DNA from: Earliella scabrosa
Lineage: Eukaryota > Basidiomycota > Agaricomycetes > Polyporales > Polyporaceae
Direction of reading: 5' to 3'
DNA length: 64,000 bases
NCBI GenBank assembly: GCA_022605405.1
Contig: JABYQQ010000001.1
Span: 4,402,001 to 4,466,000, forward strand
The notes under the pieces are model-generated. The model was not told the DNA's origin. It searched no databases and saw only the letters and a list, made by a program, of their open reading frames with translations. Positions 1 through 64,000 of this stretch are shown here, one piece after another; positions within the stretch are counted from its first letter, which is position 1; each line of letters begins with the position of its first letter. The position numbers and the translations under genes were made by a program.

Positions 1-1533
1 AAAAACACGAACATCCAGATGGTCGGCATCCAGGACACGGACGTCCACCTTCGCCGCCGGCGCCCATGGAACCGAGCTCTGGGTCCGGGAGCAGTCAAGG
101 AGTATGAGGTTATGATTGCTCTCCAGGCCGGAAAGCTGGTTCAAAGGCTTGAGCAACAAAAAGGTCGCGTTCTCTTAGGACAATGGTTCAGTTACTTTGC
201 GTGCGTGTCCTGCTGCTCTTGCCCGGTATGCTTATGAACTCACTCTTGCACCGCATAGGTACGACTTCATGAGCGATATGGCGTCAGTAACGTCGTTTTA
301 AGGTTGCAGTTCTCGCACTGACGTCCTCGACAACAGCTTTGGGGGAGGATCAGAGCTCCTGCGATACGGAGACCGCGGCAATGTCTGGTCGATCCTCGAG
401 AAGGGCATGATGTCAGTATATGGTCGATACCCTCCCTCGTTCACCGTCCTTGCTGACAAGGTGCCATGCCACAGTGTCGGCTCTGCTCTCGCTCACCTCC
501 CTTGGCTGGGAATCTATCTTGGATACATTCCCGGTGCTGCAGGTCCCCTCAACACGCTATGCGAAGGGGCCAGACAGCTTGCTGGCCTTCGCCTTGCGCG
601 CGGCTCCAACAGGCCTGACCTCTTTCGTTATCTGGTGAGCTGAACATACTGGTGTTGGTCCCCGTGACTCACGATAGCCAAGAACCACGAGGACCTCCCG
701 AGCAAAGACCCTCCACCGATGCAGCAGGTCGTGAACGACGGGATTCTTGCGGTGGTCGCAGGTTCGGACACCACCTCGGTGGCCCTCACGTGTACGGTCT
801 TTTGCATCTTGACCAATCCCGACTGCTACGCGATCCTGCAAGCCGAGATCGATAAATTCTACCCTCGAGGAGAAGATCCCTTCATCACCGGTCATCACCA
901 CCACATGCCCTATTTGCACGCGGTGATGTCAGTTGATATGCGCACATCTACTCGCTCGATGCTGACCTTGCCATCAGTAACGAAGCTCTTCGTCTCTACC
1001 CGCCCGTCCCTGTAGGTACCCAACGCTGGGTTCCGCGCGACAGCGAAGCTTTGGTCCTCGGCTCGTTGTAAGTTACGTGCTCTGCGCTGAAGGCTCTACT
1101 GAGCTGACTCATCGCTCCAAGCTACCTGCCTCCGGGAACGACTATAGTCATGCCTCCATGGACCATGCACCGCAACGCGCGCAACTTTACGCACCCCGAC
1201 ACCTTCTGGCCCGAACGCTGGCTCATCGCCTCCGGAAAGCTACACCCCAAAGCCGCGCGGCTTCCCACCGCGCTCTCCGGCAAGGACGCGTCGCCCGCGC
1301 ACGAGTTCGTGCACAACGAAATTGCGTTCATGCCCTTCTCCTATGGGCCGATGAACTGCCCGGGCAAGGGCCTGGCGCTGCTGGAGATGCGCATGGTCAT
1401 TTGTGCGCTCATGCAGAGGTTCCGTATCCGGAAGTGCGACGGCTGGGACCCGAGAGAGTTCGAACGTGGTATCAAGGAGCACTACACCGCTGTGTGCCCT
1501 CCGTTGCCTGTCACGCTGGAGCCACGATGGTAG
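1..1533 (+). CDS. Cytochrome P450 monooxygenase, 5' end outside window
   Basis: Haem-thiolate monooxygenase, normally ER-anchored and fed electrons by P450 reductase; substrate unknown. The visible part runs from the C-helix region (RRRPWNRAL near 50-80) to the stop. The I-helix oxygen-binding motif AGSDTT lies near 760-775. The K-helix ExxR motif (NEALRLYPPVP) starts near 978. The haem loop FSYGPMNCPGKGLALLEMR near 1335-1390 carries the cysteine ligand. At least five short introns are needed: 201-258, 283-336, about 408-472, about 635-673, about 928-977 and about 1067-1121. All have GT-AG ends and keep the family frame. The membrane anchor and N-terminal third are missing because the window starts inside the gene. 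The family is certain. It resembles basidiomycete-expanded P450 families, but I cannot assign a CYP number by eye. Confidence 0.93.
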
Positions 1534-2707
1534 TTAAAGCTCTCGATCGAGCCAAGCCCTAGTTGATTTCGGTTGCTTATTGCTGCCTCCACATACTCAT
1601 GTAACGACAACACATGTCTATTGACTACGATTGTTGGACACGGTGACAGCACCCTCAGCCTGTCACACTCACAGTTTGTAGATATCCTCGCGTGCACTTC
1701 GCCATCCTTCTCAACAACCACCTCGTTCAACTTGACATTAGCCCAGACCTCCGTGACAAGCCCCCTCGGCCTTGCAGGATCGAGGATGGGCACCATGCGG
1801 TGCTATGTGGTGAGGATGCAGTATCAGGGATGGCAGCGCTCGTTGTTCACGGGTGGGCGGCGGTCGGGCGGCGAGCTAGCTATCAACGTGATGGTATCGT
1901 ACGGTCAGCACCTTATGGAGTCATCTTTGACACCGGGTTGGTAGTACCGAAGATCCTGTCCATTCGTCCGTTGCCGCTCACGCGAAGCTTTTGCGCACAA
2001 TACAGTATATTGACCGAACTGCACGGCGCACGCCGCGCGCGTACATCTGGAGACTTTCGACTACAGGTACCCGGACTCAACATAGAATGCGAGGCCTACC
2101 AGTACCGTTCGTCGAGGTCCCCAGAGGCTTGCGTGCGGGATGTCCTGGGTTACTTCATTTGCAGATGTCAGACGGCGTCCACACGATCGCTCGTATGGAC
2201 AGACCGTCACCGAAGACCATTGGTTGGGTAGTGGACGGGCTTGCGATACGCAAAGCGCCATCTCTGCTACACGACCGTTGGTCCCGTGGATATTCTCGAC
2301 TCTACTTCGGAGCGTCTTGATGGGCCCGAAGGCGCCAGCGCGACAGAACCGGCGAAGATGTCGAATGAGGTGATCTGACGAAGTCGAGAGTCAGCAGAAG
2401 CAGCGAGAGTACGAATGATACACTGACTGTTTATTTGTTTTCCTTTCTATTGTTCTTCGAGTTGGGATTCGTGGGGTTTTCTGGCTGTGGTTCATACAGT
2501 GTGAACACGCGGTGACGAGTTGGAAACGGAGAGTACTGTCCTTATATGTTGTTGTATTCTGTTTTCAGTTTGCGTTGTCGGCCTGGGCATTGTCGAGTTT
2601 TCTGGCTGCACGCGCATTCAACACGCGAGCTGACGACATGGATACGGGAGCTCGACTCACCTTTTATTCACGTACACGGCGTCGAGGGCGGGTTAGAGGG
2701 AGGGGGG

Positions 2708-2799
2708 ATGGGCGGGAAGAAGGAGAGGGGATGGACGGGAAGAAGGAGAGGGGATGGGCGGGAAGAAGGAGAGGGGATGGGCGGGAAGAAGAAGGGGGT
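2708..2799. repeat. 23-bp G-rich minisatellite, four copies
   Basis: Four head-to-tail 23-bp units begin at 2708, 2731, 2754 and 2777. The first three differ at one base (ATGGGC versus ATGGAC), and the fourth degenerates at its end. Units contain GGG/GGGG runs on the plus strand, so G-quadruplex formation is possible. Seen directly in sequence. Confidence 0.95.
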
Positions 2800-2822
2800 T
2801 GGGCGGGTTGGAGGACAGCGAG

Positions 2823-2914
2823 GGAGCGGACTTGAGGAGGGGTGGAGTGCGGGCTTGAGGAGGGGAAGAGTGCGGGCTTGCGGAGGGGAAGAGTGCGGAA
2901 TTGAGGAAGGGGAG
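2823..2914. repeat. Second 23-bp G-rich array, four copies
   Basis: Four units of exactly 23 bp start at 2823, 2846, 2869 and 2892. The core is AGTGCGGGCTTGAGGAGGGG, with one to five changes per copy. The motif differs from the array at 2708-2799, yet the period is the same and the gap between arrays is 23 bp. Confidence 0.92.
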
Positions 2915-4377
2915 GGTAGACGGGTTGAAGGCAGGGGACGATGGCGGGCGGGCTGGAAGAGGGAGTAGTCGGAGGAAGTCGCGCCGGGTCGGAGTGGTTG
3001 GTAAGGAGGGATAGGCGATGTTTGGGAAAGTGGGTGAGGCGGGCTTGGAGGTTGAATGATGGACGGGTTGGGTGGATGAGAAGGAGCAGGGCGGGTCGTA
3101 GGAAAGGGGACGGTCGGGAAGGGAAGTGGGGGTGGTCAGCGCAGACGGGGGATACTGCGCTGGAGGGGATCGCTTTTGCTAGGCTGAGTATGTGCAGGAA
3201 AGCGCAAAGAGCTGACTCACATGAGAGAAACCGTGTACACCATCAGACCTGCTCGCCGTCATTGACCTGCGGCTGACGAGGTCGTCTTGCAAACTGGGTG
3301 ACACCCGGCTCTACTCACTGTCCACCCAGGCATCAGGTAGGTAGGTATAAGTGGTGTTCATGGAACATAATACGTACTCGATGGTGGTGATCGTGCACGC
3401 TTACTGCATGTTGTGCGAGGTCGGCAGCCACATGGAGAACTCACTATGGTGGAGAGTCAGCGAGGTTAGAGAAGGACATACGAACAATACTCACCGATCG
3501 TGCTGGGTTACCTCTGCGGTGTCTCGCGTCGGGGGAAAGATGACGGGAGAGAGGAAGAGTCCATTGGGGTGCAAGGCCAGTGCGAGCGGGCTTAAATGCA
3601 AGGCTTGCAAGACCACGTGGAGACTGTCAACCACGGTCAGCCTCGCCAGCCGAAGGGGGAGACAGGACCTGCCAGCCGAACTTGGGCTCGGGATCGACGG
3701 TGTCCCAGCGTTGTCTGACGTCATGGGCCGATCCCAGCCTCTTCGGGCGCATTTGAGAGAGCAACGGATGCGGTTGCGACTCGGAGGATGACAAGAGGTC
3801 ATGCTATGGAATCCGGACGAGTACTCCTCTCCCAGTTGGAGTACGAGTGCTCGACATCTGAGGCTACGCCGATTTGAGACAGTACCCACGAAGCACACGG
3901 TTGTCGTCGATTTCCCTATGTAGCTGCCGCTGCGGGACGCAGGGGTGCCTGAAATGTTTTGAGCTTGCGACGCAGCACCGTGTGGTATATGAGCCATTGC
4001 GACGGGCCCACCGTCACTACGAGAGGTCTGGTTAGACCTACTAGTACAACTGTAATACGAGGGCTCGGTTTGGCTCTGAAGGAGAACTTTGTGCACGTCA
4101 AACGAGTTAATGGGGTCAAATGGGTACATGGAGCAACTTAGCTTCCAACCGGCACGTCCATCAAGCGAGACCTCAGCTCGCAACAGCTCCCATTCAAGGG
4201 GAGCTGTGACGAGCCGAAGGCAAGGAGCAGAATCCGGGAGTGAATATCATTACAAGTACAGCTGGCAAAGTCTAGCAAGAGCACGCAGAAATTGTCAGCC
4301 TAACGCTGGTGTACTAACGACGACGACACACCTACACAAGGTATTCGAATGCTCAAATCAAGCGCGAGCAGCGCACC

Positions 4378-5147
4378 TCAGAGCTGTGGTTTTGAGGGTG
4401 CAGGCGCCATCTTGTTGTGCACGCTAGTGATGCACAACCTGTTGTTCGTGACGTCCCAGATCTGCAGAACCAATCAACGGGCCCATTCAGCTCGCAGTTG
4501 TAGAAGAGAAAGACGGCGACGCGCCTCCGTGACAGCAGACATGGCCCGACCGCCAACGGATACGGTGGTACTCGTCACTTCTAGATTCGCGCCACTATGT
4601 GGATGAGAATCAGACATAGGTACGAAGAAATTGGGTTAGGGTGACAAGGGTAAGCTCACAGTGGTACGGGGGCGTGGAAGGTCATGGACATTGTATATGA
4701 TACAGAGTACGCCGGCTTGCCGAGGCTCATTGGAAGTAAATGCAACGCGACGGACGAGCACCTGGGGGACATCAGTCAACGTAGTAGTCCCGGATAGCTA
4801 GGAGGTGAGGGGGGGCAAGCTAGACTCACAGGTCAATGAGATAGGCCGCACAGCCTCCATGGAGCGTCTTCCCCAAGTTCATCATATCTATCGTCACGCG
4901 AGAGACCTTGGGTGAGCGTCCGTCGCGCGAGATGAAGAGTCCTTCAGTGCACACCTTCGCCCACAGTGCCGGCGTACGTGACTGTCGCGTGCACCTTCCC
5001 GTCCTTTGCACGCGGCTCGATGGTCACCTCCTTCAGGTCCAGCCTCGCCCCAATCGCCTCCGCGAACTCAGTTCTGCCCTTGAGGATACTGGGGTCTTCA
5101 AGGATGCGATCTTGCATAGGTTGTGGGACACCTTTGAACACAGTCAT
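4378..5147 (-). CDS. Hotdog-fold acyl-CoA thioesterase-like protein, copy A
   Basis: Small thioesterase-superfamily protein (ACOT13/PaaI type), expected to hydrolyse acyl-CoA thioesters; natural substrate unknown. Exon 1 starts at ATG 5147 (MTVFKGVPQPMQDRILED). A following exon carries the hotdog signature LHGGCAAYLIDL near 4830-4890. Next come an exon with SLGKPAYSVSYTMSMTFHAP (about 4665-4765) and one with GANLEVTSTTVSVGGRAMSA (about 4525-4600). The last exon reads IWDVTNNRLC and ends at TGA 4378. The intron layout matches copy B (5838-6666), so the two are tandem duplicates on the same strand. The last intron, 4462-4524, appears to start with GC (donor gcgcgt) where copy B has a normal GT. 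If that site is not used the reading frame breaks, so copy A could be decaying. Confidence 0.82.
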
Positions 5148-5837
5148 AGCTTCTCGTGGCCTTTGAGGTTACTTATGTGGAAATCGTAGAAGACTGGTCA
5201 GAGGATGAGATGCGAGCCCTGCACATCGGGTTTATATTTGTCGGGTGGGTGGTTTCACTCTGGTCTCACTTGAGAGCAGGACGTGATAAGCGAGCACAAG
5301 CGGTCTCGGTGTGAGTCCCTCAGCTCCGTTCTCTGAGCCCAGAGGTTCCTTGCCTGGTGTCTGTCAGCACTGCCATCAATCATCGTTTGTAATGATCACT
5401 CAGACACCGAACGGCGTTGTCTGCGTGCGTAGCTATGCAGCCATTGCACGCACTCTTGAGTAATCAAACTTCAGTACCGTGCTAAGTTAGGGAAACACGT
5501 ACACTCACCAGGTTACAAGAGCACCATTATCTCGCGTGGTTTATGTGATGTCTTGCAAGTATGGTAACGCCGCGACTGCCAGCACTTGCTCAGCGCTCAG
5601 CGCCCAGGTGCGCGCACCCGACCAACTCCAACTCGACAGGGTACGAGGAAGGGTCGACAATGACGTGGACATGTGCATATATCGTGTACAACGGACCTAA
5701 TATAACGGACATTGGGCGGGTAACACTCCTTAGAGCGTCAGACGGTAGATAAGCTGACAGCATCGAAGGGGAGCCCGGAGACGAACGTACCAAGGTCACA
5801 TACAAACATTCCCCCATCCATACGAGGAATCGAGGAG
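5148..5837. other. Intergenic: promoter side of thioesterase A
   Basis: No gene seen. A TATA-like box (AAATATAAA read on the minus strand) at 5231-5239 lies about 85 bp upstream of the copy A start codon and is a plausible core promoter element. The rest separates the two thioesterase copies. Confidence 0.5.
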
Positions 5838-6666
5838 TCACAGCTTCGCTTGCAATTGCGAAGGCACCATCTTGTGGTGTGCTCCCGTAGCGCACAGTCT
5901 GCCGTTCGTCACGTCCCAGATCTACAAGAGGGACGCATATACTGTACAATCAGAACGCGAGCGCTGCAGTAAAGGCGCCCACATACCTCCGTCACCGCCG
6001 ACACGGTGCGCGCACCGTACGCGACGGTAGTGTTGACGATCTCGAGCGTCGTGCCGCTGTGGGCGTCCATGAGAGGAAGGGGCGTATGAGGCGAGAAGGG
6101 TCAGCGAGATGGTCCGCCCGGCGTGCAGGAACAGAGACGAACACTCACAGGAGCATCGGTGCGTGGAAAGTGGTATGCAGAGCGTGCGAGACGAAGAACG
6201 TCGGCTTGCCCATGACGTCCGAGAGCAAAACGAGCGCGATTGATGTGCACCTACACCGTTAGGACATCCGGGTCAGCGCACAGCACTTCACATAGATAGA
6301 GACCCGAGTGGTATAGAGGGTACGATGAGAGATGTAGCAGGAGAAGTGACGTACAGGTCGACGAGGTATGCTGCACACCCGCCATGCATCGTCCCAGCAA
6401 TGTTCAGCATATCTGCCACAAGTACACGTCACGACACTCCCGCCGATGCTATATCTCAGAAGCCCCGACATACCATCGCCGACAGCCAGGGCATACGTGA
6501 CTTGTGCCTGCACCTTCCCGTCCCTCTCCCGCTTCCGCACATCCACCTCCTTCAGCTCCAACTTCCGCCCCACCGAGTTCGCGAATGAGCCTCCCACAGA
6601 GGGCAGGACCGCAAGTCGCGTTTGCATCTCCGGTGAGATCGCGAGACCTTTGAAGACTGGTGCCAT
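5838..6666 (-). CDS. Hotdog-fold acyl-CoA thioesterase-like protein, copy B
   Basis: Paralogue of the gene at 4378-5147, with the same predicted thioesterase activity. ATG at 6666 opens MAPVFKGLAISPEMQTRLAV. The first exon continues through KLELKEVDVRKRERDGKVQA, parallel to copy A (RLDLKEVTIEPRAKDGKVHA). The hotdog helix motif MHGGCAAYLVDL falls near 6355-6410. Later exons give DVMGKPTFFVSHALHTTFHA (about 6160-6240) and GTTLEIVNTTVAYGARTVSA (about 5990-6060). The last exon, 5838-5921, ends IWDVTNGRLCATGAHHKMVP then QLQAKL. Introns are short with GT-AG ends, and the last one (5922-5986) is canonical, unlike copy A. The model is intact and has normal family length (roughly 170 residues). Confidence 0.87.
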
Positions 6667-7387
6667 GTCGTATACGATGCGGTTACGCCGGCGGTGCTAG
6701 CTGGCTGGAGCCTCCCAGGGTGAGTGGTGGATGCTCAGGGTGGAGAGGACGCATATCATATCGGCTCAAGGATGACAGTTCTCAGGAGTCGTCCCAGAGG
6801 GCGTATGTGGGTGGCGGCCATGGGCGCAGGAGTAGACATCGCGAAGCGCTCGCCTGGAAGACCAGCCCGGAACGCCCGAGACGAGCTAGTGAGTACTCTT
6901 GACTCTTGACTAAGGGCCTCAGTCCCGATAACAAACAAACCCTTGGATCGATGACTTTCATTGAGCATGTTACGACACGGCGACAAACGGGACATTGGGA
7001 AGAACTCGTTCATTCCTCCCTAGCCAGTCAATCACGTTCAACGGACTATATCCCGTCCACTTTGGAGGGTACAATCACTTCTCGTATTGGGAGAGTTTCG
7101 TTCCCACATCCGTAGAAGTACGGACTGATTGACACGATGCACGCCGCTGACCTCGACGTGTCCCTGTGGGACCATACGTTCCAATTAGTGCCGGTTGGCA
7201 GTGCGCACCCGTCAAGGGTACAACGCAACCTCTTGCATAAGGATATCAAACAATAAGTACACCGGCTCGATATCGAGCACAATCAACGTTACTGTTCAAG
7301 TCCGTCAATCACGCGCACATAGCCAGCGTGTCGGTACGCACCATAGCATAAATATACAAGACTGGACACAGCATACACACGAACCCT
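6667..7387. other. Intergenic, nothing recognised
   Basis: Lies between the start of thioesterase B (-) and the 3' end of the phosphatase gene (-). It should hold the thioesterase B promoter and the phosphatase terminator. No ORF, RNA gene or repeat stands out. Confidence 0.5.
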
Positions 7388-8578
7388 TCACGCCAAAGGA
7401 GAGGGAACGAGGAGGTTTTGCCGGATGCGCGCAAAATCGGCGTCGGTCAGGCTGGTGTGCTTGCGCAGATACCCTTCGATGTCTCCGTACTCGCCCCGAA
7501 CCGCCTTGAGGACCGCCTCCATTGACTGCGGCCTGCAACCACACAGAGCATAGTCTCAGTATGCAAAACAACGGCAACACGGTGCAAGAAAGATGGAGCA
7601 TCGACGCACCTTGCAGTGGCGACGTTCAAGGTGCCCTGCCAGTTGTCGCGGTAGACGTCTTCCTTCTGGAATCGCGCGACGAGGAGAGGTAGGAACGGCT
7701 GGAGGCCGACGGTGGTCAGAGAGTAGTCCGCGATGATGTCTTCGTCACGCGCGCCGAGAAGCTGCATGAACACGTATTCCGACGTCAGCCAACGCTAGCT
7801 GGAGGTGAAGTAGCAGGCCATTATGCGCACCAGAAGTATGACGGCGGCAAGCATGCCAGACCTGTCTTTCCCGGCTGCACCGGCGTAGCGGGAACATAAG
7901 GTGAAGATCTATCACTCGCAAGAACGAGATACGAACCTGTGCAGTGCACGAGGCACGGCTGGTCCGGATGATCCCTGAGGTGGACGAGTATCCGTTCGAC
8001 AGCGGCCCCTCCACTCTTCAAGATGTGCGTGTTCATCTTGAGAAATGCCTACTCCGCACGTCGTCAATTCCCTGCTTCTCGGCATGCCGCCCTAACGCAT
8101 CTGACATGTATCCAGATTGTGAACGCACCTCTGCCTCGTTATCTGCGAAGTCCTTCAGCCGCTTCGCGATCCCGACCGGGTCCATTGCCTCGTCCAAAAT
8201 CGGTGCCCGCACAATCTCTACGCCTCCTTCGAGGCCCGCGACCTTACCGGCAGCAGAGCCATACTTGGCGAGTTCAATTTCGGAGCGGAGGTCGAAGATC
8301 TTGCGGATTCCGAGCGCTTGGAGCTGCTCGACGCCTTTAGGAGTGATGTGCGAGGGCTCGCCAGAGCGAAAGAGGTAGCCAGGCTTGATGCGCAGTCCAG
8401 AGTGTGGGCTACCAGTAGCATCCGCGACAGACGGGAGAGAGAGGGAGGAGGAGTAGCCCGCGCCGAAGTCCCGGGTGTTGGGAATGCCTTGGATGGAGAC
8501 GAAGGGCGGAGCGGAGAGCTTAGCCGCGACGAGTTCTGGGTCCATGATTGCTTCGGGAGGTATGAGATTGGTGCTCAT
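7388..8578 (-). CDS. Tyrosine phosphatase family protein (Y_phosphatase3 type)
   Basis: Cysteine-dependent protein or phosphoinositide phosphatase of the fungal tyrosine-phosphatase-3 family. ATG at 8578 gives MSTNLIPPEAIMDPELVAAK. The family opening follows: FVSIQGIPNTRDFGAGYSSS, then GLRIKPGYLFRSGEP and GIRKIFDLRSEIEL. After an intron, PCLVHCT (near 7950) joins AGKDRSG across another intron. This forms the P-loop HC(X5)R, with the nucleophilic cysteine and the phosphate-binding arginine both present. Further exons read LGARDEDIIADYSLTTVG and, at the C-terminus, GDIEGYLRKHTSLTDADFAR, ending in NLLVPSPLA. About 290 residues in five or six exons. It faces the divergent F-box gene at 9268 across an interval of about 690 bp. 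Family is firm; physiological substrate is unknown. Confidence 0.88.
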
Positions 8579-9267
8579 GGTGAACGAGTAAGGCTGTGGC
8601 TAGATTATCTGTTTGCGAGCGAGCGAGAGAGTCGAGAGAGGAGGGCTTGACTGGGGGCGTCTTGGTGAGCGGGGCGATTCCCGAACAGGACCGGTGATCA
8701 AGATATCACAGGCTGTGGGGATAGAGATGGGAGCGGAAGGGGACGAGTATTCAGTCGAGCGCATGCGGGTGCACTCAGAGTGGAGACTTTGTACAATCGG
8801 GATGCGAGCAGGCCAACAGGTAGCTTACCGGAGGTTGGGTCACCGTGTCTTCCTCTCGGGCATGTCGGTGACAGCGATAGCGACCGGGCATCCTGGCCAG
8901 CGAGTAGAAGAAACAGCGAGTTAGTTGGTCATTAGCTCAGACAAGCTGAAGTCTGTTTGCCGTCTTGCAGGAAGGAGGTCAAGAAAGACACAGACAAGGA
9001 GCTCGGTCGGTCGTTCGCAAGAGTACGAGACGCCCTCTCTGCAGACCACGAAGGGCAACGCGCGCCAACTGGTCCGGCAACCCGGAACGTAGGACTCGGT
9101 CCGACCACCGACCGACTCGGAGTGGACCACTTGACCTTCACTGCGTACTAGTCTTGATGGATCCTTTTTTTTTCTTTGCGCTTCTCTTCCTTCAAGCAAT
9201 GGCGAGAATTTGAAAGAATGAGTCCATTCGTGACGAGTTCTCTGAACGTCCGAGCTACAGTTCATCT
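8579..9267. other. Divergent intergenic region
   Basis: Separates the phosphatase start (-) from the first F-box gene (+), so it likely holds both promoters. A T-rich tract lies at 9165-9178. The true start exon of the F-box gene may lie here, since its open frame has no ATG near its N-terminus. Confidence 0.45.
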
Positions 9268-10661
9268 GTGCAGGGTGTCCCTGCATCATCTCAGTACCAC
9301 GGTTCATCAGCATCCCCCATATATTCGAGCGAGGAGAACTCGCAGAATGTTATCGCATCCGCCTTGCCTTTCGACATTATCTGCGCTCTTCTCGATGTCA
9401 CGCCTATCGCCGACCTCGTCAATCTATGCAGTACATGCTCGTCTCTGCGGTTCCACCTCAAGGTCGACACTCTCTGGACGCGTCTGTGCAATCGCTACGG
9501 CATCTACAACTTCACGCATTTCGGTGGACTGCCCCCCTACACTGTGTATACCCTCCTATTCCACCGATACGGATCACTCCTAGGTATCTTGGCCACCGGA
9601 AAGCAACCGTGCGGAGCCATCGTGGCATTCAGAAGCTTTGAAGGAAACGAGGAAGAGCAAGGTGGCATTCTAGGCGAAGTCTTGACATTCCCCTCGCCAA
9701 TGGCCCGGCTCAATCCTGCGTCACCCTCACATACCCGCGTCATCAAGATCACTCTCGAAGCCAGTGGACGAAAGCCAAGTCAAGCTCGAGTGTTCTGTGA
9801 CGGTGGGCCCCCTGGCGAATACCATCGCTTGCCCCTCAAGCAATGCTCGTCTTCTGCTCCGAGTCGCGCGTACGCGTGGTGGGACTACATCCCTAGGCCT
9901 GTCACCCCATGCCAGTCAATCCCACGCGCTACTCGTTTCTTCGTTGACTCTGACGGAGCCTCATACGACAAGCTTTCTCCCGCCGAACTCGCGACGTCGC
10001 CTAACAAGTACTATGTGCACTGCTCGTACGGTCCCAGGAGATGCCGTCACGCTGCGTTGTACATATACTCGCCTTCCGCTCCAGATCCATTGCATCCAGA
10101 CATACGTCTCATCATGCCGACATCTCGAGACCTGCATTACCCTCTCAAGACACACAGCTCTCTCTCGGATCCTCGTGCGGCAGTCTGGTCCCTTCATGAT
10201 CTGGAGGGGCTTTGGTACAGCTCCAATGCCACAGGCGAGGCAGAATGCATACATTTCGATGTTCGCCTCGGGGCGCTGACGGCGACCTATCTCCTCGGTG
10301 ATCCATCCCGGTCATCGACTCAAAAGAACAACCTCTGGTTTCTTCGACTGGCTCTCAAGGGACGACCGGCGGAGGCTTGCCGGACCCGGTGGAGACTGTG
10401 GCATCCGCAACGCGACGATACACCGGAGCCGATCCGCATACTCGACGGAGATGCGCTGAGGTCGAACTGCTAGTGAGTATTGTGCCAGTATGCGCTATCA
10501 CAACTGACGAACAACATTCTACTAGCCCTATACGCACTGTGCCGACCGTCGCGGGTGTCATAAGTGCGGACGAGGTACACGTACTGTGGGACAATGATTT
10601 CCGCATCCTTCGTCGTTATATCCCGCAAGGACCCACGGACTCCTGGTTATCTGTGCAATGA
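9268..10661 (+). CDS. F-box protein, FBXO31-like, copy 1
   Basis: Predicted substrate receptor of an SCF ubiquitin ligase. An N-terminal F-box reads LPFDIICALLDVTPIADLVN followed by LCSTCSSLRFHLKVDTLW. The C-terminal half has the FBXO31-type segment DLEGLWYSS, but the usual strong motif there is eroded compared with copy 2. An intron starts at about 10474 and ends near 10525. The last exon reads VPTVAGVISADEVHVLWDND and ends at 10661. It is a tandem paralogue of 10966-12455, with the same domain order and intron position. The open frame starts with GTG at 9268, and no in-frame ATG occurs before the F-box. The start is therefore unresolved: a short upstream exon is needed, or the copy has lost its start. 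Confidence 0.75.
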
Positions 10662-10965
10662 CCAAAGGGCACGTTTCACGTAGAGATATACATTGTTCCA
10701 CGAGCCGTGTTGTGTACTCATCGTTCTGTCGTGTCCTGGTTTTGTTACATACTATGCCACGCATGGCGCCCACACCCTCCGAGCACGGGCGGGACGCGCA
10801 AGGATTATGTACACACTCATGATCACAGGGAGTGTTCCAGGAGTATCTTGCATTCAAGAACTTGACGACCTCCATGCACACATACATGCACGGATCCTTG
10901 AGGCTTGCATGAACAGCTTGCATACACCCCGTCCCGTTTGTCGTCCTTATCTATATCGCAATCAC

Positions 10966-12455
10966 ATGGCCAGTGCCCCGCCGGTAGCCAAGTTACCCTT
11001 CGACATCATCCACCTTCTGCTTGACTTCGCGCCCATCGTCGACCTCGTTAACCTTTGCAGCACATGCAAAGCCCTCCGTCTTCATCTCAGCAACGATTCA
11101 ATCTGGAAGCGAGCCAGCGCACCGCACGGGATCCGCGACTTTGCGCACTTTGGCAGAGCCTCCCCATATGTGGTCTACACCGAACTCTTGCACCCATACG
11201 CCGCGCTGGTCGGCTTGTGGGCGAGCGACCACCCGTTCCGCGGAAACGTCTTGGAGTTCAGGTTGACTGCTGGAGATGAGCATGAGCTGGGAGGGATCAT
11301 CGGTGAGCTGTGGTCTTTCCAAGCTCCCGAACCGTCTGCCCAGGAGGAACCTCTGCCCCCAACCTACGTTCGCGCAGTCAAGATCGGCTTCGACCCTGTA
11401 TCCGTATATGAAGGCGACACCGAAGACGAGGACGGTCCTCCGAAACGACCCTACAGGCCTCACGTCCGCGTCATGTGCGACGGGGGGCCGTCCGCCAAAG
11501 CACTTCGACACCCCGCGTCCCTCATAGTCCGCCCAGACTCGTGCTCGAGGCACCGCATACAGTTCTACCGCCAGACAATAGACCTCCCAGAGTTCCCCAT
11601 GCTCAACTCCCCATGGTATGACGACAGCCCTCGACACCTCCGTCTCCCGCTCGCAGCGAAGGAGCCCCAGCTCGACCAGAGCGGGATCATCAACATCTAC
11701 CCCGCTGCACGGCTGCCCGCCATATGGGTCTCACCCTCCGTGACACCCAAGCCGTCCGCGCTGTCCTTCCTCTGCTCGCGCGCCCCGGAGAAGTGCGCCT
11801 GCGCGGCGCTGCACGTCCCCTCCATCCCGTTCGCGAACCTAGACGAGCGGCCGCCGCGCTACTACCCGCTCAAACGCACCATCCTGCCGGGGGTCGACCC
11901 GCGCTCGTCGGCGTGGACGCTCCAGTCGATGGAGGGGCTGTGGTACGGCTCGTATGGGCCGCACGGGACGGAGTTTCTGTACCTCGCGTGGATGGACGCG
12001 CACGAGGGGCAGCTGGTCGCGACGAAGATCACGGGAGACGTGAACGTCCCGCGCGGGTGGGTGTCCTGGATCCTCTGCTCCGTGGACGAAGAGAGCGACT
12101 CGGCGCTCGTCGTCCGGCAGTATTGGAACGAAATTTACCCGCAGGTACAGGACGGCGGGGAGCCTCCTGTTCCGATGCGAGTTCTCTGTGGGAGGGGCAT
12201 TGTAGCAGCTCGAGGGTTCAAGTGAGTTCTGTGCTGTGCCTGCTCCTGCTCTCAAGTCGGCCAGATGCTTACAGGCGGTTGTTTGTTCACAGGGATATTG
12301 GGGTTGTTCTGATCATGGGTGGTGTCATGAGCGCAGATGAGATCCAGATTCTTTGGCCTCACTCATGTCGGACCTATCGACGATACAAAGGCCGAGCAAA
12401 CTTGTCTGCCGGCACCGGTACCAGCGTGTCGTCATGTGAAGCTTCGTCGAAATAG
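10966..12455 (+). CDS. F-box protein, FBXO31-like, copy 2
   Basis: Predicted SCF ubiquitin-ligase substrate receptor. ATG at 10966 gives MASAPPVAKLPFDIIHLLLD, directly entering the F-box (FAPIVDLVNLCSTCKALRLH). The C-terminal domain carries SMEGLWYGSYGPHGTEFLYL and LVATKITGDVNVPRGWVSW, which resemble the conserved core of FBXO31-family proteins. An intron begins at 12223 and the final exon reads GVVLIMGGVMSADEIQILWP, ending at 12455. The frame stays open upstream to 10693, but that part shows no family similarity, so I chose the ATG just before the F-box. The 304-bp gap to copy 1 (10662-10965) holds nothing else recognisable. The intact core suggests this copy keeps the ancestral function. 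Confidence 0.84.
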
Positions 12456-13529
12456 AGGGTGTGCATGTCTTTGTACCATCATCTTTGTTATCTGCTAGAA
12501 CCGCTGTCTCCCTTCGTTGATTGATGTTGTCAGAACGTATCCTGCAATGTCCTGTAGCATACGGCACATATCTCGGTCCTAGCGAGTGGAAATTGTATTG
12601 TAAAAGTCAGTGGTTGATACATGCCCAACGTAGGGGTCCTAGTCCTCCGAAAGGACCGCAGAATCCAAAAATTCGGTCGGCGAGCTTTTGCAGCAAGGCG
12701 ACTTGTACCATCACCCCTCATACTCGAAGGATCAAGACAACCCCATCACGCAGGCTGTCCAAGGACAACCGACATGACCGTCGCTCACACACGTTAAGAG
12801 AACGGTCAACCTGACCTGAGAACATCTCGCTGATCACCCCGACCACAGACGTGACTGACCCCGACAGAACCGGACACGAGTTCACGGTCTTGAACCGGAC
12901 ACTGCACGATCCCATCCGAGCCGGCAACACCTGCAGAAAGGTATTCGGAGAGAGTGAACGCAAGCTAAGTGAACAGTCAACCCCAAAGTGTGATGGGACG
13001 CTTCACGTCATCGTTGTGCGTGCAACTGGATCGCACGGGCGAGCAGTGCCCAGTTTGCAATACACGGACGCGAAGGGAGCTGAACGTCTGTCAGTAGCAT
13101 CCGTCCGAGGACGGGGCCACACAACTTCGAGCGATAGGGTGAGTACTACGTAGTAGTGTGACTGGCTACGTACCACCATGCACTGCGAGATGTACAAAAT
13201 AAACCGTCCTCATGTTGCGCACTATGACCCCTTGTATCCTAATAATGTAAGTAATTACTGGGGCCATACCGAGTACCACCTCTGTCGTCTGTTCGCCGCC
13301 TTATCTTGCGACTCGGATGAGCTGCGATTGGCAAGTCTGTATGAAGAGCACGTCAAGGTTCGAGTGCAAACACCGTGGGCAGGTGCTGCAGCACGATCCG
13401 CCCCGAACGCAGCCGGCATCCGGACCGGAGTTGTTCCGTCCTGACCTCCATGCTCTGAGCTCACCCCAAACTTGTCATGGTTCAGCCATATGGACAGTAA
13501 GCGGACATACGGTTGGATAGTCCGCTGCT
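12456..13529. other. Intergenic, nothing recognised
   Basis: About 1.07 kb between two plus-strand genes. It should hold the 3' end of F-box copy 2 and the promoter of the next gene. No coding exon, tRNA or clear repeat was found on either strand. Confidence 0.5.
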
Positions 13530-15917
13530 ATGCAGTCAACATCTGTTAACCAGAACGCACCTCCTGGTTCCGCGGCATACCTCCCGGAACTCGTTGCTCG
13601 AGCACGCACCACCCACCCCGATCTCCCGTTGGAACCCATTGTACTTCAAAGTCTTCTACTTTGCCTCATCGCTCAGCCCCGGTTGCCGTCTAGCACAGTC
13701 AAGCATGACCGCGAAACTGGCTCTCATGTGGGGTTGCACCTCGTCCTACGGACGAAGGAGGAGGATGTAGGATTGGTGGTGAACCTAGTCGCGCTGGTGA
13801 GTAACTACCTGCAACAGTGTCTGTTCCTCTTCCGCGGTCACTCCGTACCGATGATGCATGGCCTTATGTACCGACGCAACTTAGACATTGCAACACATCC
13901 TCGGCATCAGCACTCACAAACATAAGATAGCCTCAAGACTTCCTAGCAGCCATCCCCGTTCGAAGGTACAGCAGGCGAGCACGTCCACCTCCTCTGCGTC
14001 GGATGCCAATCCAGATACCTTCCTACGGTCTGTCTTCTTCCGGCGTGTCCCCCATACTTCATTCTCCTCCCACCGGAGCAGCACGCCCCGTCCGCGCGCA
14101 GAAACTACACCACGTTCAGGCCACATCTCACTCCCTAACCCTGCAAAGACCCGCGCCGTCCATAGTCCTCATCGCTCCTCGTCGTTCCTCGCACCGAGTA
14201 CGGATGGAGAAGAGGAGGACCGATTCTTCGACGCCGCCTCGCTCGCATCATCGCGTCGCCCCCTTCTGGGCGGGCAAACTCCTGCCTCGACTATGCGGTC
14301 GCGGGCTTCACGAGGAAGACCCGCCGCGCATAGGTTCCGGACAGATCCCCTCCCTCTATCATCTCTGTTCACTCCTCCAGGCGAAGCAGATGACGAGAGA
14401 AGACCTTTGGCACACACTTCCCCGACGTCTCCAGACAGTCTTCGTGCACAGAAGAGCGTCCAGTCGAGCGAGCGGACGAACGAGTCCGGTGGACCCCCTT
14501 CCGTCATCCCCAAAGCTGTGGTTGTCTCCGGACTTGAGCACACGGCGGCTCCCTGCCAGCGTGCGCTCATGCGTGCCCTGAGCGAGAGGAGGGTGGTGTT
14601 CGAGGGGTACGCTGATGATGATACGGACTTCTCGGGCCAATCCCAAGAAGTAGAGGACGGGATATGGAACTTGCCTGACGGTTTCCTGATGGTGTATGTG
14701 TGTAAACAAGATCCGTATGAGCGGCCAACAATACTACGCGGTCTGGTCAGTAGTCTGACATTCGTGATAATCGTGTTCTGACGAGCGGAACGTAGCTTGA
14801 CAAGTTCTCTATGAGCGCGGAGGTTACTCTACAGCCCTCCGTGAGGCAGAGTTATCTCGCATACAGGGCCTCACATTCGCCAACGCCCCGAGGCACTCCC
14901 GTTACATCACCACTGGCTTTGCCACATCCCGCACACCCTTACTTCGCCGCCCCAGTCCCTGTGTATCCCTCGCCAGTTCGTCGCCCTGCTCCACTGCCCG
15001 CGCCGACGCCACAAATCCCGCCGGTCCTACCTGCGTCAGAGCTAGCGTACCTCCGCACGCTCGCACGTCCCTACCCCGTGGCTGCGCCGATCTTCTACCC
15101 CTCCGTCTACGCAACCACCCAGATACCTATGCCGACGCCCGTGCCCGCACAACCGCCGCCCTACGCCGCACTGCACCCCTCGCTAGACATGTACCTGCTC
15201 GACCTCTTCGCGGCGACGCGCCACCACCCCGCGCTCGACGGGACGCTGCTGACGATGCGCGCGCATGCCGACGCGGAGGCGCTCGCGCGTGCGTTCAGGG
15301 TCCTCAATGGTGACACCATCGGTGCCACGCTCGTGTGCCATGAGGCACGGATGGGCGACAGGGACACGGCGGCCATGGACAGTCTCGACGGTGGCAGTTG
15401 GGCGGACGGGAGGTCGGGGGCGTGGAGGAGCGCTGAGAGCCTGGGCGGACGGACGCGAGCGAATGGGGTTGCGGGCAAGGGCTCGGACGAGTCCGTCGAG
15501 GGCCCGCATGGCGTCAAGCTGCGCGTCGACGACGAGGACGGAGGAAGCCACCGCTCGTTCTCCGGCGGGTTCGACGAGCTGCTCGGCGTCGGCGTCCCCG
15601 CGCGCGAGCCGTCGCCGGCGGATGCGTTGGACGCGGCGGTCGCGCGGGCGTGGCCGGAGGTGTGGGATGTCTCGGAGGAGGACGTTGCGAGGATCTTTCC
15701 GCGTGTTGTCTCGCACCGTCTGAGGGTGCGGGATGGCCCGGACGACGAGATCCTAGGGAGCGTTATGTGGCCCGCTTGTCCGGTGGATGGCAGGAGTACT
15801 GTTGGTGCTGGAGTCGGGGCGGACGTGCAGGACGTGCTTGGCACGGATGAGGTGAAGTTGGGGTGGGAGCGGAAGAGCGTGAAGGAGTTGCTGGTGCGGA
15901 TTCTAGCAGACGTCTGA
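13530..15917 (+). CDS. Magnesium-chelatase-like AAA-related protein, ATP-binding loop absent
   Basis: Resembles fungal proteins annotated as magnesium-chelatase-like. ATG at 13530. Exon 1 includes VGLHLVLRTKEEDVGLVVNL. An intron (about 13798-13886) joins it to TLQHILGISTHKHKIASRLP. A low-complexity Ser/Pro/Arg-rich stretch follows. Next comes the chelatase-like core: RALMRALSERRVVFEG, WNLPDGFLMVYVCKQDPYER and, across an intron (about 14746-14794), ILRGLLDKFSMSAEVTLQPS. These correspond to the AAA region after Walker B and the lid of ChlI/BchI proteins. A proline-rich linker leads to a C-terminal conserved block, VVSHRLRVRDGPDDEILGSV. No GxxxxGK[ST] Walker A motif is present in any exon, so ATP hydrolysis is doubtful. 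Fungi make no chlorophyll, so the role is unknown. About 760 residues. Confidence 0.65.
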
Positions 15918-16311
15918 CGATATTAGTAGGTTTGTCGTTCTCTCAAGCGTATACCCCAGAGGCCACAACCTCCAGCTGGATTCTCTCAGCTCCGTGGTAT
16001 TCTGCATACTAAGCAGCAGCAGACTCCTTAGTTCCATCACGGCATACCCTTGTATCACCTGAAGACTGACTGTTATGAGTAGCCCTCGACAGGCATGAAG
16101 ATTTCCTGAACTGGATGAGCACCCTGAGCCCTCGTGGCCGGTGGCGGAGCGCTATGCCACGTCGTCGACTCGTCGCTCATACTTCCACGGTCTGACTCCA
16201 AGCATTGATCGTACAGGTGAGTTATGGCTAGCGTAGCTCAGAGTCAGTAAGTATACTGATTGAAGACTCACGTGCTAGCCTCTAGTTGTTGTGGTTAACT
16301 GGCTGAAATCC
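15918..16311. other. Intergenic, nothing recognised
   Basis: Short interval between two plus-strand genes; presumably a terminator followed by the promoter of the F-box gene. No features seen. Confidence 0.45.
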
Positions 16312-17848
16312 ATGCCAACCACCTCACGCCTCGTCTCGCCCTTCAACAGGGCCAGCCCCTCTGGACTCCCTCCGGAACTCATCCACGGTATCATCAGCAC
16401 GCTACGCTCACCATACTGTACGGAAATCAAGGCCTTGGCGGCGTGCACTCTCATCTGCAAAGCATGGCACGCGGTGGCTCGGTCCCATCTCTTCCACACC
16501 CTTCGCATCAAGTCTCCGCCTTCCGGGGAGAGGTTTGACGAGTTCCTTGTGTTTGCCGACCGCCATCCCGATGTCGTTCAATACGTCCAGAATCTATACC
16601 TCCATGTGGATCCGGCCTTTGCCTTCGCCGAACAGGACGACTGGAATCCTTTTGAGCAGGATGACGATGGCGAGCTCGAATACTATGACGGTCCAGACGA
16701 AGGAGCCAACGTGGATGAACCTGGAGACGGCGATGATGGTACAGAAGACGAGGAATCCACGGATTATGGGACGGGTGCGGCTGTCCTCAATTTTCCGGCC
16801 TTCCTTGCCATCCTCCCCCGTCTCCCGGCTTTGCGCGGTCTGAGATTCGGGTCAATAGCGCTACGCGTTCCGCGCGGCATTACCATCACTCCCTATAGGA
16901 TCTCACTAGATCATCTGCTCATCAACACTGCGTACGCCACACTTGACCAGTTCTTCATGGGTCTATCCGTTGCGTCCGTCGATACGCTATATCTCGGCTC
17001 AGACAACTTCAACGACCGGGCCGGTGTACATGGAGAAGACCGCTCTCGGATTGTTGTACGAAAGCTCTCGCTCTGCGAGCATGCAACCTATACAGCTTCA
17101 TTCGACTACTACGAGGCATCGCTGTGTCCCAAAGCTCTATGGGACGTCGAGATGCCTTGTAAGGACTGGACGCGGGTGGAGCGCCTCTGCAGTTTTTTGG
17201 ACCTGATGGGTGAGAATCTGCAGCAACTCCAGCTAGACTTTCGTCCCTACTTCCAAGGGTCTGGGCCTGGTGAGTCTGCCGCCTCACCTCTCGTTCGTCG
17301 ACCGACCCTTACCTTCTATGGTAGTGACGGGTCCCCAATGGGACGTTGTAGGGCGCGCAATCGGGTCGTGTCCCACCCTCCAGTCTCTGGAGATTCACCT
17401 ACCTGTGCACACTCCTGGACTCATCAGTCGCCGGTTGGACATGCCTTCTGCATTCCAGACCATTGCAGATATCACTATTCTCCTACAAGAGCTCGCTCGT
17501 TCGCCTTCTCTTCAACGTTTTACGATCAGGATGCGTTCACCTATCAAGGCATCAGATGATCGTGTGGACCTGAGCAAGGCCATTGTGGCCGATCTGTCGC
17601 TCCTGGACGATCTGTGCGCGCAGCTCGTTCGGAAGTGCAAGTCCGTCCGGCAGTTGAAGCTGTTCGTGGAGACTTCGTTATTCCGACGAGTAGGAGAAAC
17701 GGCGCCACCAGCATCCTGGTACCCCGGGCAGTCAACCAAGCTAGTGCAGGACGCGTTGCCGCAGCTCAGAGCGACTGGTGTGCGGTTGGATGCCGCGGCG
17801 ACTGTTCTTGGCTTGGATCCTCATACGGTATGTGTCCTCACGTTTTAA
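16312..17848 (+). CDS. F-box protein with LRR-like C-terminus, copy 1
   Basis: Predicted SCF adaptor. ATG at 16312 (MPTTSRLVSPFNRASPSGLP); the open frame extends 21 bp upstream from a GTG without support. The F-box reads LPPELIHGIISTLRS then AACTLICKAWHAVARSHLFH. An acidic insert (EQDDDGELEYYDGPDEG and following, about residues 120-155) is absent from the paralogue at 49815. An intron 17271-17322 (donor gtgagt) joins to VTGPQWDVVGRAIGSC, and the rest is leucine-rich-repeat-like (LQSLEIHLPVHTPGLISRRL). The paralogue has a further intron exactly at the end of this model. Here, splicing from the gtatgt just after LGLDPHT would move the stop to the 17885 region, so the last few residues are uncertain. 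Confidence 0.82.
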
Positions 17849-18284
17849 TATAGTGTTATTCGAGGTCTGATCCTAGTTCTCCAGTGATCGAATATGTTGT
17901 GGTGCTACCGATCAACTGATATGCCAGTGACAACCCCACCGTGCTCTGTTTGTACAGTCATCTAGATCGCGATGTTCTTGTCGGCGATGCATCAAGGAGA
18001 CCCGAACACCACATCATAGATCACCTGCAAAATTGTAGGAATGTGAGCCGGAGTGTCACGTCACTTCAATCTGCTATTTTACTTAGCGAGTGCACGTCGT
18101 GGTTAGTAGTAATAGTTACATGTACCGCCACGCCGCATTCCCCGTAGGCGCGCAGTGCCCATATTCGGTCTCCTCTCTTCTCCAACTTGAACTTGTTCAT
18201 CTTCTTGTCTGGCTTGCGGGTCTTATAGTAAATGAGTCTCTCCTCGTCTGCCCTTAGAGGTCGTGAACCTTGGCACTAGCCCGC
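17849..18284. other. Intergenic, nothing recognised
   Basis: Contains the 3' end of the F-box gene and the promoter of the Yippee gene. No independent feature seen. Confidence 0.45.
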
Positions 18285-18914
18285 ATGTCCTCGCCGACAA
18301 TATCACCCACCTCCGACACCAAGTCCAAGGTGATCACAACGTTTCTGGATCAACCTACGTTCTCCTGCGCACGATGCACCGCCGTAATCGTGAGCACGCA
18401 TACGAAGCTTGCGGGGTCCTGTCGACAGTTGACACGGCGTCGGAATCACAGGCCCTCCAGGATGAACTCATCAGCAAGGCGTTCTCTGGGCGAGACGGCC
18501 GTGGATAGTGCGTACTAGTTCCCCATGATCAAACACTGTTCGTGCGGAAACTGACACTGGACGGTTACAGTCTGATGCACTCCGCGGTCAACCTGAAGAT
18601 GGGTAAGAAAGAGGACCGACCGCTATTGTGAGCTCATCCTTGTATCGGGGCTCGCTACGAGACGCTAACATATGATGTCATTCGACTAGAACTGGAGTCC
18701 ATACCGTCGCAGATGTGTTCTGCATGGGATGCAACGATCGTATGGGCTGGTACTATCACAAAGCTTCTGACCATACGCAGAAGTACAAGGAAGGTACGGG
18801 TTCGGATGCTCGATCTGACTCGGAATACTCGTATGCTGAGTGCCACTTGTAGGGAAGTACCTCCTCGAGCGGGAGAAGCTCGTCAAAGAGAACAAGTGGA
18901 CACTGGACGATTGA
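18285..18914 (+). CDS. Yippee-domain zinc-binding protein
   Basis: Small zinc-binding protein of the Yippee/Mis18-like fold; the exact biochemical role of fungal members is not known. ATG at 18285 opens MSSPTISPTSDTKSKVITTF. The first CxxC lies in FSCARCTAVI. The intron 18390-18451 (donor gtgagc) is required to bring ALQDELISKAFSGRDGRG into frame. Later exons give YLMHSAVNLKMGKKEDRPLL and TGVHTVADVFCMGCNDRMGW with the second CxxC. The ending is YYHKASDHTQKYKEGKYLLE then REKLVKENKWTLDD, with the stop at 18912-18914. This is the complete Yippee signature, in four or five exons. It is convergent with ATG3, whose 3' end is 290 bp away. Confidence 0.9.
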
Positions 18915-19204
18915 ATGTCTGTTTGGACGTGTCACGTAGCTGATCAAATTCCTCTCCCTCTCAGAGTTCCCGTGTCTCCTGTATTGTAACCGATTGCCTA
19001 TGGATCGTTGTACTTGTAACGTGCGTGAAAGTGATACATTGTGTGGTTTACATAACAGTACAAAAAGACTCTGCAAGCAAGATCTGCATAGAATCCCAGG
19101 TATCATTCGTTCCTCGTGTCTACGACTTCCATGTGACCTAAGATGCACCCCTCAACCCGATCTACGCCGACAGAAGACCCGATGGTGTCCCGAGCCCATA
19201 ACGC

Positions 19205-20687
19205 TCAGAAGGACGTCGTCGAGTCGACCTCGATCGTCGGCACAATCGATGCGATGAACTTCAGGAAGACGACGAGGTAGAAGTCCACACGCATGCCCTC
19301 AACTTCGTCGTCGCCGGCCACGGCCTTGTCGTCCTTGCCATTCCCGCTCGCCCGACGGAATAGCCACTTCTTAGGCTTCGCGTCTTTGCCCTGGGCCGAC
19401 CCCGGTTTGGCATTGCGCGCAGCTTGCTGCTCCTCGATCACACCCTGGTTCATGCGCTCGATGACCTTCTTCATCACGCTTGCGTGCTTACAAGGGTGTA
19501 CCGACGCGGCTTGCATGGTTGCGGAATGCGGGAACGCCTCGATAGTGACGGTCTTGAACGCGTGGTCTGCAGAAACATCTTGGAAGATTTGCGAAGGTGT
19601 GAGGGGGGTGCCGTTCTGAGACCGGGGTCAGGGGTTTGGCTTCACGGTATCGCAAAGGTATTGTGGACTGAAGCACTCACCTCATCGTAACCAAGGAGCC
19701 AGATGCGAGGCGTCTGGTAGTACTTGTCATACGTGATCATGACGTCGTACGTTCGCACTTGCAGTAGGTTGCCCTTCGCCACCTCCACCTCACTATCGTC
19801 GCCGTCTAGAGTCATTCTTCCCAGCATAGCCCGACAGAGGAGAGCGACTTACTCGGCGGTGACAACCCCACTCGACGGCGCAGCAGCCTTGGGTGCGGCG
19901 GTGGCCTCATCTGCCTCCTCGAGGTCCTCCTCCATATCCGGGATCTCGTCCATGTCCGGGATTTCCGCAGGCTCGCCTTTCGACCCGCCGATGCTAAGAC
20001 CGCCCATCGCGCCCGTCACCTCGGCGTCGTCGACGTCGGGGATGTCGTCGATCGTGCCGACGTTCGCGGCTGCGTCGTGCGATGCGCTCCGTCCCGCATG
20101 TGTCTCGACCCACTCCTCCTCCTTGCCCCCTGCACCCTCCTTCGGGTCCGCGAACGACAGCAACCGCTCCGCGTCCTCGTCGGCGTCCGTGTAGGCGAGC
20201 GTGCTCGCGCGCCGCAAGCAGGGCACGCCCCGCGTGAGGAGGAACTGCTTATCGGCGGGCAGGTAGTCGCGCGCCTTGGACGCGTCGCCCTTCTCCCTGA
20301 GGCCGACACGCGTTAGTGAGACGTGGCGAGGATATCCGGGAAGGATGGAAGGACTGTGTCAGTACGTACCATGACCAGACGGGGAACTTGTACGTCAGGA
20401 AGTCGCCGGCAGCGACGAACTCCTCTGCGATACCGAAGTTAGCGCACACCGGAGGCGGATAGAGATGATCGGGACATACCTGGTGTAATCCGGCCATGCT
20501 CCTTGAACTTGCTTTCCTTCAGCACCTAGAAGGCCATCAGCAGCTGTCGGTCGCGCGACGGGGTATTGAACGGGGTGGCGCACAGGACTGAGATATTCGC
20601 GGACTGCCCAGTATTGTTGCTACTCGGGAAGCATGAGGAGACCATTCGTGGAGAGCAGTCGCTAGAACAGACCTGAATTGTGTGCAT
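19205..20687 (-). CDS. ATG3: Autophagy E2-like enzyme ATG3
   Basis: E2-like enzyme that conjugates ATG8 to phosphatidylethanolamine in autophagosome formation. ATG at 20687 gives MHTIQ, followed across short introns by [12 protein letters not shown] and [15 protein letters not shown]. Then come [19 protein letters not shown] and [20 protein letters not shown], the conserved N-terminal half. An acidic flexible region follows ([40 protein letters not shown]). The C-terminal half contains [20 protein letters not shown] and the active-site motif [20 protein letters not shown], with the catalytic cysteine in HPC. It ends [20 protein letters not shown]. All expected blocks are present in order, and length is normal (about 365 residues). 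At least six introns. Confidence 0.97.
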
Positions 20688-21017
20688 GGCGGCGTGAACG
20701 GTCGTCAAGTCAAATACAGGAGGATGAGGGAGAAGGAGAAGACGGATTAATTGGGACGGCTGCTACTCCGTTACCCGGCTTCCAATAAGTAAATCGATCT
20801 CACCACGTGTTCCCAAAAATGGGAATCCTCCTGTGCGCAGCGTTCCGGCCGACAATACAGCCCATGGCGAGTAAGTATCAGGCAGCGATAATCAGGCAAA
20901 GCGACCACATTAAGCATCCAGTATACTGGTTGAGAAACTCATCAACTCCGCAGGTAGACTGTACAATTTCAAACCTACACTTCCACCTCGAACAAAAATA
21001 TCCATCCACCATTGACT

Positions 21018-21110
21018 AGCCCACCGCGAGGGTCGAACTCGCAGCCTTCAGATGCCCTAGTGCCTTAGACGTTAAGAGTCTGACGCTCTATCCGATTGAG
21101 CTAGGCGGGC
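21018..21110 (-). tRNA. tRNA-Lys (anticodon CTT) with intron
   Basis: Read on the minus strand, the gene folds as a full cloverleaf. The acceptor stem is GCCCGCC/GGTGGGC, the D stem GCTC/GAGC, the anticodon stem TCAGA/TCTGA with loop CTCTTAA, and the T arm GCGAG-TTCGACC-CTCGC. The anticodon CTT reads lysine AAG codons. An intron of about 19 nt sits one base 3' of the anticodon (between positions 37 and 38), the normal eukaryotic place. A T5 run on the minus strand at about 20994-20998 is a likely Pol III terminator. It lies between the divergent-side flanks of ATG3 and the MBIP-like gene; 20688-21017 holds nothing else. Confidence 0.95.
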
Positions 21111-21175
21111 GATAACAAAAGAAGTTTGCTCAATTATATATCTACAGCGTCATGATCCCCTAAATGGTTACCACC

Positions 21176-22950
21176 TCAGGAAGGTGAGGCTAGGTCATTC
21201 ATTGCTTTCTGCACTTCAAGTTTCTCCATGACAGCCCTATGTAAGCTAGACTTAGTCTGACGCCCCATTTTTCCTTTACTTTTAATGGCCTCCGTCACAT
21301 CAGATGAGCGAGTCTGTACCGCAGTCTGTGATTCAGTAGCACCCTGTGTGGAGGTGAGATGTGACGGGACGATGATAGGCGTTGCTCGCGGAGGAGGCGG
21401 CCACTGTCGGAAGCAATGTTGTTAGTGATATAAAGGATTGGGAGGCAAATATCACCTACGCCACGGTTTGGCTGATTGAAATGAAGCGCAGCCCATGGCG
21501 GGTATTCTTTTTCGAGATGAATGATGTGGTCCTCAAGGAACTTGAGCCGGTCGAGCAAGGATCGCGGAGGAGAGGGTACTGGGCAGCAGGGTAGCCTGAA
21601 ATGTTGAACAACGTGAAATTGTATTAGTTGGATTTACACTGACCATAGCGTACAGCAAGGTGCTTCTCGATATTCTGCAACCTTTCGTCCAAGCCCGGAT
21701 ATCGCTCGGCTCTGGGGTACTCTTGAGCAAAGCCCAGAACCTTCCGGTTGGCCTCTTGTGCTGGGTCACTCTCGGGCTGCGCGGGGGCCGCAGCTTTCAT
21801 AGTGCGACGGAGCGGCCCATCCTCGTTCTTGGCGATGTCATACTTCATCTGAAGATCCCTATTCTGCGCTTTCGCGTCGGTGCGTGCACACGAAGGAGGA
21901 TCACCGGCTGGTACAGAGTCTCCATCATCGTTCAACCTTCTGCGCTTGTCCGCTAGAGAATGGAGAAACTCATTGCGATTAGACGCATCGTTCCTTGCAC
22001 GATTCTGCGCGAGGAAACGGGATATGTCCCTCGTAATCTGTGACAATAGGGATTACGACATGAGGATGTATGTATGATAGTCTGAACGTCTGCACTTACT
22101 GACGACTGAGAGCGCGGCTGAATACCACTAGCTAAGTGCACATGCTCCAGCTTGCGTTCGTCAAGCGGACGTTTTGGGAGGGTACCTCCCTCGCCGGATT
22201 CCTCCTGACCTAAGCCCTTCAATACGATGGCACGTTAGACGGGGAGTTGCCGGTGGACTTTGTGGTACGATGACGTACCATTAACTCTTTCACGAGCCCA
22301 GCAAGTGCGCGGGGCACCTCCTTCTGCTCCCACTCAGGATTAAGGACGACCATATCGGCCTCGAACCCTTTCAACGCCTGCGAGAAGCCGATAGCTGACA
22401 GGAATGACTTCACAACAGCGTCCCAATCTTTATGAAACTGAGGCGGCGGCGATGGAGAGGGAGGGGGCGGGGGTGTCTTCCGGGTTTGATTCTGTTGGGG
22501 GGTCGCGGTGGATTCTGCTGCTACACGCGAAGTGGCGTATGGATACTGGTAGCCACCTCCTGAGGGGTACTGATATGTTCCCGTATTCCAGGCGTTCGTC
22601 CACGGGTTTGGAGGATATCCATAGTAACCCGTAGAGGGAGAGGCTGCGGATGGTGCTGGTTGTGGGTAGTAGTTTGCTTGCGGAGAATAGTTCTGAGAAC
22701 TGTGTGAGGCAGTAGTCTGAGGAGCTACCGAGAATGCGGGGAGTTGAGCGCTGCCATAGTACGAGCGGGTCGCTGGCTGAGGATGTACTGCAAATTGAGC
22801 GGTGTAGGGTCCTGTAGAGACAGCAGTTCCCGGTGTACTTGCTGTACCTTGCTGCGCCTGACTCTGAGCCAAAGGAGTGTCCGTACGCGATGTGGCGGGG
22901 GACGTATCGTTGGAAGGCCCTGCGGCAGAGGGCGGGGGACCCAAGGTCAT
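21176..22950 (-). CDS. Pro/Gln-rich protein with MBIP-like C-terminus
   Basis: ATG at 22950 (MTLGPPPSAAGPSNDTSPAT). Residues about 1-170 are low-complexity and rich in P, Q, S, Y. A folded part begins at FHKDWDAVVKSFLSAIGFSQ, followed by a conserved ending LNPEWEQKEVPRALAGLVKE. The C-terminal half reads LDERLQNIEKHLAVRYV, PSPPRSLLDRLKFLEDHII and HLEKEYPPWAALHFNQPNRG. This order resembles human MAP3K12-binding inhibitory protein (MBIP), where ERLxNIExHL is followed by a PVPRD..QRIKKLEDKILELE-type coiled coil. MBIP is a subunit of the animal ATAC acetyltransferase complex. The protein ends EKLEVQKAMNDLASPS; stop at 21176. Homology is inferred from pattern only. It shares a 210-bp divergent promoter with VPS53. 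Confidence 0.6.
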
Positions 22951-23160
22951 CGTGGACGGCTAAGACCAAGTCAGATTTTTCTCAGAAAGGAAAATGCCGC
23001 CGTCCTGATGGCTGAGACACACGGAGGCGCGCACCACATTACGCGTACCGCTCCGATCACTGGTCGGTCCGGCAAGCGCGTGCTTGACGTTACAGTGTGT
23101 TTAACTCTCCTGCCTCGGACTCAGTCGTTGCTTGCCCCCTTCACTTGCTGGTCCAAAACA
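22951..23160. promoter_or_regulatory. Bidirectional promoter region, MBIP-like gene and VPS53
   Basis: Only 210 bp separate the two divergent start codons, so both promoters must overlap here. No TATA box is obvious. Confidence 0.6.
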
Positions 23161-26100
23161 ATGCCCGTCGAAGCTGCTCACGTACTCGCACCAACATACA
23201 GATTGCGGGAGGACGAGCTGCCTCCCGAACTCATACTGTCTATCGAGCGCATACTCGATCTCCATGCGACTCCAGAGTCGGATCCTCTCGACAGGCTCAC
23301 GAACGACTTCAACCCGGTTGGAGTGCTCAACAACTACTTCCCAGATGGTGAGTCGACGCGCTGGCCTGCTCTCCAATGCGCCTCAAGCCCGAACCCATAT
23401 AGAGGCGGCACTCGGGCAGCTCGAAGCTGTACAAGCCCGCCTGGCGCAGAATGAGCGGGAGCTACAGGCTGAGATAGACGCGTTGCGGGAAGAATTGAGA
23501 AAGGACCAGGACCCGAGCAGAATGCAACTCATACAGGAGATGATCTCGGTGAGCACTGTCCACCGTGTCTCGCGACAATCCCTTCGAATGCCGTTCCTTT
23601 GTACCCAGGACCTGTTGGGACAGATGTCGCGCATACGCGAGAAGGCGACAGAATCTGAAGCCGTGGTACGGAATATCACGAAAGAGATTCAAGTCCTCGA
23701 CCTGGCCAAGAAGAATCTCATTCTTAGCATGACCACACTCAAGAGGTTACAGATGCTCGGTGCGCATCGTTCCTGTCGTGACCTCATTCCATCTCCTCAC
23801 TGCGACCTGATACAGTGAATGCTCTCAGTCAGTTGGAAGACCAGATTAAGGAGCGAAAGTATCACGAAATAGTGCAATCCCTCGCAGTGAGCTACATTCT
23901 GTGTTACCCCCACGCGGCTCCCACTCATGCACAGCACTAGGCTGTGAAGCAGATCGGCGCATCATTCAAGCCATACACATCCGTTCAGCGGATAGCTCAG
24001 CTATGGCGACGTATACAAGAGATTCAAACCGAGCTCCGGTCTATGATTGACGCAGACTGGGACAAATTGTGAGAGCATACGTGTCTAGTGTCTCTTCTTG
24101 CCTCTCATTGTAATGCAGCTATATGCAGGACCCGGCAAAGCCAATCAAGCCTTCGATCGTCGCAGACGCATGTCTCGTTCTCGACGTATTGGGTCCTGAT
24201 GTTCGCGCACAGTTCATCGAGCGTTACGTCGCGCTAGAGCTGAAGGAGTACCGCCGTATCTTCCGAGCCACAGACGAAGCGGGACAACTTGACAATCTGT
24301 CTCGCCGATTCGCGTGGTTCAGGCGACTATTACAGACGCACGAAACGGAACAAGGCAGAGTCTTCCCTGCTGAATGGAAAGTCGGCTGGTTCTTGACCGC
24401 GAAGTTCATCGAGATCACCAGGTTAGTATGGATGCAAACATTCCTGCGTCTACTAGCTCAGATGGCCCTCTAGAGACGATATGACCGGCTTGTTGTCCAA
24501 AGCGGGTTCGAAACTCACAGTCAAGCAATTGCTTGATACCCTGGCGGAGTGTATGGAGTTCGAGGCATCTGTCACGAAGAAGTACTCGACACCGGTAACT
24601 ATCGAAATACTGCCAGAGTTACTTTCCCTAACCATTACATATAGCTACGAGAAATTCTAAGGGCGACCACAGCCACTACTGCGACGCGACCGTCCAAGCC
24701 TATCACCTCAGCCTTCGAACCACATATGGGGGTATACATCGACGCACAAGACAAGTAAGGGAGCTTGCTATCGACTATATTCCATATCTGACTAGATAAT
24801 TCCCTGCAGAGTGCTGTCAGACATGCTTGCGCAGTACAGAGGCTCCAAGTCGCGTACATCTCTGGAAGCCGCATCCGCCTCGAGCCATGGGGACGACGAG
24901 TCCGCAACGCCAGTGCTGGTTCTACCGTCTTCCACCGAGCTATTCTACTTCTACGCTCAGACTCTGGATCAATGTGCGAAACTCTTCACTGGTCAGCCGC
25001 TGTACGATCTATGTGCGCTGTTCAAGAAATGGCTGCGCATATATGCAGGTTAGGACACAGCTCGTGGCTGTAATCATAGCATTGCTGACGTGGAGGGTGC
25101 AGAGGAAGTGCTCGTATCCAGTCTTCGAAGGTTTGTCGATGCAGCGTCATGCTCCGCACTTGCTGATGAATCTATCCTATAGGCCTACTACCATCGTTAG
25201 GAAGTCAATAGAGGCCCGCTACGACCCGGCGGAACTCAAAAACGCCTGTACGCTGATTAACACGGCGGATTACTGCCAGACAACTGCTCTCGAGGTAGGT
25301 CCTTTGAACACTTCTCTACTCCTCTGTGTTCACCATGACATCCATGCAGCTCGAGGAGAACATACGAGAAAAGTGCGATGAAGCGTTCAAGGAGAAAATC
25401 ACGCTACAAGAGGAGCGCGATCTCTTTGTCAGGTACGGTTCAGCCTCTCTGGTCACATGTCCACTGCTCAGATGAGTGTCCTCAGCGCGATCTCTGCTGC
25501 TATCGGTGTAATGCTGCGAGAACTCGAGAACGCATGCGATCCGTTCTTCGCCGCGCTCTCGCGAACACCGTGGGTCACGGTCAAGCTCGTCAGCGGGCAG
25601 TCGGCATACGTGCAGGACCTGCTCAATATGATCGAGCAGGTTGCCGAGGTTGTCAAGCCGCTCATTGAGCAAAAGAAGTATGTTCGCAACTTCTTCGACA
25701 AGGCTGCGAGGTGGGTATCTACGATGTTGCATTCTCTCCTTTAGGGCTAACCTATTCTCTAGCACGGTTCTGGCTAGGTTCACAAACGCGCTGGTGAAGA
25801 GCAGGCCACTGCTGGAAATTGGAGCTGAACAGGTAGCGTTCATCCATTCAGGCTGTGAAGAGGGTCGGTATTGAGTTGTTGCTGTGACACAGCTTTTGAT
25901 CGACCTGCAAGCCATCAAGGCCTGCCTGCTGAAGATCCCAGGGGAATCGCTATCGACGTCGAAGTAAGTGGTTGACCGTGAGGAGTGCGCGAGCATAACT
26001 GACAACACCCTCAAGTTATACCAAGAGCGTGACCAAGAGCACAACACGGATAGAAGCCCTACTTAAGGTCATCGTCACTCCCGTCGTACGTCCCCTTTCC

Positions 26101-26558
26101 TATCTCAACATCGCAATCCCTCTGAAGCGCATACATAGGATCCACCAGAAGGCTTCATCCTCAACTACACTCTCGTCATCGGCGACGCTTCCTTCTCGAA
26201 CTTCCAGAAGATCCTGGACCTCAAAGGAACGCCGAAGGCCGCGCAGAATGACCTCCTCGACTCCTTCCTCACCATCACGAGCACGAAACCCGAGCTCGAG
26301 GGCACGTCGTTCCTCTCCTCGCTTGACATGGATCCCGGCCAAGTGGCGAACCTCACGAGCCCTGGGAGCAGTCGAGTATCCCTTCTGCCTGGCGGCACTG
26401 CGGGCGAGAGCATCCTTGCTGCGCTCTCCCCACCGCCCATCACGGCTACTCCATCGGGGGCTTCGGACGCCACGAACAAGTCGGACCAGATGAGCAAGTT
26501 CTCCGACTTTAAACGATTCGTCAGCTTTGGATTGAGGCGAGAGACGTTACCTCCGTAA
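23161..26558 (+). CDS. VPS53: GARP/EARP tethering complex subunit VPS53
   Basis: Subunit of the Golgi-associated retrograde protein complex, which tethers endosome-derived vesicles at the trans-Golgi. ATG at 23161 (MPVEAAHVLAPTYRLREDEL). Exon 1 ends in the diagnostic Vps53 N-terminal block RLTNDFNPVGVLNNYFPD. Coiled-coil exons follow: LGQLEAVQARLAQNERELQA, SRIREKATESEAVVRNITKE and VNALSQLEDQIKERKYHEIV. The middle contains RRIFRATDEAGQLDNLSRRF and KVGWFLTAKFIEITRDDM. The C-terminal helical region includes ELFYFYAQTLDQCAKLFTGQ, YDLCALFKKWLRIYA, ALELEENIREKCDEAFKEKI and FILNYTLVIGDASFSNFQKI. It ends FKRFVSFGLRRETLPP. About 850 residues in some 15 exons. It is convergent with TSR1, leaving 186 bp between stops. 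Confidence 0.93.
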
Positions 26559-26744
26559 TGCATTACGGGGTGCTGTGCCATGTTGAGACTGCTTAGAGAC
26601 TACATTGCTATCTATGCTGCCGTGCTGTTCACGGTGTCGCGTGCCCGAGGACGTCGAATCCTCTTCACGTCGCTCTGGATCTGGGCTATATGATCGGAAT
26701 ACAGAGTACAAGCTACTCAAACATACAACAGCACCCAAGATAGA

Positions 26745-29543
26745 TCACTCCTCCATAGCATCGTCGTCGCGAACTGGAGCTGGCTCTCCCTCCTTCCAAA
26801 GCTCGCCCCACTTGGGATATACCCTTTTGTACAACGACATGCACACGGTGTCCATCTGGCTGATGGGGCCATCGAAGTGCGCCTTGTAGTACCCGTGCGT
26901 GCCCAGCGATTCCTTGATGTGGCCACTCCTGCCGTACTTGGTGTGCAGCTGGATCGGCTTGAAGTATGCGATGTCTTCTGCGTTGAAAAACATGTACCGG
27001 ATGGTCGCTGTCTTTTTGTGGATCTTGAACGGATGGCCTGTCAGGACGATGCGCTTCGCGATGACACGCGTCGTGTCCGGATGAAGGAAGCTGCCCATCG
27101 CGACTAGCTCTGGTGCTGCTTCGTGCGTTAGACTATATCCATGAAGGTAGAATGGTCAAGCGTACCTTGTGGGTCCTCGGTTTCGCGCAGAAGAGTGCAG
27201 GGTTGCTTCCCATAGACAACAGGGCCGTAGATGGTTGCAACATTGGTCACGCCATGGCGGAGATAACGCTCAAACTTGTGCACATTGTTCGCGCCTTTGC
27301 CTCCTCCGCGAGTATGTTGGCTGTATATCGGGTTCACCCGCATTCGTCTGGGGCCGACACACAAGATGAGGGGGTCCTAGCCACGACGTAGGTGAGCATG
27401 GGGGCAAAAATGTGTAAGCAGTACGATCACCTTCGAGCGAACCGAGCCATCATATTCCGTATTCCTCTGAACGGTAAAGTTGAGGACAGTCTTCTTGTGT
27501 TCATGCTGGAGCAAGCTGAAGATCGCGAACGGTCGTCCGGGCACCATCCTAGCTGCCTCTTTGGGAACGTCCTTGAGGTAGACCGTGACTCGCGTGCCGG
27601 GCTACGTGATCATTAGTCCAGTTCCTGGCCAACAGTACAATGCTTGACTCACCTCAACGCCCCCTTCCTCTTCGGCTCGTCGCTGAACAGCGCGCTCCGT
27701 CCGCTTGAAATCCTCGAACTGGAAGATGCGCGCGTAGTCTCGTGGCAGGTTCTCGTACGGATCCCATGGACTGGTCCTGAACGATCGCAGTCCACGATAC
27801 CTCTGGAATCGAGTCCGAGCAGGCACGTCCAGCGGCGTGTCGATCTCATCCGGGAACTGGGCGTCGTCCTCTTCCTCGCGTTTTCGGTCTCGCCATGACT
27901 GCAGTCTGTCGAAGGCGGTCAATGACATACTTGTCATCATTCTGGGTCTATGCACTCACTGTCGAGCTTCCTCTGCCTCGTCGAGGTCATGGAAAGCCAC
28001 GCTTCGACCAGCCTCAGTCTCCATCTCGGTATCCTCCACCATCGGAAGCTCCTCCATTTCCTCGACCTCCTCCATCTCTACCTCACCGCCTTCGCCATCT
28101 TCGCCCGCACCCTCATCGTCCTCGTCGGACTCGTCGATGATCCACGCTGCTTGGTACTCGCTGGTACCCTTCGGCACTCGGCGGACAGCTTTCGGTGTGG
28201 TGCCGACCTTCGCGTCAGGGACTTCATCTGAACCATGTCCGTTAGTCGCGCCGCGCATCTCCTCCTCGGTGGGCCAGGTTTGCTCGTTCGCCATGTCGTC
28301 AGGGTCGTTGCTTGAGACAAGGGAGTCCGCGGACGACTCGTCTGGTTCCGCGAGTAGCTCAGGCTCAACATCCATCCCATTCGCGTGCCCTGACTTGGAG
28401 TGCCGAGGGACCGGCGCAGACAGGATCTAGACATAGATCAGTCGAGTTGAACAGACACCTGGATCGCACGAGCTGTAAACTGACCTTCGCGATTTGAAAG
28501 TCGCCATGGTTGGGCACATGGATCAAGCGGTTGGCAGAGAGGTGCGCGCCGCGGACGACCCCGGTCACGCTGAGCGTGCCGTCGATCCAGTCAACGCTCT
28601 CGCCAAGTATCCAGGAGCGACCGTCTCGCCACTTAACGTCCGAGGGTTTGCCCTCGCAGATCGCCCTCAGAGCATTCAGAGTATCCGAGCTGTGGTGCGC
28701 ATCGAAGATCCGAGTTTGGCTAGGGACGAAGTACTGGATGAACGACAGCAGGGACTTCATGATTCCGAACTTCTCTTTAGGCTCCATGGGCTCGTCGGAA
28801 GAGACAACGGAGACGACCTCAGGGAGCCCTTGTGCTTGGAGGGTCCGGAGGAGGGTGTCTCCCCACTGGTCGACCTCGACGTTCGGCGAGAGGGCGAAGA
28901 TGACATAGTCGGCGACCTTGCACGCGTCCAGCGTCGCGTACATCTGCCGGTACGGCAGGGGGATGAACTGGACCGAGGTCTTGAATCGGTCTGCCCTGTG
29001 GCAGTCGCACCCTCAGACCAGGGTCTACATGAGAGGAACGGACCAATCGCACCTGAGCTTCTGCAGCCCGCTCCCCGTGTCCTCCTCGAGAGTGCCGTCA
29101 ATCGCCTGAGCAAGCCTCGCGCTCACATCCCGAGCCTTCACGTCCTCAGCGAGCGGGACGATCGCCACCACCCTCGGCGCGCCGTCGATTCCGCTAAAAA
29201 TGCGCGTCGCCGAGACAAGACTCTGCCGTTTCTTAATTTGCGCCTGCTTCGCACTGTTGCGGCGGTTCGTGCGAAGTTGTGCTGCGACGTTGGCTGCCGA
29301 GTTTGCTTTTGGGGAATCGCGATGGGTCCTGCCTGATCGTCCATGAGCGAGATCAGGCCGCGCGCATAGCATGGGTTCACGCACCTTTTGCCGCCTCCTT
29401 CAACGAGCTTTTTGTGGCATGTTTTGACTTGAAAGGCTTGTTTTTCTGGGGGTGGTGGTGGTCAGTGGCAGACAGGATGCGATGATCTTCCCTTAACTCG
29501 CCTGCTTGAGCGTAGGTCGGTGGTGGTGGGCCGTCTCAGTCAT
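26745..29543 (-). CDS. TSR1: 40S ribosome biogenesis factor TSR1
   Basis: Nucleolar GTPase-like factor for late 40S subunit maturation, related to BMS1 but without GTPase activity in known members. ATG at 29543 gives [14 protein letters not shown], then across an intron [20 protein letters not shown], the typical basic start. Further blocks are [20 protein letters not shown] and [20 protein letters not shown]. The AARP2CN-like part reads [21 protein letters not shown] long acidic linker follows ([20 protein letters not shown]). The C-terminal domain begins at [20 protein letters not shown] and ends with [20 protein letters not shown] and [20 protein letters not shown]. All domains are in order, at about 800 residues. 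Confidence 0.94.
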
Positions 29544-30060
29544 TCCGGGTCGCTGGGAAGGACTGAAGTCCTGTATTCGTGCTCGAACGGGTGCTCTGAG
29601 GTATTCTAGGCGTCGAATTCGTCGCGGTGGTGAGCAGAATTGCCTTGCCTTACAGTCTGCTTGACTGCAGTCGATCATACGAAAAATCCTTGTTATCTAA
29701 TCGCTGAAGGCACGTCCATCTAATCTAATCTACATTGGCCCTGTTGAGGCTACAGTGCTCAAAATTTAATATCAAAATGCGCTTTGGCAACTTCTTAGCG
29801 AAGTATGCTGCAATGAAAGTGGCCTGCTCATATGTTGGACTAGATTGCATTGCGAGTGACCCTGGGTATAGTGACGAGTACACACTGGAGAACGATGCAG
29901 AAACACAGTACGTAGATGTTGTTAGATTGTCCGTTAACGGGGTGAGCAGCGTGACGAGTGGTAAAGCAAGCACACATGCAGCCAGCAGATGTAGATGGGA
30001 TAGATGTTGATAGATGGGGATAGATGGATGCGAATGGGAAACGGGATGTGGGCCTGCTCG
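29544..30060. other. Intergenic: TSR1 promoter and CLC 3' flank
   Basis: No gene supported. Both flanking genes are on the minus strand. A short GATAGATG-type tandem (GATAGATGTTGATAGATGGG and continuation) lies near 30000-30025. Confidence 0.5.
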
Positions 30061-33000
30061 TCAGCCAGACTTGTGCTCCAGCTGGTCGAGGAAGGCGAGC
30101 CACGTCTTCTTGTCGATGACGCCCTCATCTAAGAAACGTGAGACGTCAGCAACCGCGTGTATGAAAAGCATCGTCAAGGCACGCACAGTGTCCGTCCGTG
30201 TCCGTCACGACGACGTATCTGGCCCCGAGCTTCGTGAAGAATTGCTGGACGAGCTCGAGAGGCGAGTTGTCTTGGACGGTCAAGGGTGCCTAGTCCGGAT
30301 CGCATCAATAAGCCAAAGTAAAAGCGTATTATACTTAGACGTACCTGGTCCATGTAGCAGCTGAAGTCATACGGATCAGCGCCGAAAATGTTGGAACCGG
30401 TCTCTGCCAACGAAGAGATAGAGGCAGTCAGAAGTCCGCCATGGCCATGCGGTGTCGTCGGGTGGAAAGTGATGGTTTCGTCGGGCTCGTCGGCGACGAT
30501 GCCTATAGCGACGCCGTCAGTCTACGCTTCTAACTAGATGGGTGTCACAGACTCACTCAGTGCATGCTCCAACTCGTTGGCGCCTATGTACCCAACCATG
30601 CGCAACCCCTCGCTGTCCTGCCTCAAGATCGGCAAGCCGCTGTCAGAGTTCCCAGAGTCGACGAGCAGCTGGAGTTTATCCCTGAGGCTCTTGACGGTGT
30701 TCTGATCGTCAACACGGATGACTTCGACGTCCCGATCAGTCTGGATGGTGAGTTTGTTCTTTAGCGAGCTACCTTAAGGACAAATGGTATAGAGGACTTA
30801 CAACGTCGTTGATCTGGAGGGCGCCCCAGATGTAGTCGTGCTTCGCGTCGAGATACGGGAGCTGCGAAAGCTGGATGACGAGATCATATATACCCTTGGG
30901 TTCCAGAGCATCCGCGATGGTCTTCGCGACGAGCACTGACAGCATCACCGGGACGGCGTAAGTCAGGGTATCAGTGAGCTCGAACATGATAACCGCGAGC
31001 GACACGGTGGTGCGCTACACATGAGAGAGGTCAGTCATGAGGAATGGTCACCAGAGACCCCGCATGAGTGCTCACCGTTACGCCAGACAAGGTAGCTGCT
31101 GCACCAACCATGGCGTACAGGCCAGGAATGACACAGTTGAGGTCCCCCTTGCAGGCCCTAAAGGCGACGCTGTCTGGGTACGAGTATTGCATCCACTGAA
31201 TGAGGATACCGACGATTCGCCCAGCACATGCGCCGACTGTCAGGCAGCCTAAGTGTCATTATATGCGCAGGAGATAAATTCGACATGGACGTACCTCCGA
31301 GTGTTGGAATGAAGATACCTGCCGGTACCTTGATACCAAAGGTCACGATGGTCAAGGCGCCTTTAACGAAGAGAGCAACGAAGATCGCTCTGATCACCGG
31401 CATCGCTTGAGTCGGTGGGTCGAGGACGCATAGACCAGAATGAGTGTTGGAACTCCCTTCGCGACACTCGGCGAAGAGATTGTAGACAAGTTCCGTGCCG
31501 CCCAAACGTGTGTACGGGTTGAGGAAGCTCAGCAGAGCTGTCACGACAGTGACCTATGGGTGCGATTGGTTCATGCAGAAAGGCCATGAAGCAACCAATT
31601 GTGGCATACCAGAACAACTTCCACCACGGGGTAATTCTTGAGCCACGTTCCATTCCGGACATAACGACTCCAGCGGAAGTTCAGCTTCGAAAAGTATGCA
31701 CCGTAGACACCCTGGGAGGTGGATGTCAGTCGCATCTTCAAACAACTTGAGGGAGACCTTACACCGAAGACACCCAAGAGCAGGAATGGGAATAGCTCAT
31801 ATGCGTGCCAGTCCTTATCATACGTGACTTGGAACAAAACAAGCTTGCCGCTTCCAAATGGATCTAAGAAGCGTAGAGTCACGGCAGCGACCATGGCGCA
31901 AAAGAAGCTAGCCAGTTAGGTGAGTAAAAGAGAGTAATGGTCATCATGGATGTAACAACACTGACCTCCTCCACATGACTTTGGCTGGGAAGAAATATGA
32001 GACTTCTTCCAAGCTGAACAGAACACCACCAATCGGAGCACCGAAAGCCACAGCTACACCGGCTGCGCACGCCGCGCTGAGTATCCCACGACGCTTTCCT
32101 ATACCGATAGGTAAGGACACCTGCAAGCTCCCACGTTTCAAGAACATACCTTCGTTGGTCTCGTACTTGGTGAAGAACCGACTAACGATGTTGCCCACGC
32201 AAGAGGCGATATGCACTAACGGACCCTCCTTACCTGCGGAGCAGCGTCAATGTTGTCGATAATTTGATCCACGGTTTGACGTACCAAGGGAAAGTCCGGA
32301 AGCAACTGACAATGCCAGGCCCAGAGATTTGGTGAACAGCGTCCGGCCACCAAGATAACCATGAATGACGAAACCTGAAGAGCTCCCATTGAGATTTGCC
32401 ACGCTTAGCAGATCTGCAAACACTCACCAGACAAGATGGTCTTGATCTCTGGGATGCCACTGCCGGCAGCCTACGAACCTCCTTGAGTATGCCTAGTAGG
32501 CTATATGCGCGGAAAACACCCACATAGTAGAGCACTTTGCGGGGCTGGGCACCACCTGCCGGAGGATCAGTCGCAGCTTTCCCATCATTTCCAGCGAAGG
32601 TGGATGAGAGCACGCCGGAGTCCTTCCTTGTGACGAAAGATGTCGAGGCGGTCAAGTTGATGGTGAGAACGGAGGAAGTGACAGCAAGCACGACCTGCGA
32701 TTCCTTCAGATGACACTCAGGGTAGAATATAATGCGATACATACTGCGATGATGATGTACACAACGTACTCGACACTTTCCACCTCCAGCCAATCCGACC
32801 TGTTCGCCACCGGGGTGAAGTACTCGCCCCATGTCTGCCAGGCCGGACAGGCCTCCTCTAGGGCCATGGACAGGAACGCCGGCGGGGAGGTCGAGAGGAC
32901 ATCTTCGTCGATGGCAGGGCAGCAGAACCGCTTTGCTTTCCAGATACCAGTGGTGCAGTGACCTTCCTTGATGTCGAAGAGCCATTGCTCGCTGCGTACG

Positions 33001-33659
33001 ATCATGAAGGCGGTGATTGCGGTGAAGAAGCCGACAATAGTGACGGTGATCCAGCCAATGCTGCGGTCGAGCTGCCTGAGGAAACGACCGCGCTTGGACT
33101 TGCGCTTGCGAAGAGCCCCCTGTCGTGCCGAGTCCTTGATGGCGTCATGGAGCCAGTCGATGGAGGTGAAGGACGAGTACCAGACACGGATGCCATTCGT
33201 CTTGATGCCTTCGGACTCGATCTGCTCGTTGGCGACGACGGGCCCGTCGTAGGCGGAGATGGGGCGCTGTGTGCTGAAGTAGCTCGCGCGGAGGGAGCGG
33301 GGCGAGTGGACGCTCGGCGTGGGTGGGTTCGTGTAGCGGCCCTTGGGGATCAAGAGACTGGGAAGCGCACCGAGCGCGTGACGGGCACGGAATGACGACT
33401 TCTGCTTGCCACTGCCCGTGCGCGCGGCCGCAGGGAGCGTTCCATACGATGCGGAGCGTAACTCGGGAGCTGGCCGCAGGGCCGACGTCTCGCCCGTCGC
33501 CGCCTCCGGTACCCCCGGCACCGCTGGAGAGGAACCAGCCTGTCCAATCTGAAGCAGACGTTGACGACGCCAATCCGTGGTCGACGGTCCGCTCAACGGC
33601 CCCGGACGTTCCTCGCCGCCGGCATTGGAGGCGTTGGACGGAACCCTCTTGAGAGGCAT
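30061..33659 (-). CDS. CLC-family chloride channel/transporter with CBS domains
   Basis: Membrane chloride transporter of the Gef1/CLC type, probably in Golgi or endosomes, where such proteins aid acidification and metal homeostasis. ATG at 33659 ([20 protein letters not shown]) starts a long cytosolic N-terminus; the frame upstream to 33731 begins with GTG and was rejected. The first membrane helix is [20 protein letters not shown]. Signature motifs are [15 protein letters not shown] (chloride filter), [11 protein letters not shown] with the gating glutamate, and [16 protein letters not shown]. Later helices include [20 protein letters not shown]. The C-terminus has CBS-domain sequence ([40 protein letters not shown]) and ends [13 protein letters not shown]. 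Many short introns, about 850-900 residues. Confidence 0.93.
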
Positions 33660-34236
33660 GATGAGGTGTTGGAGTAGGAAGTGAGACTGCGCCCTCCGGA
33701 ATCTCGTTAACAGATTACGTCCACCGTCCACGAGGCTGCGAACTCGGTCCTAGCACGGGCTGGCTAGAAGCACACACGACGGTCGGGCGACGGGTGGCAA
33801 TGGCATATGCATGCTAAGTGTGACTGTGGTTCGCACCGGCGACCGAAACCTTCACTCACCAATATTGTTACACTACACCAACCGCCACCAATGCCGTCAG
33901 ACCTCCTGTTCAGCGTTCAGTCCCAAGCGATGGACGCGGTATTGAAGCAGCCGATGCAAATCCGACGTTGAGGGCGGACTCGAGGCGGTCGTCGCGAGCT
34001 TGTGCGGTGATGTCCCCACAAAGAGACCCCACAGGCCAAGTACCCTACCCGTGGACTTCGGAACCACCTCCCGATAGACGCCAAGGCTGAGCGTCTGCTG
34101 GGTTCTAACATTGGGTCGGAGTCTCCGCAAGAAGCCGCGTTCGGGCCACCAGCCAAGAGCCTGGTGCAGCGCGTTCGCCTCGCGTCCAAAGACTCTCGGT
34201 TAACTTCTACGACTTGCACAACTCTCCGACGCAAAA
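33660..34236. other. Divergent intergenic region, CLC and SmD3
   Basis: Holds the promoters of the CLC gene (-) and SmD3 (+). Open frames here on the minus strand have no recognisable content. Confidence 0.5.
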
Positions 34237-34871
34237 ATGGCCACGGCAGGTCTCGGTGTTCCCGTAAAACTCCTCCACGAGTCCCTTGGGCATATAATCA
34301 CGGTTGAGCTGAAGACTGGCCAGCTCTACCGAGGCAAACTTGCAGAAGGTGCGTCCCAATCCGATCTTGTATTGAATTCATACTCACTTTTGCTACTTGA
34401 TGCTACCTACTTCTCTCGCATAATAGCTGAGGATAACCTCAACATCTCCCTGAAGGACATCACTGTGACCCAACGCGATGGCCGTGTGTCCCAACTAGAC
34501 CAAGTGTACATTAGGGGAAGTATGGTCCGATTCTTCATTGTCCCGGACATGCTGCAGAACGCGCCGATGTGAGTCTCATGTTTCTCTTGACATCTTGGCT
34601 GACAATTCATCGTGTGACTGTGTGCAGGTTCAAGCGTGTGGGGCCGAACGCGATGAGAGGAAGGGGTATTGGTACGGCCCGTGGAAGGGCTACGATCATG
34701 CGAGGTGCGTATTGTCGTCGATCGCTCACCAAACACCGACTGATGTTTGGTGGCGTCCTACAGCAAATGGTGTGTTGTCTCTTTACTCTGCAGGTCCCGC
34801 ATATCATGCTGACTCTCATCGCAGCTCGTCGCGGTCGTGGTGTTCCTTCGGCAAGAGGTATCCGTCGATGA
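34237..34871 (+). CDS. SMD3: Small nuclear ribonucleoprotein Sm D3
   Basis: Core Sm-ring protein of spliceosomal U1, U2, U4 and U5 snRNPs. ATG at 34237 gives [20 protein letters not shown]. Sm motif 1 is [17 protein letters not shown], joined across an intron (donor gtgcgt, acceptor near 34429) to [20 protein letters not shown]. Sm motif 2 is [20 protein letters not shown]. After a second intron the tail [20 protein letters not shown] and its continuation to [12 protein letters not shown] forms the Arg/Gly-rich tail typical of D3. Four exons; normal length. Confidence 0.96.
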
Positions 34872-35137
34872 ACGCATACGTATGCCAGGACTCAGATGTA
34901 GTGCGCGTCTCCCTCTCCAAAACTGTTCGCATAGCTGTACATGTGTTAGTATATCTTCTCTGTGTTATCTGCATCCTCATCACCCACTGCACTCGCCTCC
35001 TTGGCAAGGCAATGAGTGTGACTCTCGCAATTCGCTGCAAGTAGGATCCGGATACACATTCATAGCATCGAGCAAGGAGACGCAAGCCGACTATCGTACA
35101 TCCTCCATCACCGATAACCAAGCACCGACGCAAAGCT

Positions 35138-35898
35138 CTAATGGCAAGCCATACCCTTGCTGTCCCCTCCTCCCGAAAGCACCGCGTCGATGTCCATATT
35201 AGCCGAGAAGATGAAGTGCCCAACAGCGGCTCCAACGACAGTAGCGAGAATGAGGTACGCCTGTGAGCACTGCGTGAGACACACAACACAGAGGGACCCA
35301 AAGCGCAAACCCTCACGTTGTACGTCATGAACACCAACATCAGGAAGAACGACAAGAACACCTGCGCGCCGTACAGCGCCGCGCGGGTGACGCGAGCCGT
35401 GAAAGGAAGCGGCGTCCTGCAACGAGAGCACACGCACCATCAGCACAACCCACTCTCTCCCGAGCCTGCTGCAGCGACCCAAAACGATAGCACTCACCCA
35501 ACACCACGCTTCACAACCAACGAGCCAGTCAACAATCCCGCCTCTTCCGAGTCCATCTCAGGCGAGTCCCGACCACTCACCGATCCCGGTCCAGCTCCCG
35601 CTCCCGCCGCGGCCTTGCCCTTCCCCTGCGCGCTGAGCGTCGCGGCGATGCGCCTGTCGACGTTGCGCTGCGCGACGCGGAGGTACTCGTACAGCACGCC
35701 GAGCCCCACGACGACGAGGCACGAGAACACGAACGCGCTCGTCGTGGAGATGTGCCACGAGCGGAAGACGATGCATGTGTCCTCGATCTGCGTGTTCCAG
35801 AGCATGTTCATCGAGCACTTTGGCTGCGCGGGCATCCCTGGCATGTCGTGCCCGCCGCCGTGTCCGCCGCCGTGGTCGCTGTGATCGTAGTGGTTCAT
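35138..35898 (-). CDS. CTR-family copper transporter
   Basis: High-affinity copper uptake or vacuolar copper export protein of the CTR family, which works as a trimer. ATG at 35898 gives MNHYDHSDHGGGHGGGHDMP, a His/Met-rich extracellular N-terminus with CSMNMLW as a metal-binding Met motif. The first transmembrane helix is AFVFSCLVVVGLGVLYEYLR. A cytosolic loop follows (SPEMDSEEAGLLTGSLVVKR) with an intron at its end. The second helix lies in ALYGAQVFLSFFLMLVFMTY. The third is AYLILATVVGAAVGHFIFS, with the GxxxG packing motif. The end is DAVLSGGGDSKGMACH; stop at 35138. Convergent with SmD3 (266 bp apart). About 200 residues. Confidence 0.93.
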
Positions 35899-36201
35899 TG
35901 CGTTTGGCTTTGGGTGTGTAGAAGTCGAAGGAATGTGTGCTGTGAGTAGCTCGCTCGTCGTTGAGGGGGTGACAGTGGAAATGAAAGGGACCTGGAGTCG
36001 AGGAGACCGTGCGAGCCTGACCGAGACCCCTGCAGGCGCCTATAGATATGGGCGCAGGCAGGCGTCTTCAGCTAGTCCGGCGCAGCGGACCTTATGCGAC
36101 AAGTATGTCACCACCGAAGACAGCTTGGTGCAAGTTGCGCGGCGTATTGTGTACATTGAGAGCATGTCCGACAACAAAACAAACAATCCTACAGCGAGCG
36201 G
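35899..36201. other. Intergenic: CTR promoter, proteasome gene 3' flank
   Basis: 303 bp between two minus-strand genes. No copper-response or TATA motif could be identified with confidence. Confidence 0.4.
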
Positions 36202-37407
36202 TCATGCCGATGCCATCTCCGCATCCTCGTCCTTCTTCCCAAGCCCGTGTTTCTGCAGCAGCGCATCGATCTCCGCGGGCTTGTAGATCTTTGCCTTGGG
36301 CTTCTTGTTCGCGTCTAGAGTGAGCGTCGCAAACTCCACTAGCGTAGGGAATGTCAGCATGGATCATTCGCAGCATACACCCAAGTCGTCCAGTGAGGGT
36401 ATGACGTACACTTCTCACTGCCCAATGTTGTGCTATCCATGGTCTTGCTCATTGTCCGAAGAACAAGCTCGATCGCGTCCTCGACCGAGATGTCCTCCTT
36501 GTACTCCTGCTTGAGCAGGGACGTCGCCGTGCCATTGTTCGCGCCGATACACGTTGCCTTCCAACCCGAGTAGTTGCCTGACGGGTCAGAGTGGTATAGC
36601 TGGAACTGATAATGTGGGTCATATCCGGCGTATAGCAGAGAAACACCGAATGGCCGGAGACCTAACGGAATGGATGAGAAACATGCGGGCATAGCATGTT
36701 CAGCGTAAGAAGGCGTACCTCCGTATTGCGTGTAGCCCTGCTTCAAGTCACATAGACGCTGCGCGAGCAGCTCTACGGGAATATCTTCATTGTACATGAA
36801 AAGGTGTCTTTGTGCCGCTTGTCGCGCGTAGTTGACCAGAGAATTCGCGTCCGCAGTGATCCCAGCAACGCCGGCCACGACATTCCTGCGTAGCAAAGGG
36901 GGAGAGGCGCACTCGAACCTGTCGCACGCAGATGTAATAGAAGAGAGCACTCACGAGTTCAGCAAGAAGATCTTCTCGCCACTACCTCCGTACCCGCCAT
37001 CCTTCGAGCCAGACATATCGAGCAGCTTTCCTGTCACTTTCTTCTCCGCTGCGAGCACCACGCCGTCCTTCGAGAGTACGCCGAGGACAGTCCCGGCATG
37101 CGAGATAGCTTCCATAGCATACTCGACTATGCACCAGGTGTTCAATTGGATGGTAGCGGCACTCAGCGCGATGAACTCACTTTGATACAAACGCCCTGAG
37201 AGAGCGGTGCGTGTCAGCTACAAGATCGTCCACATTGAATCACAGAACACACCTTCGGGCGAGAAGATAGTGGTGCGACCTGCAGTACCATCAGTTCATG
37301 TCCTACCATTCGCGAGATTGGAGTTCCTGACGCACTGTCGTAACGTCTGGCCTAAACAGACATCATGAGCGTGTGTGTTAGAGTGTCGACCCCAATAGAC
37401 GTACCAT
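36202..37407 (-). CDS. PRE9: 20S proteasome alpha subunit (PSMA4 / yeast Pre9 type)
   Basis: Structural alpha-ring subunit of the 20S proteasome. The conserved start [19 protein letters not shown] is split over three small exons. The best start is an ATG at 37405-37407 immediately followed by donor gtacgt. Splicing 37352-37404 joins it to GCC of ARRYDS, so the first coding exon is only three bases. Next blocks are [40 protein letters not shown] and [11 protein letters not shown]. These are followed by [20 protein letters not shown] and [20 protein letters not shown], which mark the PSMA4 subtype. The C-terminus is [20 protein letters not shown], ending [15 protein letters not shown]; stop at 36202. 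About 265 residues, normal for the family. Confidence 0.94.
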
Positions 37408-38435
37408 GACGAGTATTCAGTTGGAGAGAGTGAACAAGATCCTGAGTTGCACTGCGAGTTGACGCGTCCCAAGGCGTACGCGTCGACTACTGGGTTCGGG
37501 CATTGCCGAAGACGTGACAAGATCGCGATTCGCGGGTTTTCTCTTACATTACGCTTAACAGTACATAACTACACCTTATTGAGCTCAACATTCAAGAGGG
37601 TCTCTCCAGCACTTTCAAGGCATGTTGGGGCCCAATTGACAAACATCTTGTACACGTGGCTGGAGGTTGGCTTCTATGGTTACAACCCTGATATGACGGA
37701 TCGAACTTGTACTGCACTACGTACCCCACACTCCGTGCGCAGTTACCCCGGCTGCATGCTACAATTTACGTGGCATGACCACCATGCGACCTCAAGCATG
37801 TCTCTTGTCTGACAGCCCCCGCAGGGGTCATGCGAGGGTGCCAGGGTCTTGAGTTGCGGCGAGAGCTCGAGGTCTTGTGTCGACGCCGACGCCCAACACA
37901 TGCGCGAGCGCTGTCGAAGGACTAGTACTTATAGAATGTCTGCGCACCACATGCGGTGACGATCGCCGGTCGATGTCAAATGCTCAAGGATCTTACAGTC
38001 TTGATTGTCAGGGACATACCGCAGCGCATGTACGCCATACTCTTGGAAGCATGGGCAGGACTAGGCCGGAGCTCCCGGCATGAAATGTGTATGAAATTGC
38101 GGTAGACGGCGCGCATATACACGCGGAAAACGCACCGAAATCGGAGAGTACATCCACCGGTCATTGCCACTGCACACCTGACCGTTGGGTTGCTAGAAGA
38201 CACGAAGATGCCGTGAATAACGAGAGCGGGGGAGAGCAGGGATACAGTGGCAATCGCATACAGCATCGCTTCGGACAACAGACCGTGATACTACAGCCGG
38301 CAGACAACACAACAGGAGCCAACGATACAGGCACGTTTGTCTCTTTGGTTTTGGAGCGTCGGGCGTCCGAGGAGGGGAAGACGAGATGAGGAGCAGGGGT
38401 CCGATGAGCGCGTAACGCGACGCGTCGCGACTCGT
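37408..38435. other. Intergenic, nothing recognised
   Basis: About 1 kb upstream of the proteasome gene and downstream of the CHZ1-like gene. Frames on both strands show no motifs. Confidence 0.5.
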
Positions 38436-38760
38436 TCAGTGGCGCATCTCATCGTCCTGAGCGACGAAGGAGTCCTCGTTCTCATCGTCTTCCGCTGCCT
38501 CCTCGGGCTTGAGACCAGCCTTGGCCAGGGCCTCAGGGGAGGTGTAGTCGACACGCACTCCGCGTGTGCGACGTCCGCCAGTGTTGATGATCGCGTTCGC
38601 GTCAATCTCTTCGAGGTCGTCCTCCTGTACGCGTCAAACGCGTGGAAATGGCGTATCAGTCAATGTTACAGCGCATATACGCACTCTGGCCCACAGAGGG
38701 CGGACTTGACGCGTGAATACTGAACAGAAACCGACCTCTGCCATTTCCTCGTCCTCATCT

Positions 38761-38792
<32 letters not shown>

Positions 38793-38976
38793 GTCTTCAT
38801 CCATCACATCATCTTGCACCTGCTTGCCCTTTCCCTTGTCTGTGGGTGGCGACATGGGTGCGGGCTGGGTGCCATTGCCAGTGGCAGCCCTACGAAAGCC
38901 ACAGTCAGTTATCATGAAGCAGGCGACCAGAATAACAAAGCATGACGCACGAGAAGCTAGTCGCGTCGGTGGACAT
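38436..38976 (-). CDS. CHZ1: CHZ1-like H2A.Z histone chaperone
   Basis: Small acidic chaperone for H2A.Z-H2B dimers. ATG at 38976 gives MSTDATSFS, spliced to AATGNGTQPAPMSPPTDKGK. A glutamate/aspartate run follows (about 25 acidic residues, encoded by a GAG/GAA trinucleotide tract at 38740-38805). Across an intron comes the Chz motif, EDDLEEIDANAIINTGGRRT then RGVRVDYTSPEALAKAGLKP. The end is DSFVAQDDEMRH; stop at 38436. The motif order acidic tract, then NIIxGGRRTRG, then VDY fits the CHZ domain. About 120 residues in three exons. Confidence 0.86.
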
Positions 38977-39825
38977 GATGTGCAGAGTTCGCAGAGAGAA
39001 GAGTATAAGTTGAGTGGTGGTGGACACAGTTGAAGAATTGAACGCGTCGTGCAGTCGCGTCGCGTTCTGGTCACCTGAACTATTTGTTCGTATTTGGTGG
39101 TCGGCCTTTGACGTTTGGCTCCGGCCGCTCGCCGCCGTCCGCCGCCGGTATCGGCCACTGCCGAGGAATGTGGGGAGGACCAGCGCTTCGAGTCGGCCGG
39201 TTGATTTTCAACGCCGGAGCATTCGCTATTTCTGTGTATGTAATTTGTAGTTAGTGGTTCACATGGGAAAGAATCTCATTCTACTACGATCTCCAATGTT
39301 GAAGTTGAAGTTGAACGTTGACTGGATCCTCAGTTGAAGAGCTGTGGTTAAAAGAGAGTTCTAGGCACCGAGAACGTCATCACGAACGAACAAACTTCGC
39401 GCATCTGATCCAGTGGCGGAGGGGTTTGATACGATGGCCCTATTGAAGCCTATTGAGGCGCCACGACCCTGACAAGAGCCGAGGCTTAGCGAAATGCGTG
39501 CTAGGTGAAACGCACGGACGGTGTATGTCCGCGAGCGAGGCTCCTGCCAGACAGACGAACATACGGTCGGAAGAGGGCCAGAAAAGGGATGATTGGTGCG
39601 AGAACGCGAGATGAATAGCACGAGCCGCAGTTGGAAATAAATGGGTGAAATCCTGGTTGGAAATGGGCTGATGTAAGGATGTAGTGATATGAGGCCAGGG
39701 ACCTGGCGGGCTTGGGTCGTCGCTGGAAGAGCGTTGGCAGCAGCTTGGACCCGTTCTCCATCCACGACGACGTCGGCGCACGCACAGCGCGTCTCGTCCG
39801 CCCTCATAGCTCGCTGTCGCCGACG
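38977..39825. other. Divergent intergenic region
   Basis: Lies between CHZ1 (-) and the proline-rich gene (+). It should hold both promoters. A 183-codon minus-strand frame at 39361-39912 overlaps the next gene's start and was not accepted. Confidence 0.45.
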
Positions 39826-42493
39826 ATGAACAGCCCTCGTCCGCCGTCGAGCCAGCGCATCTCCCTCTTCCCGCTCAGCTTCCCCAACAACCGCCCAAGT
39901 GGCCATCAGCACCAGCCGGACACTCAGACTCTGAGCCCCTCCTCCACAGACGACTCGCGCTCGCCTTCTCAGCCGTCCCCCGATTTGTCACGCTCCTCTT
40001 CTGTCCGAAGCGCCAGGCAGCTCTCCTCGTCTCTCCTTCCTGCCCTCCGTCTCGCGGGCCTTGCTCCTGAGCCCGACCAGTGTGTCATGCGCTCCTCCCG
40101 CCCGCGCGACCAGGCCCCCAAACCCAAGCCCCTCCTCGTCCTCAAGCTCTCCAGCTCCTCCTTCCTCGACACCGTCATCCGCGACGACAAGTCCAAAGAT
40201 CCCATCTACATCCTCGAGACCGCAAACGACCTCACCCCCATCTACCGCCTCGACCACCCCAGAGACGAGCCCATCAAGGCCGCCACCATCCAATGGCCCG
40301 TTCACCCCGTCCGCACAAAGGGCAAGTCCGGCAGGTCCGTCCAGTTTGGAGCTGGTAGCTGGAGGGATGCCGAGGACATCCTCAAGTCTGGTCCTCTCGG
40401 GAACACTGCGTACGCCCCAAACTCCCTCTCTTCTCCTCTTCCCCCGTTCCTTATCCAGAGACACAGGATACGCAAGTTCAACATCCCCCACTATCCCAAC
40501 AGCCTCAAGTGGAAGCTGATTCCTGGCAACTGCTTTTGTGTACGTGCGCCTCCTCCCGCGTCATCTTCCGTATTGGCTAACCCGATTCCCGCGGATGCTC
40601 TCGTACGCCCGTCGACTGCAGTGCGTAACGAGTGCAGTGAAAGGCCCCGTCGCCGTCCTCGATGCAGCCACGCTCAGTGCTCCACCGCGAATCAAAATAT
40701 ACGACACGCTCATTGACAAGGAGACCGCGCGCTCGCAAGACAATTACAAGGGCATCCCCACCATCCTTCTTGACTACCTCGTCGTCACCGCGTTCTTGCT
40801 TGTCACGGACGTACAGGAATGGCTGGATCGCCCCCGAGAAGCGCGTATCCCGGGGAGCAACTCTTACACTGTCCAGCGCTGGCTTGCGCTCATCCACCAC
40901 ACACCAGCGCCTCCAGAGCCAGACCATCCAACGGTTGATCTGAGCCTCACGGTGCCATCCACGCCCCCGCAATCTGCTACGTTCCCTTCGCCGGGCGGTT
41001 TCTGGGAGACACAGAGTGGAGTGACATCGTTGTCAGGTTCAAATGGGTCGGGCTCAGGTGCGTCATACCTCGGGGATCCCTTCACACCGACGACGCCCGC
41101 TACACCCGCCACGCCGGCGACCTCCGCGTACTCGTCTCTCTACTCGCGCTCCGTGGAAGATGTCCCTCCCGTGCCTCCCGTCCCTGGCAGCTCGTCTGGT
41201 GGATCGCCGTTTGCGTGGAACGTTGACTCGCAAGCTCGCGAGAGACATAAATCCACGCCGCACACGACGTCACACTCGCCTAGCTCGTCAACGTCGACTG
41301 CACAAGCTCCTGCTGCCAGCAACACAGCGCAGGCCGAGGCGGATGAGGATTACGTCCCTGCGCCACGCGCCAGGCCTCCACAGACACTCTCCTTGCCAGC
41401 TAATGTGCATAGCGCGCCTTCGCTGGTAGCAGCATCTATGTCGACCTCTGCGCCGACGTCTCCATATCCTGGGCATGTCACTGTTGGACGATCTACTTCT
41501 TCGGCGTCGAGACCACCACGACGTCAGCTCCCTACACCTCCTGTCCCTGCTCCCGCGAATTCGTTTGCTCAGCCCTGGCTCTATCACTCCTCATCCTCTA
41601 CCGCTACCCCCTCCGCCGCCCCCTCAACGTCCACGCCAGTCCCTGACCCATCAGGCTCCTCCACTGCTATGCCATCAACGCCCATAAGCGCCACCAGTTC
41701 CTCTTCTCGAGCACGAGCGTCAATGCGAGGCTCCCTCCGTACGACGCCAATACCACCGCCACCTCCTCCACCCCAGCATTCCATTCCCCTTCCGCCAAAA
41801 CTCGCGCAGGAACAGCAGGGCTACGCTTCACGAATCGGACCGCGCCCGCATACTGCCCCCGAGTTTGAGAATGCGAACAGGCGGAGACATTCCGCAGGAG
41901 AGTTCGGGGAGCTTGGCCCAGAGGGTGCATCCTCGAGTAGCCATCCGTATGCGACTGCTGGCCGTGACACGGACGGTCTGGTCGGGCACATGCACGGTCT
42001 CCGTATCTCGACTACGTCTGCAGGACCGTCGCAGCATGGCGGTTACGGACACATTCGTGCCCCAAGCCAGCCTGCGCCTGACTACGACACGCATTCGTTC
42101 GTGGGCATGCCGCCTCCGGTCCCTCCATTACCCCCATTACCGCAGCCGGGCTTGCGCTCGCCACCTCCTGGTCGGCGAGTGCTTACAGTTGTCAACGCAG
42201 ACGCGACCACGATGCCAGCAGAGGACCCGGGGCGATGTCTCCCATCGGATCGTGGACGAGCGAGGATGTCGTATGCGGAGAGCGTATACGAGATGCCACC
42301 TCCGGCGTACGATGCGATCGACTTCTCCGTACCCCCTGTCCCACCGGCCGGATCGTCAGTACCCACGTTGCCGCCACTACCGCACATGCAATCATTACCA
42401 CCGATAATGCAGGGTCAACCCCTACATGTCACGCCTCTGCCAGTGCCTCCAATAGACACGCGAACAGAGGGCCATCGGGAGCGATTGACTTGA
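39826..42493 (+). CDS. Proline/serine-rich protein of unknown function
   Basis: I do not recognise a named family. ATG at 39826 gives MNSPRPPSSQRISLFPLSFP. A conserved-looking N-terminal region (roughly residues 90-290) includes LLVLKLSSSSFLDTVIRDDK, PIYILETANDLTPIYRLDHP and FNIPHYPNSLKWKLIPGNCF. After two introns (about 40411-40471 and 40541-40620) it continues VKGPVAVLDAATLSAPPRIK and YLVVTAFLLVTDVQEWLDRP. This looks like a compact beta-rich domain of the kind common in basidiomycete hypothetical proteins. The remaining 480 or so residues are disordered and proline-rich, with SH3-ligand-like runs (PPVPPLPPLPQPG; PTTPATPATPATS). No signal peptide or membrane helix. A scaffold or signalling role is speculation. 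Confidence 0.75.
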
Positions 42494-44983
42494 CGCATCG
42501 CACGACCGGTTTGGGGAGGGAAACATCCGTACGTTCCCTACTACTTCCGCTGTGCAGGTTCGGCTGGGCCTGTTTCATAACGTTCATTCAAAATACGCTC
42601 GTTAGAGTTTCATTCCGTTTGTCTCAACAACCTCTGTTGTTCATCTAGCCACTCATTTACTGCATCACTCGTTTGCTCGTTGCTCACATCTACCGCACAA
42701 TATCTGTCCTTTTTGCTGCATTCTATCATCCATCTGCAATCGCCGTCTGTGTCATCACGCATATGCTTCAGCCTTCCCTTCATCACACATCTGCCTCTCG
42801 TTGCATGCATATGCCTCGGATCTTGACGATCCTGCTCTTCCCTGTATCATACAACATCGCTTTCAGGTCCTTCCTCCTTACCACTTCCTCCCCAGCCGAT
42901 CCCCTGTCACCCCACCCTTCTTCCCCTCATCTCCCCCACCCGACACACCCCATTCCTTCCTACCCCGGTCACTGGTCCCCCCCGTCCGCCTTCGCGCTCG
43001 CCTGCAAGAACCGGATTCCCTGCATATCATACATGCGCCCATCCGTCATAATAGCAATACCCTCCGCACCGATATATCCTCTGGCCCCCAATGCCCATCC
43101 CTACCTGCGCGTCGCGCCTCCTTCGCCAGTGTCAGCCCCACCCTTGTGTTCTTCACCGCTTCGATCTCCACTGCCGGTACCCGGCGCGCAGGCGTAGTTA
43201 CAGTACAGATGCTCACTTGTCTATTGTTGGTTGTTGGAAGGGTTCCCTCCCGCCCGTCCGTCCCCACGGCTCCCCCTCGCGATTTCAACGGTTCTCTCTG
43301 CCAGTACTACTTACGCCTTACGCCCTCCTGGCCCCTAGCGTGGCCCTAGTCTAAATTACAGTACTCGTACTCGCCTCGCTCGATGGATAGTGCTGCGCAT
43401 GCGCTGCACGCTGCGTATCTACTACTGCACATGCTCGCGCCGAGCCTCGGGGCCCCACGCGCACGCCGCACACGCCGCTACGTACATATGGACCCAGGCT
43501 GCGCGCGGGCTCTTGGTCCTCCACTGGACTCGCCGCTTCGCACGCACGATAATTTTTTTTGTTCTTGTCTCTTCTCAGATCCCGCCCACGGTCCACCCGG
43601 TTCCGAATCATGCTCGCTTCTTTCTACGCGTACTTCGCGGATTTAGTACATCCCGCTCCAGCCTCGCAGCGTTCCCCCAGCGGGAACGCGTCCGACACAG
43701 AATCTCCTCAGGACTTTGGACTCCAGGTTGATATATATTGTACAGGTCCCGTCGTACGAGTTACTGTACTGCTCCACTAGTAGATCTCGCTCTCAAACCA
43801 ACGTATTGTACATACTGCATCTCACACACAATCCATCGCTTGCTAGCCATCCATGAATCTGATTCATAGCCAGCCCTCTCATTCGGCATCCCATTTCGGC
43901 ACCGGCAGTCCGACCGTACTACGTAAGTAAGTGGTTTACGACACGATGTGTCCTCGCGACTCGCTGAGACCTCGCGGACGCATATGGGAGCGCGCCGGTC
44001 GCCGCCGACGGACGTCAAGAAAGCAAGTGCCGGTCTTGGACTAGCTCCCGACGTCGCCGCGGGTGCGTGCTGCGCGGGGGTTCATATTTTCTGGAACATA
44101 TGGAACATGAGTGCAAGACGTTGTCCGACAAGGACGGGTGTGTCCATGGTACCGGCCGGCCGACTTACTGTCTTGTTGGAATTTGGCGGGCGCGACGGGG
44201 AAGCATACCAAACTGAGTATGTTCTGCAGGCTGCACTGTAGAGAACGGCGGGCTTCGGGTGCTTTACCCCTCTATGTATTGACTCTGTGCCAGCGCGCCG
44301 GCAGCTTGACACGTCCGGGACCGCGTCTTGTAGAAGACTAATAGGAATTGGACCTGCTGCTTCCGGACGTGGTACATCCGACAAGCAGCACATGCTCGCG
44401 GCGCCAGGAATACCGCGCAAGAGTGGCAAGACTCTCATAACCTCGGCCGTCTCGAAGGGCCGGCCGCCGTACAGGTAACTGCGCAGGTAAGTACGTCTTT
44501 CGAATTTCACCGCTTCAAGCTTGTCTCTCCCCACGACGACCACATATATCAAACGTCGACGCGCGAGGCTGTCACCGTCCGCTGCGGTCAAGACTCTCGA
44601 GCAAGTCTTGGGGGCTACTTGTGAGATGCGGGCTTGTGGTGCTGGTGCGTTCCTCCTTATAAGTTCCTTCAAGTATGCTCGTGGTTTTGTGACCTGAGGC
44701 GGGATCGTCGGTGGTCACTGTCGATCGCGTGTACAAGAATCATCCGCGATGGCGGACACCTCGCAGCCAGGACATACTCCCTTACAATCGGTGCCGCAAA
44801 AATACGCTCCAGTATTCTAGAGCTCCGGATCCGCTGAATACTCGGGGGGACATCGTAAACCCAGGGCGTTGACGGCGCCGGCGGGCCGCGCGCACGACGG
44901 AACGACCTCCGAACCTCCGAGGCTGGGGTGACGAGGTCAGCCTCACGAGTATCTTACACATCGACCGCTACGACCCCGCGAAC
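42494..44983. other. 2.5-kb gene-poor interval
   Basis: The largest gap after the repeat region. 42880-43000 is strongly pyrimidine-rich (C/T) on the plus strand, and a T-run sits at 43553-43560. Open frames (for example 42673-43197 and the minus frame 44082-44672, which begins at TTG) show no motifs or family similarity. It likely holds a long 3' UTR and the gluconokinase promoter, or unrecognised non-coding RNA. Confidence 0.5.
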
Positions 44984-45748
44984 ATGTCGCACGACGGCGA
45001 AGCGCACCAGACCAACGGCGAGCAGCAGGCGGCGGCGGCGGCGGCGGGTGCGCCCAACGGCCACCAGCCCGACAAGCACCCGATCCTCATCATCGTCATG
45101 GTGCGTTCGCCCTGCAGCATCTCACCCCATCTATCGTGTGTCGCGCTGACTCGATCCCCACACCATCTGCAGGGCGTGGCGGGCACGGGCAAGACGACGA
45201 TCGCGCGCGCCCTCGAGGCGCGACTGGGCATGGCCTACATCGAGGGCGACGCGCTCCACCCCGCCGCGAACATCGCCAAGATGTCGTCCGGCACGCCGCT
45301 CACCGACGCCGACCGCGAGCCGTGGCTCGAGCTCATCCGCACCACCGCCGAGCACATGGCCGCCGAGGACCAGGCGGCCGCCCCCCCTGGCCGCCGCCCG
45401 GGCGTCATCGCGACGTGCTCTGCGCTCCGCGCGTATTACCGCGACATCCTTCGGGGGACCCGCGCCCCGCCCGGCCTGCAGCTCCCTGAGCACCTCGAGC
45501 CCCCGGCACCCCACCGCCTCCCGACGTACTTTGTGTACATCAAGGGCGACAAGAAGCTGCTGATGGACCGGATATCGAAGCGGGAGGGACACTTCATGAA
45601 GCCCCAGATGCTGGAGAGCCAGCTGCAGACGCTCGAGAGTCCGGAGGGGGAGGATGGCGTGGTTGTGGTCCCGTTGGACGCAACGACGGAGGAGCAGGTA
45701 GACATCGTCATTCGTGGACTGAACGAGCTACTGCCAGAACCACTATAG
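44984..45748 (+). CDS. Gluconokinase
   Basis: Phosphorylates D-gluconate with ATP to 6-phosphogluconate, feeding the pentose phosphate pathway. ATG at 44984 gives MSHDGEAHQTNGEQQ followed by an alanine run and ILIIVM. An intron 45101-45172 joins it to the Walker A loop GVAGTGKTTIARALEARLG. Family motifs follow: YIEGDALHPAANIAKMSSGT, PLTDADREPWLELI and CSALRAYYRDILRG. Then come YFVYIKGDKKLLMDRISKRE and GHFMKPQMLESQLQTLESPE, the hallmark of gluconate kinases. The end is IRGLNELLPEPL. The intron is 72 nt, a multiple of three without a stop, so the frame is open even unspliced. Single intron; about 230 residues after splicing. Confidence 0.94.
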   Translation: MSHDGEAHQTNGEQQAAAAAAGAPNGHQPDKHPILIIVMVRSPCSISPHLSCVALTRSPHHLQGVAGTGKTTIARALEARLGMAYIEGDALHPAANIAKMSSGTPLTDADREPWLELIRTTAEHMAAEDQAAAPPGRRPGVIATCSALRAYYRDILRGTRAPPGLQLPEHLEPPAPHRLPTYFVYIKGDKKLLMDRISKREGHFMKPQMLESQLQTLESPEGEDGVVVVPLDATTEEQVDIVIRGLNELLPEPL

Positions 45749-46493
45749 GGACATCTGGGATTGTTTTGAGAAGAGCAAAAGAACTTGTATCGTATACAAT
45801 ACAACCTCACACGTCATGTAGTAGTACCATGTACTGCCCATGCTCGGACTTGCCCGCGGACTTTGAGCCAGAGACGACGTAGCAATTGAGCCTGAACAGC
45901 ATAGGTTGCTGACTATGCCTCGAAGGTCGTGTGCAGCACAAATCCACGAAACGAGACCCCGAAGAACACGTCAACGCACACAATCTTCCTGCACACGTCC
46001 AATTTTCCCAAACACCAAACCGCTGATGATTCCGCCACGTCTGCGATACGTACATGATTTGCGTACGTAGGTATAAAATGGACAACCGACCACTGCCAGT
46101 CCGCCAAGCAGCTCACAACCCGTCCGACTATGCGGCATCACCCTCACTCGCACTCGAGCGCTCACCGACCAAGAGGCACGTAGTTCATCAACCCGTGTGG
46201 GGAGAACGACGTGCCCAAGGGAGGGAGACAGGCATCGAGCACAAGCTCGGAGAGACACGTCAAAAGAGAGGGCGACCCGGAGACACTACAGTAGGGGATG
46301 GGTAAAGACGCAATGGGGAACACAGGCAGCTGGGGAATGGGATCTTGTCTCTGGGTATGAGAAAGAGACCATAGGAGAACGAGAGGAGAGATGGGAATAA
46401 TCTTGACAATAAATAGAGGAGAGACGCATAAGAGACGACGATTGACCCTAGACGCATATCATCATAGAGGAGACCATACTGTCCACACGGCAC
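45749..46493. other. Convergent 3' region, nothing recognised
   Basis: 745 bp between the 3' ends of gluconokinase (+) and the bZIP gene (-). Presumably UTRs and terminators. Confidence 0.45.
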
Positions 46494-47677
46494 TCAGAAC
46501 ACGCTCACGGACGACATGGAACCGATAGGCGCAATGGCCAGGTCCCAGCCGCTCAGCTCGAGATCAAGAGCCGAGGGGAAGTCGTCCTGAGACGCACCTA
46601 CGCCAGTGTCCAGCGGTGCTGCGTCGGGCTGGGCCACGGGGAGCATGGCCAGCAGTCTCTGCATCTCAACCTCACTCTCCCAGTCGATCTCCGGTAGTGT
46701 GGGGGTCGGGGTCACCGACGCCGCGGGGGGCGGCGCCAGCTTGATCTCGGATACCGACTGGGATCGTGACCGGGTGGGCGCAGCGCCAGAAGGCAGAGGA
46801 GCCTGCGGCGACACGGGGGAAGGCGCGAGGATTTCGCGGAAGAGGTCGTCCATGATGACTTCGTCCACCGCTGATTGCGCGCTCTCGCCAATGTGGATGG
46901 TCGGCGGATATGATGAGGGAGGGATGTTGAGCTCAAGCTGGAGATGATTCGGCGAACATTCGGATCCACCCGCTGCAGGGGCACCGATGATAAACGAGGG
47001 GCATCGGTGGTCGCCACCCGTGCTAGGTGGCGAGTGGAATCGAAGTCGTCGGGATCGAAGAGAGTGCTTGAGCCGGAAGACGTGTGTGAAGGTGCGGGAG
47101 AGATGGGAAATACGGGGGAGGGGGGCACGAATACGGGGAAAGTAGTCGTGGGAGGGAATTGACCTGACGTAGCTGGTGCGGAGGGGTCAGAAGAGGATGA
47201 GGAGGAGGATGTTGTCGAAGAGGGTACGGAGGGAACATTGAGCGGGAGACCGGAGGCTGCTAGCGCCTTCATCACGGCCTCCCAGCCCGTTTCCAGTGTT
47301 TTGATCCTCTGTCGAAGCTCCTCGTTCTCCTTCTCCCTGGCCCTGTCCTTCTCGCGCTCTTCGTCTTTCTGTCCGGTGGATGATTGTGATAGTGCGGCAA
47401 GACCCATGCCGGCGCGGAGCTGCCTGTTCTCCTCCTCAAGCTCTTGGACGCGACGCTCGAGGTACGCGAACTGCGCCTTGCGGCGGTCGCGGGAGTTCTG
47501 AGCAGCGATGCGATTGCGGTGTGCGCGAGCCTCCTTACGCTCCTCGGGGGTGACTTCGGAGCGAGCTCGCTTGCGTGAGGGACCTGCCTGGTTGTCGGAG
47601 GTGGGGGAATCAGGCGACTGGGCGTCGGTGGGTGGGGGTGAAGGGATGGAGAGGTCCATGTCGGCAGGGCGTTTCAT
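46494..47677 (-). CDS. HAC1/XBP1-like bZIP transcription factor, probable unfolded-protein-response regulator
   Basis: ATG at 47677 gives MKRPADMDLSIPSPPPTDAQ. The basic region is EERKEARAHRNRIAAQNSRD then RRKAQFAYLERRVQELEEEN, continuing as a leucine zipper. NRIAAQNSRDRRKAQ is closest in pattern to XBP1 and fungal HAC1 among bZIP factors. This frame continues past the zipper through FDPDDFDSTRHLARVATTDA. If read on without removal of sequence it turns into an arginine-rich tail and stops at 46712 (321 residues). A second frame, offset by two, encodes an acidic tail (VDEVIMDDLFREILAPSPVS; EIDWESEVEMQRLLAMLP; LELSGWDLAIAPIG) ending at 46494, as expected of an activation domain. Removing 46976-47022 (47 nt) gives one frame of 379 codons including the stop. 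Divergent from RPR2. That it is HAC1 is inferred. Confidence 0.83.
46969..47032 (-). promoter_or_regulatory. Candidate Ire1-dependent non-spliceosomal intron and hairpins
   Basis: Read as mRNA (minus strand) there are three consecutive hairpins. First, a 7-bp stem 47026-47032 / 47012-47018 closes a 7-nt loop UAGCACG. Second, an 8-bp stem 47002-47009 / 46982-46989 has a 12-nt loop. Third, a GC stem 46979-46981 / 46969-46971, extended by two G-U pairs, closes a 7-nt loop CUGCAGC at 46972-46978. The third loop matches the Ire1 consensus CNG|CNGN exactly. The first has the cleavable G|C at positions 3/4 but deviates at positions 1 and 6. Cutting both loops after position 3 excises 47 nt (46976-47022) and fixes the frame. 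A spliceosomal GT-AG alternative (donor gtgccc, acceptor ctccag, also 47 nt) cannot be excluded. Confidence 0.62.
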
Positions 47678-47952
47678 GACTGGGTCGTGAGGCGGGGGAC
47701 GATGGGTGGTCCGGACAGATAGGGAAGAGTGTGGTCTTGTAGGCGGGCAGACTGCTAGAAGGAACTGCGGGAGTACGTGGTGGTCGTTGAGAAAGCGGTG
47801 AGGACACGTACCGACACGTATACTCCTCTGTTGTCGGCTATTTACAATCTTGCCTCTTTCGGCCGCTACGCCTCCCACGTGAACACTGATCGCACCGTCC
47901 AGAGTTTCTCCGCCCTGACCCAGCACCGCCTTGCTCCGATACCGCGAACAGG
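47678..47952. promoter_or_regulatory. Divergent promoter, bZIP gene and RPR2
   Basis: 275 bp between two divergent start codons. The bZIP frame stays open upstream to 47926 without an ATG, so the 5' leader lacks an in-frame earlier start. Confidence 0.55.
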
Positions 47953-48697
47953 ATGGGCAAAAAAGACAAGAACCAGGAACCAGTGGCTAGCCTCAACGCT
48001 GTCGCGAACAGGGACATCGTCCAGCGCATCAACTTCCTCTATCAGGCCAGCACCTATCTGCACTCCATTTCCCAGTCGACCCCGGTCGGCGCTGTTCAGC
48101 CGCAGCGGAAAGGCAAAGGAAAGAAGAAAAATGCGATAAGGCATCCCAAGGACGCTGCGGAGCTGTCCAGGTGCTACGTCGGCTCCATGCGCATCGTCGG
48201 ACAGAAGACCATGGTCAGAATGTGAGTCAATGTATCGCAGTTCGCATGAGCAGACGCTCACCAATTATATCCTGCAGGGATCCTTCGATCAAACGCACCT
48301 TGTGCAAACAATGCGACACTGTCCTAATACCTGGCTCAACCGCCTCCGTTCGAGTTAAAGGTGCGTTCGCTCATGCGACGGTATGAGTCAGTGATAATAC
48401 TTGCGCCCAACAGCGCTACCCTCTCACGGCCACTGCGTCACATACACATGTCTAGCCTGTCAAACGACCAAACGTATACCCGCTCCTCCGCTGTTGGACC
48501 AAGAAGCTTCGTTCAATACAGCTGCGCCCACCGCAGGCCCGGATACGTCCGCCATGGATGTCGACTCGATTATTCCGCAGTCCACCACAGAGCATAGTAG
48601 CCGCAAGCCCAATAGAGCCCCCACACCACGCCTCCCGCCCCTTTTCGACCGGAAAGGTCATGTCGTTTTCCGAGGAAACGAAGTTATTACGTCGTGA
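47953..48697 (+). CDS. RPR2: RNase P/MRP subunit RPR2/RPP21-like
   Basis: Protein subunit of nuclear ribonuclease P, which matures the 5' end of tRNA. ATG at 47953 gives MGKKDKNQEPVASLNAVANR, then DIVQRINFLYQASTYLHSIS and AAELSRCYVGSMRIVGQKTM. Introns follow VRM and VRVK. The zinc ribbon is formed by IKRTLCKQCDTVLIPG and CVTYTCLACQTTKRIPAP, giving four cysteines in two CxxC pairs. The C-terminal 60 residues are low complexity and basic (SRKPNRAPTPRLPP), ending FRGNEVITS. The fold signature (helix pair plus C4 zinc ribbon) fits RPR2/RPP21/SNM1; which of the three cannot be decided by eye. Confidence 0.85.
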
Positions 48698-49814
48698 AAC
48701 ATCGCTTCACCCTTCGATCTCGGTGATCCATAGGACCTCAGGTCACATTCTCCTCCCACTCGTCTAATACTTCAGGCCTCTCTTGTGTTGCGCGTCTACC
48801 CCGATCCCATCCCAGCAATCCGTCATCGCCTCTCGGACAAGCATACTACAAAGCAGCCAATACGACACCTCTGAAGGATACGACTCGATGAGTCTTCATG
48901 GTATCCTCTTGAGTAGCTGCGTCCCAAACAACCCTGTCTCTGCTGCATGAACGAACATCTTGGAATCTATGTTCCATACCTCGTCTCATCGATGTATCTG
49001 TCGCGACTCGCCGCGTGTCCTCTAACCTCTGTCGGGTTTTTTTCGGGGTTGGAGCTTCGGCTTATCATCATCAGGCTTTCGCCCGTCACCGGAAAGCGCA
49101 CTGCAACAGACAACTAATTCTCATCCGCCTCACCTCAACTCCCCGCAATGTCCTGTACTCGTCGCCACGGTCGCACATCAGTAGCCCTGAACTCAGGGAA
49201 CGCCTTCTTCACAAGCTCGGTCCACTCCACGGTCTGCCGGGAGTTGGATCGAATGGACGGACCCTCCGCTGTCAGTGCTCACATATAGTGACACCTCCCA
49301 ATGCGGGATGCGTAGGACGGCAGTTCTCAACTTGTCCCTTCATGTTCAAGTGATCGTGGCTGTGCTCAACTATGTACGAGCATCAAGTAACTGGCAACTG
49401 GCAAGTCGAAAACCGTGTCCATGTCCTCATATCGTCCTCGTGCGATGTTGAGATCAGAGAGGTCCAAGTGCGTCATTGATGAAGTAGCTCTATAGGAGGG
49501 ACTCTCAAACGCGAAACGCGAGACTCGTACAACTCCGGACCCCACCAGAGAATGGCTTGCCGACGATGCACTCCCAAACAGGCATTCAGAATTGCCAGGG
49601 TGAGAGAAGATAAGCGTGGCAGCGCTCGCTGTGGGCCACGTTTGAATTTTAATTCAACCTGAACTCGTACGTATCGCTCCCTCTTGCGCCGACTCAGACT
49701 ACCGGTGAGCATTGTGAGCCATCCTCTTTCGACGTCACGGTCGTCTCATAGTCACCCCTTGCAGCGACGACAGGAAGCAGCGACGCCGTCCCCCTCTCTT
49801 CAACTACCAATCCA
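48698..49814. other. Intergenic, nothing recognised
   Basis: 1.1 kb between two plus-strand genes. No coding exon, RNA gene or repeat recognised. Confidence 0.5.
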
Positions 49815-51284
49815 ATGCCAATCGTTCTACGTCCTGTCGAGAGGGCCGGCCCCACTAATCTGCCTCCAGAGTTAGTACATAGGATTATGACCATGCTGAA
49901 GAACACCGACAACTTCACGGTCGCTCATCGATCGTTGGCCGCCTGTACGCTCTTCTGCAAGGCATGGCACGACGTGGCCCGTTCGCACCTCTTCAAGGAC
50001 GTCTTCGTGAGATCGCCGCCGTCAGGTTTCTGGTTCGACGAGTTCTTCGCGTTCGTTGAACAGCATCCCCACGTCGCACAATACATCCAGAACTTGCTAT
50101 TTATGTTGGACAATGACTGGGCCGCGAACAGGAGGAGGAACGGGCTGCCCGCGGCGGAAAATGACGGGGACTCGCGGAGATTGTGGCCGGGGATGGCAAT
50201 GCTCAACTTACCCTCCTTGGTGGCAACCCTCCCCCGGCTCACGGCCTTGCGCAGTCTGAAGTTTATGTCAATCGCGCTTCGCCCTCACGGCCTACCTCTC
50301 ACACCATTTCCCATTTCCCTTCGAACCATGCTCGTCAATGCTCCCGTCACTCCTCTAGAGCTGTTCTTCAGTGGGCTGACGATCGAGTCCGTCGACGTCC
50401 TGTATCTCGACTCCATCAACCCTAGACATTGGCCAGGCCATGCTATCCCCAGAGTCAGCGTCCGCAAGCTGATTCTCCGCTGTGCAGCAGTCGACATACC
50501 TCTGTTCGACTTCTATCAGCAACTCTTCCGCCCCGAAGTATTGCGCTGCGTCGATTACCAGTCCAGGGAGTGGCCTCGTATCAGACGCTTCTGCGCGTTT
50601 CTGGGCGTGATGGGAGGAAGGTTGGAGCAGATCGTTTTGGACTTTCGGGCTTCTAGTATCGAAGAGATGTTGAGCTCTCGTGCGTATTCATTCGTTCTGG
50701 TGGAATCTAGCGCAACGTCTGACATTTGGCATGGTAGCCGCGGTCCTTCCATGGGACGTTATTGGACGCGCTGTAGCTTCGTGCACGACGTTGGAAACAG
50801 TGGAGATTCGACTGGATGTGATTGGCCGTCTACCACCAACCCCATTCCGCAGCATCCCCAATATCACCGCTCTCCTGAACGAACTCGTCCGTCTTCCAGT
50901 CCTTCGGCAGCTGACACTGAGAATCATGAACAACCCGGCCGCTGGCGGCCCAGGGGACCGCGGTGGCTACTGCGAGGAGATCATGGCAGACCTAACATGC
51001 CTTGACGGAATATGCACCGAAGTCGTCAAACAGGTCAAGTCCATGCGGCACGTCCGGATTTTCGTAGAAGGATATCTGTTCCGAGAGGGTAGAACACCCT
51101 TTAGGATGCCAGATTGGGAAACCAGGAAGCGCGTGCAAGACGCACTGCCAACGCTAAAGGCTACCGGTGTGGGGGTGGAAGTAGATGTGGATATGGGTAG
51201 TAAATCGCCTCTGGTGGAGATCGTACGTACCACAACTCTCGTCGTGTGTCAAATGTGCTGATGAACTTTCTCCCGTAGGATTGA
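49815..51284 (+). CDS. F-box protein with LRR-like C-terminus, copy 2
   Basis: Paralogue of 16312-17848 and same predicted role (SCF adaptor). ATG at 49815 gives MPIVLRPVERAGPTNLPPEL. F-box: LPPELVHRIMTMLKN then AACTLFCKAWHDVARSHLFK. It lacks the acidic insert of copy 1. An intron from about 50681 to 50734 joins LSS to PAVLPWDVIGRAVASC, at the same place as in copy 1. Further on come ITALLNELVRLPVLRQLTLR and DLTCLDGICTEVVKQVKSMR. A last intron 51223-51278 (donor gtacgt, branch-like ctgatg, acceptor gtag) leaves only Asp and a stop in the last exon. Unspliced, the frame would end at 51261. The copies are 33 kb apart on the same strand. Confidence 0.82.
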
Positions 51285-51672
51285 ATTGACCTCAACTGAG
51301 CCTTTCTTGTCGTGCTCGTCCTCTCTGATGCAAGTCACTATTGACCCTCGTCAGTGAGGTCGCGTATTCTGGAGAAGACACTCACCATATATTCCTGTTC
51401 GGTCTCATGCGATCCTGTGAAAGCTACATGTATACTGCTTCCCTATGAGAATCAGCCTTGTGCCTGACATCCCACGCTAGCGTACGAGGTCTGTGAGCAG
51501 CGAGTATGATCGGGCCACTAACACTGGCACAGCCTGAGCATAGGAGAAGAAACCGGAAGAACGCAATGCATAGCTATAGCAAGGTCACATAACACGGCAA
51601 TGAGGGTGCACCCAGGAGCGAAGGAACATACAACAGCCATAGATCTCCGACGCGCAACGACACCTCTCGTCC
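51285..51672. other. Convergent 3' region, nothing recognised
   Basis: 388 bp between the F-box gene (+) and the LYAR-like gene (-). Confidence 0.45.
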
Positions 51673-53183
51673 TCAGGCGACTGCTTCTGTCTTATCCTTT
51701 TTCGACTTCTTTTCCTTCTTACTCTTCTTCGTCACCGATGGGGAGTCTGGAACGTCGACCTCCATCTTGTCGCCCTCGTCTGTGCCCTTCTTCCGCTTAT
51801 CCTTCTTGCTCTTCTTCTCCGTTGCAGGGGGCTCGGGCTCCACAGCATCCGCCTGGTCGCGTTTGCGCTTCTTGGACGTGGCATCCCCCTCGTTCACCTC
51901 TGCACTCCCAGCCTCATCCATCGCCTGACTCTTCTCCTTGCCCTTCTTCTCCTTTTTGCTCTTCTTCTCTTTTACGGGGCTATCTGACGCTGGTACGTCC
52001 CCGTTCGGCCCTGCCTCTGTCTCCGCCTGTGCACCATCGTCCTTCTTGCTCTTCTTCGACTTCTTCGCGCTATCCTTTGGGGGTGCGGACGACGACGCAA
52101 CGGGCTCGTCCGACGCGCCATCCTTCTTCGACTTTTTGTCCTTCTTGTCCTTCTTGGACTTCTTTTCGGACTTTTCTGAGGGAGCATCCACGGCGGGTGC
52201 TTTGGATGGCGATGAAGACGTAGCGTCAGCGTCGTCGCCTTTGGCAAGCTTAGCCTTCTTTTTCTTCGGCTCCTCGCCGTTTTGTGTCTGCGATGCGCGG
52301 TCAGTATAATGTGCAGCACATGAAGGTCATTAGACGCACCTCAGCGGCAGCAGCAACCTCGTCTCCGCCCATAGACTTGCGCTTCTTCTCCCCCTTTTTC
52401 TTCTTCTCCTTCCCGCCCCCGCTCTCCTGCTTGCCTCCCTCCGCCGCCTTCTCCGTCTTTTCTGGCGCACCCTCGGTCTGCTCCTCCGGCACAATGGCTG
52501 TGACGGGCGACATCCGCACCGGGGTGCCCAAAGGAGTGCCGTTAGCGCCAGATGCCTCGTAACCGTGTCGGGGGCCGCCCCAGCCGCCGCCGCGTCCCCA
52601 GGACTGCTGCTGATACTTACCACCACCCGCACCGCCGTTCGCGTTCCCGTACGAGCGGCCGTTCTGGTTCTGGTTCGCACCGCGGTTGTTGTTGCCCTGT
52701 CCATTCCCGCGTGGCCCGCCGTTTTGCTGCAGGTTCACGAAGGAAAGCAGGGAGAAGAGAGAGGGAGGCCAAGTGAGGACTTGTGGAGATGGTGGGAGAG
52801 TTGGGAGAGAGACGCACTTTCGGACCCTTGTACAACCCCTTCTGGTACTTCTCGGCCTCGCTTATGCATTGAGTATGGCTCTTGAACTGAGCGGGGCCGG
52901 CGAAGGTCGTGCTGCAGTCGATGCAGGTCACGGAGCTATGGCACATCGAGTAGTGCTTGTCGAGCTTCGGCTTCTTGACTGTGTCTCCGCATCCTATTCG
53001 CGCGCAGATTCACGAGGGAGATTAAACGTGAAGAATGGGACGAGGGGAGATGGAGAAGTCAGAGATGATCCTGGGCGGATCATTGTACCGGGGGTAGGAG
53101 GCGAGCTCACCATCGCACCTATATTGCGTGTGAGATAGTTCGCAGTGCCCCTATAGAGTCAATGCTTACTGAAACGAAACCAT
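51673..53183 (-). CDS. LYAR-type zinc-finger nucleolar protein
   Basis: Homologue of LYAR, a nucleolar protein linked to rRNA synthesis and ribosome assembly. ATG at 53183 opens MVSFQ. Across two short introns it becomes CDGCGDTVKKPKLDKHYSMC, then HSSVTCIDCSTTFAGPAQFK and SHTQCISEAEKYQKGLYKG. This is the LYAR-type C2HC arrangement with conserved KH and CISE. A Gly/Asn/Arg-rich segment follows (NGQGNNNRGANQNQNGRS; WGRGGGWGGPRHG), RNA-binding in character. The C-terminal half is a long series of KKSKK-type lysine clusters (PPKDSAKKSKKSKKDDG; PSVTKKSKKEKKSKKDK), ending TEAVA at 51673. Zinc-finger identity is secure; the tail is low complexity. Confidence 0.86.
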
Positions 53184-53578
53184 TGCGAAGCAGGCGGCGT
53201 GCGCTCGGGCGTATGACTGGTGGGCGGAGGTAAGTTGAGGATCGAGGATGGCGGGAAGAGCCAATCACCGTCTTTGCCGACGAAATTTCTGGCATGCACT
53301 CTAGCGCCCAGCTACATACTCTACGCTGGCGCTTGAGAAATCGACACATGCGCTGCCAGCCTGCCACTGAGATACAGCAGCCTGACGCCGCTTAGTGCGT
53401 AGTATATTCGGGGCCGACAAAATTCAGCTCGCGGTTCCACGTGTTCAAGCACTCGACTGAAAACCGAGGCAAGCATACTATGTCATTGGATCCTAGACGA
53501 TACAAAGCCCATACTATGATGATGCAACAAGGACCTAGGTCGGAGCAGTACGACGCCCGAAAGCTCCCATGCAGAACT
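53184..53578. other. Intergenic: LYAR promoter and kinase copy 1 3' flank
   Basis: 395 bp. The part nearest the kinase resembles the 3' flanks of the other kinase copies (a GTACGACGCCCGA-type stretch), so the duplicated unit extends a little beyond the stop codon. Confidence 0.5.
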
Positions 53579-54625
53579 TTACAATACGTCCGCAAGCTTC
53601 CCATGTTTCCAATGCCAATAGAATGACGCGAAGCACTTGTCGCGCTCTACGCGCCGTTGGTCGACAATGACATACTGTGGTGCATCCTCGCTCATTACCG
53701 ATGACCCACTGCACATATCGTCGCAGTATCCAAGATTTCGGTGGTCTATCGCTGTAGGCCCACTACAAAGGTACCATTTAGCCCGACTGAGTCCGCGCGA
53801 GAACGTGTGGAGACATACGTCCGAAATCCATGCAAAAGAGTGCCCTACAGACAGCATGTCCCAGGAGAAGGGGTCGAAGTGCGTCATGCCGAGAGGCGCA
53901 TCGATGCGCGACGCAGGCAGCTTGATAGCAGGCTGATGGCCAGGTCCGAGCTCAAACTGCCGCGACTGGCCAAAATCCATGATATAGACTTTGCCTGCTT
54001 CGACTGGCATGTCGCTGCCAGCATGCTTCGCTACGTCCCGATCCTTAGCGTACAGGAAGTTGTCGGTGACGCAGTCCTGCAATGGTCATTAGCGTACAAC
54101 GCACGTGCTGTACTATCCGAACCGCACCAAGTGAGCGATTTTTAGCTGATGTAGGAACTCTACGCCCTGCAAGAGCCTATTGAACACCGATCAGAGCATC
54201 AATTTAATGGTTGCAGACCGCACCTCGAGCACCTGGTCGAAACCCCGCAGCAGGGCTCCAAAGGACCATTCGTGAAATGGGAGCACAGTGAATTCGCTCA
54301 AGGCTGGCATGATGAGAAGTGGAGGGTGTGAGCGGATGACCTTGCACGGCAGGGTGTGGTTAGGTGAGGCAGAGGAAAATCGCAACAGTTTTTCGTAGAT
54401 ATCGGCCTCTGGACTGCTGGACTTGACAGTCTTGATTACATAGGGACGACCAGGGTCGTCGTAGCCGGTCCGCCAGGCAACATCCTGGAGGATACTCAAC
54501 GAGGCTACAGGCGAAACAAAGAGTGAGCTAACCGGCTTGACTGGATGATCGAGAATGATGCCCCGGGCTTTGAGTTCGGGATGATCTAGAATCCATTCTG
54601 GCACCTTGCTTTCTTGAAAGCGCAT
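53579..54625 (-). CDS. Kinase-like protein, tandem copy 1
   Basis: Degenerate protein-kinase-fold protein, probably basidiomycete-specific. From ATG 54625 (MRFQESKVPEWILDHPELKA) it reads DVAWRTGYDDPGRPYVIKTV, whose VIK could be the ATP-anchoring lysine. Then comes LPCKVIRSHPPLLIMPALSE. Across two introns GVEFLHQLKIAHL joins DCVTDNFLYAKDRDVAKHAG, giving a catalytic-loop-like HLDCVTDN (HxDxxxxN). The DFG motif is in GKVYIMDFGQSRQFELGPG. The C-lobe reads DAPLGMTHFDPFSWDMLSVG and ends SFYWHWKHGKLADVL. Key lysine, aspartates and asparagine are present, so activity is possible. The N-terminus is short and a start exon may be missing. About 85% alike by eye to copies 2 and 3. Confidence 0.7.
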
Positions 54626-55961
54626 ATGCAATCTAGATCGATACAGGTACGATTTGGCGCAGACGATGTTTGGGATAGTTTTGTCTCCCCTAGGCAGACG
54701 ATGGGACCTACTGAGGGGGGGATAGACGGTCCTTCAACGTCTGCTTTCAAACGCGACCCTTTGGCGTGTGCCTCCGAATCAGCGGGGTTCGAACTTGCCG
54801 GCTGATCCGACCGTCCATATAAGGAGCGACCTGCCGTTTTGAGACGGCCATCTCAAAAAGGCAGGTCGCTCCTTATATGGACGCACTCAAGCGCCAGTGC
54901 ACTTCACGCGTTCTCCAACTCGCACTTCTGGTGCAATACCTTCGTTGATGATTCTCTTGGGCCTCAGCACTCTTCCAAGCTTCTGCTCCAGCATACACCT
55001 CAGTATCTCCTCAGTATTCTGTTTCACTGTCAAATTTAGCAACACACGACTCTGTTTTGTCCAATAACAAGCAGCGAGGTGCGCTCGAGTCCGGATACCA
55101 CTCAGCCTAACAACACTGGCACTAGGGACCTTGTCTCCCCTCCTATACGCTCGGCATAACACTTCTCACCGAAGAACCCTCCCAAACCTCATCCCGCAAG
55201 TGTAAGCGCGAAAATGTGGAGAACGAGTTGCCCAGCCCGGGTTCGTAGGACATGTCTCCCTCGTCATCCTATCTCCCATTCGCCGCCACCCCTACGCCTT
55301 AAATCCCCTCCCGTTTCTCATCATACACGATTCCCTACCCACCCACGCTGCAAGGGTGCAATGTCAGATCAACCATATCCATCCTTCAAGAGACAGTACG
55401 ACGCCCAGAAGTTTGCTTGCGCTCACTCTCCTGTAGTCGAACTTGCCTTTGATTGACCTACGATGGATAGGAGACAAACAATGGGGGTGCAGCTGTAGCA
55501 CTAGAAGTGTATACCATTATGCAGGCATAGCGTAGACTGGAGGAAGAGGACAGATGCAGAAGGCGCCCGCGACGCGTCGTGGACGCGTCGTGGTGTATAG
55601 ATCTTGACGCGGTGTCGGAGATCAAAATGATGCTGACAAACTCAGATTGCGACCCTCACGGTTCGAGCCCGGATTTGAAAGCAGACTAGGGATAGTTCGA
55701 GTGCTTGACAAGGTGACTGAATCCGTGACGTAGCGACGGTGACTCGGATATTATGTAGCCGTGTAGCCAACAAGCGCTCGGCGGCCGACATGAACGTCCT
55801 TACCCCTTACCCAACCTCGGTGAACCATCCGCTGCGACTTGTGTACAATGGCGGCCCTGTCTGAGAGTACTAGTAACATCATATGGCGTCAATCGATCAT
55901 CTTACTACCAAGACTAGATTGGAGAAGTAAGTACGACCCCGGAAAGCACTCATACAGAACT
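54626..55961. other. Spacer between kinase copies 1 and 2
   Basis: 1.3 kb with no supportable gene. It contains the 72-bp palindrome (54812-54883). Its last 120 bp or so match the 3' flank of copy 3 (shared segments around 55845-55960 and 57485-57600). Confidence 0.6.
54812..54883. repeat. 72-bp near-perfect palindrome (foldback)
   Basis: Two 24-bp arms, 54812-54835 and 54860-54883, are exact reverse complements. Inside them, after one unpaired base on each side, 54837-54844 and 54851-54858 are also exact complements (TTTTGAGA/TCTCAAAA). The loop is six bases. The whole forms a 32-bp hairpin with a single mismatch. The arms contain CATATAAGG. No target-site duplication is evident. Confidence 0.95.
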
Positions 55962-57032
55962 TCACAATGCGTCCACAGGCTTCCCATGTTTCCACTGCCA
56001 GTATAATGACGCGAAGCACCTGCCGCGCCCTACGCGCGGTTGGTCGACAATGACATACTGTTCTGCATCCTCGTTCATTACCGATGACCCACTGCACATA
56101 TCGGCGCAGTATCCAAGGTTTCGGTGGTCTGTCACTGTAGGCCCACTACAACGGCACCATTCAGCCCAGCCAGAGTCATACGAGGTGTAAACACGTACGT
56201 CCGAAATCCATTCAAAGGAATGCCCTACAGAGAGCATATCCCAAGAGAAGGGATCGAAGTGCGTCATGCCGAGAGGTGCATCGATGCGCGACGCAGGCAG
56301 CTTGATAGCGGGCTGACAGCCGGGTCCAAGCTCAAACTGTCATGACTGGCCAAAGTCCATGATATAAACTTTGCCTGCTTCGACTGGCATGTCGCTGCCC
56401 GCGTGATTCGCTACGTCCCAGTCCTTAGCGTAAAGGAAGTTGTCGGTGACGCAGTCCTGCAATGGTGCAATGTTTGCTTATCAGCTTCCAACGTAAAACG
56501 TTATATGATTCGAGTCTCACCAAGTGAGCGATCTTCAGTTGATGCAGAAAATCCACGCCCTGTGCTTTCCTATTCAGCACCGTCCAAACCATCAAGTCAA
56601 TGGTTGCAAACCGCACCTCAAGCACCTGGTCGAAGCATTGCAGAATGGCCGCAAGGGTCCATTGGGGAAAGGGAAGCATAAATTCGCTCACGGCTGGCAT
56701 AATGAGAAGTGGAGGGTCGGAGCGGATGACTTTGCAAGGCAAAGTATGGTTGGGTGAGGCATTGGGGAATTGCGACAAACGTTCGTAAATGTCAGCCTCT
56801 GAGCTATCGGCCTTGACAGCCTTCACAACATAAGGATGACCAGGCAGGTCGTAGCCGGTCCGCCAGGCCACATCCTAGACAGTCAGTATGTGAATGAGAC
56901 CCAGACTGAACACGGAACATAAAATGAGCTGACCGGTTTGACTGGGTGATCAAGGACGATGTCCCTGGCTTTGAGTTCGGGATGACTAAGGATCCACACT
57001 GGCACCCTGCTCGGTCTTACCCGCACTCGCAT
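55962..57032 (-). pseudogene. Kinase-like protein, tandem copy 2, interrupted
   Basis: Same layout as copies 1 and 3. ATG 57032 gives MRVRVRPSRVPVWILSHPEL, then DVAWRTGYDLPGHPYVVKAV, LPCKVIRSDPPLLIMPAVSE, and GVDFLHQLKIAHL joined to DCVTDN. In the activation-segment start, copies 1 and 3 read DFGQSRQFE, but here the arginine codon is TGA at 56340-56342. This gives DFGQS and a stop. The frame stays intact afterwards to QWKHGKPVDAL (55962), so the break is a single recent lesion, or the stop is read through. Without rescue, the product ends just after DFG and lacks the whole C-lobe. Confidence 0.78.
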
Positions 57033-57606
57033 GATCAAGATCGAGGTGGCTCAGACGATGTTCAGGTTGTTTGAGGGCTACTGGTAGCAGTAAGCAAGCG
57101 TCCTTCCCGCATCCGCATCGTACTCAAGCGCCCATCGATCGGCACTTCGGTATCGAACTCCAGCCTGTCGTATGCAATACTTATTGTGGGCTGCGATACG
57201 ATCGTGATCATCATGGGCTATACAAGTATCGGAGATGGATGTAAGAAACAGACGTCATCGACAGACTACGTTGCAAGAAATACCGGCACACGATTATCAC
57301 TCACCACGCGGCGGGATGCGCACGTCCGTCCCTGTCCGTCCCGTCCCGTCCTTCAAGAACGCGTTGACGCGGCCATCGCCCGTGCATGCGGCCCGGGCCG
57401 TACTAGTAGGCGCCGGGTAGGCGAATCAAGCGATGCTGCCGTGGATCTGACATATGCTGGTGAGACTCACCTGAGTACTTTTGTGTACGATGGCGGCCCA
57501 GCCTCAGACTCCAGAGCACTAATATTGTCGTCTGAGATCAATCGACCATCATACTAGCAAGACTAGATTGGAGGAGTACGACGCCCGAGAGAACCCATAC
57601 AGAATT
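57033..57606. other. Spacer between kinase copies 2 and 3
   Basis: Holds an NKAP gene fragment (57301-57381, listed separately) and, near copy 3, the duplicated 3' flank. Nothing else is recognised. Confidence 0.6.
57301..57381 (-). pseudogene. Short NKAP gene fragment
   Basis: About 80 bp closely match 60001-60051 inside the NKAP gene, same orientation. Shared runs include GCGGGATGCGCACGTCCGTC, CCGTCCTTCA and GGCCATCGCC. On the minus strand this corresponds to the NKAP segment [18 protein letters not shown]. The fragment has an expanded CCGTCC-type run and an extra 8-bp insertion, so it cannot code for the same peptide. Confidence 0.75.
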
Positions 57607-58656
57607 TCACGATACGTCCACAGGCTTCCCATGCTTCAACTGCCAATAGAATGACGCGAAGCACTTGTCGTGCTCTGCGGGCCGTGGGTCGACAGTGACA
57701 TACTGTTCTGCATCCTCGCTCATTACCGATGACCCACTGCACATATCGTCGCAGTATCCACGGTTTCGGCGGTCTATCGTTGTAGGCCCACTACAACAGC
57801 CCCATTCAGCCTGGCTACATTCGCGCGAGGACAGGTGGATACGTACGTCCGAAATCCATTCAAAAGAATGTCCTACAGAGAGCATGTCCCAGGAGAAAGG
57901 GTCGAAGTGCGTCATGCCGAGAGGTGCATCGATGCGCGATGCAGGCAGTTCGATGGCAGGCTGACGGCCAGGTCCGAGCTCAAACTGCCGCGACTGGCCA
58001 AAATCCATGATGTAGACTTTGCCTGCTTCGACTGGCATGTCGCTGCCCTGGTGGTTCGCAACATCCCAGTCGTGAGCGTACATGAAGTTGTCGGTAACGC
58101 AGTCCTGAGTTAGCGCGGAGATGATCAGCATCTAGGCAAAGAACCGTGTAGCTCGCATCGTACCAAGTGAGCAATTTTGAGTTGGTGCAGAAACTCAACG
58201 CCCTGTGGTAACGTCGTTCAGTAACTCTAGCACACTCATTGCACTAGACCGTACCTCAAGTATTTGATAGAAACACCGAAGAATGGCCCCGAGGCTCCAC
58301 CTATTGAAGAGGAGCATAAATTCGCTCACGACTGGCATAATCAGAAGCGGAGGCTCTGAGCGGATGACTTTGCAAGGCAGAGTGTGGTTAGGTGAACTCG
58401 GAGGGAACTGCGACAGTCGTTCGTATATGTCAGCCTCTGGGCTGCCGGGCTTTACAGTCTTGATCGCGTATGGATGGCCAGGTACATTGCGGCCTGTTCG
58501 CCAAGCAACGTCCTGTAGGATTGTCAACGAGAGTCAACAGAGTGATACCTGAATGCGACTGACCGGCTTCAGTGGACTTTCCGGAATGATACCCCGGGCT
58601 TGTAGCTCAGGGTGGTTGACTATCCATTCAGGCATCATACTTGCTCTGGCCCTCAT
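57607..58656 (-). CDS. Kinase-like protein, tandem copy 3
   Basis: Most complete of the three. ATG 58656 opens MRARASMMPEWIVNHPELQA, then after an intron DVAWRTGRNVPGHPYAIKTV with a VAIK-like AIK. Next come LPCKVIRSEPPLLIMPVVSE and GVEFLHQLKIAHL, spliced to DCVTDNFMYAHDWDVANHQG. The DFG lies in GKVYIMDFGQSRQFELGPG. It ends SFYWQLKHGKPVDVS at 57607. The frame is also open upstream to 58827 (GLLPNLCREHKFQRFLYLRY and following), starting from a GTG. That segment looks protein-like and could be an upstream exon or part of a fused F-box-like domain, so the true start is uncertain. Confidence 0.7.
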
Positions 58657-59095
58657 AATGAAGCTTTGATGGAAATTGGGAGCGGTTGCGATGCGTCTCA
58701 ATCGATGTTCGAGATGGTTGATTGACACGTAGCGCAGGTATAGGAAGCGCTGGAACTTGTGCTCTCGGCAAAGATTCGGCAGTAGTCCGCTTATGGGTAA
58801 CAATAGACTGGGAGCATCTGGGAGCACTAGCCTGACGATCTAAGGACGATCGCGATGGACCGATGCTAATCTATATCCTAGTATCGCTCCTGCTGGGGCA
58901 ACTGCAGTGTGCGAAGGCCTCATGTAATCAGTCCTAGTATCATCTAAATCGCTCAAGGTCTCAACTCCGACTCGTCTGCAGTGACCCCCTCTTCCTCCAT
59001 TGCCCCAGGCCCATACCAGTTTCCAGACGTCTGGTACGTACTAGCACCCTAGACGGTCACCTTGCATGTTTCTAATACTTCCCTACAGCGATATC
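58657..59095. other. Intergenic, possible 5' exon of kinase copy 3
   Basis: Contains the open extension of kinase copy 3 (to 58827) and the upstream region of the small plus-strand ORF. A splice-acceptor-like end (ctaatacttccctacag) lies directly before that ORF at about 59075-59091. Confidence 0.45.
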
Positions 59096-59446
59096 ATGGC
59101 AAGCGTTAGCCAGACTGAATCGGAGAACCCCTTGAAACGCATCATCGATTTCATGCCCACCGTCGATGACAGTTATTACGACTTTCACAGCAAGAAGGCA
59201 CTATCTGCCTTCGTGCCTGGCACTCGTCTTGTCTTCCGAAAGCAGGCCTGTACGGAGACAGGTCACAAGCCGGCGTGTATGACCTACACGGCGACGATAT
59301 ACGACAGCACGTGCACCTTTGTGGTGTGGGTCTACAACCCTCAGGACGATATCGCCGCGAATCGGGCAGCGGCCATCGCTGGCTTTCGATCCCTCCTCAA
59401 CAGCGGCCAAATGTCAACTGACGTCTATGCGAATGAGTACATGTAA
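59096..59446 (+). CDS. Small hypothetical protein, 116 residues
   Basis: Not recognised. ATG 59096 gives MASVSQTESENPLKRIIDFM and the frame ends DVYANEYM at 59446. An in-frame ATG lies 30 bp upstream (59066), but the sequence between looks like an intron 3' end (branch-like ctaat, then tacag). I therefore prefer 59096, with an untranslated or short first exon upstream. The protein looks globular, with alternating hydrophobics (CMTYTATIYDSTCTFVVWVY), three cysteines, and no signal peptide or membrane helix. The 307 bp downstream (59447-59753) hold nothing recognised. Confidence 0.5.
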   Translation: MASVSQTESENPLKRIIDFMPTVDDSYYDFHSKKALSAFVPGTRLVFRKQACTETGHKPACMTYTATIYDSTCTFVVWVYNPQDDIAANRAAAIAGFRSLLNSGQMSTDVYANEYM

Positions 59447-59753
59447 GGTCAGTGAAGCTCGTCTGAACTCTGCAGTCACGGTGTAGTACCTGAGCGGTTT
59501 TCACATGGGAACAGATGTGGGACTTCAAGCTTCAGCACTGCAGTCGAACGTTCTCCTGGCTCTATATTCCGTACTGGCCATACGTTTTCTTTCTCTTGAC
59601 AAATGTTGCATCACTCTGCATGTCTTGTTATCCATTGACCTTGAATACGGCTGAATTGCTGTCCATATGTATATACGACTGGGCGGATGTATGAAGATCG
59701 GTAGCCTGTATAAAGCAACCCTGGCACGTACTCTTGAGGTGCCAACCAGGGGC

Positions 59754-61528
<1,775 letters not shown>

Positions 61529-62225
61529 ATTGCCTACTTGCGAGGGATGCAGGTCCTGGTCCTCGGTTGGGCTGGAGAGTGCAGGAGGCAGAGGGGGAGA
61601 GGCAGCGAGCACGCTGTCCTTGTCTGAGCCTGGTCTGAGCAGAGAGGGAAGGCGTGGGAGATTCCAACCGCTTTCGGTCGAAGGCGCTCCCGTGTGGGCG
61701 CTTCGAGGCGTGGAGACGATGACGACGGTCGCAACACCACAGTCGATGGGAGGCAGCTCAGGCGAGTTTGCATGGTTTTGCTTCTGTTGCCTTAAGTACG
61801 TCCTACTTACCGACTCGCTTCGAATTCTCGAACCACATCCCAGGAACGGGTTGCAAAGCCACCGCGTCCTGCACTCCTCGTCCAGCAAGAACCGCTATAG
61901 CTATGGATACAGTTCAAGGCTACTCAATGTAACATCATACATCAATGGTCGTAACCAAGCAGTATGTGGATTTATACGTGGTTGTGTCATAGGAATGGGC
62001 CCTCCGGGGCAGACCTGGACACGATTCGGGATCACTAAGCGCCGGTCCTGGTCGCGTGGCAGAGATGGTAATCATTGAGATTCGGTACTACACTGTGATA
62101 CACTGAGGAGCAAGATTATGGAGGTACGGTGGGTCTGATCCGTTCGTTGAATGTGGGATACTGAATGTGAGTAGTAGTAGGAGCAGGGGTTGACATGCAG
62201 AATGGGTGGGACGTTGAGGGACGGT
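61529..62225. other. Intergenic, nothing recognised
   Basis: About 700 bp upstream of NKAP and downstream of the RNR gene. The NKAP frame is open upstream to 61888, but without an earlier ATG or family similarity. Confidence 0.45.
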
Positions 62226-64000
62226 TCACGCGCCACAACACTCTGTACGCGGTGTACATTCTTCAAGAGGAGGAGGGAGGTCGTCGTCCTCGTCACTGCT
62301 GTCAGTGTCAGGGTCTGGGGCAGGCCTTGCCAGACCATATGAGATTGGATAAGACGGTGCCTTAGTGCGAAGATAGTATAGTCCGGTCTTGAGGCCACTC
62401 TCCCACGCGCGGAGCTGCAGGTTCATCTACGAGGGAGACATGAGTCGTTATTGTAAGGTAAAATAGTGTAGATGGACGAACGAGGAGAGGGGTTGTCGGC
62501 GCTGCGATGCTGAGAGACATCGACTGACTTTGTTCAATGTATGGAGCGCGGTCGATAGCCATGTCTACGAGGGCGAATGGATCGATTTCCCAGGCAGTTC
62601 TGTATATGTCTTTCAAGTCGTCTGGGATTTCTGCGATGGCCTGTACTGAACCTGTACTGAATGAGCGGTCAGGAGATAAGGGATCGTGTGAATATGCGTA
62701 CCGTGATTGAGTAGAATTGCGCGGCGTAGATCGTCGGTCCAGAGGTTGCGTTTGACGAGGTCGTGGACCAGCCATGGGCAGATCTGAGTGTAGTCGCCGC
62801 TCAGGATCTGGTGTGTGACGACATTGCTGCACGTGGATGGTTTGCATGAGGATTTGGTGCTTATCATAAGAGGGACTCGCCTGGGGTAAGGGTCGACTCC
62901 TTCGGAGTTGCCAAGAATGTAAGCGGTGGACGCGGTTGGCATCTGGGCAGTGAGCAGAGAATTCCGAAGTCCGTGTTGCGCGATCATCGTGCGGAGTGCG
63001 TCGAAATCGTACCGGTGCCTTGAACCTGCGGGCCACATGTCGGAGTACAAGATCCCGTCTGCTGCCAGGGAGCCGGTCCAGGCCGGGTACGGCCCTTTGA
63101 CTTTGGCTAGTTCGCAGCTAGTCTCCAATGCTGCATGATAGATGGTCTCAAATATATCGACGTTGAGGTCTCTGGCCCTCTGGGAAGCATACGGCATTCC
63201 CATCATCATGAATACGTCCGCGAGTCCTTGGACTCCGACGCCAATGGCTCTGGCGCGGTTTGCAGCCGCGGCCGCCGCGCCGGTGGGGTACTTTGCAACG
63301 TCGAGGAGGCGGTCGGTGTTGCGAACTGCGAGCTTGGTGACGGAATGGAGCATGTCGAAGTCGAATTGGCCGTCCGGCCGGATGAAGCGGGGAAGCGCGA
63401 TAGAGGCAAGGGTGCACACAGCGGGTTCGGTGGAGTTGGAGTACTGGACTACTTCGGTGCAGAGGTTGGAGGACTGGATGATGCCCATGTGCTTCTGATT
63501 GTTGCGTCCTGATACACGGGTAAGTCTCCACAAACTACAAGTGTTAGCCGACGTACGATTGACGTTGTCCTGGTACATGATGAAGGGCGCGCCGGTTTCT
63601 GTTTGCGCCTCGCATATGGAGCGCCAGAGGTCGGCTGCCCTGATCTGGGCGACGGGGCGGATGTTCTGTAGACAATGTTCATATAGTTGAGTAAATTGGT
63701 CTCCATACACGGCGTTCAGATCCGGCGTGTCCGCGGGATCGAACAAGTACCAATCTGCATTGTCACGAAGTTTCTTCATGCTAGTGCATAGAGTCAGTCG
63801 CGGCGCGGAGTATTTATCAAGGCGGTCGATGTAGCGTACAATATGTCCGGGATCCACAGGGCAGGAAAAACGTGGCGAACTTTGTCATCAGGCGCAGCGC
63901 GAGCGGTGCGGCATGTGACAAAGGATATGATGTCGCCGTGCCATATCGGAAGGTAGACGGTGAGTGCGGACGGCCGTCGGTCGCGACTGAGGATGCAGAA
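62226..64000 (-). CDS. Ribonucleotide reductase large subunit, divergent; 5' end outside window
   Basis: Class I ribonucleotide reductase alpha subunit, making deoxyribonucleotides with a small subunit. The window end starts inside RPSALTVYLPIWHGDIISFV, followed by FPALWIPDI and, across an intron, FMKKLRDNADWYLFDPADTP. Active-site motifs are intact: SSNLCTEVV (thiyl cysteine with N and E) and EPAVCTLASIALPRF (redox cysteine). Also seen are IGVGVQGLADVFMMMGMPYA, MPTASTAYILGNSEGVDPYP and GLYYLRTKAPSYP (tyrosine pair for radical transfer). Intron 62827-62880 seems to begin GC (AG|gcgagt) and joins YP to SNVVTHQILSGDYTQ. The tail ends EECTPRTECCGA, without the usual C-terminal CxxC. Many positions differ from canonical fungal RNR1, suggesting a second paralogue. 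Confidence 0.9.

Follow-up and report, generated by a model that had tools for sequence, protein, structure and literature searches.

In the window analysed here, a 64,000-nt stretch of an Earliella scabrosa contig, the minus strand carries what we judge, with a probability of about 0.75, to be an XBP1/HAC1-type UPR bZIP gene with a 47-nt unconventional intron (47022-46976) cut by Ire1. Leaving its exact boundaries aside, an Ire1-type intron is very probably present in this gene. The original prediction of such an intron is supported by an XBP1-like bZIP domain, a frame switch, a pair of hairpins at that switch, genes for both Ire1 and a ligase, and the lack of a convincing GT-AG alternative. 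Introns of this kind are already known, basidiomycetes included. The coordinates of the gene and of its proposed splicing elements are collected in Table 1.

Table 1. Features of the bZIP gene and of its proposed splice-site region, in positions of the window.
Feature	Positions	Strand	Remarks
XBP1/HAC1-like bZIP gene, coding span	46494..47677	-	ATG 47677-47675; spliced-frame stop 46496-46494
Exon 1	47023..47677	-	218 codons plus one base; bZIP at residues ~44-89
Exon 2	46494..46975	-	acidic tail of the spliced product and stop
Unspliced tail and its stop	46712..47022	-	103 aa, counted from the junction-split codon
Proposed Ire1-type intron	46976..47022	-	47 nt; 5'-CACGGG...CCCCUG-3'
5' splice-site hairpin (predicted)	47011..47033	-	8 bp; loop UAG|CACG at 47025-47019; off consensus at positions 1 and 6
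Middle hairpin, inside the intron (predicted)	46982..47009	-	8 bp; 12-nt loop
3' splice-site hairpin (predicted)	46968..46982	-	4 bp; loop CUG|CAGC at 46978-46972; full consensus; minor conformer
Clamp, 5' arm (UUCGAUUCCAC)	47034..47044	-	predicted exon 1-exon 2 pairing; fold z about -2.2; putative role
Clamp, 3' arm (GUGGAUCCGAA)	46959..46969	-	two bases common to the 3' stem

The bZIP domain matches the Pfam families bZIP_2 (E 8.7e-12) and bZIP_1 (E 1.5e-10), and aligns with human XBP1 at 41% identity over 92 aa (E 4e-15). When the human XBP1 bZIP was compared with the 51.7-Mb genome at E <= 10, this gene was the sole match (47%, 6.7e-5), in a search whose first look let through one candidate only. 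The gene is single copy in the genome, where two more bZIP_2 and three more bZIP_1 matches are found elsewhere. A PDB search with the full bZIP frame gave no match at E <= 0.001. With the bZIP alone, matches were weak (32 sequences at E <= 1, the best at 0.0028) and mostly of the Jun, Fos, CREB and C/EBP types, as is possible for any bZIP. Relatives of the gene were sought in viral and prokaryote contigs and not found there. Judging by these similarities, we take it as the genome's putative XBP1/HAC1 counterpart.

Two long minus-strand frames make up the coding region. The bZIP frame runs from the ATG at 47677 to a stop at 46714-46712 (321 aa), while a second frame, here called the C frame, is open from 47186 (after a stop at 47189) to the stop at 46496-46494. 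The two share about 470 nt, so that an event of some kind is needed to link them. Excision of 47022-46976, a 47-nt segment without GU-AG ends, yields 378 aa and a stop (379 codons). The ends of the two products are of opposite character: the unspliced tail of 103 aa is Arg-rich, with 24 K/R and 3 D/E, and the spliced tail of 160 aa is acidic, with 21 D/E and 5 K/R. A switch to an alternative acidic C-terminus, as in HAC1/XBP1 genes, is present. These coordinates reproduce what had been claimed from first inspection, namely a bZIP frame and an acidic C-terminal frame offset by two, cuts after base 3 of both loops that remove 47 nt (2 mod 3) and restore 379 codons, and an unspliced form of 321 residues with an arginine-rich end.

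Codon usage favours the bZIP frame just 5' of the junction (0.97 at 47077-47018) and the C frame soon 3' of it (0.999 at 46957-46898). On the other hand, three segments spanning 47257-47078 lean to the C frame, against the proposed junction, and the segment 46777-46718 leans to the third frame. Fitting by codon usage did not fix the junction position: the best codon-likelihood join takes exon 1 to 47234 and exon 2 from 47105, and the proposed junction lies 8.3 below it. Ser/Pro-rich stretches probably mislead this kind of fitting. The same models bear on the reading that there is no intron and that the frame offset is an error, either of an assembly that lacks one base or of a decaying gene. 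C runs of five or six bases do occur within the overlap or next to it (47125, 47118, 46819, 46730 and 46705), and models with only an indel, which can sit at many places in the overlap, reach -8.5 at best versus -8.3 for the proposed junction. However, an error of this kind leaves the hairpin pair at the switch unexplained, and the bZIP frame still encodes the acidic FDPDDFD, which lies beyond the 47125 run and ahead of the junction. We regard it as very improbable.

Ordinary GT-AG splicing was weighed against 21 reference introns of the genome. P450 genes supplied 17 of them, Ire1 two, and the ligase and the kinase gene at 44984 one each. The P450 introns were located by the P450 exon matches; of 20 stretches drawn for the set, L068 (a 146-nt gap) was omitted. 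If a stretch allowed more than one model, the model with the best donor was chosen, and the L061 model is doubtful. GTRNGT is matched at 6/6 positions by 15 of the 21 reference donors and at 5/6 by the other six, while none of 220 frame-restoring GT/GC-AG candidates in the bZIP gene has a 6/6 donor. Among 16 frame-restoring GT-AG candidates (single introns, 40-119 nt), the best score is 11.6, followed by 11.5. In leave-one-out scoring the reference introns reach 12.2-20.4, so that the weakest stands 0.6 bits above the best candidate. The specificity of the score is low, with 11 of 194 any-frame GT-AG candidates in the gene exceeding the weakest reference. In an earlier scoring that used exon bases and 19 introns, the best of 137 candidates (36-199 nt) reached 11.2 (167 nt) and the references had a minimum of 10.7 and a median of 21.2, such that candidate scores touch the lower tail.

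Ordinary splicing of the frame switch is unlikely. We put it no more strongly than that because the candidate scores lie near or within the lower reference range. In particular, the conventional 47-nt option gtgccc...ctccag, which the original prediction had named as an example of a constitutive intron that would overturn it, scores 7.3, below all 21 references, of which the weakest scores 12.2. A better case can be made for a spliceosomal intron with weak sites, possibly regulated, such as 46957-46884 (74 nt, GTTCGC...GGCGAG) or 46969-46884 (86 nt). Their scores of 11.6 and 11.5 fall just under 12.2, and the best candidate of the earlier scoring (11.2) passes the reference minimum of that scoring (10.7). 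Yet the 6/6 donors are missing from all 220 candidates, the reference median is far higher (21.2), and the paired hairpins would be left to chance, which makes for a slim prospect. As a separate observation, an intron-like stretch of 55 nt (47227-47173, minus strand) lies in the Ser-rich part of exon 1, with a good CTGAC branch site (score 14.7) and a CACCAG acceptor. Its donor, GTACCC, is weak and its length is 1 mod 3, so a conventional intron there cannot alone solve the frame.

The RNA around the switch is predicted to fold into three consecutive hairpins. The 5' hairpin (stem 47033-47026/47018-47011, UCGCCACC-UAGCACG-GGUGGCGA) has a predicted energy of -13.6 kcal/mol and stem pair probabilities of 0.69-0.97, and its loop bases U1 and G7 are predicted to pair, which shrinks the loop to 5 nt. 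The middle stem (47009-47002/46989-46982) has seven listed pairs at a probability of 0.95-0.995. The 3' hairpin (stem 46982-46979/46971-46968, GCCC-CUGCAGC-GGGU) is predicted at -3.7 kcal/mol. Its first three closing pairs have a probability of 0.03 each in 76 nt and of 0.18, 0.18 and 0.09 in 131 and 211 nt; a fold made to contain it lies 2.6-3.5 kcal/mol above the best one. In the model it is the weak part, a minor conformer. Base 46982 is the outermost base of both the middle stem and the 3' stem; as they share bases, the 3' stem competes with the middle stem and the inner clamp pairs. The claim of three hairpins with 7-nt loops in the outer two therefore stands as a prediction of folding, tempered by the low probability of the 3' hairpin (0.03-0.18) and by the U1-G7 pair in the 5' loop.

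Beyond the hairpins, exon bases 47044-47034 are predicted to pair with 46969-46959, forming a clamp that encloses the three-hairpin junction. The whole fold is moderately better than those of shuffled sequences (z -2.2), with 6 of 200 shuffles equally good over 141 nt and 5 of 200 over 76 nt. An Rfam scan returned nothing beyond chance, its one match being at E 4.4. Stable predicted hairpins could also serve a programmed -1 ribosomal frameshift, which would produce the identical frame change. The bZIP frame has one in-frame X XXY YYZ heptamer between 47186 and 46976, TTTCCCC at 47141 (minus strand), but this lies more than 100 nt before the first hairpin, beyond the usual spacing, and the gene is XBP1-like in a genome that has Ire1. 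A frameshift is hardly credible here.

How rare such a hairpin pair is depends on what is counted. The sequence motif is frequent locally, with CNGCNG occurring at 9 places in 47300-46500, and by itself it means little. Hairpins with a 7-nt loop, G at loop position 3 and a folding energy E <= -3 are found only at the two proposed sites in 47186-46600, the next one being at -2.5. For the chance count, pairs with G3 in both 7-nt loops, a spacing of 15-150 nt and a length of 2 mod 3 were sought in 423,412 background bases, drawn from both strands of the window and of other genome loci, some of them overlapping. All thresholds were chosen after the target energies were known. Under the strict definition (E <= -3 and one full CNG(C/A)NGN loop), the background held one pair besides the target, a rate of 0.0011 per 473 nt, and such a pair turned up in 2 of 3000 dinucleotide shuffles of the region. 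The loosest definition (G3 only, E <= -2) gave 97 pairs, a rate of 0.108 per 473 nt, with hits in 56 of 3000 shuffles. The target pair itself drops out at E <= -5, and an earlier version of the shuffle test gave 1 of 2000 shuffles. Since the odds vary with the definition used, chance ranges from 1 in 10 to 1 in 1000, which we read as about 1 in 100.

The two proposed splice sites differ in how well they fit the consensus. The 3' loop CUGCAGC (46978-46972) meets CNG|(C/A)NGN in full, as had been pointed out. In the 5' loop UAGCACG, G3 and C4 fit, and U at position 1 and C at position 6 break CNG|CNGN, again in line with the earlier description. Because this loop fails the consensus, the intron is filed as a HAC1/XBP1-like variant and not as a plain member of the class. 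The mismatch also gives weight to an Ire1-type intron with other boundaries, in which CUG|CAGC (cut after 46976) would be the 5' site and a downstream consensus the 3' site. One open frame would result with CCG|CCGA (71 nt and 370 aa, cut after 46905) and equally with CCG|CAGG (170 nt and 337 aa, cut after 46806), and each of the loops concerned is a full CNG|CNGN match, unlike UAGCACG. Against this, a 7-nt-loop stem is found at neither downstream site, and the strong 8-bp hairpin of UAGCACG would be left without a role; we give these boundaries a small probability, if a larger one than ordinary splicing. The 71-nt alternative with CCGCCGA (46907) had been raised before, along with the remark that this loop lacks a clear stem. 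The remark was correct and the frame is open, at 370 aa, but only if CUG|CAGC serves as the 5' site.

The proposed 47-nt excision calls for an Ire1 and a ligase, and the genome encodes both the kinase-RNase and a splicing ligase. The Ire1 gene (contig C18, about 31133-34000) aligns with the yeast (2rio, 3fbv) and human proteins over both kinase and RNase domains, including the block RALRNKKHH, and its RNase domain is split over two exons by a 63-nt GT-AG intron. On contig C21, the ligase (RNA_lig_T4_1) and kinase domains of a tRNA ligase are close neighbours; the kinase-domain match holds one in-frame stop, which is probably an intron. The ligase and the intron signals are in keeping with a fungal genome.

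The stringency of Ire1 is reported to be decided by yeast positions 988, 992 and 1059: a strict enzyme has E/D, K/R and Y and needs CNG|(C/A)NGN, while the relaxed pattern is any residue, D/E and K/R (PMC8104961). The E. scabrosa Ire1 has T, D and K at these positions, which is the relaxed pattern, and human IRE1 has Q, D and K. Residues were numbered along the yeast chain from K992. With this numbering, N1001, M1010, T1032, F1033, E1038, R1039, H1044, S1045, M1049, Y1059 and H1061 all land on residues named in PMC8104961. Going by its residues, the relaxed pattern permits the odd 5' loop without predicting one, since the vast majority of species are described as carrying this pattern (PMC8104961). 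For a strict Ire1, UAGCACG would be an unlikely substrate.

How much a relaxed interface tolerates varies among the reported cases. Wild-type S. cerevisiae Ire1 requires CNG|(C/A)NGN, and the S. pombe-like interface pattern has been linked to a relaxed G|C requirement (PMC8104961). A relaxed yeast double mutant needed only G|C in one substrate series, though it continued to require CNG|NNGN in loops derived from HAC1 (PMC8104961). S. pombe Ire1, which has the relaxed pattern, left an AG|C loop in a hybrid mRNA uncut, and human IRE1, relaxed too, is described with CUG|CAG (PMC6037481). Moreover, the HAC1 mRNA of C. glabrata, without the consensus, is reported to remain unspliced (PMC6116095).

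In the mechanism that we favour, Ire1 would cut the 5' loop UAG|CACG and the 3' loop CUG|CAGC under ER stress, and a Trl1-type ligase would then join the exons as 47023^46975. The frame would move by two, exchanging the Arg-rich 103-aa tail for the acidic 160-aa tail, which presumably activates transcription, and the clamp may hold the exons together. The more specific version, in which one consensus 3' loop is combined with a relaxed 5' loop (G|C only, on a very strong stem), matched to a relaxed-interface Ire1 and with clamp-held exons, is tentative, at somewhat less than even odds. If true, this would be a splice-site pair whose halves are read at different stringency.

Metazoan XBP1 is a close parallel: the bZIP domains are 41-47% identical, a frame change of two exchanges the tail, as proposed here, and the 3' loop of XBP1 is CUGCAGC, as here. 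The XBP1 intron has 26 nt and the consensus in both loops; the proposed E. scabrosa intron has 47 nt, encloses an additional hairpin and departs from the consensus in its 5' loop. The intron of Ustilago maydis cib1 is 65 nt long. In basidiomycetes, UPR switches have been shown experimentally for Cryptococcus HXL1 and Ustilago cib1, the latter also a bZIP activated by unconventional Ire1 splicing (PMC10688622). HXL1 of Cryptococcus neoformans is likewise a basidiomycete bZIP mRNA from which Ire1 removes an intron of 56 nt, 2 mod 3, with long frames in both forms and predicted border hairpins (PMC3154848). It differs in having CAG at both borders, where the proposed 5' border here is CAC, and an additional 55-nt conventional intron upstream of the bZIP (PMC3154848). 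S. cerevisiae HAC1 has the 7-nt loops, ligase-joined exons and AG|C at the 5' site (PMC6037481) that are predicted here, but its intron is 252 nt long and takes part in 5'UTR attenuation (PMC6116095). No such pairing was found here: predicted pairing of the intron with the 5'UTR was no better than in shuffles, 123 of 200 of which were equally good.

Hxl1 sequence homologues have been named in Coprinopsis and Laccaria (PMC3154848). In the polypore Pycnoporus cinnabarinus, analysis of the genome is reported to have recovered Ire1 and Trl1 but no clear Hac1 ortholog (PMC4101180). Among the titles and abstract openings covered, none describes an Agaricomycete HAC1 intron; the survey of Hooks and Griffiths-Jones (2011) lies outside that coverage. 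The present gene is of interest for the unevenness of its splice-site pair and as a candidate UPR switch in a group for which one genome paper had not found it (PMC4101180). With a concrete gene and intron as a template, the switch could be sought in other mushroom-forming and wood-rot fungi, heavy enzyme secretors, and the odd 5' loop would show how much latitude natural Ire1 substrates have.

Some side observations concern the neighbouring genes and the genome at large. The genome holds a large P450 set, with at least 114 P450 exon matches (92 of 458 candidates scored). The divergent neighbour of the bZIP gene, an ORF at 47953-48225 (plus strand), has a weak match to Rpr2, an RNase P subunit domain (E 0.00085), whose 20 bits are below the Pfam cut-off of 29.3. 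On the other side, 44984-45748 (plus strand) is a P-loop kinase-like gene (AAA_33, E 9.7e-7), which looks like a gluconokinase, with a GTGCGT...CTGAC...GCAG intron inside the listed ORF.
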